From positions 1-54,729 of the forward strand of contig JAQXDE010000043.1 of NCBI GenBank assembly GCA_029251525.1: a DNA stretch of 54,729 bases. Direction: 5' to 3'. Source of the stretch: Saprospiraceae bacterium. Its GTDB lineage: Bacteria; Bacteroidota; Bacteroidia; Chitinophagales; Saprospiraceae. The position numbers and the translations under genes were made by a program. Below are positions 1-54,729 of the stretch, piece after piece (within the stretch, counting starts at the first letter, position 1; every line of letters begins with the position of its first letter). The notes beneath the pieces are model-generated. The model was not told the origin of the DNA, did no database searches, and was given only the letters and a program-made list of their open reading frames with translations.

Positions 1-971
1 AAATTATCTTTGAGGGCTCGTTCGTAATTCCTTTCTTTATAAATTTTCACCAACTCAACCTGTATATCTCCAGTTCCTGTTCCTAGAAATGGATTTTCTT
101 TGATGACTGTAAAAGCTGCATTCCATAAATTGATCCTAGGTGCTCTATTCACTTTGGTGGAATCCTTAGTTATTGCACTACTAATTGCAGCTTGCGTTCT
201 TTGATTAACACTTGGTACATTTTTAATCGAAAAAAATAACAATACAATTGCAAGAAGTGTCATTCCAACTCCTTGAAATATTTTTTGCTGAAAATACATC
301 CAAGTCAAAAATGAGAATCCTAAGATTAGAACAGTTGCCAAAATTGTCATTCGAGAAGAAAGTAAAATAATTATGATAAAAAACCATCCTGCTGAAATAC
401 TACTTCCAATTTTATATTTAAGAGAATGCTTTTTTATTTTTTCTACTAAAAGAAATAATGCAATAAAAAATGCAAAACTTAAATACATTGAAAAATAGGT
501 AGGGTGAAAACCTAAAAAGCTCCCTAACTTTTTATACGTCATCCAATTTTCGCCTGTCTCTAAATATTTTAAAATCCCATTTGTGAAACAATAGATACTT
601 GCTAGCAAACAACCAGCGACGTAACTTTTTAAGATCGACGAAATATCTTTTTTGCTTTTTATAGGAAAAGAAAAAAGGATGAGTGGAAAAATAAGCAAAG
701 GTAACTTAGTTTCAACTCGCTGCATTCCCTCTATCCAATTGGAGGTATACATCAAACCAATTAAATGCATTACATAAAAACTAAAAAAGAGAATTGGAAT
801 TGGAGAAAGAAGAGATTTGAAATTAAAATAAATACAACCACTTAGCAACCAATTGATTCCTATAAAAATAGTTACTAAAACCGAAATTCGAGGATTAAGA
901 GGGAGTAAAAAACAAAACAGCATGAGCAAACTCTGATGGATTGCCTCATGCTGTCTTTTTGATAAAATCAT
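1..971 (-). CDS. O-antigen ligase / Wzy-like polymerase family protein, C-terminus cut off by the window edge
   Basis: A continuous minus-strand frame runs off the left edge with 323 residues visible. It is rich in hydrophobic segments, and its visible end carries the hallmark of the O-antigen ligase (Wzy_C) family: an R-x-N-L-W-N-A-A segment followed by N-P-F-L-G-T-G-T-G-D and a K-I-Y-K-E stretch. Family members are inner-membrane enzymes that join or polymerise undecaprenyl-linked glycans at the periplasmic face. The first ATG is at 971, but a strong hairpin (917-954) lies just inside that start. An in-frame ATG at 923, immediately before a hydrophobic stretch, is the alternative start. It follows infB on the same strand after 43 bp. 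The family is clear; ligase versus polymerase cannot be told. Confidence 0.75.
   Translation of the reverse strand, partial: MILSKRQHEAIHQSLLMLFCFLLPLNPRISVLVTIFIGINWLLSGCIYFNFKSLLSPIPILFFSFYVMHLIGLMYTSNWIEGMQRVETKLPLLIFPLILFSFPIKSKKDISSILKSYVAGCLLASIYCFTNGILKYLETGENWMTYKKLGSFLGFHPTYFSMYLSFAFFIALFLLVEKIKKHSLKYKIGSSISAGWFFIIIILLSSRMTILATVLILGFSFLTWMYFQQKIFQGVGMTLLAIVLLFFSIKNVPSVNQRTQAAISSAITKDSTKVNRAPRINLWNAAFTVIKENPFLGTGTGDIQVELVKIYKERNYERALKDN
903..960 (-). terminator. Bidirectional intrinsic terminator downstream of infB
   Basis: Perfect 10-bp arms lie at 917-926 and 945-954 (ACAGCATGAG / CTCATGCTGT), extended by 3 bp across a one-base bulge. Minus-strand reading gives a T-rich tract at 916-905 and plus-strand reading gives five T at 956-960. 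It most likely ends the infB transcript. It lies within the first codons of the downstream ligase if that gene starts at 971. Confidence 0.65.
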
Positions 972-1014
972 TTATTCTATAAATAGTTTATTTATGAGCA
1001 TTTCTCCATAAAAA

Positions 1015-3963
1015 CTACTTCAATTTCTGTTTGATTTCTACGATTTCATATCCTTCGATGACATCACCAACTTTAATATCATTAAAGTTTTTGATTGAAA
1101 TACCACACTCCATTCCAAATTTCACCTCCTTTGCATCATCTTTGAATCGTTTTAATGAAGAAATTTCTCCATGCTTTCCTTCTTTCACAGGGTAAACTAC
1201 AATCCCTTCTCGAATTAATCGTACATGAGAATTTCGCTTGATTGTTCCCTCTGTAACATAACATCCAGCAATAGTTCCCACTTTACTAATTTTAAATACA
1301 TCACGAACCTCTACTTGAGCCAACATTTTCTCCTCTTTAGTTGGTTCTAGCATTCCCTCAATGGCAGATTTGATCTCGTCAATTACTTCATAAATAATAG
1401 AGTACGTTTTGATTTGCACCCCTTCTTTTTCAGCTAATTTTCGAGCACCTGCTGATGGCCTCACTTGAAAACCAATCACAATCGCATCAGAAGCAGAAGC
1501 TAATAATACATCTGATTCAATGATTTGTCCTACCGCCTTATGAATTACATTTACTTGAACTGATTCAATAGACTGTTTGATCAATGAATCTGCTAAGGCC
1601 TCAATAGATCCATCCACATCACCTTTAACAATCAAATTTAACTCTTTGAAACTTCCCAATGCCAGACGTCTTCCAATCTCATCCAAACTAATTCGTTTGC
1701 TTGCTCTATTGGCTTGCTCTCGATTAATTTGAGCTCTATTGGAGGCTATTTGTCTAGCTTCTTGCTCTGATTCCATTACTTTGAATTTCTCACCTGCTTG
1801 TGGTGCTCCACTCAATCCAAGAATTAAAACAGGATTAGATGGCCCAGCAATTTTAACTCGTTGCCCTTTCTCATTAAACATGGCTTTTACTTTTCCAGAG
1901 TGTTCCCCAGAAACGACAGAGTCACCAATTTTCAACGTTCCAGTTTGTACCAAAATTTTGGTAACAAACCCTTTTCCTTTATCTAAAGATGCTTCAACTA
2001 CAGTACCTACCGCTGCTCGCTGAGGATTAGCTTTGAGTTCAAGTAATTCTGCTTCTAGAAGTATTTTCTCTAGTAACTCATCAATTCCAGTTCCCATTTT
2101 CGCTGAAATATCCTGCGATTGATATTTTCCTCCCCAATCTTCAACCTGAAGATTCATTCCCGCTAACTCTCCTTTAATTCGTTCAGGGTCAGCTCCATCT
2201 TTATCAATTTTATTGATCGCAAAAACCATTGGTACATTCGCAGCTTGAGCGTGACTGATTGCCTCTTTTGTTTGAGGCATGATTGAATCATCGGCAGAGA
2301 TAATGATAATTGCAATATCTGTTACTTTGGCTCCACGTGCACGCATGGCTGTAAATGCCTCGTGACCAGGAGTATCCAAGAAAGTAATTTTCTTCTTATC
2401 CTCACCTACTAGCACTTCATATGCCCCAATATGCTGGGTAATTCCACCAGCCTCACCATCAGCAACTGAAGCTTCTCGGACATAATCTAATAATGATGTC
2501 TTACCATGATCAACATGTCCCATAACGGTTACAATAGGTGCTCTTGGTAATAAGTCTGCAGGATCGTCAATGATTTCTTCTTCTTCATCAATTTGCTCTT
2601 CAGCAGTAATGAATTCAATTTCGTGTCCAAACTCACTTCCCAACAATTCAATAATCTCAGCATCTAATCTTTGATTAATGGAAACGATCACCCCTAAATT
2701 CATACAAGTGGTAATTACTTGGGTTACCGATACGTCCATTAAACTTGCTAACTCTGAAACAGAAACAAACTCCGTCAACTGCAATGATGTTATCTCGTTT
2801 GCCTGTTCTCTTTGCTCTTGATTTTCTCTTAAACGCTCTCTGTTTTCTCTCCGAATTTTCTGCCGTTTCCGACCTTTTCCTCCACCAAGACGAGCCATAG
2901 TTTCTTTAATCTTCTCTTCTATCTCTTTTTTTGAAACTTCTTTTACTTCATCTCTTCTTCCTCTTCCGCCGCGATTGCTATTTCCACCCCGGTTATTATT
3001 CCCCGTTCGGTCACTATTTCCAGCTGGTCTATTTCCCCTTTGACCAGGTCCTCCACCTCCACTTCTTTGAGGATTATTATTTGTACCTTGGCCAACTGTG
3101 GTTACAACCTTCTTACGACGACGACGGCGACGTTTATTATCATCTACTTCTGTTTTCTTCTCTCCCGGCTTATCAGATGGTGCTTGTCTTCCATCTTGCT
3201 TAGTATCTTTTTTCTTCTTTTTAGGTTTTTTGAATTGATCAGTATCAATTTTTCCTACAATCTTTAAACCTTTTAAAGTAGGTGTTTTTGCTCGTATCAT
3301 TCCATCTTCTGCCTTTGCTTTTGGTTCCTCAGATTTATCTTCAGAAGATTCGGCTTTCACTTCTTCTTTTTTAGGTTCAGTTACAGAATCGGGAGCAGAC
3401 TCCTTAACTTTCGATTTTTTAACAGGAGTTGGTTTTTCAACTGCGTTAGGTTCCTCAATTACCTCTGGTTTTTCAACTGCCTTAGGTTCCTGAACTGTCT
3501 TAGGCTTTGGTTCTTCAACCTCTGGTTTAGGAGCCTTTTCAACCTTTTTTGCCTTAGGAGTTGGTTTTTTATCTAAATCAATCTTTCCTTTAACTTTCAA
3601 GCCAATAACAGGTCTATTGACTAAGTTTTCCACTACTTCTTTAGGCTCCTCCTTGGCAACTGATTCTTGTTTAATGACAACTTCTTCTACTTTTTCAACA
3701 GGAGTTGGGGTAGGAGTATCAAATATTTTTTTAACAGGTTCCTTTTCTTTAGTTGCAGGACGAGTCCCAATAACTAATTGATCTGCCTGCTCTTTAATAG
3801 CAATAGACTTCTGAAATTCCTTGAGTAACTCATCGTACATCTCATCGGATACTTTAGAAGTAGGCTTGTTCTCAATATCAAAACCATTGTTGTTCAAATA
3901 GTCAACAATGGTAGTGGTACCTACATTTAATTCCTTTGCTATCTTTACTAAACGTTTTGCCAT
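1015..3963 (-). CDS. infB: Translation initiation factor IF-2
   Basis: The GTPase that places initiator tRNA on the 30S subunit and promotes subunit joining. A helical IF2_N-like module covers about residues 1-50. A very long, low-complexity Lys/Glu/Pro then Arg/Gly/Asn-rich linker follows to about residue 370. A second IF2_N region lies at about 395-455. The G domain shows GHVDHGKT (about 482-489), DTPGHE (about 530) and NKID (about 584-587), followed by the C-terminal barrel domains. At 982 aa it is long, as is usual in Bacteroidota. No Shine-Dalgarno is visible. It follows nusA on the same strand, but a hairpin and its own promoter at 4148-4177 suggest partly independent transcription. Confidence 0.98.
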
Positions 3964-4147
3964 TCGTAATTTTTAAATCCTGTGGCGGCTTTTATTAAAA
4001 AAAAAGATATACAAAAGCTATCCGCAATAAGTTATTTTAAGTTTACATGTATCAATAAGTTTTATTGAAAGAATAAATTAAAAATTCTCATAAAAGACTT
4101 TTGTATAAAAATTAAAAATATAACCATTAAATGGTTCAAATTGAGCA

Positions 4148-4177
4148 CAAAGGTACTGTAAAACTATTGATAATCAA
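4148..4177 (-). promoter_or_regulatory. Candidate infB promoter
   Basis: The minus strand reads TTG (4177-4175), 19 nt, then TACCTTTG (4155-4148), a close match to the Bacteroidota -33/-7 promoter. The predicted start near 4141 leaves a leader of about 180 nt before infB. The rest of the 322-bp nusA-infB spacer is AT-rich and holds no gene I can support. Confidence 0.6.
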
Positions 4178-4223
4178 GCACCTAAGGCAAATAAATACGA
4201 CCTTTTTATATTTGTATTCAGGA

Positions 4224-4268
4224 AAAAGTAGTCTGTTTATTATTTTTTCTAAAAAACAAACTACTTTT
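4224..4268 (-). terminator. Hairpin downstream of nusA
   Basis: Arms at 4224-4238 and 4254-4268 pair over 15 bp with one mismatch, starting 18 bp after the nusA stop. On the minus strand the stem ends in CTACTTTTTCC, a modest U-tract. It may be a leaky terminator or an mRNA-stabilising stem between nusA and infB. Confidence 0.5.
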
Positions 4269-4285
4269 CATCCTATTCCAAAATC

Positions 4286-5530
4286 TTATTCTTCTTCTTC
4301 AGCAAATTCTGCTCTCAGTACTTTCAAAATTTCATCAACTGTTTCTTCCTCCAAATCTGTTCTTCTTAATAACTCACTTCGACTCAATTTAAGTACACTT
4401 CTTGCAGAATCACATCCAATATTTTTCAGGGTATCAACTACCCATGTATCTAACTCATCTTTAAATTCATCCAAATCGACATCGTCAATTTCCATTTCAT
4501 CAGTATTCCTGAATACATCAATCTCAAATCCTGTCAGTCGACTTGCTAATTTTATATTGGTTCCACCTTTCCCAATGGCTAATGAAACTTGATCTGGATC
4601 AAGGTATACTGAGGCTCTTTTTTTCTCCTCATCCAATGCCATACTACTCACTTTTGCTGGAGTTAGTGCACGTTGAATAAATAACTGAACATTATTTGTA
4701 AAGTTAACAATATCAATATTTTCATTTTTCAATTCGCGAACGATTCCGTGAATTCTAGAACCTTTCATACCTACACAAGCTCCCACAGGATCAATTCTGT
4801 CATCATAAGATTCTACCGCTACTTTTGCTCTTTCACCTGGCATTCTTACAATATTCTTTACCACAATTAATCCATCCTCGATTTCAGGAACTTCTTGTTC
4901 TAGCAGCTTTTCTAAAAAGCTGCTATCTGTTCTTGAAATAATAACAACTGGATTATTGTTTTTCATTTCTACCTTTCGAATGATACCTCTGACCATATCT
5001 CCTTTTCGGAAAAAATCACCTTTGATCATTTCATTACGAGGCATAACTAATTCAGTTCCTGTTACATCATCAAGAATCAATAATTCTCTTTTCAGAATTT
5101 GATGAACTTCACCTACAATTAAATCACCTTCCCGCTCCACATATGCTTTGTACATTTCGTCCTTTTCCAATTCCATAATTCTAGAGATCAAAGTTTGACG
5201 AGCTGCCATGATTGCTCTTCGACCAAAATCAGCTAAGAATAATTGTTCATAGCACTCTTCACCAATTTCATAATCATCATCAATTGCCAATGCCTCTGAA
5301 ATAGAAACTTGCGCTCGATCATCAGTCACCTCACCATCTGGAACAATTTCTCTAACCCTCCATAACTCCAAATCCCCTTTTTGAGCATTTACAATTACAT
5401 CAAAATTTTCATCTGATCCATATTTCTTTTTAATCAATGTCCGGAATACATCTTCCAAGACTCTAACCATTGTTGGGAGATCAATACTTTTATTCGACTT
5501 GAATTCCGAAAAAATATCTTGTAATAACAT
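4286..5530 (-). CDS. nusA: Transcription termination/antitermination factor NusA
   Basis: Binds RNA polymerase and nascent RNA and modulates pausing, intrinsic termination and antitermination. The 414-aa protein has the N-terminal polymerase-binding domain (1-130), an S1 domain (about 135-200), KH1 with GACVGMKGSRI (about 250-260), KH2 with AIGKGGTNIKLA (about 316-327) and an acidic tail ending EEEE. The length matches Bacteroidota NusA, which lacks the C-terminal AR repeats of E. coli. It begins 12 bp after rimP, so the two are one operon. Confidence 0.97.
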   Translation of the reverse strand: MLLQDIFSEFKSNKSIDLPTMVRVLEDVFRTLIKKKYGSDENFDVIVNAQKGDLELWRVREIVPDGEVTDDRAQVSISEALAIDDDYEIGEECYEQLFLADFGRRAIMAARQTLISRIMELEKDEMYKAYVEREGDLIVGEVHQILKRELLILDDVTGTELVMPRNEMIKGDFFRKGDMVRGIIRKVEMKNNNPVVIISRTDSSFLEKLLEQEVPEIEDGLIVVKNIVRMPGERAKVAVESYDDRIDPVGACVGMKGSRIHGIVRELKNENIDIVNFTNNVQLFIQRALTPAKVSSMALDEEKKRASVYLDPDQVSLAIGKGGTNIKLASRLTGFEIDVFRNTDEMEIDDVDLDEFKDELDTWVVDTLKNIGCDSARSVLKLSRSELLRRTDLEEETVDEILKVLRAEFAEEEE

Positions 5531-5542
5531 TTATTTGTCTTA

Positions 5543-6016
5543 TTATTTTGAAAATAAAAATCTAATTTTTGCCTTTTTAATCTTGTCAAATGCAATTGGT
5601 GTTTGCATCATTTCAGTTCGTTTCTTTTTACCCTCTTTAATTCGAACTTTATATTCTACTACTATTCCTTCCTCATTTACCTCGATAATTTCGCCGTTAA
5701 TTTTTTCATCCTCAAAAGTGATAACTTCCACTGTTCGACCAAGATTCTTTCTATATTGTCTTGGAAATTTCAATGGTCTATCCCCAGGAGAAGAAACCTC
5801 TAAAATATATTTCTCTCCTAGCCATTGATTTTCATCAATTTGTTCTTCCAGATACCGACTGATTTTTCTACACTTCGTAAAATCCATATTGGAATCACTG
5901 TCTAAAAAAATCTGAAGTTTAATATTGTTTTGCAATACTTCAATAATATAACAATCTGAATATTCCTCTTCTTCAAATTTCTTTAATAATAACTGTTCTA
6001 TTTTTCTTTCAACCAC
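5543..6016 (-). CDS. rimP: Ribosome maturation factor RimP
   Basis: Assists late 30S subunit assembly. The 157-aa protein has the RimP layout: an N-terminal alpha/beta domain with a YILEVSSPGDRPL motif (about residues 70-82), where EVSSPG is the family signature, then a C-terminal Sm-like barrel with a basic KEGKKKRT loop. It is the first gene of the rimP-nusA operon. Its transcript should start near 6110 and cross a terminator-like hairpin before the start codon. Confidence 0.96.
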   Translation of the reverse strand: MVERKIEQLLLKKFEEEEYSDCYIIEVLQNNIKLQIFLDSDSNMDFTKCRKISRYLEEQIDENQWLGEKYILEVSSPGDRPLKFPRQYRKNLGRTVEVITFEDEKINGEIIEVNEEGIVVEYKVRIKEGKKKRTEMMQTPIAFDKIKKAKIRFLFSK

Positions 6017-6052
6017 GAGTTCTATTTTTAGAAAACAACAACTTAAATACCT

Positions 6053-6088
6053 CTTAAAAAGAAAAAGAGGGAACTTTTGTTCCCTCTT
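6053..6088 (-). terminator. Intrinsic terminator in the rimP-nusA leader (candidate attenuator)
   Basis: Perfect 10-bp arms at 6065-6074 and 6079-6088 (AAGAGGGAAC / GTTCCCTCTT) close a 4-nt loop. On the minus strand the stem is followed by a TTTTTCTTTTT tract. It lies after the predicted rimP promoter and ends 37 bp before the rimP start codon. Confidence 0.6.
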
Positions 6089-6116
6089 CCTTGGAGTCTT
6101 TTTTTTATAATTTAAG

Positions 6117-6147
6117 CAAATATAATAATTTTTATTATACTGTGCAA
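6117..6147 (-). promoter_or_regulatory. Candidate rimP-nusA promoter
   Basis: Minus strand: TTG (6147-6145), 20 nt, TATATTTG (6124-6117). The predicted start at about 6110 gives a leader of about 95 nt that contains the terminator at 6053-6088. Confidence 0.65.
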
Positions 6148-6206
6148 CTGTATTTTATTTATGAAATATTTAAAGATTAATTTAATCAAAAGTAAAAGTC
6201 TGTAAT

Positions 6207-6214
6207 TACTTTTG
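6207..6214 (+). promoter_or_regulatory. Candidate punA -7 element
   Basis: TACTTTTG followed by C matches TAnnTTTG(C) and lies about 45 bp before the punA start. No clear -33 TTG is present at the expected distance. Confidence 0.45.
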
Positions 6215-6259
6215 CAGATATCATAACTCTTTCATTTGTGACTTTCCAAAAATAAAATA

Positions 6260-7078
6260 ATGCTTTACGATCAAATTCAAGAAACTGTTCAATTTATTGT
6301 TTCTAAAACTAAGTTCCAACCTGAATTTGGTATTATTTTAGGAACAGGGCTCGGTCTTCTCACAGACGAGATTGAGGTAGTTTTTGAAATAGCCTATGCT
6401 GACATTCCTCACTTCCCAATATCGACAGTCCAAGGCCACAAAAGCAAATTAATTTTTGGAAAATTGGCTGACAAAAACATTGTTGCCATGGCTGGTCGTT
6501 TTCATTTTTATGAAGGTTATTCGATGCAACAAGTTACTTTCCCAGTTCGTGTATTAAAATCTTTAAACATAAAAAGGCTTATCATTTCGAACGTCTCTGG
6601 AAGTACTAATGCAAGTTACAATACTGGCGATATCGTTTTTATAAAAGATCATATCAATCTTCAGCCTGAGAACCCACTAAGAGGATTTAATGACGATAGA
6701 CTAGGGCCTCGATTTCCCGATATGCTCAAAACTTATGATCGAAACTTGAATGCACTCGCTCTTGATATCGCAAAGCAACATAATATTACAGCTCATGAAG
6801 GAATTTATGTAGCGCTCCAAGGTCCCAATCTTGAAACACCTGCAGAATATCAATTTATTCATCGAATTGGTGGAGACTTAGTTGGGATGTCAACGGTTCC
6901 TGAAGTACTCGTTGCACGGCATATGAGTTTACCTGTTTTTGTTTTATCAATCGTTTCTAACAAGTGCTTTCCGATTGAAGAGATATCTGAAACGACTGTT
7001 GAAGATGTGATTCAATTAGCCAATGAGGTACAACCAAAGATGAGTATAATAATAAAAGAAATATTGAAAAAAATTTAG
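6260..7078 (+). CDS. punA: Purine nucleoside phosphorylase (trimeric type)
   Basis: Cleaves purine (deoxy)ribonucleosides with phosphate to free base and ribose-1-phosphate in purine salvage; cytosolic. The 272-aa length fits the homotrimeric class. Seen motifs are the phosphate-binding GTGLG (28-32), the VQGHKSKL segment, RFHFYEGY, NVSGSTN, HINLQPENPLRG, and GPNLETPAEYQF followed by GGDLVGMSTVPEV. The late SIVSNKC segment carries the Asn used for purine recognition in this class. It is divergent from rimP and convergent with the TonB receptor gene, 45 bp away. Confidence 0.93.
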   Translation: MLYDQIQETVQFIVSKTKFQPEFGIILGTGLGLLTDEIEVVFEIAYADIPHFPISTVQGHKSKLIFGKLADKNIVAMAGRFHFYEGYSMQQVTFPVRVLKSLNIKRLIISNVSGSTNASYNTGDIVFIKDHINLQPENPLRGFNDDRLGPRFPDMLKTYDRNLNALALDIAKQHNITAHEGIYVALQGPNLETPAEYQFIHRIGGDLVGMSTVPEVLVARHMSLPVFVLSIVSNKCFPIEEISETTVEDVIQLANEVQPKMSIIIKEILKKI

Positions 7079-7123
7079 CGATCGCCAACTAGACTTTATC
7101 ATCAATTGGCATCTTGAACCATA

Positions 7124-9658
7124 CTAAAAACTTCCCCGTATCGAAATAATAAAATTTATTCCCGCAGCACTTACTCCTGAAGCAAAAGGTCGATAATGTG
7201 TATCCAAAATATTTTCAACTGCGAAATTAAGTATCAAATGATCATTGAAGTTATACGAAGAATAGAAGTTATACGTTGTCCATCCTAAGGTACCAACTCC
7301 AGGTATCGCATCATCATCATTATCAGAAGAACCTGATGGCCCATATTCATTAATTGATTTCACAGCATTAAACCTGACCACTCCTTCTAGTTTAATTTTA
7401 TTTGTCTGAAATAACAAACTTGTTTTTCCATAAATAGGCGGAATATGTGCTAATGGTTGTTCCAAAGTATCAATAACACTTCTCCCTTTTACAAAATTAA
7501 TACTTGAATTAAATTTCCATTTTTCATTAAAGGCAAAAACAACATTTCCAGAAACTCCAACAATAAAAGCGTTATTGGCATTAATATTTTTTTGAACATT
7601 TTGAATCTCTCCTTCCGCTACGATTGTTGTATCTCCAAGGAAATCTGAATTAGACCTAATAATAGCATCTTCTATAAAAGTATAAAATCCTGTAGCACTT
7701 AATTTATACTTTCCAGTTTCGGTTTTTTTTCCAAAAAATTTACCTATTGTTATTTCACCATTCAATGCTTTCTCAGGAACCAATTCGATATTTGGAACTA
7801 AAATGTTTCCATTCTTCACCCTGTTGATTGCAAAGTCATTTATATTAGGAGATCTGTAAGCTGTTCCTCCTAGTAAATGTAACTGCAATCCACCTTTAGT
7901 GTTAAAAGTCAGTCCTGAAGCATATGTGACCTCATTATTCTGAGTGCTGATTCCCTCTGAAACAAAAGTGGCTGGCCATTCAATTAAATCATCTTCCTTA
8001 TATTTAGCAAAAAGTTCAACGTAAGAATACCTAGCCCCCATTGTAAAATTAATAGTTGAATCTCGATTTCTCCATCTATAATTCAAGTAGGCACCTCCAG
8101 AAATCATGGTTGAAAAATCACTTGGGTAGCGAGTAAACTCTTTGTCATTTACAGCATTAGTTCTGACATTAATATTTCCAGCTTTTGAATAAACTTTATT
8201 ATATGCCAAATCAACCCCGTAAGAAAAAAGATGATGTTTATTTTCACCCAACCCTTTAGACCAATCAGTTGTTAAAGAAAAAACATGAATATCTTCTGCA
8301 TTAAATATTCGATGACTGCTATAATATTTTCGCTTGAATCGATCTTCGTCTATTCGTTGATACGACCCTATTATCGTAGTTTTATCATAAAGGGCAGTTG
8401 ATTTTAAACTTTTAATTTTTACTGAAGCTAGGAAACGATTTTGAGGGCCATAATACCATTCTGCCCATTTCAAATCATCAGCAGAACTCAACGTATCATT
8501 CAACATATCATATCGTGGAATATTGCTTGAAGTGGAATATTGCATATTAAAAATGTAATACAACTTCTCTGAAGGTTGGAATTTTATCTTTTGTAAAAAA
8601 TCTAATTGATTATAACCTGTTCCTTTTTGAATATTAGGATTTGAGTTTTGAAGTCGTTGATCTTGATTTTCTAGTCGGAGCACATAATAATTAGATTTTC
8701 CAAAATCTGGATAATCATCTGATCGATTAGCACCTGCCCTTAGATCATCATAATTTACATAAGTCATACTTGTTATCGAACCCCATTTTTGTGTAGCAAA
8801 ATCAAAATCAATGTGAACTGATTTTTCTAAATTGGCAGAAGAGAACCTAGCGCTGGCATTAGTCTTTAACTCATAGGCCTTATCATAATTGTAAAGTACT
8901 TTTGGATCCCTTGTTCGAAAATGAACCACTCCTCCCATAGCATCACTCCCATAAATTAAAGAACCTGGTCCATAAATAACTTCTGCTTGCTCCAATATGG
9001 AATTGTCTATTGTAATTGAATTTTGAATATGTCCCTCTCGGTAAATAGCATTATTCATTCGAACTCCATCAACAACTAGTAAAACTTTATTTGCTTCAAA
9101 ACCCCGAATAACTGGACTTCCACCACCCATTTGGGATTTTTGAATAAATACTTCTGAGTGATTCCCTAAAACATCTGCCGACGTTTGAGAATTACCAAAC
9201 GCAATACTTTCTTTTGAAATCCGATCTATCACCATAGGAATTTCTTCTTTTGCCACACCTCTTCTACCGTAAACTTTTACCTCTGAGATAATATTAGTTG
9301 ATTCGATCATTTTGACATAGCCTTTCATAGATCTAATCCTATTAAATGGAATACTCAAACTCTCATACCCGAGATAGGAAAAATTAACCTTCTCCAAATG
9401 GCCAATTCCGATCACCATAATTTTTCCATCAATATCAGTTATTCCCGTGAATCCTAAATCATCCGTAGATACAGTTGCACCGATTAAAGGTTCACTAGTC
9501 TTTGCATCAGTCACAGTAATTAATAAATTAAAGGTAGCAAATGAAAATGCTTGAGTAGGTAGTGAAATCCCGAAAATTGATAGAATAAAAAAGACCCAGA
9601 TTATTCTATAACGTTGAGAAACTATTTGGATTGGATTTTTGTTTGAAAAATTTTCCAC
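7124..9658 (-). CDS. TonB-dependent outer-membrane receptor, possibly heme/hemoglobin type
   Basis: An outer-membrane gated barrel for high-affinity uptake. A hydrophobic signal segment lies at about 20-38, followed by a carboxypeptidase-regulatory-like domain (about 45-125, with DAKTSEPLIGATVS), a plug (about 140-255) and a barrel to the C-terminal Phe in SIRGSF. Plug segments RGFEANKVLLVVDGVRMNNA and YREGHIQN, then IYGPGSLIYGSDAMGGVV, resemble heme/hemoglobin receptors, but substrate is not proven. The histidine kinase gene ends 6 bp upstream, so the two are probably cotranscribed. Confidence 0.85.
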   Translation of the reverse strand: MENFSNKNPIQIVSQRYRIIWVFFILSIFGISLPTQAFSFATFNLLITVTDAKTSEPLIGATVSTDDLGFTGITDIDGKIMVIGIGHLEKVNFSYLGYESLSIPFNRIRSMKGYVKMIESTNIISEVKVYGRRGVAKEEIPMVIDRISKESIAFGNSQTSADVLGNHSEVFIQKSQMGGGSPVIRGFEANKVLLVVDGVRMNNAIYREGHIQNSITIDNSILEQAEVIYGPGSLIYGSDAMGGVVHFRTRDPKVLYNYDKAYELKTNASARFSSANLEKSVHIDFDFATQKWGSITSMTYVNYDDLRAGANRSDDYPDFGKSNYYVLRLENQDQRLQNSNPNIQKGTGYNQLDFLQKIKFQPSEKLYYIFNMQYSTSSNIPRYDMLNDTLSSADDLKWAEWYYGPQNRFLASVKIKSLKSTALYDKTTIIGSYQRIDEDRFKRKYYSSHRIFNAEDIHVFSLTTDWSKGLGENKHHLFSYGVDLAYNKVYSKAGNINVRTNAVNDKEFTRYPSDFSTMISGGAYLNYRWRNRDSTINFTMGARYSYVELFAKYKEDDLIEWPATFVSEGISTQNNEVTYASGLTFNTKGGLQLHLLGGTAYRSPNINDFAINRVKNGNILVPNIELVPEKALNGEITIGKFFGKKTETGKYKLSATGFYTFIEDAIIRSNSDFLGDTTIVAEGEIQNVQKNINANNAFIVGVSGNVVFAFNEKWKFNSSINFVKGRSVIDTLEQPLAHIPPIYGKTSLLFQTNKIKLEGVVRFNAVKSINEYGPSGSSDNDDDAIPGVGTLGWTTYNFYSSYNFNDHLILNFAVENILDTHYRPFASGVSAAGINFIISIRGSF

Positions 9659-9664
9659 AAATGA

Positions 9665-10816
9665 TTAACTTTTGGGGAGTTTAATACTGAAAGTTGTTCC
9701 CTCGTTTATTTGAGAGGATTTAACAAAAATCTTGCCAGAGTGATAGCTTTCAATGATCCGCTTTGCTAGGGATAATCCAAGCCCCCAACCTCTTTTTTTA
9801 GTGGAATATCCTGGTTTAAAAACTGTTTTCAATTTACTAGATGGAATTCCTTTTCCTGTATCTGAAATGTCAATAATTATTAAACCCTTTTCTTCTGTAA
9901 CTGTTGTCGAGATTTTACCTGTTCCGCCCATAGCATCAAGAGCATTTCGCATTAAATTCTCAGTTACCCAATTAAAAAGTGGTGCATTGAGTTGTGTATA
10001 GAGTGGTTCCTTTTCTATACCCGGAAATTCAAAAACCATCTTCCGAGGAGCTCGCCGTTGCATATATTTCTTCATTTTTTCTAACTCTTCATAAATATTT
10101 GTTTTTTCTAATTCAGGGATAGCTCCAATTTTAGAAAATCGATCGGCTATCAAGTTTAGTCGACTCACATCGTTATTTAGCTCGTCCAAAATTTCAGCCG
10201 TTTCCTCATTACCTTCATGGGTTATTCGTAAATGTTCAATCCATGCAACGATAGCTGTAATAGGAGTTCCCAGTTGATGAGCAGTTTCTTTTGCCATTCC
10301 AACCCAAACTTGATTCTGTTCGGAGGTTCTTGCAAAACTAAAACTGAAATATGCAAAAGCAACAAATGCGGCAATTAATCCAAATTGAACAAATGGAAAA
10401 TAAGTAAGCATTTTTAATGTGGAAGAATCTTCATAATATACTACATTTCCCTCCCCTGCAGGAACAGGAGCATAACCTCCTACCTTAATTCTATTCAATT
10501 GCTTTTGCAAAAATTCAAAATCAAATTCCCTGTCTTCTCCATAATTTAATCCCATCTGAATTACACCTGAATCTTCAACTAAGATTAAAGGTATAATTGT
10601 ATTCTCTGTAATCTTTTGCTGCAAGGTCAAGTCTCCTAAATATTCTACATTACTAATGTTTTCGACAGCTAAAATCCATTTTTCTATTTTTTGCCTTTCT
10701 CCCTCTTTTAATTTATTCGCAACAGAAGTTGTATAAATTAACGACGCAGTCAAAATCAACACTCCCATAATTACGAGATAAATTTTCCAATTCGATTTTT
10801 CTTGATAAATATCCAT
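9665..10816 (-). CDS. Membrane sensor histidine kinase
   Basis: An inner-membrane kinase of a two-component system; no response regulator gene is adjacent. I start at the ATG at 10816 (MDIYQEKSNWKIYL) because it directly precedes the first membrane span; a longer frame to 10912 adds 32 residues with no support. Layout: TM1, a periplasmic sensor of about 110 residues, TM2 (about 137-160), then the H-box AKETAHQLGTP with the phospho-acceptor His at about 180, N-box ENLMRNALDAM, DTGKGIP and GWGLGLSLAKRI. No HAMP domain is evident. It lies directly upstream of the TonB receptor gene, so it may sense the same nutrient or envelope state (inference). Confidence 0.9.
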   Translation of the reverse strand: MDIYQEKSNWKIYLVIMGVLILTASLIYTTSVANKLKEGERQKIEKWILAVENISNVEYLGDLTLQQKITENTIIPLILVEDSGVIQMGLNYGEDREFDFEFLQKQLNRIKVGGYAPVPAGEGNVVYYEDSSTLKMLTYFPFVQFGLIAAFVAFAYFSFSFARTSEQNQVWVGMAKETAHQLGTPITAIVAWIEHLRITHEGNEETAEILDELNNDVSRLNLIADRFSKIGAIPELEKTNIYEELEKMKKYMQRRAPRKMVFEFPGIEKEPLYTQLNAPLFNWVTENLMRNALDAMGGTGKISTTVTEEKGLIIIDISDTGKGIPSSKLKTVFKPGYSTKKRGWGLGLSLAKRIIESYHSGKIFVKSSQINEGTTFSIKLPKS

Positions 10817-10961
10817 AAGTTGGTTTTTAGTCAAACTTCTTTTCAAAAATCCAAAATAAACAGTTCTTATCAATTTATTAAAATAGATCCAATAAAAAGA
10901 CGAAAAATCCATGACTATATTTTATTAGAAAAAAATCTTCTCCATTAATCGTATTGTTCTC

Positions 10962-11027
10962 ATGATGAAAATCATAAGTAATCTTGATGAAAATCAGTAA
11001 GCAATATTCTGCCTCTACTTAACTTTG
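10962..11027 (+). promoter_or_regulatory. Tandem CRP/FNR-type boxes and -7 element of a candidate class II promoter
   Basis: Two inverted repeats of the TTGAT-N4-ATCAA type occur: ATGATGAAAATCAT (10962-10975) and TTGATGAAAATCAG (10984-10997), with centres 22 bp apart. TAACTTTG, a TAnnTTTG element, follows at 11020-11027. The second box is centred 29.5 bp upstream of that element, about -41 from the predicted start, and no -33 TTG is present. This is the classic layout for class II CRP/FNR activation. Confidence 0.6.
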
Positions 11028-11179
11028 CTAAATAATTTCTATATAATAAATTTATATGTATGTTTTATAAAATTCAAGCCAATAACGAGTTTTCAAACAT
11101 TGATATTTGTTTTAGTTCAAAATGGTTAAGGCTAAAAAGCTTTCCAACCTTTTTTATTTTTTCATCAAAACATCAAAAT

Positions 11180-12307
11180 ATGAAATGCTTAATTAGACTA
11201 TTTGCAATTATTTTAATATCCACACTGTCTATTGCGACAACTAATGCTCAAGATTTTTCAAACCTGCCAGTTATTGCTGTACTCAGTATTGATTCCAAAG
11301 GTTTAACTTTAGAACCAAATCAACTAGGAAATATTGCTCGAACCGAGTTAAGCAAATTGGATCGCTTTCAGGTAATGGATAGGTATGATGTCGATTACGT
11401 TATAGAAAAAAATGAATTTCCTATTGAAAATTGTTTTGGTAAAATATGCATGATCGAAGCTGGAAAAGTTCTTAAAACAGATAAAATGCTCACAGGAAGT
11501 GCCGAGGTTTTAGGAGAAACAATTGTCATTACTCTGAGATTGATTGATGTTGGAACTCAAAGTATTGAAAAAACTCAGGTCATGGAATTCTTAAATCTGA
11601 GAGGTCAAATTCAAACGATGATTTCCCTTACAGTTAAAAAAATGTTTGAAGAAACTATCGATGAAAATTTAATTAATAAACTCACTCAGAAGTTTGACTA
11701 TGAAAGTGCAGTTAATTTTCCTGAAGTAGATCGTCTTAACCTAAGTGGACCACGAATGGGTTTTACAGCCTTTACAGGAAATTTAAGTCGTATTTATTCT
11801 GACCCTAAAAATATGGGCGGATTTGATGCATTTCCTTTAATGTTTCAATTTGGATATCAGTTTGAAGTTAAGTATTTGAACCAAGGAGATTTTCAAGCAC
11901 TCTTCGAATTTATTCCAATTGTTACAGGCTTAGATCAAGGGAAATTCATTCCAAGTATTTCAATTTTAAATGGAATGAGAAGTAATCGAACTGGGTGGGA
12001 ATTTGCTTTTGGGCCTGTTTTTTATGCTTTAAAAAAAGCAGAGGGATACTATGATGCCGAGGATACCTGGCATCTTGAATACGATTGGTACGCAGAGAAC
12101 CCAGATATAGATAACCCTTTTGATATTGAGAATAGATTAGATAGTCGTGGTGATATAGCTTTTGCTTCGGGTTTTATTTTTGCAGGGGGAAAAACATTCA
12201 AATCAGGCCGATTAAATATCCCAGTAAATGCATTTTTCATCCCAAATAAAGCTGGACATCGTTTTGGAATATCGATGGGATTCAATGCTAACCGATTTAA
12301 AAATTAA
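11180..12307 (+). CDS. Secreted protein with a CsgG/LpoB-like N-terminal domain, function unknown
   Basis: I start at the ATG at 11180 because it opens a clear signal peptide (MKCLIRLFAIILISTLS, cleavage after TNAQ). The frame stays open upstream to 11060, but those 40 residues look non-coding. The mature N-terminal half (IAVLSIDSKGLTL, ARTELSKLDRFQVMDRYDVD, then GKVLKTDKMLTGSAEVLG) resembles the fold of CsgG, LpoB and GNA1162-type periplasmic proteins that assess a set of effectors. The roughly 160 C-terminal residues look like beta strands of a small outer-membrane barrel. Two conserved-looking Cys sit in ENCFGKICM. A CRP/FNR-type promoter precedes it. Confidence 0.6.
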   Translation: MKCLIRLFAIILISTLSIATTNAQDFSNLPVIAVLSIDSKGLTLEPNQLGNIARTELSKLDRFQVMDRYDVDYVIEKNEFPIENCFGKICMIEAGKVLKTDKMLTGSAEVLGETIVITLRLIDVGTQSIEKTQVMEFLNLRGQIQTMISLTVKKMFEETIDENLINKLTQKFDYESAVNFPEVDRLNLSGPRMGFTAFTGNLSRIYSDPKNMGGFDAFPLMFQFGYQFEVKYLNQGDFQALFEFIPIVTGLDQGKFIPSISILNGMRSNRTGWEFAFGPVFYALKKAEGYYDAEDTWHLEYDWYAENPDIDNPFDIENRLDSRGDIAFASGFIFAGGKTFKSGRLNIPVNAFFIPNKAGHRFGISMGFNANRFKN

Positions 12308-12324
12308 GTCGAATTTTGAATTTC

Positions 12325-12364
12325 AAAAAAGCGAAATGATTTTGAATAATCAATTCGCTTTTTT
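12325..12364. terminator. Bidirectional terminator between convergent genes
   Basis: Arms at 12325-12341 and 12348-12364 pair over 17 bp with one mismatch around a 6-nt loop. The A6/T6 ends give a U-tract on either strand, so it can serve both the gene ending at 12307 and the one ending at 12407. Confidence 0.75.
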
Positions 12365-12406
12365 CTTCAAATTTCTATCATTAGTAAGGAGGAATACCGA
12401 GCCCTT

Positions 12407-13072
12407 CTAAACATTTAAATAACTCATCAATGAATCATATCGTTCTTGTAAACCATCAAAGTAATCAGCTTCTTGAAATGATGCTTTAATCGTATATTCG
12501 AACCTAGTGAATGAAGAAATGATTCGTTGTAGTTGTAAATCTTGTCGATTAATTTTTACCGTAACATCTATTCTCTCCGTTTCTAAATTTGAAGTAATGA
12601 ATGTACTCAAGATTGCGGCTCCTTCCGATTCCACTATTCTTGAAATCTCTGCCAATGAATAATCTCGTTTATTCATTTCCAGAACAATGATACTTCCTGG
12701 TTCTGTAAATGATCCCGTATTTGCAAAATATCGAACTAAATCATCTTGGGAAATCAACCCTTTATAATTACCTTCTGCATCCACAACTGGAACAACTGTC
12801 AATTGATATTCACTTAAAATTTTCAATACATCATATAGGTGATCTTTTTCTTTAACATATGGTTTTGTCATCGATAATGAGTAAGAACCAATAGGCTCTT
12901 CAATATCATATTCTAAAATCTCATCCTCTGCAATCATTCCAAGTAATTGCTTGTCATTGACAATCGGTAAATGACGTACATAAAAATCATTCATAATGCC
13001 GAGTGCCTCTTCTCCTGAATCTGATGTCCGCAATGGAATTATAGTATGTGATAACAAGTTTTCAGCAATCAT
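12407..13072 (-). CDS. CBS-domain pair protein with C-terminal ACT-like domain
   Basis: The 221-aa cytosolic protein has two CBS motifs (about 1-55, with FYVRHLPIVNDKQLLGMI, and about 70-120, with LTVVPVVDAEGNYKGLISQDD). A C-terminal ACT-like segment follows (about 130-205, SIIVLEMNKRDYSLAEISRI then IDVTVKINRQDLQ). CBS pairs usually bind adenine nucleotides and ACT domains bind small ligands, so a ligand-sensing role is likely. The target is not evident. It is monocistronic here and shares a terminator with the convergent gene. Confidence 0.8.
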   Translation of the reverse strand: MIAENLLSHTIIPLRTSDSGEEALGIMNDFYVRHLPIVNDKQLLGMIAEDEILEYDIEEPIGSYSLSMTKPYVKEKDHLYDVLKILSEYQLTVVPVVDAEGNYKGLISQDDLVRYFANTGSFTEPGSIIVLEMNKRDYSLAEISRIVESEGAAILSTFITSNLETERIDVTVKINRQDLQLQRIISSFTRFEYTIKASFQEADYFDGLQERYDSLMSYLNV

Positions 13073-13431
13073 GATTATTCTCGTTTATAATTTGTTTATG
13101 TATTTGTAGAACGCTTATTAATCCTTATTCGTTGAAAAAAGATTGTTAAACTTTTCCCAAAAATCTAATTCAAAATATTCCCTTGGAAGAGGTTCCGAAA
13201 ATAGTTTTCCAAAAGCTATTTTTAAGATTCCTTCATTTAATAAATTTTAATTTTTTAAGTTAAAGTAGGTTAACAACTGCAGAGTTGTACAACTACCTTA
13301 TTAAGGAAACTAGGAAAATCAGGTTTTTAATTATCTCAAAGAATGGTTAATCAATTTCGGAGAAAAAAGCCAAAAGGACAATAACGGAAATGGGTATAAA
13401 TTAAATATTTTTATTTAGCATGTATTATCAT
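13073..13431. other. 359-bp spacer, no gene seen
   Basis: AT-rich upstream region of the CBS gene. The only structure I see is a nested inverted repeat at 13266-13297 centred on GCAG, with a 6-bp inner stem (13273-13278/13283-13288) overlapping a perfect GTTGTACAAC palindrome at 13284-13293. No convincing TAnnTTTG element was found on the minus strand. Confidence 0.4.
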
Positions 13432-14217
13432 TTAACCCAACAGTTTCTTTTTTTGTAACACAAATTCCTCCTCTGTTAACAACCCTTTTTCTCTCAATTC
13501 CGCTAATTTATTTAGTTGCTCCAAAAGATCTCCGTGTTCTGAAATTTTCTCTTGATCAGCACTTGAACCTATTTTTAACTGATAATTGTTTTGCACAAAT
13601 GTTTCGAATTCATCTTGGATTCTCAAATAAGCCAGAGCATCATGTGTTTTTATTTTCTCAAAATCACGGAAACCTAATTCTACTGCTTTGCTCAAATGGT
13701 AAAATGATTTATCCTTACTCTCCATAATCGAAAAAGCACATGCAATATTGAAATGAGTTGCAACATCTGAATCATCAACTGCTAATGATTTTTCAAAATC
13801 AACTATTGCACCATTATAATCATACTCCTTATATTTTTCCATTCCGCTTTTTTTGTACGGATTATCTTTTGATTTCCGAGAAGATTTTCGACTAGAGCTA
13901 CGAGTCGTTCTTTCTTGCCTACGAATTGTTGATCGTCCTGACCTTCTTGCTGCTGGACGAGAAGTACGAGTGCTTCTAGATTCTCGATTAGGACGCTCGT
14001 AGTCTGTATCGCCTCTTTGGTAATCTCGAGTTCGCCCCCTAAATTGTCTCCGATCCTTTTGTCTTTTTTGCCGATTTTCACCTTCCCCAAACATTTTATA
14101 AAAAACATAAAACAAAACCAAAGGCATCACAAAGCCAAGTTTACCTCCAAAAACAAGTCCTAATGCAATGAAGATAAAAATGTAAGAGGGTGAATTGTTA
14201 TTATTTCTATTTGCCAT
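13432..14217 (-). CDS. Membrane-anchored TPR/SHOCT protein with a basic Arg/Ser linker
   Basis: The function is not known. The 261-aa protein has an Asn-rich start, a hydrophobic hairpin (about 11-42), a strongly basic Arg/Ser-rich linker (about 45-120), a TPR-like helical region (YKEYDYNGAIVDFEKSLAV onward, about 128-165) and a final SHOCT-type helix pair (LLEQLNKLAELREKGLLTEE then FVLQKKKLL, about 230-260). SHOCT modules are short oligomerisation motifs. The basic linker could bind RNA, DNA or acidic lipid (inference). It is not tightly linked to its neighbours. Confidence 0.7.
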   Translation of the reverse strand: MANRNNNNSPSYIFIFIALGLVFGGKLGFVMPLVLFYVFYKMFGEGENRQKRQKDRRQFRGRTRDYQRGDTDYERPNRESRSTRTSRPAARRSGRSTIRRQERTTRSSSRKSSRKSKDNPYKKSGMEKYKEYDYNGAIVDFEKSLAVDDSDVATHFNIACAFSIMESKDKSFYHLSKAVELGFRDFEKIKTHDALAYLRIQDEFETFVQNNYQLKIGSSADQEKISEHGDLLEQLNKLAELREKGLLTEEEFVLQKKKLLG

Positions 14218-14436
14218 TTATTGCGCTAAAATATTTTAAAGTCACACGGTTGTTAACCAAAAAAATCAATCGTTAACTTAGAAAAGGTAATATCCTGATA
14301 AATTTAAAATTAACCAAAGTTTAAACTGCAGAATCAACAAAAAATTGGGTTAAAGTAGAATTAGTCCTATAATTCTAGGAAGTTAATGGGGAAAAATTTA
14401 CTCATCATTTTGAATCCAATATAATGGTATCCTATA

Positions 14437-15687
14437 TTAACTAAATATTTTCCCTGTCAAAAGTGTAAAGTCATCAGGAAAAGGTTTTGCTCCTCTAAAT
14501 TGATCAATATGATCATAAAGCTTTTTGTTAAACTCAGGAAGTGGTTGCTCATAATTTCTTTTGACAAAAGTTTCTAATAAATTCTCATCAAAATATTCCT
14601 CTTGTTCGTTTTGCACATCTGTCAAACCATCAGTATAAGTTATTATAAATGCATCGTCAGTTAATTTCAATTGTCCAGTTTCCACAAATGGTAAATCTTC
14701 GAAGGATCCCAAAATAGTGCACCCCTTTGTCAATAATTGAGTTTCTCCATTCATCATTAAAACTGGAGCTGTATGTCCTGCATTAATATAATACAGATCC
14801 TTTGTTTCTTTACAAAAAAGGCCTACGAAGAAAGTCAAAAACCGATCTCCTTTAGTCAACCGAAATAATGCTTGATTGAGTTCACGAACAAAAATTTCAA
14901 GATTTGTATGTCGATTGATAAGCACATGAAAGTTCGCTTGAAAATTTGACATCATTAAAGCTGCTGCTAGACCTTTTCCTGAAATATCTGCTATACAAAA
15001 TGCATATTTATTATCTTCCAACTCTAAAAAATCATAGTAGTCACCTCCAAGTCCCAAGTGGGGCTTATAAATCCCTGCAAACTCATACTTTTCATTTTTA
15101 GGCAGCTTATTAGGGATCAACATTTTTTGCATATCCCCCGCTAATTCCATTTCTCGGTTAAGTCGCTCTTGTTCAATTTGCCGTTTAAAGAGTCTTTTAT
15201 TTTCAATTGCTACTGCAATGATATTTGTAATAGTGGTAATAAATTTCACTTTACTATACATATCATCATTCTTACCAAAACCGCCAAAAAAACTGTATGC
15301 TATTGGAGTATTTTTATGCAATACTGGTATCACCACATCGAATTCTTTGATTAGTGGGTGGTCTTTATCTTCTTCAATATTTTTAAGTCTTTGATAATTT
15401 GGCAGCCGATCAGAAATGTCCATTTTTATCAATTCTTTGTCAATACCTCGATAAACCTTACAAACCCATTCTGAATTTTCCTTAACCAAAAGAGCTACTT
15501 TTTCAACTGCCATTTCCCAACCCACAAAGGATGCATACATTTCATAAAGGCCATCAGCTGATACATTGTTATTAATAGCTTGCGTGATGCCTAATAACCC
15601 ATTTATTTGTAATTGCTTAAGGTTGAGCTCTCGCTCTGTTTTTTCAAGTTGAGACAATTCTCTTTTTATTTTAGATAATTCTGACAT
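14437..15687 (-). CDS. GAF-domain PP2C (SpoIIE/RsbU-type) serine phosphatase
   Basis: A regulatory phosphatase of the partner-switching type that normally dephosphorylates an anti-anti-sigma-like protein. An N-terminal coiled coil (about 1-25) is followed by a GAF-like sensor (about 28-165), a linker helix (LNREMELAGDMQKMLIPNKL) and the phosphatase domain. Metal-ligand motifs are visible as GGDYYDF, IADISGKGLAAALMM, INAGHTAPVL, ITYTDGL and PDDFTLL. No anti-sigma factor or antagonist gene is adjacent. It sits about 100 bp downstream of the permease gene on the same strand. Confidence 0.88.
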   Translation of the reverse strand: MSELSKIKRELSQLEKTERELNLKQLQINGLLGITQAINNNVSADGLYEMYASFVGWEMAVEKVALLVKENSEWVCKVYRGIDKELIKMDISDRLPNYQRLKNIEEDKDHPLIKEFDVVIPVLHKNTPIAYSFFGGFGKNDDMYSKVKFITTITNIIAVAIENKRLFKRQIEQERLNREMELAGDMQKMLIPNKLPKNEKYEFAGIYKPHLGLGGDYYDFLELEDNKYAFCIADISGKGLAAALMMSNFQANFHVLINRHTNLEIFVRELNQALFRLTKGDRFLTFFVGLFCKETKDLYYINAGHTAPVLMMNGETQLLTKGCTILGSFEDLPFVETGQLKLTDDAFIITYTDGLTDVQNEQEEYFDENLLETFVKRNYEQPLPEFNKKLYDHIDQFRGAKPFPDDFTLLTGKIFS

Positions 15688-15784
15688 ACCAATTTTACGC
15701 TTTAATTTTTTTGTTGGAGTAAAAATAGCGCATTAATTTTCTTTTTTATAAAATGAGAGAAATCATTTCAAGGAAAGATCGATA

Positions 15785-17023
15785 TTAGTCTTTACCTTTC
15801 ACATCCAATGCATCTCGAAAACCATTACCTACTAAATTAAAAGCTAGTACCATCAACATAATTGCCAATGCTGGAATTAATGCTAAAAAAGGTTTTCCAC
15901 TCAAAGCATAACCATAGTTTTCATTTAACATTGTCCCCCATGAAGGTGTTGGAGGCTTGATCCCAAATCCAAGATAACTTAACCCTGCTTCAATCAAAAT
16001 TGCCATCGCAAAATTTGCCGCAGCAATCACCATCACAGGTCCTAAAATATTAGGTAAAATATGCCGTATGATTATCCGCCAAGTTTTAAATCCCATACTT
16101 TTCGCAGCTTCCACATATTGAATTTCCTTCAAGGACATTATCTGTCCTCGAACGATTCGAGCAACATCCACCCACATCGTTAATCCAACTGCTAAAAAGA
16201 TTATTCCAATTCCACGACCCAGTGCTAAGACTATCGCAAAAACTAATAGCAAAGTTGGAATTGACCAAACCGTATTTATCAATAACATAATAAAATCATC
16301 GATTCGTCCGCCAAAATAACCTGCCAAGGAACCTAACAATAACCCTATCGTCAAAGAAATTCCAACTGCAATCAATCCAACCAAAAGTGAGATACGAACA
16401 CCTAGAAGTAATCGACTCAACATATCTCTTCCATACAAATCTGTTCCAAGCAAATATGTTTTTTCAATCATCAAATCTTTACGAATGACCTTTTCCAAAT
16501 CAAATAATGATGTCACTTGATTAAATCCATCACTAGTTTTGAAATTAATGTGTCCTTCCTTATATTGGAAGGACACATTGTTTGGATCAATGGCATATAC
16601 CACATCAACTAAATGAAAATTTCGAAGAGAGCCCTTAATCAATTCATTGGACTCGGAATCCCAACCTGCATATTCTTCCACCAAAATGGAATCCCCAACA
16701 AATTCAAAGTTATTGATTGGAACCATTTGATATGGATTAGGTTTTCCAAAAACCATTGTCATTAAGAGATTTTCAATTTCATATTCTTGGTTCTTTTTGA
16801 CTTTTAAAACTTGAATGGAGAATCCAGGGTTTCTTAGTGCTATATCAGGTATTTGGTCATTTGCATTGGGTGTCGAATCTGGTGAAATTAAATAGCCCAA
16901 CAATGCAATTACAACACTTATAACAATCCACCCCAAACCAAATAATGCAGGTTTATTTTTTAAAAATTTACTCCATGCATGTTGGTTAGGAGATCGGTAT
17001 TTCTCTATTAAGTTGGTAGACAC
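15785..17023 (-). CDS. Peptide/oligopeptide ABC transporter permease, OppC/DppC type
   Basis: An inner-membrane permease of a solute-binding-protein-dependent importer. The 412-aa protein has TM1 (about 30-50), a periplasmic insert of about 130 residues, then the permease core from about residue 190. The core carries the ATPase-contacting EAA loop EAAKSMGFKTWRIIIRHILP and the SYLGFGIKPPTPSWG signature typical of OppC. No partner permease, binding protein or ATPase lies next to it. It is a paralogue of the permease at 30393-31712. Confidence 0.9.
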   Translation of the reverse strand: MSTNLIEKYRSPNQHAWSKFLKNKPALFGLGWIVISVVIALLGYLISPDSTPNANDQIPDIALRNPGFSIQVLKVKKNQEYEIENLLMTMVFGKPNPYQMVPINNFEFVGDSILVEEYAGWDSESNELIKGSLRNFHLVDVVYAIDPNNVSFQYKEGHINFKTSDGFNQVTSLFDLEKVIRKDLMIEKTYLLGTDLYGRDMLSRLLLGVRISLLVGLIAVGISLTIGLLLGSLAGYFGGRIDDFIMLLINTVWSIPTLLLVFAIVLALGRGIGIIFLAVGLTMWVDVARIVRGQIMSLKEIQYVEAAKSMGFKTWRIIIRHILPNILGPVMVIAAANFAMAILIEAGLSYLGFGIKPPTPSWGTMLNENYGYALSGKPFLALIPALAIMLMVLAFNLVGNGFRDALDVKGKD

Positions 17024-17456
17024 GAAAGTTATTTTTTTTTTAAAGTTGAAGGTAGGAAATTTAAAGGAAATGAATATATGTTTAATTTAAATGGTGCATA
17101 TTTTAGGGGAAATTTAGAACTATATCTTCCTACTTTAAAAACTTAAATATTGGGATAATAGGTAATCTTAAGTTGAATTATTTAAGTTAGATTTATTTTA
17201 ATTGAAAAATTCAATCTCTTTTATTTAAATCCTGTAAAAGACTATAATCAAGTGAAACATAACTGATAACCGGAATTCCAAATGTTTTCTTATCTTACCT
17301 ATTAAGTTTGCTAACCTAGAACATTAATCCCCTCTTAATTGTACCTCTAACGATTGGATTTCACAAAATCAACCAAGTAAAAAATTATCAAAACTTTGTG
17401 GTAGAATTTGATTAAAGTATTTTAGCAAAAATTTATACCAAACAACTAGAGAAACT
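17024..17456. other. 433-bp divergent spacer with one -7 element
   Basis: TAAGTTTG at 17303-17310 (plus strand) fits TAnnTTTG and could serve the hydrolase gene, with a leader of about 140 nt. No -33 TTG is placed correctly. An ATTGAA/TTCAAT inverted repeat occurs near 17200. I see no gene here. Confidence 0.35.
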
Positions 17457-18284
17457 ATGTCAGAAATAAATTTCAAAGAAATAAAAGTTAACTACTCCTC
17501 TAGAGGAAAAGGAGAAGCCATTGTTTTTTTACATGGCTTCTGTGAAGATAGCTCTGTTTGGGACGATTTTATTTCCACCTTCAAATCAAATAAAATTATC
17601 CGAATAGATTTACCTGGCTTTGGTAGTTCTGAAGCAATGAATAATCCCTCTGTAGAGTTATTTGCAGATGTGGTGAAATCTGTTTTGAATCATTTGGAAA
17701 TCAAGACTTGTACTCTGATAGGTCACTCAATGGGAGGTTATGTAAGTTTGGCATTTGCAAAAAAACATGCTGCACACTTAAATGGTTTAGGAATTTTTCA
17801 TTCCTATCCCTACGCTGATTCTAAAGAAAAAAAAGCAAGTCGAGCAAAGTCAATTGCGTTTATCAAAAAGAACAGCCACTTCCATTACATAAAGCAATTA
17901 TTCCCAAATTTATTTCCACCTGCTTTTTTAAGCAGTAATAACTTTTTGGTCAATAAAATGATTCACAGAGCAAGTTCATTTTCCCAGGCAGGAATCATAG
18001 GAGGGTTAGAATTGATGATGAACAGACCAGATAACTCTGAGGTATTAAAAAATATTAAATGTCCTGTCTTATTTATCGTTGGTAAAGAAGACGAAGTAAT
18101 TCCATTTGATAAAAGTATGGAGCAAACTGCACTTCCTGACATGGCACATATTCATGTTCTAAAAGGCGTTGGACATATGGGTATGTTTGAGGCCACAAAT
18201 GAAACTCGAAAAATAATCAAGTTTTTTGTGAAATTTTGTGCTGATTTTACAAAAATTAACTCAGATAAAATGGTAAACATTTGA
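17457..18284 (+). CDS. Alpha/beta-fold hydrolase
   Basis: A cytosolic serine hydrolase of unknown substrate. It has the oxyanion segment FLHGFCEDSSVWDDF (about 24-38), the nucleophile elbow GHSMGG with Ser91, a cap region (about 120-180), an acid in VGKEDEVIPF (Asp212) and the catalytic His in GVGHMGMFEA (His240). All triad residues are present. Its stop overlaps the TTG start of the downstream PrsW-type gene, so the pair is translationally coupled. Confidence 0.85.
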   Translation: MSEINFKEIKVNYSSRGKGEAIVFLHGFCEDSSVWDDFISTFKSNKIIRIDLPGFGSSEAMNNPSVELFADVVKSVLNHLEIKTCTLIGHSMGGYVSLAFAKKHAAHLNGLGIFHSYPYADSKEKKASRAKSIAFIKKNSHFHYIKQLFPNLFPPAFLSSNNFLVNKMIHRASSFSQAGIIGGLELMMNRPDNSEVLKNIKCPVLFIVGKEDEVIPFDKSMEQTALPDMAHIHVLKGVGHMGMFEATNETRKIIKFFVKFCADFTKINSDKMVNI

Positions 18285-19141
18285 CAACCATTCTCACATT
18301 ATTAGCTTCAGTAGTTCCTGGTTTATTGATTTGTTATTTCATTTTCAAGCAGGACAAACATGAAAAAGAACCGCTCCCATTTTTAGCAATTTGCTTTGGG
18401 TTAGGCATTGCTATTTTCTATGTAGCTAGAATTGGAGAAGGGTTTATGGATGATTTAATTACTCCATTTGTGGAAGAAAATAAACTAGATCCAAATACTC
18501 ATTTTGGAGTCTTATTTTACTCTGCATTTATTCGAACAGCCTTAGTGGAGGAGCTTTTAAAACTTACCATACTTATTGCCATTCCTTTTAACCATAAACA
18601 ATTTAATGAACCGATGGATGGAATCGTTTATGCAGTGATAATTGGGATGGGTTTTGCGATTGTAGAAAACATAATTTATTGCATGCCTCATGATGTCACC
18701 TTGGCTATTGTTCGAGATTTTACTGCAGTTCCCTCACATGCAGTTTTTGGAGTTATTTTGGGATACTATGTTGGAATGGCAAAATTTGATAAAACTAATT
18801 TGTTTAAAAACACTTTGATTGGACTTTTTTTGGCCGTGGCTGTTCATGGATTATATGACTTTTTTCTATTCCAACGATATGATAATTGGTTGATGATTTT
18901 GGCAACTTTTGTTTTAATGGGTGGACTATTTTTTTCTCGAAAATTCATCACTAGACATCAAGAAGATTCTCCTTTTAATCATCCAAATTTAATAGAACAT
19001 TTTCCTGATGATAAAACGAGATTAAATAAAAAAATAAAACATCAACCCAGTAATTTAGATTATGAGGATAATGAAATACTCTCTACCGTATTATACAAAA
19101 TGAAAGAAAAGGAGAGTTTAGAAAAAGAAGAGGAAGAATAG
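18281..19141 (+). CDS. PrsW-family intramembrane metalloprotease
   Basis: A multi-pass membrane protein of the PrsW/CPBP-related group, whose founding member cleaves an anti-sigma factor in Bacillus. About eight hydrophobic segments are present. The signature VEELLKL (E90, E91), the IVENIIY motif, VPSHAVFG and VHGLYDFF provide the Glu/His set expected for metal binding. No ATG fits before the first membrane span; TTG at 18281, overlapping the previous stop as TTGA, is the best start. The charged C-terminal tail (about 225-286) is predicted cytosolic. The substrate is unknown. Confidence 0.82.
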   Translation: MTTILTLLASVVPGLLICYFIFKQDKHEKEPLPFLAICFGLGIAIFYVARIGEGFMDDLITPFVEENKLDPNTHFGVLFYSAFIRTALVEELLKLTILIAIPFNHKQFNEPMDGIVYAVIIGMGFAIVENIIYCMPHDVTLAIVRDFTAVPSHAVFGVILGYYVGMAKFDKTNLFKNTLIGLFLAVAVHGLYDFFLFQRYDNWLMILATFVLMGGLFFSRKFITRHQEDSPFNHPNLIEHFPDDKTRLNKKIKHQPSNLDYEDNEILSTVLYKMKEKESLEKEEEE

Positions 19142-19269
19142 AGTCACGGATTTTAAAATTATTATTTTTTCGAAGAGCATTTCCTGACCTTCATTTTCAC
19201 TTTTTAAATATATTACATTATTATTTTTCTCAATATGATAGTTCCTATCTGCACTATTCAATTATTCAC

Positions 19270-19804
19270 TCAATGCCGAGTTAATGGGTGCTTCAACCCA
19301 TACTTAGTAGGCTTCCATAATTGTTTGACGAAATTAATAATGCTCTTATCCCAATTGGATAATTTTCTTTTTTACGATTTAGAACTAAAAGATGCACCGC
19401 ATCATGATTTTTTCAGATTTCGTAATTCTCAATTTAGTGATGGTGCCAAATCCTTCTTTTACAGTTGGATCAACTCCCATTTTGACATAACATCTTGTAA
19501 AGAATTCTAGTACAATAGGCACATTACAAACTGTCGACCTAAAATAAAATTTAAAAATACCGTCGCTGATAATATTTGTAATAGATGATTTAAATAAGAT
19601 ACCACGAGCTATGGCATTATTATTTGACAGAATATTTACTTAACCAAAATTGATTATTTCATTACCATTCAAAGAGGGAAAGGTATAACTATTTCGTTTT
19701 GGTCTTACATAAAAATCATCAGTACCTCCAATTTATTTTAAGGTTTCAGCTTTTATTTTTGGAAAAAAAATCAACAAAATAATAACAGCTAAGACCGTGC
19801 GCAT
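19270..19804 (-). pseudogene. Decayed secreted protein gene, possibly a di-heme cytochrome c peroxidase remnant
   Basis: From the ATG at 19804 a frame opens with an intact-looking signal peptide (MRTVLAVIILLIFFPKIKAE). It is broken by TAA at 19733-19735 and 19640-19642 and ends at 19385. The frame continues between the stops with protein-like composition. Near its end GFGTITKLRITKSE, then after a shift a His-Asp-Gly-like MHDG remnant and a LKHP segment, recall the C-terminal region of MauG/CcpA-type peroxidases (L-R-N-I-T-K-S...MHDG). No CxxCH heme motif survives. That this is a decayed gene is likely; its identity is tentative. Confidence 0.35.
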
Positions 19805-20209
19805 AGTGTTTGTTATTTTGTGTAGATCAAAGTTTCAAACCACCTAACCTTTATTTCCACAAAAAAACTATTAGCCTAATTAACTTCATGAAGTTAAAAT
19901 TGTTGGTAGAAGAAAAAAAATGCTCCATCCCTTATTTAGGAAATTTTATAAAATTGATTATTCAATTTATATAACTCAAAAAATAGCCTTAGACATATGT
20001 ATATCAGTTTTTCTACCACACACAATTAAAAAACTTAAACAACTATTTTATTGATGGCCTAAAAGATAGAAATATTCTGCCTGCAAGGAATGTATCTTGT
20101 AGTTATTGAGAAAAATTGAGAAAAATCTGTAATTAAAAAAGGTCTAGAAAAGAATAGAAATAAAAATCCATAGGAAAGATTGGCGAACAGATATATTTAC
20201 CTAGATCGT
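19805..20209. other. 405-bp spacer with an 18-bp perfect palindrome
   Basis: TTAACTTCATGAAGTTAA at 19880-19897 is a perfect palindrome, suggestive of a dimeric-protein operator. It lies about 75 bp upstream of the decayed gene's start. The remainder is AT-rich with no supported gene. Confidence 0.4.
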
Positions 20210-20249
20210 AAAAACAAAAAAAGCTTTGCGATATACATCGCAAAGCTTT
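20210..20249 (-). terminator. Terminator of tRNA-Asn
   Basis: Perfect 13-bp arms (20220-20232 and 20237-20249) carry GCTTTGCGAT and its complement. On the minus strand a TTTTTGTTTTT tract follows. It lies just after the tRNA 3' end. Confidence 0.85.
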
Positions 20250-20256
20250 ATTTTTG

Positions 20257-20330
20257 CGCCCCCTCAAGGACTCGAACCTTGGACCTACGGATTAACAGTC
20301 CGGCGCTCTAACCAGCTGAGCTAAGGGGGC
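20257..20330 (-). tRNA. tRNA-Asn (GTT)
   Basis: A 74-nt cloverleaf on the minus strand. The 7-bp acceptor GCCCCCT pairs with AGGGGGC, followed by a G discriminator. The D arm contains GCTCAGCTGGTTAGAGC, the anticodon stem-loop is GGACTGTTAATCC with GTT, and the T arm contains GGTTCGAGTCC. CCA is not encoded. It has its own promoter and terminator. Confidence 0.97.
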
Positions 20331-20381
20331 TAATTTGCCTAAAAAAACATAAAAAAGCTCCTATCTTTTTAAAAGCGAATG

Positions 20382-20412
20382 CAAAGATATATTTTTCAGA
20401 AAAAAAATGCAA
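20382..20412 (-). promoter_or_regulatory. tRNA-Asn promoter
   Basis: Minus strand: TTG (20412-20410), 20 nt, TATCTTTG then C (20389-20382). The predicted start is about 45 nt before the tRNA. Confidence 0.65.
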
Positions 20413-20457
20413 TCTTTGTAGCTCTTTTTTTAAAAAAACTTTTAAATTTTTTCGAAC

Positions 20458-21381
20458 ATGAGTTTATTAACAGTTGGAACAGTTGCTTTTGATTCAATCG
20501 AAACTCCATTTGGCAAGGCAGATCGTGTTGTTGGAGGAGCTTGTACCTATATTAGTATAGCTGCTTCATATTTCACCAAAGACATCAATTTAGTTTCTGT
20601 AGTTGGAGATGATTTTCCAGAAGCAGAACTGAAATATATGAAAAAACGCGGTATAAACCTCGAAGGTCTTGATGTAAAGAAAGGAGAAAAATCTTTCTTT
20701 TGGGCTGGAAAATACCACGATAACATGAATCAGCGAGATACCCTAGCCACTGAGTTAAATGTATTAGCTGACTTCAATCCGAAATTGCCTGAGAGTTATA
20801 AAAATTCCAAATATTTGATGTTAGGAAACTTAACTCCTGAAGTTCAACTAAAGGTCATCAAGCAAATGAAGAAACGACCTAAATTAATCGTTTTGGATAC
20901 AATGAACTTTTGGATGGACATTGCAATGCCTGCTTTAAAAAAAGTAATTAAACATGTTGATGTTATTACTATTAATGATGAAGAAGCTCGACAATTATCA
21001 GGTGAGTACTCATTAGTAAAAGCTGCAAAAGTAATTCAAAAAATGGGTCCTAAATATTTAGTCATCAAAAAAGGAGAACATGGAGCTTTACTTTTTTCAG
21101 GTGAAAAAATGTTTTATGCTCCTGCTTTACCTTTAGCCGAGGTTTTTGATCCAACTGGAGCAGGTGATACTTTTGCAGGTGGTTTTATTGGCTACATTGC
21201 AAAAACTGGAAATATTTCTTTCGAAAATATGAAACGTGCTGTAATTTACGGCTCAGCAATGGCCTCATTTTGTGTGGAGGAGTTCAGTATAGGAAGATTG
21301 AAAAAATTAAATGCTCGAACCATAAATGCACGAGTTAAGAAATTTTCCAGTTTAGTGAATTTTAATATGAAAAATAAATAG
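20458..21381 (+). CDS. PfkB-family sugar kinase
   Basis: Transfers phosphate from ATP to a sugar or nucleoside; the exact substrate is unknown. The 307-aa protein starts with the ribokinase-fold strand LLTVGTVAFDSIETP and the substrate-contact GGACTYISIAASYF. It carries the anion hole and catalytic base in DPTGAGDTFAGGF (Asp at about 228). The gene lies alone between tRNA-Asn (divergent) and rlmN (convergent). Confidence 0.88.
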   Translation: MSLLTVGTVAFDSIETPFGKADRVVGGACTYISIAASYFTKDINLVSVVGDDFPEAELKYMKKRGINLEGLDVKKGEKSFFWAGKYHDNMNQRDTLATELNVLADFNPKLPESYKNSKYLMLGNLTPEVQLKVIKQMKKRPKLIVLDTMNFWMDIAMPALKKVIKHVDVITINDEEARQLSGEYSLVKAAKVIQKMGPKYLVIKKGEHGALLFSGEKMFYAPALPLAEVFDPTGAGDTFAGGFIGYIAKTGNISFENMKRAVIYGSAMASFCVEEFSIGRLKKLNARTINARVKKFSSLVNFNMKNK

Positions 21382-21400
21382 CGCTAATTTTTTCAATAAA

Positions 21401-21435
21401 AAAGGACCGAGCCTTTTGAAGGACTCGGTCTTTTT
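21401..21435. terminator. Bidirectional terminator between the PfkB gene and rlmN
   Basis: GACCGAG and CTCGGTC form a 7-bp GC-rich stem with a CC/GG inner extension and A-tract/T-tract flanks. It suits both convergent transcripts. Confidence 0.75.
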
Positions 21436-21456
21436 ATTTTTTTATAAAAAAATAAA

Positions 21457-22512
21457 TTATTCTTTATTCGCCAGTTGCCCACAAGCAGCATCAATGTCTT
21501 TACCTCGACTTCTTCTTACAGTAATCATAACATTTCTTTTACGTAAATATTGAGCGAACAAATCAATCCGGTCTTCTGATGATTTTTCAAATTCAGCACC
21601 ATCTATTGGATTATATTCGATAACATTTACTTTTACTGGAAAACGGTTACATAATTTAAAGAGATTAGCAGCATCAACTAGAGTATCATTGAAATTTTGA
21701 AAAGCAATATATTCGTAGCTAATTTTATTCTTTGTTTTTTGATAAAAATATTCAATTGCATCCATTATCACAGCCAAATTATTTTGCTCATTTATTGGCA
21801 TGATCTCATCTCGTTTTTCATCATCTGCAGCATGAAGGGAAAGTGCTAGATTAAATTTCACTTCATCATCTGCCAACTTTCGAATCATCTTCGCAATTCC
21901 TGCTGTACTTACAGTAATCCGCCTTGGAGACATATGTAACCCATCAGGCGAGGTAATCATATTTATGCTTTCCATCACACTTTTATATGCCAATAGTGGT
22001 TCTCCCATTCCCATATAAACAATATTAGTTAATGGATGACCAAATGTTTCTATAGCTTGCTGATTTACTAAAACAACTTGATCAAAAATTTCAGAAGCAT
22101 CCAAATTTCGAACTCGTTTCATTTTTCCTGTTGCACAAAATTTGCATGTCAAACTGCAACCAACCTGGGATGAAACACAAACAGTAAATCGATTATCCGA
22201 AGGAACTGGTATCAAAACTGCTTCTATCATATGCCCATCATACAATCGATATCTAGATTTAATGGTTCCATCTGCGCTACGTTGTACTTTGTCTTCTTGA
22301 ATCACATTGATGACAAAATTTTCTTCCAGAGATTCTCGAAGGTCTTTTGACAGATTTGACATTTCACCAAATACTCTCGCTCCTTTTTTCCACAACCATT
22401 CATAAACTTGTTTAGCTCGAAATTTCTTTTCTCCCATCTCGAGAAAATAATTTTCCAATGCTTCCAAGTCAAACTTGCGAATATCAATTTTTGAAATAAT
22501 TTTTTCAGACAT
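21457..22512 (-). CDS. rlmN: 23S rRNA (adenine-2503-C2)-methyltransferase RlmN
   Basis: A radical-SAM enzyme that methylates A2503 of 23S rRNA and A37 of some tRNAs. The N-terminal helical domain (FRAKQVYEWLWKKGA, about 31-45) precedes the radical-SAM cluster motif CSLTCKFC (about 120-127) with GMGEPL downstream. The C-terminal catalytic Cys lies in DAACGQL. I start at the ATG at 22512 (MSEKIISKID), giving 351 aa. A longer frame to 22548 would begin within the promoter itself, which ends about 5 bp before this ATG. Confidence 0.95.
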   Translation of the reverse strand: MSEKIISKIDIRKFDLEALENYFLEMGEKKFRAKQVYEWLWKKGARVFGEMSNLSKDLRESLEENFVINVIQEDKVQRSADGTIKSRYRLYDGHMIEAVLIPVPSDNRFTVCVSSQVGCSLTCKFCATGKMKRVRNLDASEIFDQVVLVNQQAIETFGHPLTNIVYMGMGEPLLAYKSVMESINMITSPDGLHMSPRRITVSTAGIAKMIRKLADDEVKFNLALSLHAADDEKRDEIMPINEQNNLAVIMDAIEYFYQKTKNKISYEYIAFQNFNDTLVDAANLFKLCNRFPVKVNVIEYNPIDGAEFEKSSEDRIDLFAQYLRKRNVMITVRRSRGKDIDAACGQLANKE

Positions 22513-22516
22513 AGTA

Positions 22517-22549
22517 CAAAGGTAAATCTTTGTAGTGAGTTTTTCCAAA
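22517..22549 (-). promoter_or_regulatory. rlmN promoter, implying a leaderless mRNA
   Basis: Minus strand: TTTG (22549-22546), 21 nt, TACCTTTG (22524-22517). Transcription should begin at about 22510-22513, which is the ATG itself (22512). Confidence 0.6.
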
Positions 22550-22894
22550 CTTAAGTTTCACTATATTCCTATTTTCATTTTATCAAAAAACTCATCTCTA
22601 ATCCAGTTCCATCATCCAAGATAACAATCGAGTATCTTTTTCTACCAAATAGTTCCATTGACTTTTGAAAAGCTAATAATTAAAAAAAATCAAACAGGAT
22701 ACTTTCTTATTTTTTAAAAGTTTCAGAAAAAAAAGATTTTTCTGTCATCTTTAAAATAAAATTATTTGTAACTGCCCTTTGCATTATAAAAAATTATGAT
22801 TTTTAATAAACATTCCTCTAACTGCTAAGCTAATTATTAACGAGTATTTCAGTCCAACAAAAATATTTTAGCCTACTATTATTACAGATTTAGT
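22550..22894. other. Spacer between rlmN and the small-RNA units
   Basis: AT-rich, with stops in all frames. I see no supported gene, repeat or regulatory motif. Confidence 0.4.
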
Positions 22895-22897
22895 GAA

Positions 22898-22996
22898 ATA
22901 AAAAAACCCTACATCATGCATGATGTAAGGTCATTTGGGTTTTGTGGGATAAACAAAAACACGGTATTTTCTAAATAGAATGCTGTTTCATTGTGT
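22898..22996 (-). ncRNA. Small RNA candidate 1 (tandem unit, terminator-proximal copy)
   Basis: The predicted start follows the -7 element at 23001-23008. The transcript of about 95 nt ends in a terminator whose stem contains the palindrome ACATCATGCATGATGT (22911-22926) with CCT/AAGG at the base and seven U (22906-22900). Just before the stem is the module AAAACCCAAATGACCTT, which is shared with unit 2. The 5' part differs from unit 2. No open reading frame of useful length is present. Confidence 0.5.
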
Positions 22997-23000
22997 ATTT

Positions 23001-23045
23001 CAAATATAGATACTTTTTAAATAAATAAATGTAACGAGAGTCACA
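23001..23045 (-). promoter_or_regulatory. Promoter of small RNA 1 with CRP-type box
   Basis: TATATTTG on the minus strand (23008-23001). A TGTAA-N6-TCACA box (23030-23045), one mismatch from the CRP consensus TGTGA-N6-TCACA, is centred at 23037.5, 29.5 bp upstream. No -33 TTG is present. Confidence 0.55.
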
Positions 23046-23072
23046 AAGGGTTATTGATTTTTGCTAATAGTT

Positions 23073-23164
23073 TTAAAAAAAACCTTGCATCTTACAATGC
23101 AAGGTCATTTGGTTTTAATAAAATAACTAATGATATGAGATATTTTGGGACTACTACTTTTAAA
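23073..23164 (-). ncRNA. Small RNA candidate 2 (tandem unit, upstream copy)
   Basis: A transcript of about 90 nt from the -7 element at 23169-23176. It ends in a perfect CCTTGCAT/ATGCAAGG stem (23083-23090/23097-23104) followed by eight U (23082-23075). The stem is preceded by AAAACCAAATGACCTT, nearly identical to unit 1. Unit length and internal spacing match unit 1 (about 168-175 bp apart), so the two are a diverged tandem duplication. Confidence 0.5.
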
Positions 23165-23168
23165 TAAA

Positions 23169-23235
23169 CAAATTTATATATCCTTAGAGTAAATAAATTT
23201 GATGAAAATCATACACAGGCAGTGACTTTCATCAA
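23169..23235 (-). promoter_or_regulatory. Promoter of small RNA 2 with two CRP/FNR-type boxes
   Basis: TAAATTTG on the minus strand (23176-23169). TTGATGAAAATCAT (23199-23212) is centred 29.5 bp upstream. A second box, TTGATGAAAGTCAC on the other strand (23222-23235), is centred 23 bp further away. The first box is nearly identical to those at 10962-10997. Confidence 0.6.
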
Positions 23236-23240
23236 TAGTT

Positions 23241-24071
23241 TTATTAAAAAAAGTAGTAAAGTCAATCTTAATGCATTTCTATGTATAAATAAACTAAAAA
23301 TAGCTTTCCTCTTGATTTATAAATCGTTTGATCCAGTCTAGTAGGATATGCAATCATTCACTATTCTTGATTTATCATCACAAACCTCTTTTAATATAGG
23401 ATCAAAATATTATACCATCCAACAAAAAAAGAAAAGGCTGTTCATTTTTATCCTGAAAGGATCTATACCAACTTTCTTTTGGTTTATGAAAAATCATTGG
23501 ATTTCGATAACTGAAATCTTTGTAAAAAACCATTATTTATTCCATTTTACGTTGATAATGTAATCTTTTCAAACTGAGAACACCCATTAAAATCGTCAAT
23601 TGTAGCTCTAAATTTATCATTAGACCTATTTCTCTCTAAAAATAGAATTTCTCAGTTTTTCATAAATATCAAGTTTTCCATTATTTATGATTGATAGCTC
23701 TGAATTTAAGTTCTAACCCAAAGTGAATTGTCAGATATACTTTATTTATTATTATTCTACAATTTAACAACTCAATCCAGGATTATATTACTAATCATAA
23801 TAAGTTTAGGCAATCACATATTTTTCCTAATCAGATATTACTTCATTTTGAACAAATACAATAATGTGATAGTTTCTATCGGAATTGTTTCTCCATCAAC
23901 AAAATATTTATTAACAGAGTAATATTCCTACACCTTCCTATATAACTACCAGCCTCACATTTATTATTTAAAAAAATGCCCAACTTCCTTTAATTGAGCT
24001 TTATTTTTTATTCCAACCTCCATTTCTTACTTTCACTTCGAGAATTTCATTTTTTAACCTCCAACCTTATC
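23241..24071. other. 831-bp gene-poor stretch
   Basis: AT-rich spacer before the Nramp-like gene. Short frames exist on both strands, but none shows a recognisable domain, coding-like start or promoter. A minus-strand fragment at about 23560-23660 has protein-like composition (RSNDKFRATIDDFNGC) and could be debris of a lost gene. I make no call. Confidence 0.35.
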
Positions 24072-25394
24072 ATGGCAAAAGTAATTTCTTTCTCCAAAGG
24101 ATTTCGAAGTATCGTTTTCTGGTCTATCATATCCGCCGCATTTATAGGGCCAGGAACTGTAACAACCGCATCAAAAGCAGGTGCATCTTTTCAACTAGCT
24201 TTACTCTGGGCTCTATTCTTTTCAACTTTTGCAACCATTATCTTACAAGAAGCAGCAGCTAGAATTACGATCGCTTCAGGCAAAAGTTTAGGGGAAATCA
24301 TTGCACTAAAATATCAAAATTCTAGCTCCAAATTAAGCTGGATTGTCTTTCTATCTATTGCGTTTGGGTGTGCAGCTTATCAAGCAGGAAATATGCTTGG
24401 TGCAATTGAAGGCATGAAATTAATAACAGTTTTTTCTCCAAAAATAATGACCGTTGGTTTAGCACTTTTTGCTTTTGCGATTTTAATGTTGGGTAATTTC
24501 AGAAGTATTGCAAATATTTTAGGAATTGTCGTTGCATTGATGGGGATTGCATTTATCTATGTTGCTTATCAAACAAATTTTAGTTTTGGAGGAATTCTAC
24601 AATCGGCAGTAGTCCCTTCTTTTCCTCAAGGCTCATCACTTTTAATTATAGGACTAGTTGGAACCACCATTGTTCCATATAACCTATTTTTAGCATCTGG
24701 AATCTCTCAAGGTCAAAGTATTTCCGAAATGCGTATTGGTATTGTTATAGCTGTTTTAATTGGAGGTTTAATTTCAATGGCAATTATGTTAGTGGGTTCT
24801 CAACTAACTAGTGAATTTTCATTCGCTGCACTTGCTGATATGATGAAAATTAGAATGGGCGATTTTGGAGGAAGTCTTTTTGCATTTGGACTTTTTGCCG
24901 CAGGGTTAACCTCTTCCATTACTGCACCATTAGCAGCAGCAGTAACCGCTAAAAGTTTATTTGGCTCAAAAAAAAAAGAATGGGATGTCAATGGAAAAAA
25001 CTTTAAAATGGTCTGGGGAGTTATTTTGTTAATCGGTTTAATCTCCGGTTTAACCATAGGAAAACCAATTTTAGCTATTATTGCTGCTCAAGCAATTAAT
25101 GGAATTCTTTTACCCATTGTTGCTATCTTTTTAATTTTAGCGGTGAATGATTCTTCTTTGATTCCAAAAGCTTATCTAAATTCTAGTTTATCAAATTCAG
25201 TCATGATATTTTTAGTTACGGTAAGCTGTTTTTTAGGAATCAACAATATTTTTAATGCTTTAGGGAAAACAGTAGAAAACTTAAAAATAAACTCAGACCT
25301 ACAATTTAATTTAGTGACCACTTTAACCTTATTAATAATGTTTTGGTTGATTTATAAGATATTTATTACCAAGAAATATACTCCCACTAATTGA
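24072..25394 (+). CDS. Nramp-related membrane transporter with altered metal-site motifs
   Basis: A multi-pass inner-membrane transporter of 440 aa with about eleven hydrophobic segments. Placement in the Nramp/SLC11 family rests on AAFIGPGTVTTA in TM1, the YQAGNMLGA segment in TM3 and IVPYNLFL in TM6. Canonical metal ligands are replaced: TM1 DPGN is GPGT (26-29) and TM6 MPHN is VPYN (201-204). Mn/Fe transport should therefore not be assumed. I start at the ATG at 24072 (MAKVISFSKGF); the TTG-led extension upstream is not supported. It is monocistronic. Confidence 0.8.
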   Translation: MAKVISFSKGFRSIVFWSIISAAFIGPGTVTTASKAGASFQLALLWALFFSTFATIILQEAAARITIASGKSLGEIIALKYQNSSSKLSWIVFLSIAFGCAAYQAGNMLGAIEGMKLITVFSPKIMTVGLALFAFAILMLGNFRSIANILGIVVALMGIAFIYVAYQTNFSFGGILQSAVVPSFPQGSSLLIIGLVGTTIVPYNLFLASGISQGQSISEMRIGIVIAVLIGGLISMAIMLVGSQLTSEFSFAALADMMKIRMGDFGGSLFAFGLFAAGLTSSITAPLAAAVTAKSLFGSKKKEWDVNGKNFKMVWGVILLIGLISGLTIGKPILAIIAAQAINGILLPIVAIFLILAVNDSSLIPKAYLNSSLSNSVMIFLVTVSCFLGINNIFNALGKTVENLKINSDLQFNLVTTLTLLIMFWLIYKIFITKKYTPTN

Positions 25395-25563
25395 AAAGAA
25401 CATTTCTATTAATAATAGCTTGGTATATGGATTACGTAATATAATATCCCTTATTTTTTAAACTCATCTCAATCAAAAGAATCTTAGCAGATGCGAGGTT
25501 CCTTTCTTTACTCCTAAATTCCACTTTACTGTTGAATCATTTTCCAAATTAAAATCAAATATT

Positions 25564-27315
25564 ATGCGTTGGATGCCTTTCTTTTTTTTGTTGATATTTC
25601 AATCTTGTCATAGTCAAAAAAATATAACATCATCATCGTCAAATTTTATAACTCCTTTTGAAAAAAATAAAAACTCCACTTCAACTTATGAGGAGACTAT
25701 TGCATTTTACAAACAATTAAGTGAAGCCTTCCCTCAACTTCAATTGACTGTTCATGGAATGACAGATATTGGTTTTCCCTTGCATACCGCAGTGCTTTCT
25801 GTGGATGGAGATTTTGATCCAGTTTCAATTCGTAAAAAAAATAAAAATATCCTTTTTCTCAATAATGCAATCCATGCCGGGGAACCTTGCGGAGTGGATG
25901 CAAGTATGATGATTTTGAGAAATTACCTAGAAAATAAATCTTTGCAAAAATTCCTTAAACATACTGTTATTGTGGTTATTCCAATGTACAATTTAGGAGG
26001 AGTGTTGAATCGGAATAGTCATTCACGAACTAATCAAAATGGTCCTGAATCTTACGGCTTTCGAGGTAATGCAAAAAACTTGGATTTAAATAGAGATTTC
26101 ATCAAATGTGATTCAAAAAACGCCCAAACATTTAATCAACTTTATAACTATTGGAAGCCAGATATTTTCATCGACAATCATACATCCAATGGGGCAGATT
26201 ATCAATACACCATTACTTTAATTCCTACTCAACATAATAAACTAGATCCTAATCTTGCGCAATACTTGAACCAAAAAATGCTCCCACGACTTTTTTCTGA
26301 CATGAAAAAAAATGATTGGGAAATGACTCCTTACGTTTATGCCCGCACTACACCTGATAAGGGATTTGCTGGTTTTTTAGATTTACCCCGATACTCTTCA
26401 GGTTATGCTGCTTTGCATAGTGCAATTTCATTTATGCCTGAAACACATATGTTGAAACCTTTCGAAGACCGAGTTTATAGTACCTACACTTTTATGGATG
26501 TAATGTTAAAATTAATGCACGATGATTTTAAGAAAATTAAGACAGCACGAGATAAAGCAATCGAAAATACTAAAACAAAAAAAATATTTGACCTCAACTG
26601 GGCTCTAGATATGGAAAAAAATGACTTGATAAAATTTAAGGGTTATACGGCAAAAAAGAAACCTAGTTTAATTTCTGGTGAACCTCGTTTATATTATGAT
26701 CGCAATGAACCATTTGAAAAAATGGTCAACCATTATAATTATTTTAAAATAACTGAGCGTGTTCAAAAACCAATTGCCTATTTAATTCCACAAGGCTATT
26801 CAAAAATTATTGAACGCCTAAAATGGAATAATGTAGAAATTAAAAAATTAGAAAAAAATAAAATATTTGAAGTAGAACTATATCGAATCACCAATTACAA
26901 TACTGTCAAAAATCCATACGAGGGGCATTACCTCCATCGAAATGTTAAAGTAGAAAAATTCATTCAAAAAAGATCCTACTCTAAAGGAGATTTTATTGTT
27001 TATGTCAATCAACCTTCAAATCGATACATTGTCGAAACTCTCGAGCCAACTGCCCCAGATTCATATTTTGCATGGAACTTCTTTGATGGAATATTACAAC
27101 AGAAAGAATACTTTTCTTCTTACGTTTTTGAAGATTTAGCAGTAGAGATCCTAAGGAAAAATCCTGAATTAAAAAAACGATTGGAAGAAATGAAAAAAGC
27201 TGATATGGAATTTGCCAAAAGTGGTTATTCTCAATTGAATTTTATTTATAAAAATTCTGAACATTACGAACCAACTCACCAGGTTTATCCAATCGGGAGA
27301 TTGGTAAAAAAATAA
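25564..27315 (+). CDS. M14-family zinc carboxypeptidase-like lipoprotein
   Basis: An exported peptidase or amidase of the M14 fold. A lipoprotein signal ends in the lipobox IFQSC (Cys at about 15). Zinc-site motifs are HAGE (His104, Glu107) and DNHTSNG (His206). NLDLNRDF follows the family's substrate-binding Arg pattern, and the catalytic Glu is likely in PETHML (Glu293). The remaining 250 residues form a C-terminal region seen in many Bacteroidota M14 proteins. The sorting is probably to the periplasm or outer membrane. It is likely a peptide-scavenging enzyme. Confidence 0.85.
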   Translation: MRWMPFFFLLIFQSCHSQKNITSSSSNFITPFEKNKNSTSTYEETIAFYKQLSEAFPQLQLTVHGMTDIGFPLHTAVLSVDGDFDPVSIRKKNKNILFLNNAIHAGEPCGVDASMMILRNYLENKSLQKFLKHTVIVVIPMYNLGGVLNRNSHSRTNQNGPESYGFRGNAKNLDLNRDFIKCDSKNAQTFNQLYNYWKPDIFIDNHTSNGADYQYTITLIPTQHNKLDPNLAQYLNQKMLPRLFSDMKKNDWEMTPYVYARTTPDKGFAGFLDLPRYSSGYAALHSAISFMPETHMLKPFEDRVYSTYTFMDVMLKLMHDDFKKIKTARDKAIENTKTKKIFDLNWALDMEKNDLIKFKGYTAKKKPSLISGEPRLYYDRNEPFEKMVNHYNYFKITERVQKPIAYLIPQGYSKIIERLKWNNVEIKKLEKNKIFEVELYRITNYNTVKNPYEGHYLHRNVKVEKFIQKRSYSKGDFIVYVNQPSNRYIVETLEPTAPDSYFAWNFFDGILQQKEYFSSYVFEDLAVEILRKNPELKKRLEEMKKADMEFAKSGYSQLNFIYKNSEHYEPTHQVYPIGRLVKK

Positions 27316-27368
27316 TATTGAAGTACTTTAACAAAAATAAACCAAACACTATTGCCGCCATAAAACAA

Positions 27369-28073
27369 CTAAAACATCCCTTCATCTACAAAACTAAAAT
27401 ACCCTTGCTCTGAGACTATCAAATGATCAAATACCGTAATATCTAAGACTTCTCCAGCTTTTTTCAACTTTTTAGTTAAAATAATATCTGCTTGACTCGG
27501 TTTTAAATTACCTGAAGGGTGATTATGACATAAAATTATACTAGTTGTTCCTGACTTTTCTAAAGCTTTTCTAAAAACCATTTTCGCATCAACAACAGTA
27601 CCTGACACACCTCCTGAACTGACCAATTCCCGCCCGATGACTAAATTAGATCTATTCATTAATAATATCCAAAACTCTTCATGTGGCAAATCAATCAAAA
27701 TTGGAGCAACCGCTTTGAAACCATCTGAACTACTTTTAATTTGCGGTTTATCTTTAATCGCAGTCATCTGCCTTCGCCTCCCGAGTTCTGCTGACGCGGC
27801 AATTGTAATTGCTTTAGCTACACCAACACCTTTAAATCTTTGGAATTCAGCGAGAGAACACCGCCCAAGTTCGTGTAAACTATTCTCAACTGACTTTAAA
27901 ATGCGTTTAGCCAATCCAACCGCAGTCTCCTCTCTTGATCCTGAACCTAAAAGTATTGCTAAAAGTTCTGCATCTGAAAGTGCATGCTTGCCCTTATTTA
28001 ATAATTTTTCTCGAGGTTGATCCTCCTCTGACCAGGAAGTTATAGCTAATTTTTCTCTTTTATACTCCTCCAT
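27369..28073 (-). CDS. radC: RadC-family JAB/MPN domain protein
   Basis: The 234-aa protein has an N-terminal helix-hairpin-helix region (LAEFQRFKGVGVAKAITIAA, about 78-97) and a C-terminal JAMM metal-binding motif HNHPSGNLKPSQAD (about 181-194). It was originally described as a DNA-repair protein, but the biochemical role of RadC is unsettled. Its start codon lies at the foot of an inverted repeat (28072-28098). Confidence 0.93.
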   Translation of the reverse strand: MEEYKREKLAITSWSEEDQPREKLLNKGKHALSDAELLAILLGSGSREETAVGLAKRILKSVENSLHELGRCSLAEFQRFKGVGVAKAITIAASAELGRRRQMTAIKDKPQIKSSSDGFKAVAPILIDLPHEEFWILLMNRSNLVIGRELVSSGGVSGTVVDAKMVFRKALEKSGTTSIILCHNHPSGNLKPSQADIILTKKLKKAGEVLDITVFDHLIVSEQGYFSFVDEGMF

Positions 28074-28098
28074 TTTGTGAAATTTTTTCTCACAAAAT
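28072..28098 (-). promoter_or_regulatory. Inverted repeat at the radC start codon
   Basis: ATTTTGTGA (28072-28080) and TCACAAAAT (28090-28098) are perfect 9-bp arms around a 9-nt loop. The AT of the radC ATG forms the end of one arm, so the stem would sequester the initiation region, or the repeat could be an operator. Confidence 0.5.
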
Positions 28099-28182
28099 AT
28101 ATTTTTTCAAAATAAAAAATCAATATTGTTCTTTCGCATATTTCTCAACAATATTCCCAAAACAAAAATGAAGTTTTAATAT

Positions 28183-29328
28183 CTAAATATTACTCAAAGC
28201 TTTTTCCAAATCTTCAATCAAATCATCCACATCCTCGACTCCTATACTTAATCGAATTAAAGAATCCGTTAAGCCAACTCTTAATCTATCTTTTTTAGGA
28301 ATAGATGCGTGCGTCATACTTGCAGGGTGACCAATTAATGATTCAACTCCTCCCAAAGATTCAGCTAGTGCAAATAAATGTGTTCCCTTCAACACTTTAT
28401 GTGCATCTCTCAAACTTCCTCCGACAATATCAAAAGAAACCATTCCTCCAAAATCTTTCATTTGTCTCTTAGCTATTTTATGATTCGGATGAGATCTCAA
28501 TCCTGGATAGTAAACCTTATCCACTTTTGGATGAGATTGCAAAAACTTTGCAATTTTTTTTGCGTTATCACATGATCGTTGTACTCTTAAATGTAACGTT
28601 TTAATTCCTCTCAATATCAAAAAACAATCCTGCGGCCCTGGTACTCCACCTACTGCATTTTGTATAAAACGAAGTTGTTCAGCCAGTTCTGGGGATTTTA
28701 CAATTACTACACCATGGACTACATCCGAATGTCCACCCAAGTATTTTGTGGCAGAATGTGTTACGATATCTGCCCCCATATCAAGAGGATTTTGCAAATA
28801 AGGAGATGCGAAAGTGTTATCAACACACGATAGTACTCCTTTCTTCCGAGCAATCTTACAGATTTTTCTAATATCAACTATGTTCAACATTGGATTAGTT
28901 GGTGTTTCAATCCAAATGAGTCTTGTGTTTTCATTAATTGAATCTTCTAAGTCCTTAGTGGAATTCATTCCCACAAAATGAGATTTGATTCCAAACTTCC
29001 CATAAATATTAGTCATCAATCTATAAGAACCTCCATAAATATCATTATTCGAAACAATTTCATCACCGGGCTTCAACAATTTCAAAATTGCATCCATCGC
29101 GGCTAAACCGCTTCCAAAACAAATTGCATCCCTTCCATTTTCTAAGGCTGTCATATTTTTTTCTAAGGCGCTTCGTGTTGGATTTTTCGTACGAGCATAT
29201 TCATATCCTTTATGTTTACCTGGTGCATCTTGAACATAAGTTGAAGTCTGAAAAATAGGAGTCATTATTGCTCCTGTTGAAGGATCTGGTTCAATGCCTG
29301 CATGAATCACTTTAGTTCCAAATTTCAT
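28183..29328 (-). CDS. Cystathionine gamma-synthase / gamma-lyase family PLP enzyme
   Basis: A trans-sulfuration enzyme of the Cys/Met metabolism PLP family, 381 aa. It shows the N-terminal ATRxIHAG-like KVIHAGIEPDPSTGA, the YEYARTKNPTR active-site segment, the cofactor pocket FGSGLAAMDA, the DNTFASPYLQNPLDMGADIV strand and the Schiff-base Lys in SATKYLGGHSD (about 194). C-terminal residues SLGGVESLIGHPASMTH are typical. Sequence alone does not separate synthase (metB) from lyase. No neighbouring methionine or cysteine genes are present. Confidence 0.9.
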   Translation of the reverse strand: MKFGTKVIHAGIEPDPSTGAIMTPIFQTSTYVQDAPGKHKGYEYARTKNPTRSALEKNMTALENGRDAICFGSGLAAMDAILKLLKPGDEIVSNNDIYGGSYRLMTNIYGKFGIKSHFVGMNSTKDLEDSINENTRLIWIETPTNPMLNIVDIRKICKIARKKGVLSCVDNTFASPYLQNPLDMGADIVTHSATKYLGGHSDVVHGVVIVKSPELAEQLRFIQNAVGGVPGPQDCFLILRGIKTLHLRVQRSCDNAKKIAKFLQSHPKVDKVYYPGLRSHPNHKIAKRQMKDFGGMVSFDIVGGSLRDAHKVLKGTHLFALAESLGGVESLIGHPASMTHASIPKKDRLRVGLTDSLIRLSIGVEDVDDLIEDLEKALSNI

Positions 29329-29519
29329 TATAAAAAATATTTTTAGTTGATTTAAAATCGATTACATTGGAATGAGATATGGCTACTTAAACAAGAGTGG
29401 ATAAAATTTTAAAAAAAATCTTAACCACTTTAAAAAAATCAAATTTTATTTTCACTATTTTTTAGGACAACACTATCTATAAATTATTCACTCTTTTTAA
29501 CTACTTTCCTAAATCAGAA

Positions 29520-29550
29520 AAAGGCAATTCGGGTGATCCGAATTGCCTTT
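29520..29550. terminator. Terminator downstream of the HU gene
   Basis: Perfect 13-bp arms (29520-29532 and 29538-29550) around a 5-nt loop, with T-rich flanks on both strands. It is 26 bp after the HU stop. Confidence 0.65.
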
Positions 29551-29576
29551 CTTCTATTTTTTCAGTATTTCAATAA

Positions 29577-29849
29577 TTAGTTTACTGCGCCAGCTAATTC
29601 TTTTCCAGGCTTAAATTTTACAACATTTTTTGCTGCAATTTGTAAAGCCGCACCAGTTTTTGGATTTCGTCCAACACGTGCTGCTCGGTGGTTAGAAGAA
29701 AAAGTTCCAAATCCTACTAAAGAAACTTTGTTACCATCTGCAAGAGTATCACCGATAGTACTGAAAACTGCATTTAATGCATCAGTTGCTTGTGCTTTTG
29801 TGATATTAGCTTCTTCTGCTACTTTGTTAATAAGATCTCCTTTGTTCAT
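29577..29849 (-). CDS. hup: HU-family DNA-binding protein
   Basis: A nucleoid-associated protein that binds and bends DNA as a dimer. The length of 90 aa is exact for HU. Visible are the dimerisation helices (MNKGDLINKVAEEANITKAQ), the GFGTFSSNHRAARVGRNPKTG arm region with the conserved RNPKTG and Pro at the tip, and the final FKPGKEL. It has a strong promoter 25 nt upstream. Confidence 0.96.
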   Translation of the reverse strand: MNKGDLINKVAEEANITKAQATDALNAVFSTIGDTLADGNKVSLVGFGTFSSNHRAARVGRNPKTGAALQIAAKNVVKFKPGKELAGAVN

Positions 29850-29880
29850 TTTGAAAAAGTTTAAATTTAAAATAATGGCA

Positions 29881-29910
29881 CAAATTTATGTGCTGTTTAT
29901 AATAATACAA
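29881..29910 (-). promoter_or_regulatory. HU promoter
   Basis: Minus strand: TTG (29910-29908), exactly 19 nt, TAAATTTG (29888-29881). The predicted leader is about 25 nt. Confidence 0.65.
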
Positions 29911-30038
29911 TAAGATTGTATAGTGAATTGTCTACAAACCCAACAAATACAAGGGTTTTTAGCTTATAATCGCTAAATGTAGTAATATTATTTTTGTAAA
30001 TTGCAGTCTTTAATTATTGATTTTAAAAACATATTTTC

Positions 30039-30236
30039 ATGGATAAATTAAAACCGCTGTTATTGTATAGTTCCCTAATACTGGTTCTACTTTTCGTCTC
30101 TTCTTGTAGCAAGGGAACAGGCTGCCCAATTAACGATCCTGCAACTGTTGGTGCAAGTACTAGTAAAAAAAATAAACTTTCTACTAAGAGGGGTAAATCT
30201 AATCTTTTCCCTAAAAAAATGCGAAAGAGAAACTGA
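30039..30236 (+). CDS. Small lipoprotein of unknown function
   Basis: A 65-aa protein with a lipoprotein signal peptide (LLLYSSLILVLLFVSSC, lipobox Cys at about 23), a second Cys in GTGCPIND, and a basic tail ending KKMRKRN with a SNLFPKKM motif. The pattern of a short lipoprotein with a Lys-rich tail recurs in Bacteroidota, but I know of no assigned role. The frame on the opposite strand is a shadow. Confidence 0.65.
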   Translation: MDKLKPLLLYSSLILVLLFVSSCSKGTGCPINDPATVGASTSKKNKLSTKRGKSNLFPKKMRKRN

Positions 30237-30318
30237 GGCAAAACCCATTCATATTACACAAAGATATAATTTTATATTAAAAAAATAAAACATTTTGTTT
30301 TTATACTAAAAAAAGTTA

Positions 30319-30361
30319 CCAACACTAATTATTTACTCTCTAATGTTTGTTGGCTTTTTTT
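30319..30361 (+). terminator. Terminator downstream of the small lipoprotein gene
   Basis: CCAACA (30319-30324) pairs with TGTTGG (30348-30353), followed by C and a run of T. The loop is long, so it is a weak call. Confidence 0.45.
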
Positions 30362-30392
30362 CACTTTATGGAAACAAAATGTTTGCTTTTAT

Positions 30393-31712
30393 TTACTGTA
30401 ATTTAGAATCAAATGCATCCGCTAATCCATCTCCTATTAAATTAAAAAGAGTAACAGTTATAAAAATTGCAAAGCCTGGAAATATCGCTAACCACCATGA
30501 TGTTGTACTTTCTCTAGCAAAACTCAATAATAGTCCCCAAGTCATTTCATCATTCTCCAGACCAATTCCTAAAAAAGATAGAAAAGCTTCTATCAAAATT
30601 GCTGATGCTACACCAAATGCAATAGTAATCAATACTGGTGCAATAGAATTTGGAATCGCATGCCTAATTATAATTCGCCAATCGCTAAATCCCATTGCAT
30701 TTGCTGCCTCTATAAATTCAAGAGACCTTACCCTTAACAACTCAGCTCGAACGAATCGGGCGATACTAGTCCATTTCAGAAATCCAATAATAATCATTAT
30801 TGAAACTATCGATGGTTTTTCTAAAATCGTAACAGCAGCTAATAAAAAAAATAAGGACGGTATTGCATTTACAATTTCTATCAATCGCATAATCATTAGA
30901 TCGAATGGAATAATTATTTCCTTTGAAAAAAAGGGAATGTAATCAAAAGCTTTGGACAACAAACCACATAACAATATAATTCCAAAAAAAATCAAAACAC
31001 TTTTAAAAATTTCAATTCCAAAAGTTCCACTTTCATTTGCTACACTTAATGTGTAAATTCTTGCTGAAAAAGCATAGAAATATCCGAGTACAATTCCTAT
31101 CAAATTTAGTAACAATTTAACCCTCGAAATTCTAAATCGAGTATCTCCAAAAAAGCCTGCTATTGACCCTAAGAACAATCCAATTAGCGCTGCGATAAAC
31201 ATCGATAAAACTCCAATTAACATTGCAACTCTTGTTCCTCTGATCATTCCTGCCAAAACATCCCGACCAAACTGATCCGTTCCTAACCAGTGCCAGAATC
31301 GATTAGATGGGACATTTTGATTTCCAAAAGGAGAAACAAAGTGCACATTTTTATTATCTAAAGTAAAATGGGAATAGGGTATTGGTGGCATAATTACACT
31401 TTCATAATCATGATCTTGCCAAGGAGTTTGATAAAATTTAGTATCCCATTTTGACAAGCCCAAATCAACTGCGTATTGCTTTAATATTGGGAAATAAGTT
31501 TTTCCCTTTATTTTACAATACAAAGGTTTTTCATTAGCAATGAAATCAGAAAATACTGCAATTAAAAATATTCCAATTAATAGGCGTAAAGACCATTTGG
31601 CTAATTTATTTTTTTGAAATCGTCTCTTAACTCTTGACCAATAACTTTGTGCCAATTCCTGTTTCTCAAGAATTACCAACGTTTTTCCCTCCTTATTTTT
31701 TCCAAAAATCAT
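30393..31712 (-). CDS. Peptide ABC transporter permease, OppC type, with inserts
   Basis: An inner-membrane permease half of a peptide importer. The 439-aa protein has TM1 (about 36-58), a periplasmic insert with LGTDQFGRDVLAGMIRGTR at its end, the core membrane spans with an extra hydrophobic pair at about 205-265, and the EAA loop EAANAMGFSDWRIIIRHAIP near 335-355. The start ATG overlaps the OppB-type stop by 4 bp (31709-31712), showing translational coupling. It works with the OppB-type permease and the binding protein upstream. Confidence 0.9.
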   Translation of the reverse strand: MIFGKNKEGKTLVILEKQELAQSYWSRVKRRFQKNKLAKWSLRLLIGIFLIAVFSDFIANEKPLYCKIKGKTYFPILKQYAVDLGLSKWDTKFYQTPWQDHDYESVIMPPIPYSHFTLDNKNVHFVSPFGNQNVPSNRFWHWLGTDQFGRDVLAGMIRGTRVAMLIGVLSMFIAALIGLFLGSIAGFFGDTRFRISRVKLLLNLIGIVLGYFYAFSARIYTLSVANESGTFGIEIFKSVLIFFGIILLCGLLSKAFDYIPFFSKEIIIPFDLMIMRLIEIVNAIPSLFFLLAAVTILEKPSIVSIMIIIGFLKWTSIARFVRAELLRVRSLEFIEAANAMGFSDWRIIIRHAIPNSIAPVLITIAFGVASAILIEAFLSFLGIGLENDEMTWGLLLSFARESTTSWWLAIFPGFAIFITVTLFNLIGDGLADAFDSKLQ

Positions 31713-33133
31713 TTACTATTATTTACAAAAGAAACTCTTGGATCTGCTACAGCATACAATAAATCTGCAACCAACATTCCAACCATTGTCATTACGGCTG
31801 CCAACATTAATATAGCAAAAACAACGGGGTAATTTTGTTCAAATATTGAATCTAAGGTCAATTTTCCCATACCGGGAATATTAAAAATAACTTCAATCAC
31901 TACTGAACCTGCTAAAATAGCTGGAAAAACATTTGCAAATAAAGTGATAATAGGAAACAACGAATTACGGAAAGCATGTCTCCAAATAACTTGACTCCCA
32001 TCTAATCCTTTTGCTTTCGCAGTTCGAATATAATCTTTCTGTATTACATTAATCATTCCTCCTCGCATCTGTCTTGAGATAAATGCCAAGGCTGGGTAGC
32101 AAATGCAAAAAACTGGTAAAATTAAATGACTCGAAGTTTCCCAAAACCGATTCCAAAATGGTGCATCGGATGGTAAATCTCCTAAACCTATTGATGAAAA
32201 GATGTTGGTCCATGCACCATATTCTGGTGTTGTAAAAAACACAACCAACATCGTTGCCACCCAAAAAGTTGGCAATGAATAAAACACAAATAAAATTAAA
32301 GTGATTATTTTATCAAACCGCAATCCTCTATTCTTTGCTGAAAAAACACCTAATGGAATTGCAGTTAAATATGCAACCATTATAGATAACAACATCATGA
32401 CAAAAGTCCAAAAAATGGCATCCTTAATTTCAGAGGCTACTGGTCGAAGCGTTTTGTATGAAATTCCAAAGTCTCCAACTATGAAGTTTGTAATCCAATT
32501 ATGATATTGATTCCCGAGCCCATACCAATATATCGTAGGAATATATAATTGAATGGTTGTTGGATTCCCCTTTACCCCTTCATAGCTATTCTCCAATATT
32601 GCTATTTCTTTTTCTAGATATTTTTTCAATTTAGGAGTATCTTTGTAGACCTTCAGGATTTTATTTATTCGACTTGTAATGACCTTATCTTTTGATAAAA
32701 TTGGAAGAAAACTAAGTTCCTTTCTTATTTTTTTTATCGACTCGCTACCGATCGAATCTGGAACTTCATATAATTTTATTTGTGTTGCTTGAATGGCGTT
32801 TTTATAAATAGAAATCTGTTCCCAATTTCCATAATGAGATATTAAAGTCTTCCAATTTTCTCTTTTGTCTTTTTGAATAATTTTATGAAGCGTGTCTGGA
32901 TATGCACTAGATGTCAATTCGAAATAAAACGTTGGACCAATTAAACCAAATGATTCAGCGCGTCTTAAATAATCATTTTCATAATTAGCAGTAGCTGCTT
33001 TCGACTCAGATAATGGAGGGGAGGGTTTAGATGGATCACCAGGTGTACATTTACTTAATCCAAATGCTAAAAATGAAATAGCAATTAAGGTTGGAAAAAA
33101 ATACAAAATACGTTTTACTGTATATTTGAACAT
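31709..33133 (-). CDS. Peptide ABC transporter permease, OppB type, with a long periplasmic insert
   Basis: The partner permease. TM1 (about 9-27) is followed by an insert of about 190 residues, after which the OppB core resumes with FIVGDFGISYKTLRPVASEI. It ends with the EAA-like loop RTAKAKGLDGSQVIWRHAFR and EVIFNIPGMGKLTLDSI. At 474 aa it is some 150 residues longer than E. coli OppB. The insert is predicted periplasmic and could interact with the bulky binding protein. Confidence 0.9.
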   Translation of the reverse strand: MFKYTVKRILYFFPTLIAISFLAFGLSKCTPGDPSKPSPPLSESKAATANYENDYLRRAESFGLIGPTFYFELTSSAYPDTLHKIIQKDKRENWKTLISHYGNWEQISIYKNAIQATQIKLYEVPDSIGSESIKKIRKELSFLPILSKDKVITSRINKILKVYKDTPKLKKYLEKEIAILENSYEGVKGNPTTIQLYIPTIYWYGLGNQYHNWITNFIVGDFGISYKTLRPVASEIKDAIFWTFVMMLLSIMVAYLTAIPLGVFSAKNRGLRFDKIITLILFVFYSLPTFWVATMLVVFFTTPEYGAWTNIFSSIGLGDLPSDAPFWNRFWETSSHLILPVFCICYPALAFISRQMRGGMINVIQKDYIRTAKAKGLDGSQVIWRHAFRNSLFPIITLFANVFPAILAGSVVIEVIFNIPGMGKLTLDSIFEQNYPVVFAILMLAAVMTMVGMLVADLLYAVADPRVSFVNNSK

Positions 33134-33190
33134 AATCTTGGATTAGATAATAATTTGAAACTGAAAATTAACTAATCTTATCTAAAATAA

Positions 33191-33226
33191 AAATGGGGAG
33201 TCAAAATGATTTTGATTCCCCATTCT
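33191..33226 (-). terminator. Hairpin between the binding-protein and permease genes
   Basis: Arms at 33192-33206 and 33210-33224 pair over 15 bp with one mismatch (AATGGGGA / TCCCCATT at the base). On the minus strand TTTTTATTTT follows. As a partial terminator it would give more binding protein than permease. Confidence 0.6.
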
Positions 33227-33247
33227 TATTATTAAAAAAACGATAGA

Positions 33248-35032
33248 TTATTTCTTTAGTCTAAATTTATTTTCAAATATCCATGGTTTTCTAACTGATG
33301 GTATGAAATCGAATTTTTTATTAATTGCCATTCTTCCTGAGGGAATCATTAAAAAAATACATGGTTGTTCATCATAAATTATTTCTTGCAATTTTTTGTA
33401 CAATTCAGTTCTTCTCTCCTCCGGAATTAAAGTCCTAATTTCTTCGATAATTTTATCTGACTCTTCATTTCCAAACCCAAATCGATTTCCACCTGATGGG
33501 GTATCGCTATCTGTATGCCAATTCTGATAAGGATCATCAATACTTGGATCTTGGGACCAGCCACTTGTAAATAAATCAAAATCACGTTTGGTCCTTGCCT
33601 CTGCAACTTTATTCCCTTCTTTTACTACTAGTTCTATATCAACACCTACTTGCCTTGCTTTAGATTTGAATATTGTTCCAATTTTTTGTCCCGTAACACC
33701 TGCTTTGGAGGAAAGGTATTCTAATTTAAGCTCTGTCAATTCGCCATCAATCTCTTTATCCACAATTCCATTTCCATTAGAATCCTTCCAGCCTGCTTTT
33801 TTCAACAGATCTCTTGCCTTTTCCAAATCCTCCTCAATTAATGGCAAATCTTTGTGATAATATGGACGAGAGGTATGAAATGGACCAACCACTTTTTCAG
33901 CATAACCATACATTGTAGTATTTATTATTTCATCCAAATTTATAAGATGAGCCAAAGCTCGTCGAACTCGTTTATCTGACAGTTTTGGTCTATTATTATT
34001 TAACCCAATATAATATATTGCCATTTGTAATGGCTCATGAAAATTCAAATTACCCTGCCCCTCTGTGGATTCTTTTAATGCGCTATACTGATCAGAGGTT
34101 ATTTGCGTCATAACATCAATCGACCCAGCTTTAAGTTCAGTAACTGCTGTTGTTACATCGCTAATAGGTTTAAAAATAATTTTTTCAGGATTAGCCTCCA
34201 GTAATGGGTATTTTGCTGATAATTTATCCCCCCACCAGTTTTGCTTTTTCTTTAATACTATTCTTTGCCCAGATATCCACTCTTCCAAAAAATATGGTCC
34301 ACAACCACTTACAAATCCTTTTTCTCTTAAATATTTCTCATCCGAAAACCCTGTAGCAAATTCCTGTAAACGTGAATCGGATTCTGCCAACTTTGAAGCA
34401 CCTTTTGCATTTGACAATTGTTTTATCGTGAAGTTTTTCATTATTCCTTTGGGGTCATAAATATGCTCTGGTATAATTTGTATATCTGTAAAAATAACTC
34501 CTGTTAAAAAATAATTATCAGAAACCAAAGAGAATTTTTTAGGATTAGTTTTATCAATCATCATGTCTTTAAAACTAATTGCAACTGCTCGGTATGGGGC
34601 TGCACCAACTCTTGGGTTTAAAATTGCTTTTATTGAAAACTCCACATCATACCCATTTACTGGTTTGCCATCATCCCAAACTGCCTCCTCATGAATTTCA
34701 TAATTACACAATAATTTTCCTTTATTATCACCCTCAGTAATTTCCTGGATAATTGGTAGTTTTTTTGCCAACATTGGCATTGCCTTGAGTGTTTTTGTAT
34801 TGTAATGTACTAGGTTAGAAAAAATTTGATTCATTACTCTGCGACTATTCGCTTGAGTAGTCAAGGCTGGATTCAACATATTGGGTTCCCCTACTAATCG
34901 GGACACAACTGTAATTGAACTCTCAAAATCAGTTGTCTTTGAACTTACTTCTGGATCTAATTTACAGCTTTGGGAGAATAAAATAATTGCTAAAAAAAAT
35001 AGAAACTTTTGAGCTGAAGTTCTTCCGTACAT
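33248..35032 (-). CDS. Peptide ABC transporter substrate-binding lipoprotein (SBP family 5)
   Basis: A family 5 extracellular solute-binding protein that captures oligopeptides. I start at the ATG at 35032 (MYGRTSAQKFLFFLA) because it opens a lipoprotein signal ending at lipobox FSQSC; the 13 residues upstream are unsupported. The family signature is visible in PMLAKKLPIIQE with a WDDGKPVNGYDVEFS segment (about 140), YIGLNNNRPKLSDKRVRRAL (about 335) and WSQDPSIDDPYQNW near the end. Its C-terminus has the usual EQPCIFLM. It is first in the operon with the two permeases. Confidence 0.92.
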   Translation of the reverse strand: MYGRTSAQKFLFFLAIILFSQSCKLDPEVSSKTTDFESSITVVSRLVGEPNMLNPALTTQANSRRVMNQIFSNLVHYNTKTLKAMPMLAKKLPIIQEITEGDNKGKLLCNYEIHEEAVWDDGKPVNGYDVEFSIKAILNPRVGAAPYRAVAISFKDMMIDKTNPKKFSLVSDNYFLTGVIFTDIQIIPEHIYDPKGIMKNFTIKQLSNAKGASKLAESDSRLQEFATGFSDEKYLREKGFVSGCGPYFLEEWISGQRIVLKKKQNWWGDKLSAKYPLLEANPEKIIFKPISDVTTAVTELKAGSIDVMTQITSDQYSALKESTEGQGNLNFHEPLQMAIYYIGLNNNRPKLSDKRVRRALAHLINLDEIINTTMYGYAEKVVGPFHTSRPYYHKDLPLIEEDLEKARDLLKKAGWKDSNGNGIVDKEIDGELTELKLEYLSSKAGVTGQKIGTIFKSKARQVGVDIELVVKEGNKVAEARTKRDFDLFTSGWSQDPSIDDPYQNWHTDSDTPSGGNRFGFGNEESDKIIEEIRTLIPEERRTELYKKLQEIIYDEQPCIFLMIPSGRMAINKKFDFIPSVRKPWIFENKFRLKK

Positions 35033-35094
35033 AATTATATATTTTTGTGCCTCAAAAAAAATTAAAAACATCTACGATGAGTTTTGTGTTAAAT

Positions 35095-35102
35095 CAAAGA
35101 TA
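35095..35102 (-). promoter_or_regulatory. -7 element of the peptide-importer operon
   Basis: TATCTTTG on the minus strand, about 63 bp before the start codon. No -33 TTG is at the usual distance. Confidence 0.4.
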
Positions 35103-35132
35103 ATAACAACTTCCACAAATTCGAAAACAATT

Positions 35133-36038
35133 ATGTCAACAGTTTTACTTGCAGGCGGGTCAGGATTAATTGGTAACCGGTTGAGCATCCTTTTAGAAAA
35201 AGAGGGATATGATGTTATTTTCTTAAGTCGAAAAATAAAATCAGATAAACGTTTTTTTCTATGGGACGTGAGCAAAGGAACTATTGATTCTATTGCAATT
35301 GAAAAAGCGGATTATGTGATTAATTTGGCAGGTGCTGGAATAGTCGACAAAAGGTGGACAGATAAACGAAAGAAAATTTTAATTGAAAGTCGAACTCAAA
35401 CTACCGATCTTCTAAAAAACAGTTTTGAAAGAATAAAGAAGCCAAAAGCATATCTTTCCGCCTCAGCAATTGGTTTCTATGGTAATCGAGGGGACGAATG
35501 GTTGACTGAAAATTCTAAACCACAACCAAATGACTTCCTCTCTGAATGTACGATGGCTTGGGAGAATGCAGCCAAGGGTGTTGCTAAGTCAAAAATCAGG
35601 ACTGTTATTTTTAGAATTGGAATCGTCTTATCTATCAATGGAGGTGCACTTCCTGAGATGATCTTGCCGATGAAGTTTGGCACTAGAGTTTCTTTTGGGG
35701 ATGGAAAAGCCTATTATCCTTGGGTGCACATTGATGACGTTTGTAACATGTTTATTTGGGGACTAGAGAATGAAAAAGCAAATGGAATATACAATGCTGT
35801 CGCGCCTAAACCTTTAATGATAAAAAATTTAGTTAAAGAAATTCAAAAAGCGAGGGGTGGTTTTGCTCTGCCCCTTCCTGCTCCTTCTTTTGCACTAAAA
35901 TTGATTATGGGTGAAATGGCAGATATGCTTTTAAATAGCGCGAGAGTTTCTGCAGAAAAAATTTTAGCCTATGGGTATGAATTTAAATTTTCAGAAATCC
36001 ACCTTGCTCTAAAAAACATTTTAAAGGAGAAAATTTAG
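35133..36038 (+). CDS. TIGR01777-type NAD(P)-binding epimerase (SDR39U1/YfcH family)
   Basis: An extended short-chain dehydrogenase-like protein of 301 aa. It shows the Rossmann motif LAGGSGLIGNRL (residues 5-16), the family-specific VINLAGAGIVDKRWTDKRK and ASAIGFYG segments, and a C-terminal DUF1731-like tail with NSARVSAEKILAYGYEFKF. The family's biochemical role is unknown. It is divergent from the importer operon and convergent with recA. Confidence 0.88.
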   Translation: MSTVLLAGGSGLIGNRLSILLEKEGYDVIFLSRKIKSDKRFFLWDVSKGTIDSIAIEKADYVINLAGAGIVDKRWTDKRKKILIESRTQTTDLLKNSFERIKKPKAYLSASAIGFYGNRGDEWLTENSKPQPNDFLSECTMAWENAAKGVAKSKIRTVIFRIGIVLSINGGALPEMILPMKFGTRVSFGDGKAYYPWVHIDDVCNMFIWGLENEKANGIYNAVAPKPLMIKNLVKEIQKARGGFALPLPAPSFALKLIMGEMADMLLNSARVSAEKILAYGYEFKFSEIHLALKNILKEKI

Positions 36039-36101
36039 GAATTGAATAACACAAAGATTGACAACGGTTTATTTTCTGAATAATTATTCAACAAAAAACA
36101 A

Positions 36102-36130
36102 CCCCCTTTTTCCAAAACGGAAAAAGGGGG
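36102..36130 (-). terminator. recA terminator
   Basis: Perfect 12-bp arms (36102-36113, 36119-36130) of C5T5CC and its complement. On the minus strand TTGTTTTTTG follows. Confidence 0.8.
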
Positions 36131-36163
36131 TAATATTTACAATAAAATTACTTGAGTAAAATT

Positions 36164-37219
36164 TTACTTCGCATCCTCAACAGCTATCTCAAGATTCTCC
36201 ATTTCTTCAGGTTGATTTAAACCTCTAATTTTATCCTTTATTTTTTGTTCAATCTCCAAAGCGACCTCTGGGTTATCAGCCAAAAAGTTTTTAGCAGACT
36301 CTCGACCTTGAGCGATTTTGCTCCCGCTATAAGCATACCAAGATCCGCTTTTATCTATGATATCATGATCCACACCTAAATCGACAATCTCTCCAGTTTT
36401 TGAAACTCCTTCTCCGTACATAATATCGAATAGCGCAATTCGAAATGGGGGAGCTAATTTATTTTTCACCACTTTCACCTTTACGTGATTTCCGACTACA
36501 TTTCCTTCTTTATCTTTAATTGCAGAACCTGATTTTCGAATATCTAATCTTACCGAAGCGTAAAATTTTAATGCATTACCACCAGTTGTTGTTTCAGGGT
36601 TACCGAACATTACACCAATTTTTTCACGTAATTGGTTAATGAATACACAACAACATCCAGTTCGTCCAATTGCTCCAGTCAATTTTCTCATTGCTTGAGA
36701 CATCAAACGAGCTTGTAATCCCATTTTAGAGTCTCCCATTTCTCCTTCAATCTCACTTCTTGGAACTAATGCTGCAACAGAGTCAATTACAATAATATCG
36801 ATAGCAGCTGATCGAATTAAGTTTTCAGCAATTTCAAGTGCTTGCTCACCATTATCTGGCTGTGAAATCAATAAATTTTCTGTATCAACTCCTAGCGCTT
36901 CTGCATAAGTTTTATCAAAAGCATGTTCCGCATCAATAAAAGCTGCGATCCCACCATTCTTTTGACATTCTGCAATAGCATGAATAGCTAAGGTTGTTTT
37001 CCCTGAAGATTCAGGACCGTAAATTTCAACGATTCTACCTTTTGGAAGTCCATTGATTCCTAAAGCTAAATCTAAACTTAATGAACCTGTAGGAATGGTT
37101 TCAACATTAACTGCTGGCTTATCGCCCATTCTCATAACGATTCCCTTTCCATAAGTTTTGTCTAACCTATCCATCGTTTGTTTTAAGGCTTTTAGCTTTG
37201 CTTCTTTTTCTTTTGACAT
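36164..37219 (-). CDS. recA: Recombinase RecA
   Basis: The DNA strand-exchange protein that also triggers the SOS response. The 351-aa length is normal. Walker A is GPESSGKT (about 69-76), Walker [11 protein letters not shown] (about 143-152), loop L1 has the EIEGEMGDS segment and L2 the [18 protein letters not shown] region. A short acidic C-terminal tail follows. No inteins. It is preceded by a good promoter with no obvious E. coli- or B. subtilis-type LexA box. Confidence 0.98.
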
Positions 37220-37267
37220 TGTATAAAATTTTAATCTTTTTAAGACAACTTTTTGTTTATAACACTA

Positions 37268-37298
37268 CAAAGTTAAACATTTTGTTTTTAAAAAACAA
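37268..37298 (-). promoter_or_regulatory. recA promoter
   Basis: Minus strand: TTG (37298-37296), 20 nt, TAACTTTG (37275-37268), giving a leader of about 42 nt. A second TACATTTG lies further upstream at 37370-37363 without a -33. The rest of the 325-bp spacer holds no gene. Confidence 0.6.
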
Positions 37299-37486
37299 TA
37301 ATTCAAAGCTTTTATTTAAAATAAATTGTTTTAAAAGTTTTAAAAGTTGTTTTATAAACGCACAAATGTACTTTTCAAATATGAAAAATAACAGATACAA
37401 GATAGGCAAAGGTTTTCCAAATCAAAAATTCAATGTCAATCAAAATTAAAAATGTATCACCTTAGTTACCTTTTTCATCAAAATTG

Positions 37487-37524
37487 AAAAGCCCTTAATC
37501 AAATTCCATTGATTAAGGGCTTTT
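37487..37524 (-). terminator. Terminator downstream of the 80-aa gene
   Basis: Perfect 15-bp arms (37487-37501 and 37510-37524) carrying AAGCCCTTAATCA and complement, with A4/T4 ends, 20 bp after the stop codon. Confidence 0.75.
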
Positions 37525-37544
37525 AGGAGGATTTTAAAATCCAT

Positions 37545-37787
37545 TTAATGTTGAGTTTCAACTGCTGTCTCCTTGCTATATCTTAGAATATTTTGGATAC
37601 TGCTAGGTGAAGGATTAAAAGTAACTTTTGATAATTGAACGTTAGCTTTTTTCAATTCTTGGTATTCTTCAAATAAATTCCAATCTTCTTGAAGAGCTAT
37701 TCTGATTGCCATCGATTCGGCTACCGAAGTTTCTTTGTAAATGAATCTAGTTAAGTGATTTAGTGTAAAGTTATGCTTCATGAACAT
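37545..37787 (-). CDS. Conserved small protein, unknown function
   Basis: An 80-aa soluble protein with no signal peptide. It opens with helix-rich KHNFTLNHLTRFIYKE, then an acidic helix (ALQEDWNLFEEYQELKKA) and ends FNPSPSSIQNILRYSK. The overall pattern resembles small anti-sigma- or regulator-like Bacteroidota proteins of 70-90 aa, but I cannot assign a function. A good terminator and in-frame composition support it as real. The third codon (ATG at 37781) is an alternative start. Confidence 0.6.
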   Translation of the reverse strand: MFMKHNFTLNHLTRFIYKETSVAESMAIRIALQEDWNLFEEYQELKKANVQLSKVTFNPSPSSIQNILRYSKETAVETQH

Positions 37788-37924
37788 TTTTTTGAGTGAA
37801 TAAATATATTGTACGCCTTAGAGTTATGTATGAAAATTCAACATTAAAACTAAAAAGCTTTTACAAATATTTTGCTGATGCTCTTTTTTTTGTTATTTTT
37901 TTTCAGAAAAAATGAATTTTCCAG

Positions 37925-38347
37925 TTATTTAATTCGATGCCATGTCTGAGTTCTATAAAAAAGAGCAATATATCCTCGTACTTTTAAAATATCTTTTCCT
38001 TCCAACCATAGTTTACAGCTATAAATTTTATCCTTTGTTGGAGAAAAAATCTCCCCACTTTTCCATGTATCACCACTTTTCCTCATATCCCACAAAATTT
38101 CCATTCCAACTAGTGGCTTACCTTTTCGTTTGCCTGTGCAATTATCGCAAGTAGTTGTTGGCGCATTAAGTAATTTAATTATTTTGCCAAAATACTTACC
38201 ATTCTTTTTATAAATTTCTACTTGAGATTTTTCTTCACCAGTTTCGTCATCAATTGTTTTCCAAACACCAACACATGATTGAGCAATTGATGATGTGATA
38301 AATAAAGTAAAAATCGAAATAGTTGTAAAAATTGATTTTAAAGTCAT
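37925..38347 (-). CDS. DUF2147 secreted protein
   Basis: A 140-aa protein with a signal peptide (MTLKSIFTTISIFTLF, cleaved after SIAQ). The mature DUF2147 pattern is present: GVWKTIDDETGEEKSQVEIY, GKYFGKIIKL, TCDNCTGKRKGKPLVGMEI, and the late GYIALFYRTQTWHR. Two Cys in CDNC could be redox-active or metal-binding. The function of this periplasmic beta-barrel-like family is unknown. Confidence 0.88.
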   Translation of the reverse strand: MTLKSIFTTISIFTLFITSSIAQSCVGVWKTIDDETGEEKSQVEIYKKNGKYFGKIIKLLNAPTTTCDNCTGKRKGKPLVGMEILWDMRKSGDTWKSGEIFSPTKDKIYSCKLWLEGKDILKVRGYIALFYRTQTWHRIK

Positions 38348-38405
38348 TATAATAAATTTTATAAGATGATTTTAGGAGAATACTAGAAAAACATTAGACA
38401 TATTT

Positions 38406-40397
38406 CTAATTCAAAATAACAAATTCTGTTCTTCGATTGTTTCGCCTGCCCCTTTCCATAAGATTTGATTCAATTGGTTTAGTTTTTCCAAAACCTTTGT
38501 GACTTAGGCGATTAGCTAGAATTCCATTTTCTATTAAAAACTCCTTCACTGCTTTTGCTCGATTCGTAGATAAAATAAGGTTACTCTCATTCGAACCTAC
38601 ATTATCTGTATGTCCGTTAATTTGAATTTTGAGTGAATTATTATTTTCCAGTAAATGTAATAATTGATTTAACTCAAATAATGATTCTGATTTCAATTCG
38701 GCTGAACCAGTCTCAAATAAAACATTTCTTAAAACTACTGGAGGAAAAGTTGTCTCAGGTTCAATAGTTACTTTAACTGCTTTATCTTTAATCGGTTGTA
38801 AACCTATTTTCAATAAAAATGGGTTATTTAAACTTTGTGTTTTTTCTAGAGAAAAATTTTCAGAGTAAAATAAATACTTCTCTTTGGAAATATTCAACGC
38901 GTAGTTTTTCCCAATCGGCAAACAAATTAAAAACTCTCCATCTAGATCTGTAACTGAAGTCGCATAAGTCTCTCCTGAGATCAAATCCACGAATTCAACC
39001 TTTGCTGAAAGTTTCTTTTTGGTTTCCAAATCATAGACGTAAGCTTGAACATAAGTCACAGGTTGAGGTCGTGCTTCAGGATATAATTCGAAGCTGTATA
39101 TATCGGTATGCCCCCCTTTCGTTCCACTATTAAAAACAGATTCCTCTTTTCTTACATTTTTAATATCGCTGGCGAAGTAGCCTGTTTTCCCATCCAAACT
39201 TAAAACCAAAGCTCCTTCTGCTGCTTCAGTATTAATTGGATAACCTAAATTTTTGGGAAGAAACCACTCTTTTTCATTTTTCTTTCTAGAAAAAAATAAA
39301 TCAGGCCCTCCCATTCCAGGATGTCCATCAGACATAAAATAAAGTGTTTGGTTATCTGCATGAATAAAAGGTGATTGATCATCATAGGGTGAGTTAATTA
39401 TATCTCCTAAATTTTGAGGCGTTCCCCACGTATCATCTTTTTGCCGATAACTAACCCAAATATCTCTTCCACCTTGTCCCCCTTTTCGATTACTAGTAAA
39501 ATAAATAGCTCGCCCATCTGCTGAAAGCGAAGGTTGAGATTCCCAACCTTTGGAATTGATTGGAGCACCTATATTAGAAGGAAGTGTCCATCGACCATCT
39601 CGAATTTCTGAAAAATATAAATCACAACTCCCATATCCATCTTTCCGATTACACGCAGTAAATACTAAAAATTTTCCATCAGAGGAAATACTTTGAGCGC
39701 CTTCATTTTTTTCGGTATTTATTCTATCTAAAGGAAACCCTTTTTGCCAAATCCCATTTTTTTTTGTACTCATCATAAAATCTTCTTGTCCATAAAGTCT
39801 CGCTGTATAAATTAATTGCTTGCCATCAGCAGTCAAAGAAGGAAGGTATTCTGGATTTCGAGTATTGATATTATCACCTAAGCTTTTAGGTTCGTAGGGA
39901 ACTGGATTTGCATAAGCAATCTTCATAAACCGGCAATTAGCAATATGTTTTTTAGATTTTTTCTCGAGAATTTTGTTGTTCGGTTCAGCTGCTAAATAAT
40001 TTTTAAAATGTAGAGCTGCCTCATCGAATTTCTTCATTCTCATCTCTGCCAAAGCAAGCGTATACAATACCTTCTTTTTATAAAAAGAATCTATCTGAAT
40101 TACTTTTTCAAAACCTTGTTCTGCCTCTTCATAGTTTTTCATATCATAATGAATTGCTGCCCAATGAATTTGAGCATCAATAAAAGTAGATTCTTTTTTA
40201 AGGGCTTTTGAAAATTCTTTGAGGGCTTTTTCATTTTCACCTGCTCGTGAATATTTTATTCCTTTTTTGTAGGTTTTCTTTAATTTTTCTGACGCTGTTT
40301 TTCGAGTAATTAACTGTTTACTTTTAGTGGGTTGAGTTAAACCACTATTGATAAAAACCAATATCATAAAAATCCAGAGTATATTTTTTCTCATCAT
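38406..40397 (-). CDS. PorE-like outer-membrane protein: TPR, PD40 propeller, carboxypeptidase-regulatory-like and OmpA domains
   Basis: A 663-aa envelope protein. A signal peptide (1-21) precedes TPR-like helices (about 40-150), a PD40/WD40-type propeller with repeated P-S-L-S-x-D-G-x-x-x-x-F blades (about 185-430), a carboxypeptidase-regulatory-like domain (about 450-525) and an OmpA-like peptidoglycan-binding domain (about 550-663, with INGHTDNVGSNESNLILSTN and RRNNRRTEF). This order matches PorE of the type IX secretion system of Porphyromonas. Paralogues with this layout are common, so a direct T9SS role is inference. It lies downstream of bamA. Confidence 0.82.
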   Translation of the reverse strand: MMRKNILWIFMILVFINSGLTQPTKSKQLITRKTASEKLKKTYKKGIKYSRAGENEKALKEFSKALKKESTFIDAQIHWAAIHYDMKNYEEAEQGFEKVIQIDSFYKKKVLYTLALAEMRMKKFDEAALHFKNYLAAEPNNKILEKKSKKHIANCRFMKIAYANPVPYEPKSLGDNINTRNPEYLPSLTADGKQLIYTARLYGQEDFMMSTKKNGIWQKGFPLDRINTEKNEGAQSISSDGKFLVFTACNRKDGYGSCDLYFSEIRDGRWTLPSNIGAPINSKGWESQPSLSADGRAIYFTSNRKGGQGGRDIWVSYRQKDDTWGTPQNLGDIINSPYDDQSPFIHADNQTLYFMSDGHPGMGGPDLFFSRKKNEKEWFLPKNLGYPINTEAAEGALVLSLDGKTGYFASDIKNVRKEESVFNSGTKGGHTDIYSFELYPEARPQPVTYVQAYVYDLETKKKLSAKVEFVDLISGETYATSVTDLDGEFLICLPIGKNYALNISKEKYLFYSENFSLEKTQSLNNPFLLKIGLQPIKDKAVKVTIEPETTFPPVVLRNVLFETGSAELKSESLFELNQLLHLLENNNSLKIQINGHTDNVGSNESNLILSTNRAKAVKEFLIENGILANRLSHKGFGKTKPIESNLMERGRRNNRRTEFVILN

Positions 40398-40429
40398 AAT
40401 TAATTAACGTTAGTGATGGCCAAAAACGT

Positions 40430-40465
40430 GTAACCCACCTAAGAGAATTTTCTTAGATGGGTTAC
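40430..40465 (-). terminator. Terminator between bamA and the PorE-like gene
   Basis: Arms 40430-40444 and 40451-40465 pair over 15 bp with one mismatch (GTAACCCA/TGGGTTAC base). A short T-tract follows on the minus strand. It suggests bamA and the PorE-like gene are separately expressed. Confidence 0.6.
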
Positions 40466-40511
40466 ATGCCTTTATTTCTTGACAAACTTTTTCTTTTGGA
40501 TCAAATTACCT

Positions 40512-43103
40512 CTAGTCTGGTTCGAATCCTAAAATAATATTGAACTGTCCAAACTCCGACCATTTTGCTCCACTAGCAATCAAATTAGGTTTATCAAAAC
40601 CAATACCATAATCAAATCCAAGGGTTCCAAACATTGGTAAGAAAACTCTTAAGCCTAACCCTGCTGAACGTTTAACATCAAATGGATTGAAATCTTTGAA
40701 GCTATTCCAAGCATTTCCTCCTTGAGCAAATGCCAAAACATAAATCGTAGAACTTGGATTTAATGAAATTGGATATCTCAACTCAACGGTCAACTTATCA
40801 AATACAGATGCCCCTCCATTATTACTTGATGGTAAGTCAGTCACTTCGTATCCTCTTAATGAAATAATATCATTTCCTAACAATCCAAATTGCTGACCTG
40901 CTAATCCATCTCCTCCTAAGACAAACCTTTCAAAAGGCGATAATCCAATATTGTCATCATAAAAGCCTAACATTCCGATTTTAATGGAAGATTTCAGTAC
41001 TAAATTTCCAACAAGAGGAGTGTACCATTCCGCATCAAATCGCCATTTATGATATTCTAACCAACGGAAACGGTTAGCATTCTCAATATCTGAAATTTCA
41101 GCGTCCGTTAATCCTGCTCTTTCTCCCTCTGATAGAAGGAAAAAATCATCGTCCTTAAATAAAGAGTATGGTGGAGTCAATGAAACGGACAAAGAAACTT
41201 TAGATCCTGTTTTCGGAAAAATAGGATCAACAACTGTTGTCCTCGCTAATGTCCCCTTTAGACTGAAGTTTCGAAAATCACCTTCAGTCAATAATGAACC
41301 GTCTTGTAATCTAAAATCCCCTCTATTCCATTGATTCAACGCTAAATTTTGTAAATTAATCGCTCCACTTAACACAAAATTATCATCTGGCCACTTCAAC
41401 CTAGTTCCCAAACCAATAGAAAAATTAGTGATTCCTAAACTATTGAAGCTAGCACTTGACTTATCCAAACCATTGGTCAATCGCGTAAAATACCCTGCTA
41501 TCGTAAATGAAGTAGCTTTTTTTCCACCCAACCAAGGCTCTGTAAAGGAAGCATTATAGGACTGGTAAAAACGTCCATTTGTTTGCGCACGAAGGGAAAG
41601 TCGTTGTCCATCTCCTTGAGGAAGTGGACTCCAAGATTCTTTCTTCAGTATATTCCTAACGGAAAAATTATTAAAAGAAACCCCTAATGTTCCAATCACT
41701 CCTCGACCCTGTCCTCCCCATCCTGCAGAAAGTTCTAATTGATCGGAAGGTTTTTCTTCAACTGTATATTCGATATCAACTGTTCCTCGTTGTGGATTTA
41801 CAGGAGTATTGATTCCCATTGTTTCAGGATTGAAATATCCTAAATTAATGATCTCCCTCTGAGAGCGAATAATATCTGATCGGCTAAATTTCTCTCCTGG
41901 ACGCGTTCTTAATTCTCTTCGTATTACATGTTCATGTGTTCTATCATTTCCTGCAATTGTCACCTTATCAATTGTTGCTTGCGGCCCTTCATAAATTCTA
42001 ATTTCCAAATCAATTGAGTCGTTATCAATCGAAACTTCAATTGGATCTACTCGGAAAAACAAATAACCATTATCCATGTACAATGTCGTAATATCTCTTC
42101 CATCTTGGCTAAAACTCAATCGAGTTTCCAACAATTCTTGATTATATATTTCTCCTTTTTCAATTCCTAAAACACCCGCTAAAGTTTTTGTATCGTAAAT
42201 TGAATTTCCTTTCCACGCAATATCCCTAAAGAAATATCTATTTCCTTCTTCAATATTAATTTGTAATTCCAATTGCCCATCTTCATTTCTCCATATACTA
42301 TCCCCAAGAACTCTAGCATCTCTAAAACCTATCGTGTTATAAAAAGCAACTACTCCTTTTTTATCAGTTTCATAATCACTTTTGATGAATTTTGATGAAT
42401 TGAAGATTCGCCTTTTCTCCTTTGTTTCTTTCATCAATTTCCGAAGTTTCCTTGGTTTAACATTTGTGTTTCCAACAAAACTAATTTCCTTAATTTTGAT
42501 TCTCTCATTTTTATCTACATCAAAAACCAAACGAACAGAGTTGGTACTAGCATTATCTTCAATTTCTTCCACTTTTACATTGGCATCTAAATAACCTTTT
42601 TCCTCGAAGAAATTTTTAATTCCGTTAATTGCATCTGTTTTAATACTCTCTGTGATAATTCCACCTTTTAGTAAATAGGTATTTACCACTCCATTCAAAT
42701 CATCATGGTATTTCTTCTTGACGTTTTTGTAAGAAAAGCGAGATAATCTTGGCCGCTCTTTCACATAAATTTCTAGAAAAACAATATCCCCGATTGTTTT
42801 AGTTTGAAATACTCTTACATCAGTAAATAATCTCAATTTCCAAAGTGCCTTAATCGCTCTAGGGATATCATATCCACCTGTTCCGATTCTAATTTTATCA
42901 CCTACTTTCAAGCCTGCAATCGACTTAATTGCATTTTCATCACTATAGTTAGCGCCTACTACTGTAATACCTCCTATTTCATATTCTTTTTGTTCGGCAT
43001 AATCAATATTAGGAATTGTATCAGGAACGATTACTTGCGCTAAACCATTTGTTGTAAATATGAAAAGACAAACTAGAAATGGTAAAATATTTTTTAAACT
43101 CAT
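40512..43103 (-). CDS. bamA: Outer-membrane assembly factor BamA
   Basis: The central subunit of the BAM machine that inserts beta-barrels in the outer membrane. An 863-aa precursor with signal peptide (1-22), about five POTRA repeats (about 40-440, e.g. YEIGGITVVGANYSDENAIK, KEISFVGNTNVKPRKLRKLM, ATIDKVTIAGNDRTHEHVIR) and a 16-strand barrel with the conserved ERFVLGGDGLAG and LRGYEV segments, closing with FNIILGFEPD. The uppS gene lies upstream on the same strand after a 231-bp spacer. Confidence 0.95.
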   Translation of the reverse strand: MSLKNILPFLVCLFIFTTNGLAQVIVPDTIPNIDYAEQKEYEIGGITVVGANYSDENAIKSIAGLKVGDKIRIGTGGYDIPRAIKALWKLRLFTDVRVFQTKTIGDIVFLEIYVKERPRLSRFSYKNVKKKYHDDLNGVVNTYLLKGGIITESIKTDAINGIKNFFEEKGYLDANVKVEEIEDNASTNSVRLVFDVDKNERIKIKEISFVGNTNVKPRKLRKLMKETKEKRRIFNSSKFIKSDYETDKKGVVAFYNTIGFRDARVLGDSIWRNEDGQLELQINIEEGNRYFFRDIAWKGNSIYDTKTLAGVLGIEKGEIYNQELLETRLSFSQDGRDITTLYMDNGYLFFRVDPIEVSIDNDSIDLEIRIYEGPQATIDKVTIAGNDRTHEHVIRRELRTRPGEKFSRSDIIRSQREIINLGYFNPETMGINTPVNPQRGTVDIEYTVEEKPSDQLELSAGWGGQGRGVIGTLGVSFNNFSVRNILKKESWSPLPQGDGQRLSLRAQTNGRFYQSYNASFTEPWLGGKKATSFTIAGYFTRLTNGLDKSSASFNSLGITNFSIGLGTRLKWPDDNFVLSGAINLQNLALNQWNRGDFRLQDGSLLTEGDFRNFSLKGTLARTTVVDPIFPKTGSKVSLSVSLTPPYSLFKDDDFFLLSEGERAGLTDAEISDIENANRFRWLEYHKWRFDAEWYTPLVGNLVLKSSIKIGMLGFYDDNIGLSPFERFVLGGDGLAGQQFGLLGNDIISLRGYEVTDLPSSNNGGASVFDKLTVELRYPISLNPSSTIYVLAFAQGGNAWNSFKDFNPFDVKRSAGLGLRVFLPMFGTLGFDYGIGFDKPNLIASGAKWSEFGQFNIILGFEPD

Positions 43104-43334
43104 TTTTTTGTTCTGTTAAATTTTCTCAAAGAGAAATACTTTTTTAATCAAAGTCAAAATATCAATCACTATAAAAAGGATAAAAATTACATCTTGACTT
43201 CCCTTCTGTTATAACGGTTACTAAATTTATTTCGTTGGTGTACTTTTTATCTAAAAAAATAATATCTGATCTTCAACTTTCGCAGATTTATAGATAATTA
43301 ATTAAGGATTATTCACAGTTGAAAAAATCTCTCA

Positions 43335-44078
43335 TTATGAAACTTGCTCACTTGTCTTTCCAAATCTTCTCTCTCGTTTTTGGAAATCAACAATCGCTTC
43401 GTACAAATGTTCTCTCCTGAAGTCAGGCCAAAATATTGGAAAAAATCTTAATTCAGCATAAGCAATTTGCCAAAGTAAGAAGTTACTGATTCTCTGTTCT
43501 CCACTAGTCCTAATCAATAATTCAGGGTCGGGCATGCCAGCAGTACTCAAGGAATTGGAAAATTTAGATTCATCAATATCTTCAATACTTAATTCATTAT
43601 TCTTTGCAGCGAAAGCTAATTTTTTAGAAGCTTCTACAATTTCCCACTTTGCGCTATAATTAAGGGCCAAAACCAAGGTCATTCGAGTATGGTGTCTAGT
43701 CTTTTCGATACCATCCATCAACGCTCTGTAGGTATCTTTTGGCAATTTTGACAAATCACCAATGGCTTGCAACCGAATATTGTTTTTAGTCAACGTCGAT
43801 AATTCTTTTCGCACAGTTTGAATTAAAAGGCTCATCAGAGCATTTACTTCGGTTTGTGGTCGACTCCAATTCTCAGTCGAAAAAGCATACATCGTCAAGT
43901 ATTTAATTCCCAATTCTGCTGCTGCCTCTGTTGTTTCTCGAACTGCCTTTACTCCATTACGATGTCCGAAAACGCGCAATTTTCCTTTTTGTTTTGCCCA
44001 TCGTCCATTTCCATCCATTATTACCGCAATGTGCTGGGGTAATTTGCTCTGATCAATCTTGGATTTTAAGTCACTCAT
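43335..44078 (-). CDS. uppS: Isoprenyl transferase (undecaprenyl diphosphate synthase)
   Basis: A cis-prenyltransferase that makes the C55 lipid carrier for peptidoglycan and surface glycans. It shows HIAVIMDGNGRWAKQKG with the catalytic Asp, the GHRNGVKAV helix, FSTENWSRP, and the late PDPELLIRTSGEQRISNFLLW substrate-binding segment. I start at the ATG at 44078 (MSDLKSKID; 247 aa). The frame extends to 44120, but a -7 element at 44122-44129 would start transcription inside that extension. Confidence 0.95.
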   Translation of the reverse strand: MSDLKSKIDQSKLPQHIAVIMDGNGRWAKQKGKLRVFGHRNGVKAVRETTEAAAELGIKYLTMYAFSTENWSRPQTEVNALMSLLIQTVRKELSTLTKNNIRLQAIGDLSKLPKDTYRALMDGIEKTRHHTRMTLVLALNYSAKWEIVEASKKLAFAAKNNELSIEDIDESKFSNSLSTAGMPDPELLIRTSGEQRISNFLLWQIAYAELRFFPIFWPDFRREHLYEAIVDFQKRERRFGKTSEQVS

Positions 44079-44121
44079 TTTTGAAAACTTTCTTGTAAGA
44101 TCTCCTTTTTGAAAATTCACG

Positions 44122-44129
44122 CAAAGGTA
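44122..44129 (-). promoter_or_regulatory. -7 element of uppS
   Basis: TACCTTTG on the minus strand. It fixes the uppS start at 44078 rather than 44120. No clear -33 TTG. Confidence 0.45.
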
Positions 44130-44241
44130 AGAAAAACTACTTTAATTTTTGCCCGTATAAACCAATGAAAATCAACGAGATATTTTATTGGAACCAAAGT
44201 GTTACATATATATATATTCTTAATAAGATTTTTATCAATTA

Positions 44242-44273
44242 TTGAAAATAATAAGATAACAATTGTATTTTTG
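44242..44273 (+). promoter_or_regulatory. Oligoendopeptidase promoter
   Basis: TTG (44242-44244), 21 nt, TATTTTTG (44266-44273) then C. The predicted leader is about 119 nt. Confidence 0.55.
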
Positions 44274-44398
44274 CGGAAATTTTAAACTCATTATTTGACA
44301 ATATTCAATTTTATACACTGAGATTGATATTCTTAATATTGCTTGCCAAAAAACATTAAACTTATTCTTGTTTTAAAAGTCTAAACCTAAAATATTAC

Positions 44399-46093
44399 AT
44401 GAAATTTACAGATTTCCCATATCAAAGACCTGAGTTAGATTCTTTTGTTAAAAAATTTGAAATACTTTTAGAAGGTTTTGAAAATGCTGACTCATTGGAA
44501 TCACAAAATGATTTTTTTGAAAAAATTAACGAGATGCGAGAAGACTTTTCCTCAATGAATAGTCTTTGTCGGATTCGACATAGTATTAATACTAGAGATG
44601 AATTTTATGAAAAAGAAAATACTTTCTTTGATGAAAATTCACCAAAATACGAGGCTTTAAATAATCGCTTTTACCAGCTTATTGTAAATTCAAAATTCAG
44701 AAAGTCTTTGGAGAAAAAATGGGGTAGTCAACTTTTTGTTATTGCTGATTTGAGTTTAAAAACCTTTCAACCAACTATTTTAGAAGACCTTCAAAAAGAA
44801 AATAAACTTATTAGTAATTACAACAAAATTAAAGCAATAGCTGAAATTGAATTTGAAGGAAAAAAATATAACTTATCAACCATCATTCCATTAGAAAACT
44901 CAAAAAGTCGTCCATCTAGAAAAGCTGCCGCAGAGGCAAAATGGACATTTTACGAAAAAAACTCAGAGGCTTTTGAACAAATTTATGACCAACAAGTCAA
45001 AGTTCGACATGAAATTGCACAAAAATTGGGTTATAAAAACTTCATCGAACTAGGCTATGCGCGAATGTTACGATCAGACTATAATGCAGAGATGGTAGCC
45101 AATTTTCGAAAACAAATCCTAGAGCATGTAGTTCCTGTAGCAACAAAGTTATACGAACGACAAAAGAATCGATTAGGATTAGAATCTTTAAAATACTACG
45201 ATGTTGGATTCCGCTTTGCCTCTGGTAATCCGAAACCACAAGGTTCGCCAGATTGGATTTTGAACCATGCTAGTAAAATGTACACTGACCTGTCTCCTGA
45301 AACAAAAGAATTTTTCAATTTTATGCGAGACAATGAGTTGATGGATTTAGTTAACAAGGAAGGGAAATCAACTGGAGGATATTGCTCATTTATTGGCAAA
45401 TATAAAGCACCTTATATTTTTTCTAACTTCAATGGAACAAGTGGTGACATTGATGTTTTGACACATGAGGCAGGACATGCTTTTCAAGTATACTCAAGTC
45501 GAAATATTGGTTTGGATGAATATAATTGGCCAACTTATGAAGCTTGTGAAATTCATTCAATGAGTATGGAGTTCTTTACTTACCCATGGATGGACCTATT
45601 TTTTGAGCATGAAACAGATAAGTATAAATTTGCTCATTTAGCGAGCGCAATTAAATTTTTGCCGTACGGAGTTGCTGTAGATGAGTTCCAACATTTCGTT
45701 TATGAAAATCCAACAATCACCTCAAAAGAACGGAATGAAGCGTGGAGAAAAATTGAAAGAAAGTATCTTCCTCACATTGATTATGGGGATAATTTGTTTT
45801 TAAAAAATGGGGGTTTCTGGCAAAAACAAAGTCACATTTTTTCTTCTCCATTTTATTATATCGACTACACTCTTGCACAGGTTTGTGCCTTTCAATTTTG
45901 GAAAAAAGACCAAGAGAATCATACTTCTGCATGGAATGATTATATTAATTTATGCCAAGCTGGAGGAAGTCAATCTTTTTTAAATTTAGTAAAATTAGCG
46001 AATTTAATGTCACCTTTTCAAGAAGATTGCGTTAAAAGTGTAATTGGAACTATCAAAAGTTGGTTAGACTCGGTCGATGATTCTAAATTTTAG
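44399..46093 (+). CDS. pepF: M3-family oligoendopeptidase F
   Basis: A cytosolic zinc endopeptidase that cleaves short peptides. The 564-aa protein has an N-terminal helical domain (about 1-190), then the M3 catalytic domain with the zinc motif HEAGH (His356, Glu357, His360) and the third-ligand Glu in EACEIHSMSMEFF (about 382). It lacks a signal peptide. It probably recycles peptides such as those taken up by the importer at 30393-35032. It is followed by a WecA-type gene with its own promoter. Confidence 0.9.
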   Translation: MKFTDFPYQRPELDSFVKKFEILLEGFENADSLESQNDFFEKINEMREDFSSMNSLCRIRHSINTRDEFYEKENTFFDENSPKYEALNNRFYQLIVNSKFRKSLEKKWGSQLFVIADLSLKTFQPTILEDLQKENKLISNYNKIKAIAEIEFEGKKYNLSTIIPLENSKSRPSRKAAAEAKWTFYEKNSEAFEQIYDQQVKVRHEIAQKLGYKNFIELGYARMLRSDYNAEMVANFRKQILEHVVPVATKLYERQKNRLGLESLKYYDVGFRFASGNPKPQGSPDWILNHASKMYTDLSPETKEFFNFMRDNELMDLVNKEGKSTGGYCSFIGKYKAPYIFSNFNGTSGDIDVLTHEAGHAFQVYSSRNIGLDEYNWPTYEACEIHSMSMEFFTYPWMDLFFEHETDKYKFAHLASAIKFLPYGVAVDEFQHFVYENPTITSKERNEAWRKIERKYLPHIDYGDNLFLKNGGFWQKQSHIFSSPFYYIDYTLAQVCAFQFWKKDQENHTSAWNDYINLCQAGGSQSFLNLVKLANLMSPFQEDCVKSVIGTIKSWLDSVDDSKF

Positions 46094-46157
46094 CATTGTT
46101 TTGATGAATATTCAACCTTTTACTCATAGTAAACCGACATGAGATAAAAAGATTGCC

Positions 46158-46165
46158 TATTTTTG
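46158..46165 (+). promoter_or_regulatory. -7 element of the WecA-type gene
   Basis: TATTTTTG then C. The predicted transcript start (about 46172) is downstream of the ATG-led extension at 46153, which supports the start at 46210. Confidence 0.45.
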
Positions 46166-46209
46166 CACTACAGAAAAACCATTTTAAAACAACTATCCCA
46201 AAATCCATT

Positions 46210-47289
46210 ATGTTTGACATCATCCTAAGTTTTATTACAGCTTTCACACTTACTTATTTTGCCATACCATCTATTATCCATGTTGCAAAAGTTAAAGGAC
46301 TTTGTGATGAACCCGGCGAACGACGAGCTCACACTGAAACTACTCCTTCCCTAGGAGGGATTGCTATTTTCGCTGGGATGATTTTTTCAATCGTCCTGTG
46401 GACACCTTTCGGCGTCTTTGATGATTTGCAATACATTTTATGTGCTTTTATTATTATATTTTTGATTGGATCAAAAGATGATATCGTTCCTATTTCACCT
46501 CGTACTAAGCTGGCTGGTGAATTGTTTGCTGCTGGAATAATTGTTTGGAAATCAAACGTAAAATTGACTAGCCTTTATGGAATTTTTGGAATTTATGATC
46601 TTCCAGAATTTTGGGCAGTAATTATTTCAATTTTCATTATCATAGTAATTATCAATGCATTTAATTTGATTGATGGAATTAATGGTTTATCGGGAAGTAT
46701 TGGAACATTAATCTCAGTCGTTCTGGGGTTTTGGTTTTATTTAATAGATGAAATTGGCCTGGCTTTAGTTGCGTTTGCATTAGCAGGAGCGTTGATTGCA
46801 TTCTTAAAATATAATTTTACGCCTGCGAAAATTTTCATGGGCGATACAGGTTCATTATTGGTAGGATTAGTCAGTTCAATATTAATCATCAAATTTATTG
46901 AATTTCATGATCCTTCATTAGTTACTCCAGCAAAGGCAAAATATACATTTCAAGCCGTTCCTGCAGTTGCGATTGGAATTTTAATTCTGCCTCTTTTTGA
47001 TACACTTAGGGTTTTTACCATGAGAATTTTAAAAGGAAAATCTCCTTTCAATCCTGATCGAACTCACATTCATCATCTACTGTTGGATTTTGGATTTTCA
47101 CATATGCAAGGTACCGGAATCCTAGTTGCAGTAAATGCTGGGTTTATGCTTTTAGTATTTTATTTACAAAATATTGGATTGCATTATCTTCTATTTATCG
47201 TAATTGGTCTTGCAATAGTTTTATCTACAAGCTTAAATTGGACAGTTAATAGAAAGAAAAAAAGAATCACCAATTTGTCGGCTTCTTAA
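46210..47289 (+). CDS. WecA/TagO-type undecaprenyl-phosphate sugar-1-phosphate transferase
   Basis: A polytopic inner-membrane glycosyltransferase of family 4 that starts surface-glycan synthesis by placing a HexNAc-1-phosphate (often GlcNAc) on undecaprenyl phosphate. It shows about ten TM segments, the DD motif in GSKDDIVPISPRTKL, NAFNLIDGINGLSG, GDTGSLLVG, and DRTHIHHLLLDFGFSH; the HIHH segment separates it from MraY. I start at the ATG at 46210 (359 aa) because it opens TM1. It belongs with UppS and the O-antigen ligase in envelope glycan assembly. Confidence 0.88.
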   Translation: MFDIILSFITAFTLTYFAIPSIIHVAKVKGLCDEPGERRAHTETTPSLGGIAIFAGMIFSIVLWTPFGVFDDLQYILCAFIIIFLIGSKDDIVPISPRTKLAGELFAAGIIVWKSNVKLTSLYGIFGIYDLPEFWAVIISIFIIIVIINAFNLIDGINGLSGSIGTLISVVLGFWFYLIDEIGLALVAFALAGALIAFLKYNFTPAKIFMGDTGSLLVGLVSSILIIKFIEFHDPSLVTPAKAKYTFQAVPAVAIGILILPLFDTLRVFTMRILKGKSPFNPDRTHIHHLLLDFGFSHMQGTGILVAVNAGFMLLVFYLQNIGLHYLLFIVIGLAIVLSTSLNWTVNRKKKRITNLSAS

Positions 47290-47315
47290 AAGTTGAGAAA
47301 TGTGAAAAATAAATT

Positions 47316-47675
47316 ATGAATTTCATCTTAGTTTTTATTGGTGGTGGTTTAGGAAGCATTTGTCGATTTGGAATTTCTCTTTTTATGAAAAATCAAGGTT
47401 ATGTTTTTCCGATGGCTACACTTTTGGCGAATGCACTAAGTTGTATTGTCTTGGGTACGTTAGTTGGTTGGACGATAAAAAATGGGAACACCTCGGATGT
47501 TCAAAAATATTTATTGATGACTGGATTTTGCGGTGGGTTTAGTACTTTTTCGACATTTACTAATGAGACGTTTCAACTTTTACAAGATGGGAATCTAGCT
47601 TTTGCCTTTGGGAATATCTTGGTGAGCTTAATTGTTTGTTTGATTTGTATTTTTATTGGTATAAAATGCGTTTAA
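47316..47675 (+). CDS. crcB: Fluoride ion channel CrcB/Fluc
   Basis: A small dual-topology membrane channel that exports fluoride. The 119-aa length, four TM segments, GGGLGSICRFGIS and the fluoride-track motif GFCGGFSTFSTFTNE are all classic. It starts 26 bp after the WecA-type gene and probably reads from that promoter. There is no room for a fluoride riboswitch in the spacer. Confidence 0.93.
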   Translation: MNFILVFIGGGLGSICRFGISLFMKNQGYVFPMATLLANALSCIVLGTLVGWTIKNGNTSDVQKYLLMTGFCGGFSTFSTFTNETFQLLQDGNLAFAFGNILVSLIVCLICIFIGIKCV

Positions 47676-47704
47676 CGATTAAAATTTAGTTTTTTTTCAA
47701 AAAA

Positions 47705-47742
47705 GAAAAGTCATCCAGAGTAATAACTCTAGATGACTTTTC
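47705..47742. terminator. Bidirectional terminator after crcB
   Basis: Arms 47705-47721 and 47726-47742 pair over 17 bp with one mismatch and a 4-nt loop. It lies between convergent crcB and ileS. Confidence 0.75.
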
Positions 47743-47814
47743 TCTAATTACCACTTACATTTTTTAAAGCCTTTTGAATCAGACCTTTGTGCGTAAGGAG
47801 CTATATAATCTTTG

Positions 47815-50800
47815 CTATGAAAGTTCGACTTGAATATTTAAGGATACTTGGTCATTTAACTCTATCACTTCGCCTTTCACATCACTTTTTGTATTCAAGC
47901 TAATTGCTAGAGTTTCCGTACAAATATAATCCGAAAATTGCTCCAACGCAGGACGAATTGATTCGTGATTTTCCAACGTCACTACAATTTTATCCGTCAC
48001 ATTAAAATCGCGAGTCTTTCGAATATTTTGAATACGGTTCACTAACTCCCGAGCAGTTCCCTCTGCCAATAGATCATCAGTCACTGTTACATCCAAAGCA
48101 ACAGTCAATGCCCCATCATTAGCTACTGTCCAACCTGGAATATCATCTGAAGTGATTTCAAAATCTTCCAAAGTCAATTCATAGTTTTCTTCTCCAATAA
48201 CTAATTGATAGCTATTTGACTTTTCAATATCACCAATATCTTCTTGAGTCAAACCTCCAATAGTAGCAGCTGCAGCTTTCATATTTTTGCCTAATTTCCG
48301 TCCAAGCGTTTTGAAATTTGGTTTTATTTTCTTCTTGATAAAACCAGTAGTTTCTGTCAAATATTCAATCTCTTTCACATTCACTTCTGATAAAATCAAA
48401 TCTTTGACCGCTTCCACTTGCGCTTGGAAAGTACTATCCAAAACAGGTAATAATATCTTTTGCAATGGCTGACGGACTCTGTGATTTTCTTTCTTTCTAA
48501 TGGATAAAACCAAAGAAGAAATTCGTTGAGCATAATCCATTCTTTCCTCCAAAGCTTCGTCGATCAAGTCATGATTTGCTTTTGTCAAAAAAGTCAAATG
48601 AACAGAGTCATGTTTCCATCTACCGCCATTTACTTTTTCATTTTTTCGAATTGGATCAGTCAAATTCCGATATAACCATTCCGCAAAGAAAGGCGCAACG
48701 GCTGACATTAATTGTGAAACTATTATCATACATTCATACAAAGTTTCGTATGCAGCACGCTTGTCAGCATCAGAATCGCTTTTCCAAAAACGACGTCGAC
48801 ACAATCTCACATACCAATTAGACAAATCATTTAAAGCAAAATCCTCAATATCACGACATGCTTTAGTCATCTCATAATCATCCATCGAAACTGTATAAGA
48901 TTTAATTAATGAATTCAATTTTGAAATAATCCATTTATCAATTTCAGGTCTTTCTGAAATAGCAGTCACATTATTCTCATCCATTTCAAAGCCATCAATA
49001 TTAGCATATGTCGCAAAGAAATTATACATATTAAAAAGTGTCCCAAAAAACTTTTTACGTTTTTCATCTACTCCATCAATATCAAATTTCAAATTATCCC
49101 ATGGCGGTGAGTTTGCAATCATGTACCAACGATTTGCATCCGCGCCATAAGTGCTCAATGCTTCAAATGGCTCAACGGCGTTGCCTAACCGTTTAGACAT
49201 TTTAACTCCGTTTTTTGCTAAAACTAAACCATTCGAAACAACATTTTTATACGCTACATTATCAAAAACCATTGTTGCTATTGCATGCAAAGTGTAAAAC
49301 CATCCACGAGTTTGATCTACTCCTTCAGCAATAAAATCTGCTGGGAAGTTTCGTTCAAACTTTTCTTTATTTTCAAAAGGATAATGCCATTGTGCATAAG
49401 GCATAGAACCTGAATCAAACCAAACATCAATCAAATCTAGTTCACGCTTCATTGGTTGACCATCTTCGGTTGCCAAAATTACATCATCAATATATGGTCT
49501 GTGCAAATCTTTAGGTACTTCTTGATCTTTTCCTAAGAGATTATTCGCATACTCTATCTCCCTCGTTAATTCTTCGATAGAAGAAATACATTTCTGCCCT
49601 TCGCCATCTTCCGTTCTCCAAATCGGAAGTGGAATGCCCCAAAATCTTGAACGAGATAAATTCCAATCTTGTAAGTTCTCCAACCATTTTCCAAAACGGC
49701 CTTCTCCTGTTGAAGCAGGTTTCCAATTGATCGTTTTGTTCAACTCGAACATTCTTTCTTTTACTGAAGCAGCTTTAACAAACCAACTGTCCAAAGGATA
49801 ATATAAAATTGGCTTATCTGTTCTCCAACAATGTGGGTAGTTGTGTTCATATTTCGCAACATTAAAAGCTTTATTTTCTTTTTTTAACTTGACAGAAATA
49901 TCGATATCGACGTTTACATAGTCAGGATCGTCTTTATAATTTTTCACATAACGACCTGAAAATTCACCTACTGTATCTTTAAATTTTCCTTGCTTATCTA
50001 CCAAAGTCAATGCACCAATTCCATTTTGAACTCCAACCATTCTATCGTCCGCACCGAAAGAAGGAGCCGTATGAACGATTCCTGTTCCATCTTCTGTTGT
50101 TACAAAATTTCCTAAGATTACTCGAAAAGCATCCGTTTTTCCTTGCAATGGTTCGATCTCATTTCCAAAATCTAACAATTGCTCATAACGGATTCCTTCC
50201 ATCAATGCACCTTTGAAAGATTCACTTTGCTCGATGATCTCTGGTTGATTTTTTGCACCAAACCATTTCTTCACTAATGCTTCAGCCATAACTACACTTA
50301 CTGGTAAATCTGTGTAGCTATTTTTCATTTTGATTTTCACATAATCAATTTTACCTCCAGCAGTCAACGCAGTATTTGAAGGCAACGTCCAAGGAGTAGT
50401 CGTCCATGCTATGATTCGAACATCTTCATCATCTGCTTCGAAAAGGAAGTTAGATTTTTCATCTTTTTCCACTTTAAACATTGCAACTGCAGAAGTATCT
50501 TTTACATTTTTATAGCAACCTGGTTGGTTCAATTCATGGGTACTCAAACCTGTTCCAGCAGCTGGAGAATATGGTTGTATCGTATATCCTTTATACATCA
50601 AATCTTTATTATACAATTGCGACAACAACCACCAAACTGATTCGATGTATTCGTTTTCGTAAGTCACATAAGGATTCTCTAAGTCTACCCAATATCCCAT
50701 TTTGATCGTCAGGTCATCCCACAAATCCTTATATCGCATAACTGTCTCCCGACACTTTGCATTGTATTCATCTACCGTAATCTTAGTACCGATATCTTCT

Positions 50801-51120
50801 TTAGTTATTCCTAGTTCTTTTTCTACAGATAACTCAATCGGCAAACCATGTGTATCCCAACCACCTTTTCGTTCTACCCTTTTTCCTTTCAATGTATGGT
50901 ATCGACAAACCAAATCCTTGATCGTTCGAGCCATCACATGATGAATCCCGGGTTTCCCATTTGCCGAAGGCGGTCCTTCATAAAAGACATAAGAATTATC
51001 TTCACTTCTCTCCTCGACACTTTTTTCGAACACTTTATGGTCGTTCCAAAAAGCGAGTACCTCCTTATCTATCTCAGGAAGATTGAGGGATTTGACTTTA
51101 CGGTATTTTTCGTTTGACAT
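47815..51120 (-). CDS. ileS: Isoleucyl-tRNA synthetase with a swapped HIGH motif (GIHH)
   Basis: Charges tRNA-Ile; class I synthetase of 1101 aa, with the long type-2-like C-terminal region. The first catalytic signature reads G-I-H-H (residues 58-61) in place of H-x-G-H. The second is KMSKR (640-644). The editing domain is intact (TTPWTLPSNTAL near 230-245, and VDQTRGWFY of the catalytic domain). No C-terminal zinc-ribbon Cys cluster is obvious. The motif swap matters for mupirocin binding. Transcription probably starts about 26 nt upstream at 51153-51160. Confidence 0.96.
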   Translation of the reverse strand: MSNEKYRKVKSLNLPEIDKEVLAFWNDHKVFEKSVEERSEDNSYVFYEGPPSANGKPGIHHVMARTIKDLVCRYHTLKGKRVERKGGWDTHGLPIELSVEKELGITKEDIGTKITVDEYNAKCRETVMRYKDLWDDLTIKMGYWVDLENPYVTYENEYIESVWWLLSQLYNKDLMYKGYTIQPYSPAAGTGLSTHELNQPGCYKNVKDTSAVAMFKVEKDEKSNFLFEADDEDVRIIAWTTTPWTLPSNTALTAGGKIDYVKIKMKNSYTDLPVSVVMAEALVKKWFGAKNQPEIIEQSESFKGALMEGIRYEQLLDFGNEIEPLQGKTDAFRVILGNFVTTEDGTGIVHTAPSFGADDRMVGVQNGIGALTLVDKQGKFKDTVGEFSGRYVKNYKDDPDYVNVDIDISVKLKKENKAFNVAKYEHNYPHCWRTDKPILYYPLDSWFVKAASVKERMFELNKTINWKPASTGEGRFGKWLENLQDWNLSRSRFWGIPLPIWRTEDGEGQKCISSIEELTREIEYANNLLGKDQEVPKDLHRPYIDDVILATEDGQPMKRELDLIDVWFDSGSMPYAQWHYPFENKEKFERNFPADFIAEGVDQTRGWFYTLHAIATMVFDNVAYKNVVSNGLVLAKNGVKMSKRLGNAVEPFEALSTYGADANRWYMIANSPPWDNLKFDIDGVDEKRKKFFGTLFNMYNFFATYANIDGFEMDENNVTAISERPEIDKWIISKLNSLIKSYTVSMDDYEMTKACRDIEDFALNDLSNWYVRLCRRRFWKSDSDADKRAAYETLYECMIIVSQLMSAVAPFFAEWLYRNLTDPIRKNEKVNGGRWKHDSVHLTFLTKANHDLIDEALEERMDYAQRISSLVLSIRKKENHRVRQPLQKILLPVLDSTFQAQVEAVKDLILSEVNVKEIEYLTETTGFIKKKIKPNFKTLGRKLGKNMKAAAATIGGLTQEDIGDIEKSNSYQLVIGEENYELTLEDFEITSDDIPGWTVANDGALTVALDVTVTDDLLAEGTARELVNRIQNIRKTRDFNVTDKIVVTLENHESIRPALEQFSDYICTETLAISLNTKSDVKGEVIELNDQVSLNIQVELS

Positions 51121-51152
51121 ATTATTAAAATTATTATTTTTTAAAACGCATG

Positions 51153-51160
51153 CAAAGATA
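51153..51160 (-). promoter_or_regulatory. ileS -7 element
   Basis: TATCTTTG then C on the minus strand, giving a leader of about 26 nt. No -33 TTG at the usual distance; the leader is too short for a T-box. Confidence 0.5.
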
Positions 51161-51219
51161 AAAGGTTAAACCAATTATTGATTTTATTTCTGTAGTAAAA
51201 ACTAGGATTTTTAACTGTT

Positions 51220-51264
51220 TTTAAAAACAAAAAGCTCTGACAGTACAACCTGTCAGAGCTTTTT
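51220..51264 (-). terminator. Orphan intrinsic terminator between ileS and the ROK gene
   Basis: Perfect 15-bp arms (51229-51243 and 51250-51264, AAGCTCTGACAG core). On the minus strand TTTTTGTTTTT follows. It lies upstream of the ileS promoter and between divergent genes, so neither gene explains it. Confidence 0.75.
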
Positions 51265-51516
51265 ATTCAAATAAAAGAAGTAGCATCTACAGATTGTCTT
51301 GCAATCGCGGAATGATAATGATGCTAATTATTATATTTGAGTAAAAATTCATGTTATTTTTCTTTCTTTTTAAAAGATGGATAAATGTAGCAGTATTTTT
51401 GCTTAAAATCAAGGTCATCATTTTTTCAAAAACCAACCGTTCAGCACACTTGTTTTTGTTACAATAAATTCAAAAATAAGGTTCACTTTACGGAAATTAA
51501 AATAATTTATATCATT
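51265..51516. other. Divergent spacer, possible hidden minus-strand RNA; -7 element of the ROK gene
   Basis: A minus-strand TATTTTTG at 51478-51471 could start an RNA of about 240 nt ending at the orphan terminator. On the plus strand TATTTTTG at 51394-51401 could serve the ROK gene with a leader of about 109 nt. No protein-coding frame is supported. Confidence 0.35.
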
Positions 51517-52416
51517 ATGGATTTACATTGGGGAATAGATTTAGGAGGAACAAAAATTGAAGGAGTTGTGATGGAAGGAGGAAACCCTATTCCATTAAAA
51601 CGATTAAGAGTCCCTACTGATAGAGAGCGTGGTTACCAGCACATTTTAAATCAGATTTCAAAATTAATAGAAGTTCTTATCGCTGAAACTGGAGTTAAAC
51701 CTGATAAAATTGGAATTGGAACGCCAGGAGTTATAGATCCAATTTTAAATACAATGAAAAATTCCAACACCACGGTGATGAATGGAATGCCTTTCAAAAA
51801 AGATGTAGAGCAACTCTTAAATATTCCAATTGTCGTTGCCAATGACGCTAATTGTTTTGCTGTCGCAGAAACTAATATGGGAATTGTAAAAGAAAAAATG
51901 CCAAATGCAAAAGTTGTTTTTGGAGTTATAATGGGATCCGGTGTTGGAGGGGGAATTGTCATTAATGGAAAACCTATCACAGGTAGACAAGGTATTGCTG
52001 GAGAGTGGGGACATAATTTTTTAGATGCTTCAGGTGGCGATTGTTATTGTGGAAATACAGGTTGTGTAGAAACCATTATCTCTGGAATATCTTTAGAACG
52101 ATTTTATGAAGAACAAACTGGCGAGCATTTACCCTTGAAATCAATTATCGAAAAATATCACGAAGGAACAGATGGAGCAGCCACCAAAACTGTAAAACGA
52201 ATGTTAGAATTTTTTGGAAAAGGAATAGCCAACGTGATTAATATTTTAGATCCTGATGCGATCGTTATAGGTGGTGGAGTTAGCAATGTAGACTTATTAT
52301 ATAAAGAGGGCGTTGAAGAAGCTAGAAAATATATTTTCAACAATCGGTTCGATACTGTGTTTTTAAAACCGAAGCTTGGAGATAGTGCAGGAGTATTTGG
52401 TGCAGCATTATTATAG
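51517..52416 (+). CDS. ROK-family sugar kinase (fructokinase/NagK-like)
   Basis: Phosphorylates a hexose or amino-sugar with ATP. The 299-aa protein has the ATP-binding DLGGTKIEGVVME (9-21), the catalytic Asp in ANDANCFAVAE (Asp at about 110), GEWGHNFLD and the ROK zinc motif CYCGNTGCVE. The nearest resemblance I recognise is to Mak/NagK-type kinases, but the substrate is not fixed. It is 39 bp upstream of the ABC ATPase start and may be cotranscribed with it. Confidence 0.88.
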   Translation: MDLHWGIDLGGTKIEGVVMEGGNPIPLKRLRVPTDRERGYQHILNQISKLIEVLIAETGVKPDKIGIGTPGVIDPILNTMKNSNTTVMNGMPFKKDVEQLLNIPIVVANDANCFAVAETNMGIVKEKMPNAKVVFGVIMGSGVGGGIVINGKPITGRQGIAGEWGHNFLDASGGDCYCGNTGCVETIISGISLERFYEEQTGEHLPLKSIIEKYHEGTDGAATKTVKRMLEFFGKGIANVINILDPDAIVIGGGVSNVDLLYKEGVEEARKYIFNNRFDTVFLKPKLGDSAGVFGAALL

Positions 52417-52455
52417 TCCTCGATTCTAATCGAAAAAAGTAATTTGACAGAAACT

Positions 52456-53082
52456 ATGTTACAAACCAAAAATTTAAAATTTTCCTACGACGGAAAAAAC
52501 TATTTAGACTTCCCTGACATCAATTGTCAAAGAGGTGAACAATGGCTTTTATTAGGTCAATCAGGAAGTGGAAAAACAACACTATTACATTTGCTCGGTG
52601 GTTTACGAAAACCTAGACAAGGTGAAATTATGATTAATGGAGAAAATACTAATCAACTTTCCTCAACTGCTTTAGATCAGTTTCGAGGAAAAAATATTGG
52701 GATCGTTTTTCAAAAACCATACTTCGTTAGAGCCTTAACTGTCGAAGAAAATTTGATGTTAGCTCAGGAATTGGCAGGTCAGGATATCGACAAAGATTAC
52801 ATTTTTAAACTTCTCAATCAACTTAATGTCGGTCATAAGTTCAAATCCAAAACTGAAAATTTGAGTGAGGGAGAAAAACAAAGGGTTTCTATTGCTAGGG
52901 CATTAGTTAATCGTCCGACCGTAATTTTAGCAGATGAACCAACCTCTGCATTGGATGATAAAAACTGCCATGAAGTTATTAGGCTATTGGAACAACAATC
53001 TAAAGAAGCAAATGCAACTTTGCTTATAGTTACTCATGACGGTAGATTGAAAGAGTTAATAAAAAATCAAATTGAATTATGA
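52456..53082 (+). CDS. ABC transporter ATPase, LolD/MacB type
   Basis: Cytosolic ATPase of a type VII ABC system. It shows Walker A GQSGSGKTTLL, Q-loop VFQKPYF, signature LSEGEKQRVSIARAL, Walker B VILADEPTSALD and the H-loop VTHDG. I start at the ATG at 52456 (208 aa) rather than the TTG at 52444. Its stop overlaps the permease start as ATGA, so the two are coupled. Confidence 0.92.
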   Translation: MLQTKNLKFSYDGKNYLDFPDINCQRGEQWLLLGQSGSGKTTLLHLLGGLRKPRQGEIMINGENTNQLSSTALDQFRGKNIGIVFQKPYFVRALTVEENLMLAQELAGQDIDKDYIFKLLNQLNVGHKFKSKTENLSEGEKQRVSIARALVNRPTVILADEPTSALDDKNCHEVIRLLEQQSKEANATLLIVTHDGRLKELIKNQIEL

Positions 53083-54407
53083 ACAACATTAAATTAGCTT
53101 GGAAAAACCTAACAAACAAGCCACTTAATATGATGTTGAGTTTGGTTTTATTTGCTTTAGGTGTAGGAATGATTTCCATGATTTTCCTTATCGAGAATCA
53201 AGTGCAAGAAAAATTTGACAAAAATTTGGCTGGTATTTCGTTAGTCATTGGTGCGAAAGGAAGTCCTTTGCAAATGATCTTATGTAACATGTATCACGTC
53301 GATGATCCAACTGGAAATGTCAAAATCAAAGATGTCAAGCCTTTTTTGAGTGGAAGAAACCCATTAATTGATAAAGCAATCCCACTTTCATTAGGTGACA
53401 GTTACAAAGGATTCCGAATCGTTGGAACAACTCAAGATTATCCTGAACTTTATGATGTCAAAACTGCAAAAGGAAAAATCTGGAAAGATAATTTTGAGGC
53501 AAACATTGGTGCTGACGTTGCCAAAATTGCTAATCTAAAAATTGGTGATACCTTTTATAGTACTCATGGTTTTTTAAGTGATGGAATGAATGGACATGAA
53601 CATGGACAATTTAAAGTTGTTGGTATTTTCCAAAAATCAAATTCCGTTATTGACCAATTAATTTTGACAACAACTCAAAGTATTTGGGAAGTTCATGACA
53701 ATCATGACCACGAAGAAGAAGCTCTTGTTGAAGAATCAACTGACAATCACGAAGGTCATGATCATGCAGAAGGTGACGATCATGCACATGATCACAATCA
53801 TGAAGGGCACGATCATGCTGCTTCACAAAAACCTTTAATCGAAGAAGTTGATCAAGAAATTACCTCCATTTTAATCAAGTTTAAAGAGTCGAGTAAAAAG
53901 AGTTTTCAAGCCTTGACAATGCTTCGAGGAATTAATGAAAATACTGAAGTGATGGCTGCATCTCCAGCAATCGAGTTAAATCGATTGTATGATAATATGA
54001 GTTTGGGCGAAAGCTTTTTGAGAAATTTAGCGATGATAATTGTATTCGTTTCAGGGTTGAGTATTTTTATTTCATTGTTCAGTTCATTGCGAGATCGAAA
54101 ATATGAATTAGCCCTAATGCGAGTGATGGGCGCAACTCCAACTAAACTTTTTTTCCTAATCATTCTTGAAGGATTATTGTTAGCTGTGATTGGATATGTG
54201 ATTGGAATTATTTTAAGCCATTTAGGTATGAGTGTTTTTGCTGGACAAATGGAAGATAAATACCACTATTCATTTACCGCAGCTAAATTTTTAAAAGAAG
54301 AGTTTTATTTACTTGGAGGAGCATTGTTTATAGGTTTTGTCGCAGCTGTAATTCCAGCCTATCAAGCCTTTAGAACTGATATTTCTCAAACTTTAACAGA
54401 GTCTTAA
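53079..54407 (+). CDS. FtsX/MacB-type ABC permease with a His/Asp-rich periplasmic loop
   Basis: An inner-membrane permease of the FtsX-like family, 442 aa. TM1 (about 17-40) precedes a periplasmic MacB_PCD-like domain, then three TMs (about 315-430) follow. Within the periplasmic domain is a highly His/Asp/Glu-rich insert (about 205-250, at 53695-53830, motifs of N-H-x-H and D-H-A-H-D-H type), which should bind zinc or a similar metal. It overlaps the ATPase gene. It is probably a metal-linked transporter, in contrast to the lipoprotein- or macrolide-exporting members. Confidence 0.87.
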   Translation: MNNIKLAWKNLTNKPLNMMLSLVLFALGVGMISMIFLIENQVQEKFDKNLAGISLVIGAKGSPLQMILCNMYHVDDPTGNVKIKDVKPFLSGRNPLIDKAIPLSLGDSYKGFRIVGTTQDYPELYDVKTAKGKIWKDNFEANIGADVAKIANLKIGDTFYSTHGFLSDGMNGHEHGQFKVVGIFQKSNSVIDQLILTTTQSIWEVHDNHDHEEEALVEESTDNHEGHDHAEGDDHAHDHNHEGHDHAASQKPLIEEVDQEITSILIKFKESSKKSFQALTMLRGINENTEVMAASPAIELNRLYDNMSLGESFLRNLAMIIVFVSGLSIFISLFSSLRDRKYELALMRVMGATPTKLFFLIILEGLLLAVIGYVIGIILSHLGMSVFAGQMEDKYHYSFTAAKFLKEEFYLLGGALFIGFVAAVIPAYQAFRTDISQTLTES

Positions 54408-54431
54408 ATTACTTCCTCGAAAGTATTACGT

Positions 54432-54439
54432 TATATTTG
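54432..54439 (+). promoter_or_regulatory. -7 element before the DUF3299-like gene
   Basis: TATATTTG, about 48 bp before the start codon. No -33 TTG at the expected distance, so readthrough from the ABC genes is equally possible. Confidence 0.35.
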
Positions 54440-54486
54440 TGAGCGATTGAGGCGCTTGACTTTTTTAGTATTAAAGAAAAAATAAC

Positions 54487-54729
54487 ATGAAAAAAATAAC
54501 GATTGCATTATTCAGTTTGTTTTTAATAGCAGCTTTTTCAAATTCAAGTACTGCACAAACTGAAAAGAAGAAGACTTCTACCGTAAAAGCTCCAACTGAA
54601 CCATCTGAAGCGGCAAAAGCATGGAAGACATTAAGTAAAATTACTTTCAAAAAAGAGTATGATGAAATCATGGGATTCAAAGTAGACAAACCTGTTTTCA
54701 GCAAAGAAGTACTTGAACTAGAAGGTAAA
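54487..54729 (+). CDS. Secreted DUF3299-like protein, C-terminus cut off by the window edge
   Basis: The frame starts at 54487 and stays open to the last base, giving 81 residues. A signal peptide (MKKITIALFSLFLIAAFSNS, cleavage after STAQ) is followed by a short linker and TFKKEYDEIMGFKVDKPVFS then KEVLELEGK. This opening resembles DUF3299-type periplasmic proteins, which in other bacteria lie next to LolD/MacB-type ABC genes in zinc-linked clusters. The visible part is too short to be certain of the family. Confidence 0.5.
   Translation, partial: MKKITIALFSLFLIAAFSNSSTAQTEKKKTSTVKAPTEPSEAAKAWKTLSKITFKKEYDEIMGFKVDKPVFSKEVLELEGK

Follow-up and report, generated by a model that had tools for sequence, protein, structure and literature searches.

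A putative eight-copy family of sibling small RNA genes with Crp/Fnr-type promoters in a Saprospiraceae genome

Two units on the minus strand of the window, the whole 54,729-nucleotide stretch of Saprospiraceae DNA analysed here, are likely part of a family of eight sibling trans-acting small RNA genes, co-activated by a protein of the Crp/Fnr family. The family occupies four unrelated loci of one genome, with six further copies located at three other loci. Judged from its sequences, it would be a new family of a known functional kind, for which a candidate activator can be proposed. The window pair had originally been read as tandem small RNA genes with CRP/FNR-like class II promoters, and this reading is now well supported: five of the six further copies have the same layout, and protein genes of the genus are preceded by the same box-to-TAnnTTTG spacing.

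Two tandem units between rlmN and an Nramp-type gene

The two units follow the same plan and are offset by 168 bp, close to the approximately 170 bp of the original prediction (Table 1). In both, exactly 21 bp separate the CRP-type box from the TAnnTTTG element, and the box centre lies 29.5 bp from the start of that element, as had been stated. In Flavobacterium psychrophilum, TAnnTTTG occupies positions -12 to -5, according to the available part of PMC9723704. With the element set at these positions, transcription would start at 23164 in unit 1 and at 22996 in unit 2, and the predicted RNAs and T tracts agree with the transcribed regions of about 90 nt and the U7 or U8 terminators proposed earlier. 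The same placement centres the box on -41.5, which is a class II position for an activator. The -33 element was correctly described as absent, with no TTG or TTTG in this region of units 1 and 2 or of any of the eight copies. Each unit ends in a strong intrinsic terminator, whose stem begins 62 nt past TAnnTTTG in unit 1 and 68 nt past it in unit 2. Three terminator-like sites were scored, versus 0.2 +/- 0.4 in shuffled sequences; two of the three lie on the minus strand together with both units, and the plus strand also scores a terminator-like site in the terminator region of unit 1.

Table 1. Predicted elements of the two units and the gap that holds them
Feature	Positions	Strand	Remarks
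Gap without a recognisable gene	22549..23993	.	1.4 kb, from rlmN to an Nramp-type gene (names by eye); holds both units
Unit 1 CRP-type box, TATGATTTTCATCAAA	23198..23213	-	8/10 defined positions of TGTGAN6TCACA; centre predicted at -41.5
Unit 1 -7 element, TAAATTTG (TAnnTTTG)	23169..23176	-	
Unit 1 predicted small RNA	23075..23164	-	90 nt; conserved 3' module from about 23130
Unit 1 intrinsic terminator	23075..23106	-	11-pair stem 23106-23081 plus T8
Unit 2 CRP-type box, TGTGACTCTCGTTACA	23030..23045	-	9/10 defined positions of TGTGAN6TCACA
Unit 2 -7 element, TATATTTG (TAnnTTTG)	23001..23008	-	
Unit 2 predicted small RNA	22900..22996	-	97 nt; 5' TGAAACA block; 3' module from about 22957
Unit 2 intrinsic terminator	22900..22932	-	12-pair stem 22932-22905 plus T7

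The gap contains traces of a two-component system. At 22574-22805 we found a response-regulator remnant (67% over 252 bases, E 1e-14; a short protein match has E 0.006), and at about 23884-23930 a weaker trace, possibly of a sensor kinase (47 matching bases, E 6e-5; E 0.04 at the protein level). Response-regulator and kinase frames are open at the matching locus of the relative G004 (L163). The corresponding gap measures about 265 bp between open frames in G001 and holds two genes resembling cysE and cysK in G002, and the G003 contig breaks off immediately upstream of rlmN. The rlmN match of G003 (L160, G003:C99:169-1248) has one in-frame stop codon, which may reflect a pseudogene, an assembly error or the end of the frame. 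Elsewhere in the window, positions 19511-20256 form another long stretch without a listed frame of at least 60 amino acids, ahead of a tRNA gene (20257-20330, minus strand).

Eight copies of a 3' module, seven with the shared promoter layout

Further copies were sought by promoter and by DNA similarity. The promoter pattern box-N21-TAnnTTTG, with 16 fixed bases and at most two mismatches allowed, occurs at 22 sites in the genome, versus 5 for the reversed pattern used as a control. Seven of the 22 sites run into a common 3' module, namely those of units 1 and 2, copies A and C on contig C32, D1 and D2 on C61, and E on C25; of the remaining 15, 5 fall within genes that run on the other strand. 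Searching the genome by DNA similarity gave two further matches, on C32. Since D1, D2 and E were recruited through the promoter and A, B and C through DNA similarity, promoter and module confirm each other. Copy B, also on C32, has the 3' module and a poor box (9/16 at N21, 11/16 at N22). The spacing is N21 in seven of the eight copies, and the combined score of box and TAnnTTTG is 14-16/16 upstream of seven. It is at most 12/16 upstream of 26 weaker module matches, 24 from relatives and 2 from the genome itself. We built a covariance model of 60 positions and 11 pairs from the eight 3' modules. The copies match it by construction at 55-79 bits (63.6 bits, E 3.1e-8 for unit 1 and 79 bits, E 3.4e-11 for unit 2, both among the building sequences), so the informative part is the gap to the rest of the genome, where the next match, an ordinary terminator without a box, reaches 33.6 bits. 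Overall similarity of copy A is weak to unit 1 (z 2.0) and to D1 (z 2.1).

Across the copies, the predicted RNAs are 88-110 nt long, and their predicted folds are weakly structured outside the terminator. Of the seven copies covered by scan or script, six (units 1 and 2, A, C, D2 and E) gave a terminator and D1 gave none. D1 (L014 1501-1652) has a perfect box and TAnnTTTG, and the T tract of its terminator is broken. It may thus read through into D2, whose box begins 187 bp downstream of the D1 box. The terminator stem is missing from the best predicted fold of B, and this, together with its poor box and the broken T tract of D1, suggests that B and D1 may be decaying. In the alignment, 89.8% of the stem cells are paired, and 5 of the 11 stem pairs have changed on both sides versus 2.0 +/- 1.0 in shuffles, a count drawn from eight related sequences only. 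Further pair types do not exceed the shuffles (11 versus 9.7 +/- 0.9, with 77 of 500 reaching this value).

The original prediction of a conserved 3' module stands, but that of merely divergent 5' parts needs correcting. In four of the eight copies (unit 2, B, C and E), TGAAACA is found at a distance of 5-7 nt from the predicted 5' terminus; D1 has TGAAATA, and the block was not found in unit 1, A and D2. A second block, TATCCCA-AAAACC with variants, sits just before the terminator. The mean unpaired probability in predicted folds ranges from 0.41 to 0.96 for the 5' block (five copies) and from 0.52 to 0.85 for the 3' block (seven copies, E being left out as the script matched another stretch in it), indicating moderate accessibility. 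Being partly unpaired in these folds, the two blocks may as well be shared seeds. The earlier notion of a shared chaperone module combined with different targets is accordingly weakened, also because a search for Hfq, the one RNA-binding protein looked for, returned no match above the Pfam cut-off (best match in the genome 11.9 bits, cut-off 27 bits).

In the mechanism we favour, a Crp/Fnr-family activator would bind each box and recruit RNA polymerase from the class II position, and sharing this activator would turn the copies on together. Nearly all copies carry the same activator-type promoter, and thus one signal probably switches on the whole set. Each RNA would then pair with mRNAs through the 5' TGAAACA block and the C-containing TATCCCA-AAAACC block, with the copy-specific middle parts adding targets. 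The RNAs would mostly repress translation, as is reported for FopS in the accessible part of PMC11697453.

The promoter layout in the genus and its candidate activators

The promoter pattern also occurs in four relatives from the genus, at 55 sites versus 10 for the reversed pattern; G003 alone, a 66%-complete genome, has 4 versus 3. We read the genes behind 46 of these 55 sites and behind the sites of the genome itself, naming them by eye unless Pfam confirmed the name, as it did for four kinds of protein encoded on contig C24 of the genome itself (MBL-rhodanese, SulP, NrfD/ferredoxin and Crp/Fnr). Among the named genes, that for MBL-rhodanese (metallo-beta-lactamase/rhodanese) recurs most often and lies behind five sites in four of the five genomes (the genome itself, G001 twice, G002 and G004). 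YeeE/YedE-like genes (the genome itself, G001 and G004) and rhodanese genes (the genome itself and G001 twice) follow three sites each. Single cases are SulP in G002 and, in G001, HMA proteins, a 2-oxoacid oxidoreductase and a thioredoxin gene 245 nt away; G001 and G004 each have a FixI-like copper ATPase gene behind the layout. Sterol-desaturase-like genes (the genome itself, G001, G002 and G004) and DUF983-like genes (the genome itself, G001 and G004) recur as well and have no evident sulfur role, and other genes lack an evident sulfur tie, for example those for DUF2202-like, purD-like and amine-oxidase-like proteins. Several layout sites lie inside genes and are chance occurrences. A terminator scan of all 55 sites in the relatives gave three terminator-like calls (L097, L127 and L129), none followed by the shared module, and those of L127 and L129 fall in open frames. 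At L097 (G001:C107:11750-11794, minus strand), a strong terminator is found 26 nt after the promoter site, ahead of a purD-like gene, and may be due to chance.

Four Crp/Fnr proteins of the genome exceed the HTH cut-off, and only one of them, C24:92940, has the recognition helix SREAISR, the counterpart of SRETVGR in an alignment with CRP. In a recognition helix of the CRP type, TGTGA is read by the residues R, E and R. The C24 gene is part of a cluster (L114, G000:C24:86500-97000) in which the cysteine-rich Crp/Fnr protein is accompanied by a SulP permease, an MBL-rhodanese with the same promoter layout and ferredoxin/NrfD. The G003 homologue of this Crp/Fnr protein, 39% identical over 205 residues, has the helix SREVISR. 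This cysteine-rich protein is encoded behind TGTGACTCAAGTCACA-N21-TATCTTTA (L092, G003:C403:961-1005, minus strand), and the presence of the layout ahead of its own gene suggests that it is autoregulated. By helix, gene neighbours and the box ahead of the G003 homologue's gene, the cysteine-rich Crp/Fnr protein of the C24 sulfur cluster is the likeliest activator, in which case the RNAs would be part of a sulfur/redox-stress regulon. Because the layout precedes several sulfur or redox genes and the G003 Crp/Fnr gene, we infer that a sulfur or redox signal is likelier than carbon. Of the carbon or oxygen limitation originally suggested, carbon is unsupported and oxygen is possible, and the co-promoted genes point to sulfur and redox.

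The same sibling RNAs could instead be driven by another Crp/Fnr activator, such as a cAMP-type CRP, an FNR/DNR-like sensor of oxygen or NO, or the C56 protein, with carbon, oxygen or NO as the signal, a possibility that we take seriously without favouring it. TGTGAN6TCACA is also the classical CRP box. The FixI-like genes of G001 and G004 and the 2-oxoacid oxidoreductase of G001 (names by eye) would fit low oxygen, and a link to sulfur is not suggested by the sterol-desaturase-like and DUF983-like genes, which recur as well. A fifth Crp/Fnr protein, encoded on C56 and scoring below the cut-off, has the helix SRETLSR, and its gene is found just upstream of a box; it could be the activator instead. 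The recurrence of MBL-rhodanese, YeeE/YedE-like and rhodanese genes behind the layout argues against such a switch, as do the clustering of the SREAISR gene with SulP and MBL-rhodanese and the box ahead of its G003 homologue. The other three strong Crp/Fnr proteins carry a different recognition helix (SRQTVTS or SRQTVTT). The most specific form of the preferred reading, a recent sulfane-sulfur/redox regulatory RNA network in which the cysteine-rich Crp/Fnr protein directly drives the eight RNAs together with sulfur genes and the RNAs repress through their seeds without Hfq, is tentative and, taken as a whole, rather doubtful. Within the genus, TGTGAN6TCACA-N21-TAnnTTTG can serve as a rule by which to search for a Crp/Fnr regulon.

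Distribution, origin and relation to known sibling RNAs

A covariance search with the 3' module in related genomes, as envisaged originally, gave no family member outside the species: none was found in 198 relatives and 398 family genomes (overlapping sets), nor in the relatives when five genus genomes, including the genome itself, were searched at laxer settings. The spacing from box to -7 element is kept in related genomes as a promoter type, and the RNAs themselves were not found in other species. Among the non-own matches that were read (22; 24 with 3 repeats; 7 new), the box never scored above 12/16; the laxer search gave 54 non-own rows, 30 of which, at 31.2 bits or less, lie outside the box-scored set, one having been scored later. 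The best of them, at 55.4 bits in G145 and level with the weakest family members, is a plain terminator without a box, and the best match in the rlmN-region stretches of the relatives (G003:C99, 27.3 bits) is a terminator adjoining a tRNA gene; its box scores 8/16. DNA similarity across 119 genomes gave one short match of 28-41 bases in each of six other genomes, treated as chance. Three matches to a 20-base stretch in a scan of named genomes, which may omit the genome itself, were all unrelated sequence. The 17-base stretch ATCCCACAAAACCCAAA has 12 matches in viral contigs; with box scores of at most 10/16 and model scores of at most 26 bits, this recurrence looks coincidental, and a longer module pattern had 0 matches. 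Ten of the 12 viral matches (L195-L200 and L202-L205) share one other sequence context, and L194 has a related one. A literature search by title or abstract start, mostly outside subscription papers, returned no paper on this RNA family.

Among the genomes searched, the family appears to be confined to this species and thus looks recent and species-restricted, so cross-species conservation gives its function no backing. It may also be that the sequences change too fast for the covariance model to detect them in relatives. A species-restricted family could consist of relics of a recently multiplied segment, for instance a small mobile or duplicated one, with no regulatory role. The position of the window pair inside a decayed two-component locus, the alignment of the B-C pair with the window pair over 243 bases (75%) and the decay in B and D1 would all fit such an origin. 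We nevertheless consider relics unlikely: the copies differ by roughly 16-44%, and despite this divergence box, spacing and TAnnTTTG are kept in seven of eight copies, terminators were found in six of eight, and the stem shows some compensatory change, which argues for selection.

A cis leader or attenuator of rlmN, or a small peptide or toxin, is very improbable. Both units lie upstream of rlmN on the same strand, but the two serial terminators are about 350 bp or more away from its frame, and the other copies either run convergently with proC or precede unrelated genes: those on C32 adjoin a thioredoxin-like gene and proC, those on C61 an AsmA-like gene (name by eye) and a GH25 gene, and that on C25 a 2-oxoacid oxidoreductase (name by eye) and a lipase gene. 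These four different gene contexts indicate stand-alone genes and exclude a leader role for one gene; an rlmN leader was thus rejected. The longest forward frame in any of the eight RNAs has 21 codons. Unit 2 and C share a similar 13-17-codon frame across the module, and another, of 18-21 codons, is shared by D1 and D2, as conserved DNA would give, but no forward frame is common to all eight copies, in line with the original statement that no coding frame explains the units. A peptide or type I toxin was rejected on the same ground.

As sibling small RNAs, the family would by analogy work like known co-activated sets (csRNAs, LhrC and Bacteroides FopS), yet it matches none in Rfam. Across the entire window and at the three other loci, nothing but tRNAs exceeded the gathering threshold, and the six matches from a permissive scan of 22500-23600 all stayed below it; known RNA families were rejected on this basis. 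The csRNAs of Streptococcus comprise five closely similar small RNAs that a single regulator, CiaR, controls within one genome, as described in the accessible text of PMC4507080. They belong to a different phylum and depend on a response regulator rather than on a Crp/Fnr-type box, a sequence comparison having been made through Rfam as a whole only. LhrC has C-rich single-stranded seeds. It is a multicopy family of Listeria whose activation relies on LisR, in the portions of PMC4132741 and PMC5880928 consulted. Its two-component activation is unlike the Crp/Fnr-type box of the present family, in which no Rfam small RNA family exceeded the threshold. FopS/GibS of Bacteroides thetaiotaomicron is likewise multicopy, with 14 members, in Bacteroidota; it represses by pairing near start codons and has RbpB as its RNA-binding partner, according to the part of PMC11697453 available. 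As described there, FopS RNAs are about 65-70 nt long, have canonical sigma promoters, share a 5' seed and are conserved in Bacteroidaceae, whereas the present RNAs have greater predicted lengths and a box at -41.5 without a -33 element; what they share is a 3' module plus an activator box, and copies were found in one species only. This distinction follows from the description of FopS, not from a direct sequence comparison. HcpR belongs to the Crp/Fnr family. The SnoA locus of B. thetaiotaomicron links an RNA to this regulator in Bacteroidota, but SnoA, antisense to the hcp promoter, is present at a level independent of HcpR, as given in the available text of PMC13370916, while the present copies are intergenic, multicopy and equipped with their own box. 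FopS, the comparison case within Bacteroidota, uses ordinary promoters as far as its description extends; the present family, with eight natural copies in one genome, mostly under the same promoter and in varied states of decay, offers a test of how sibling RNAs originate, diverge and act without Hfq.
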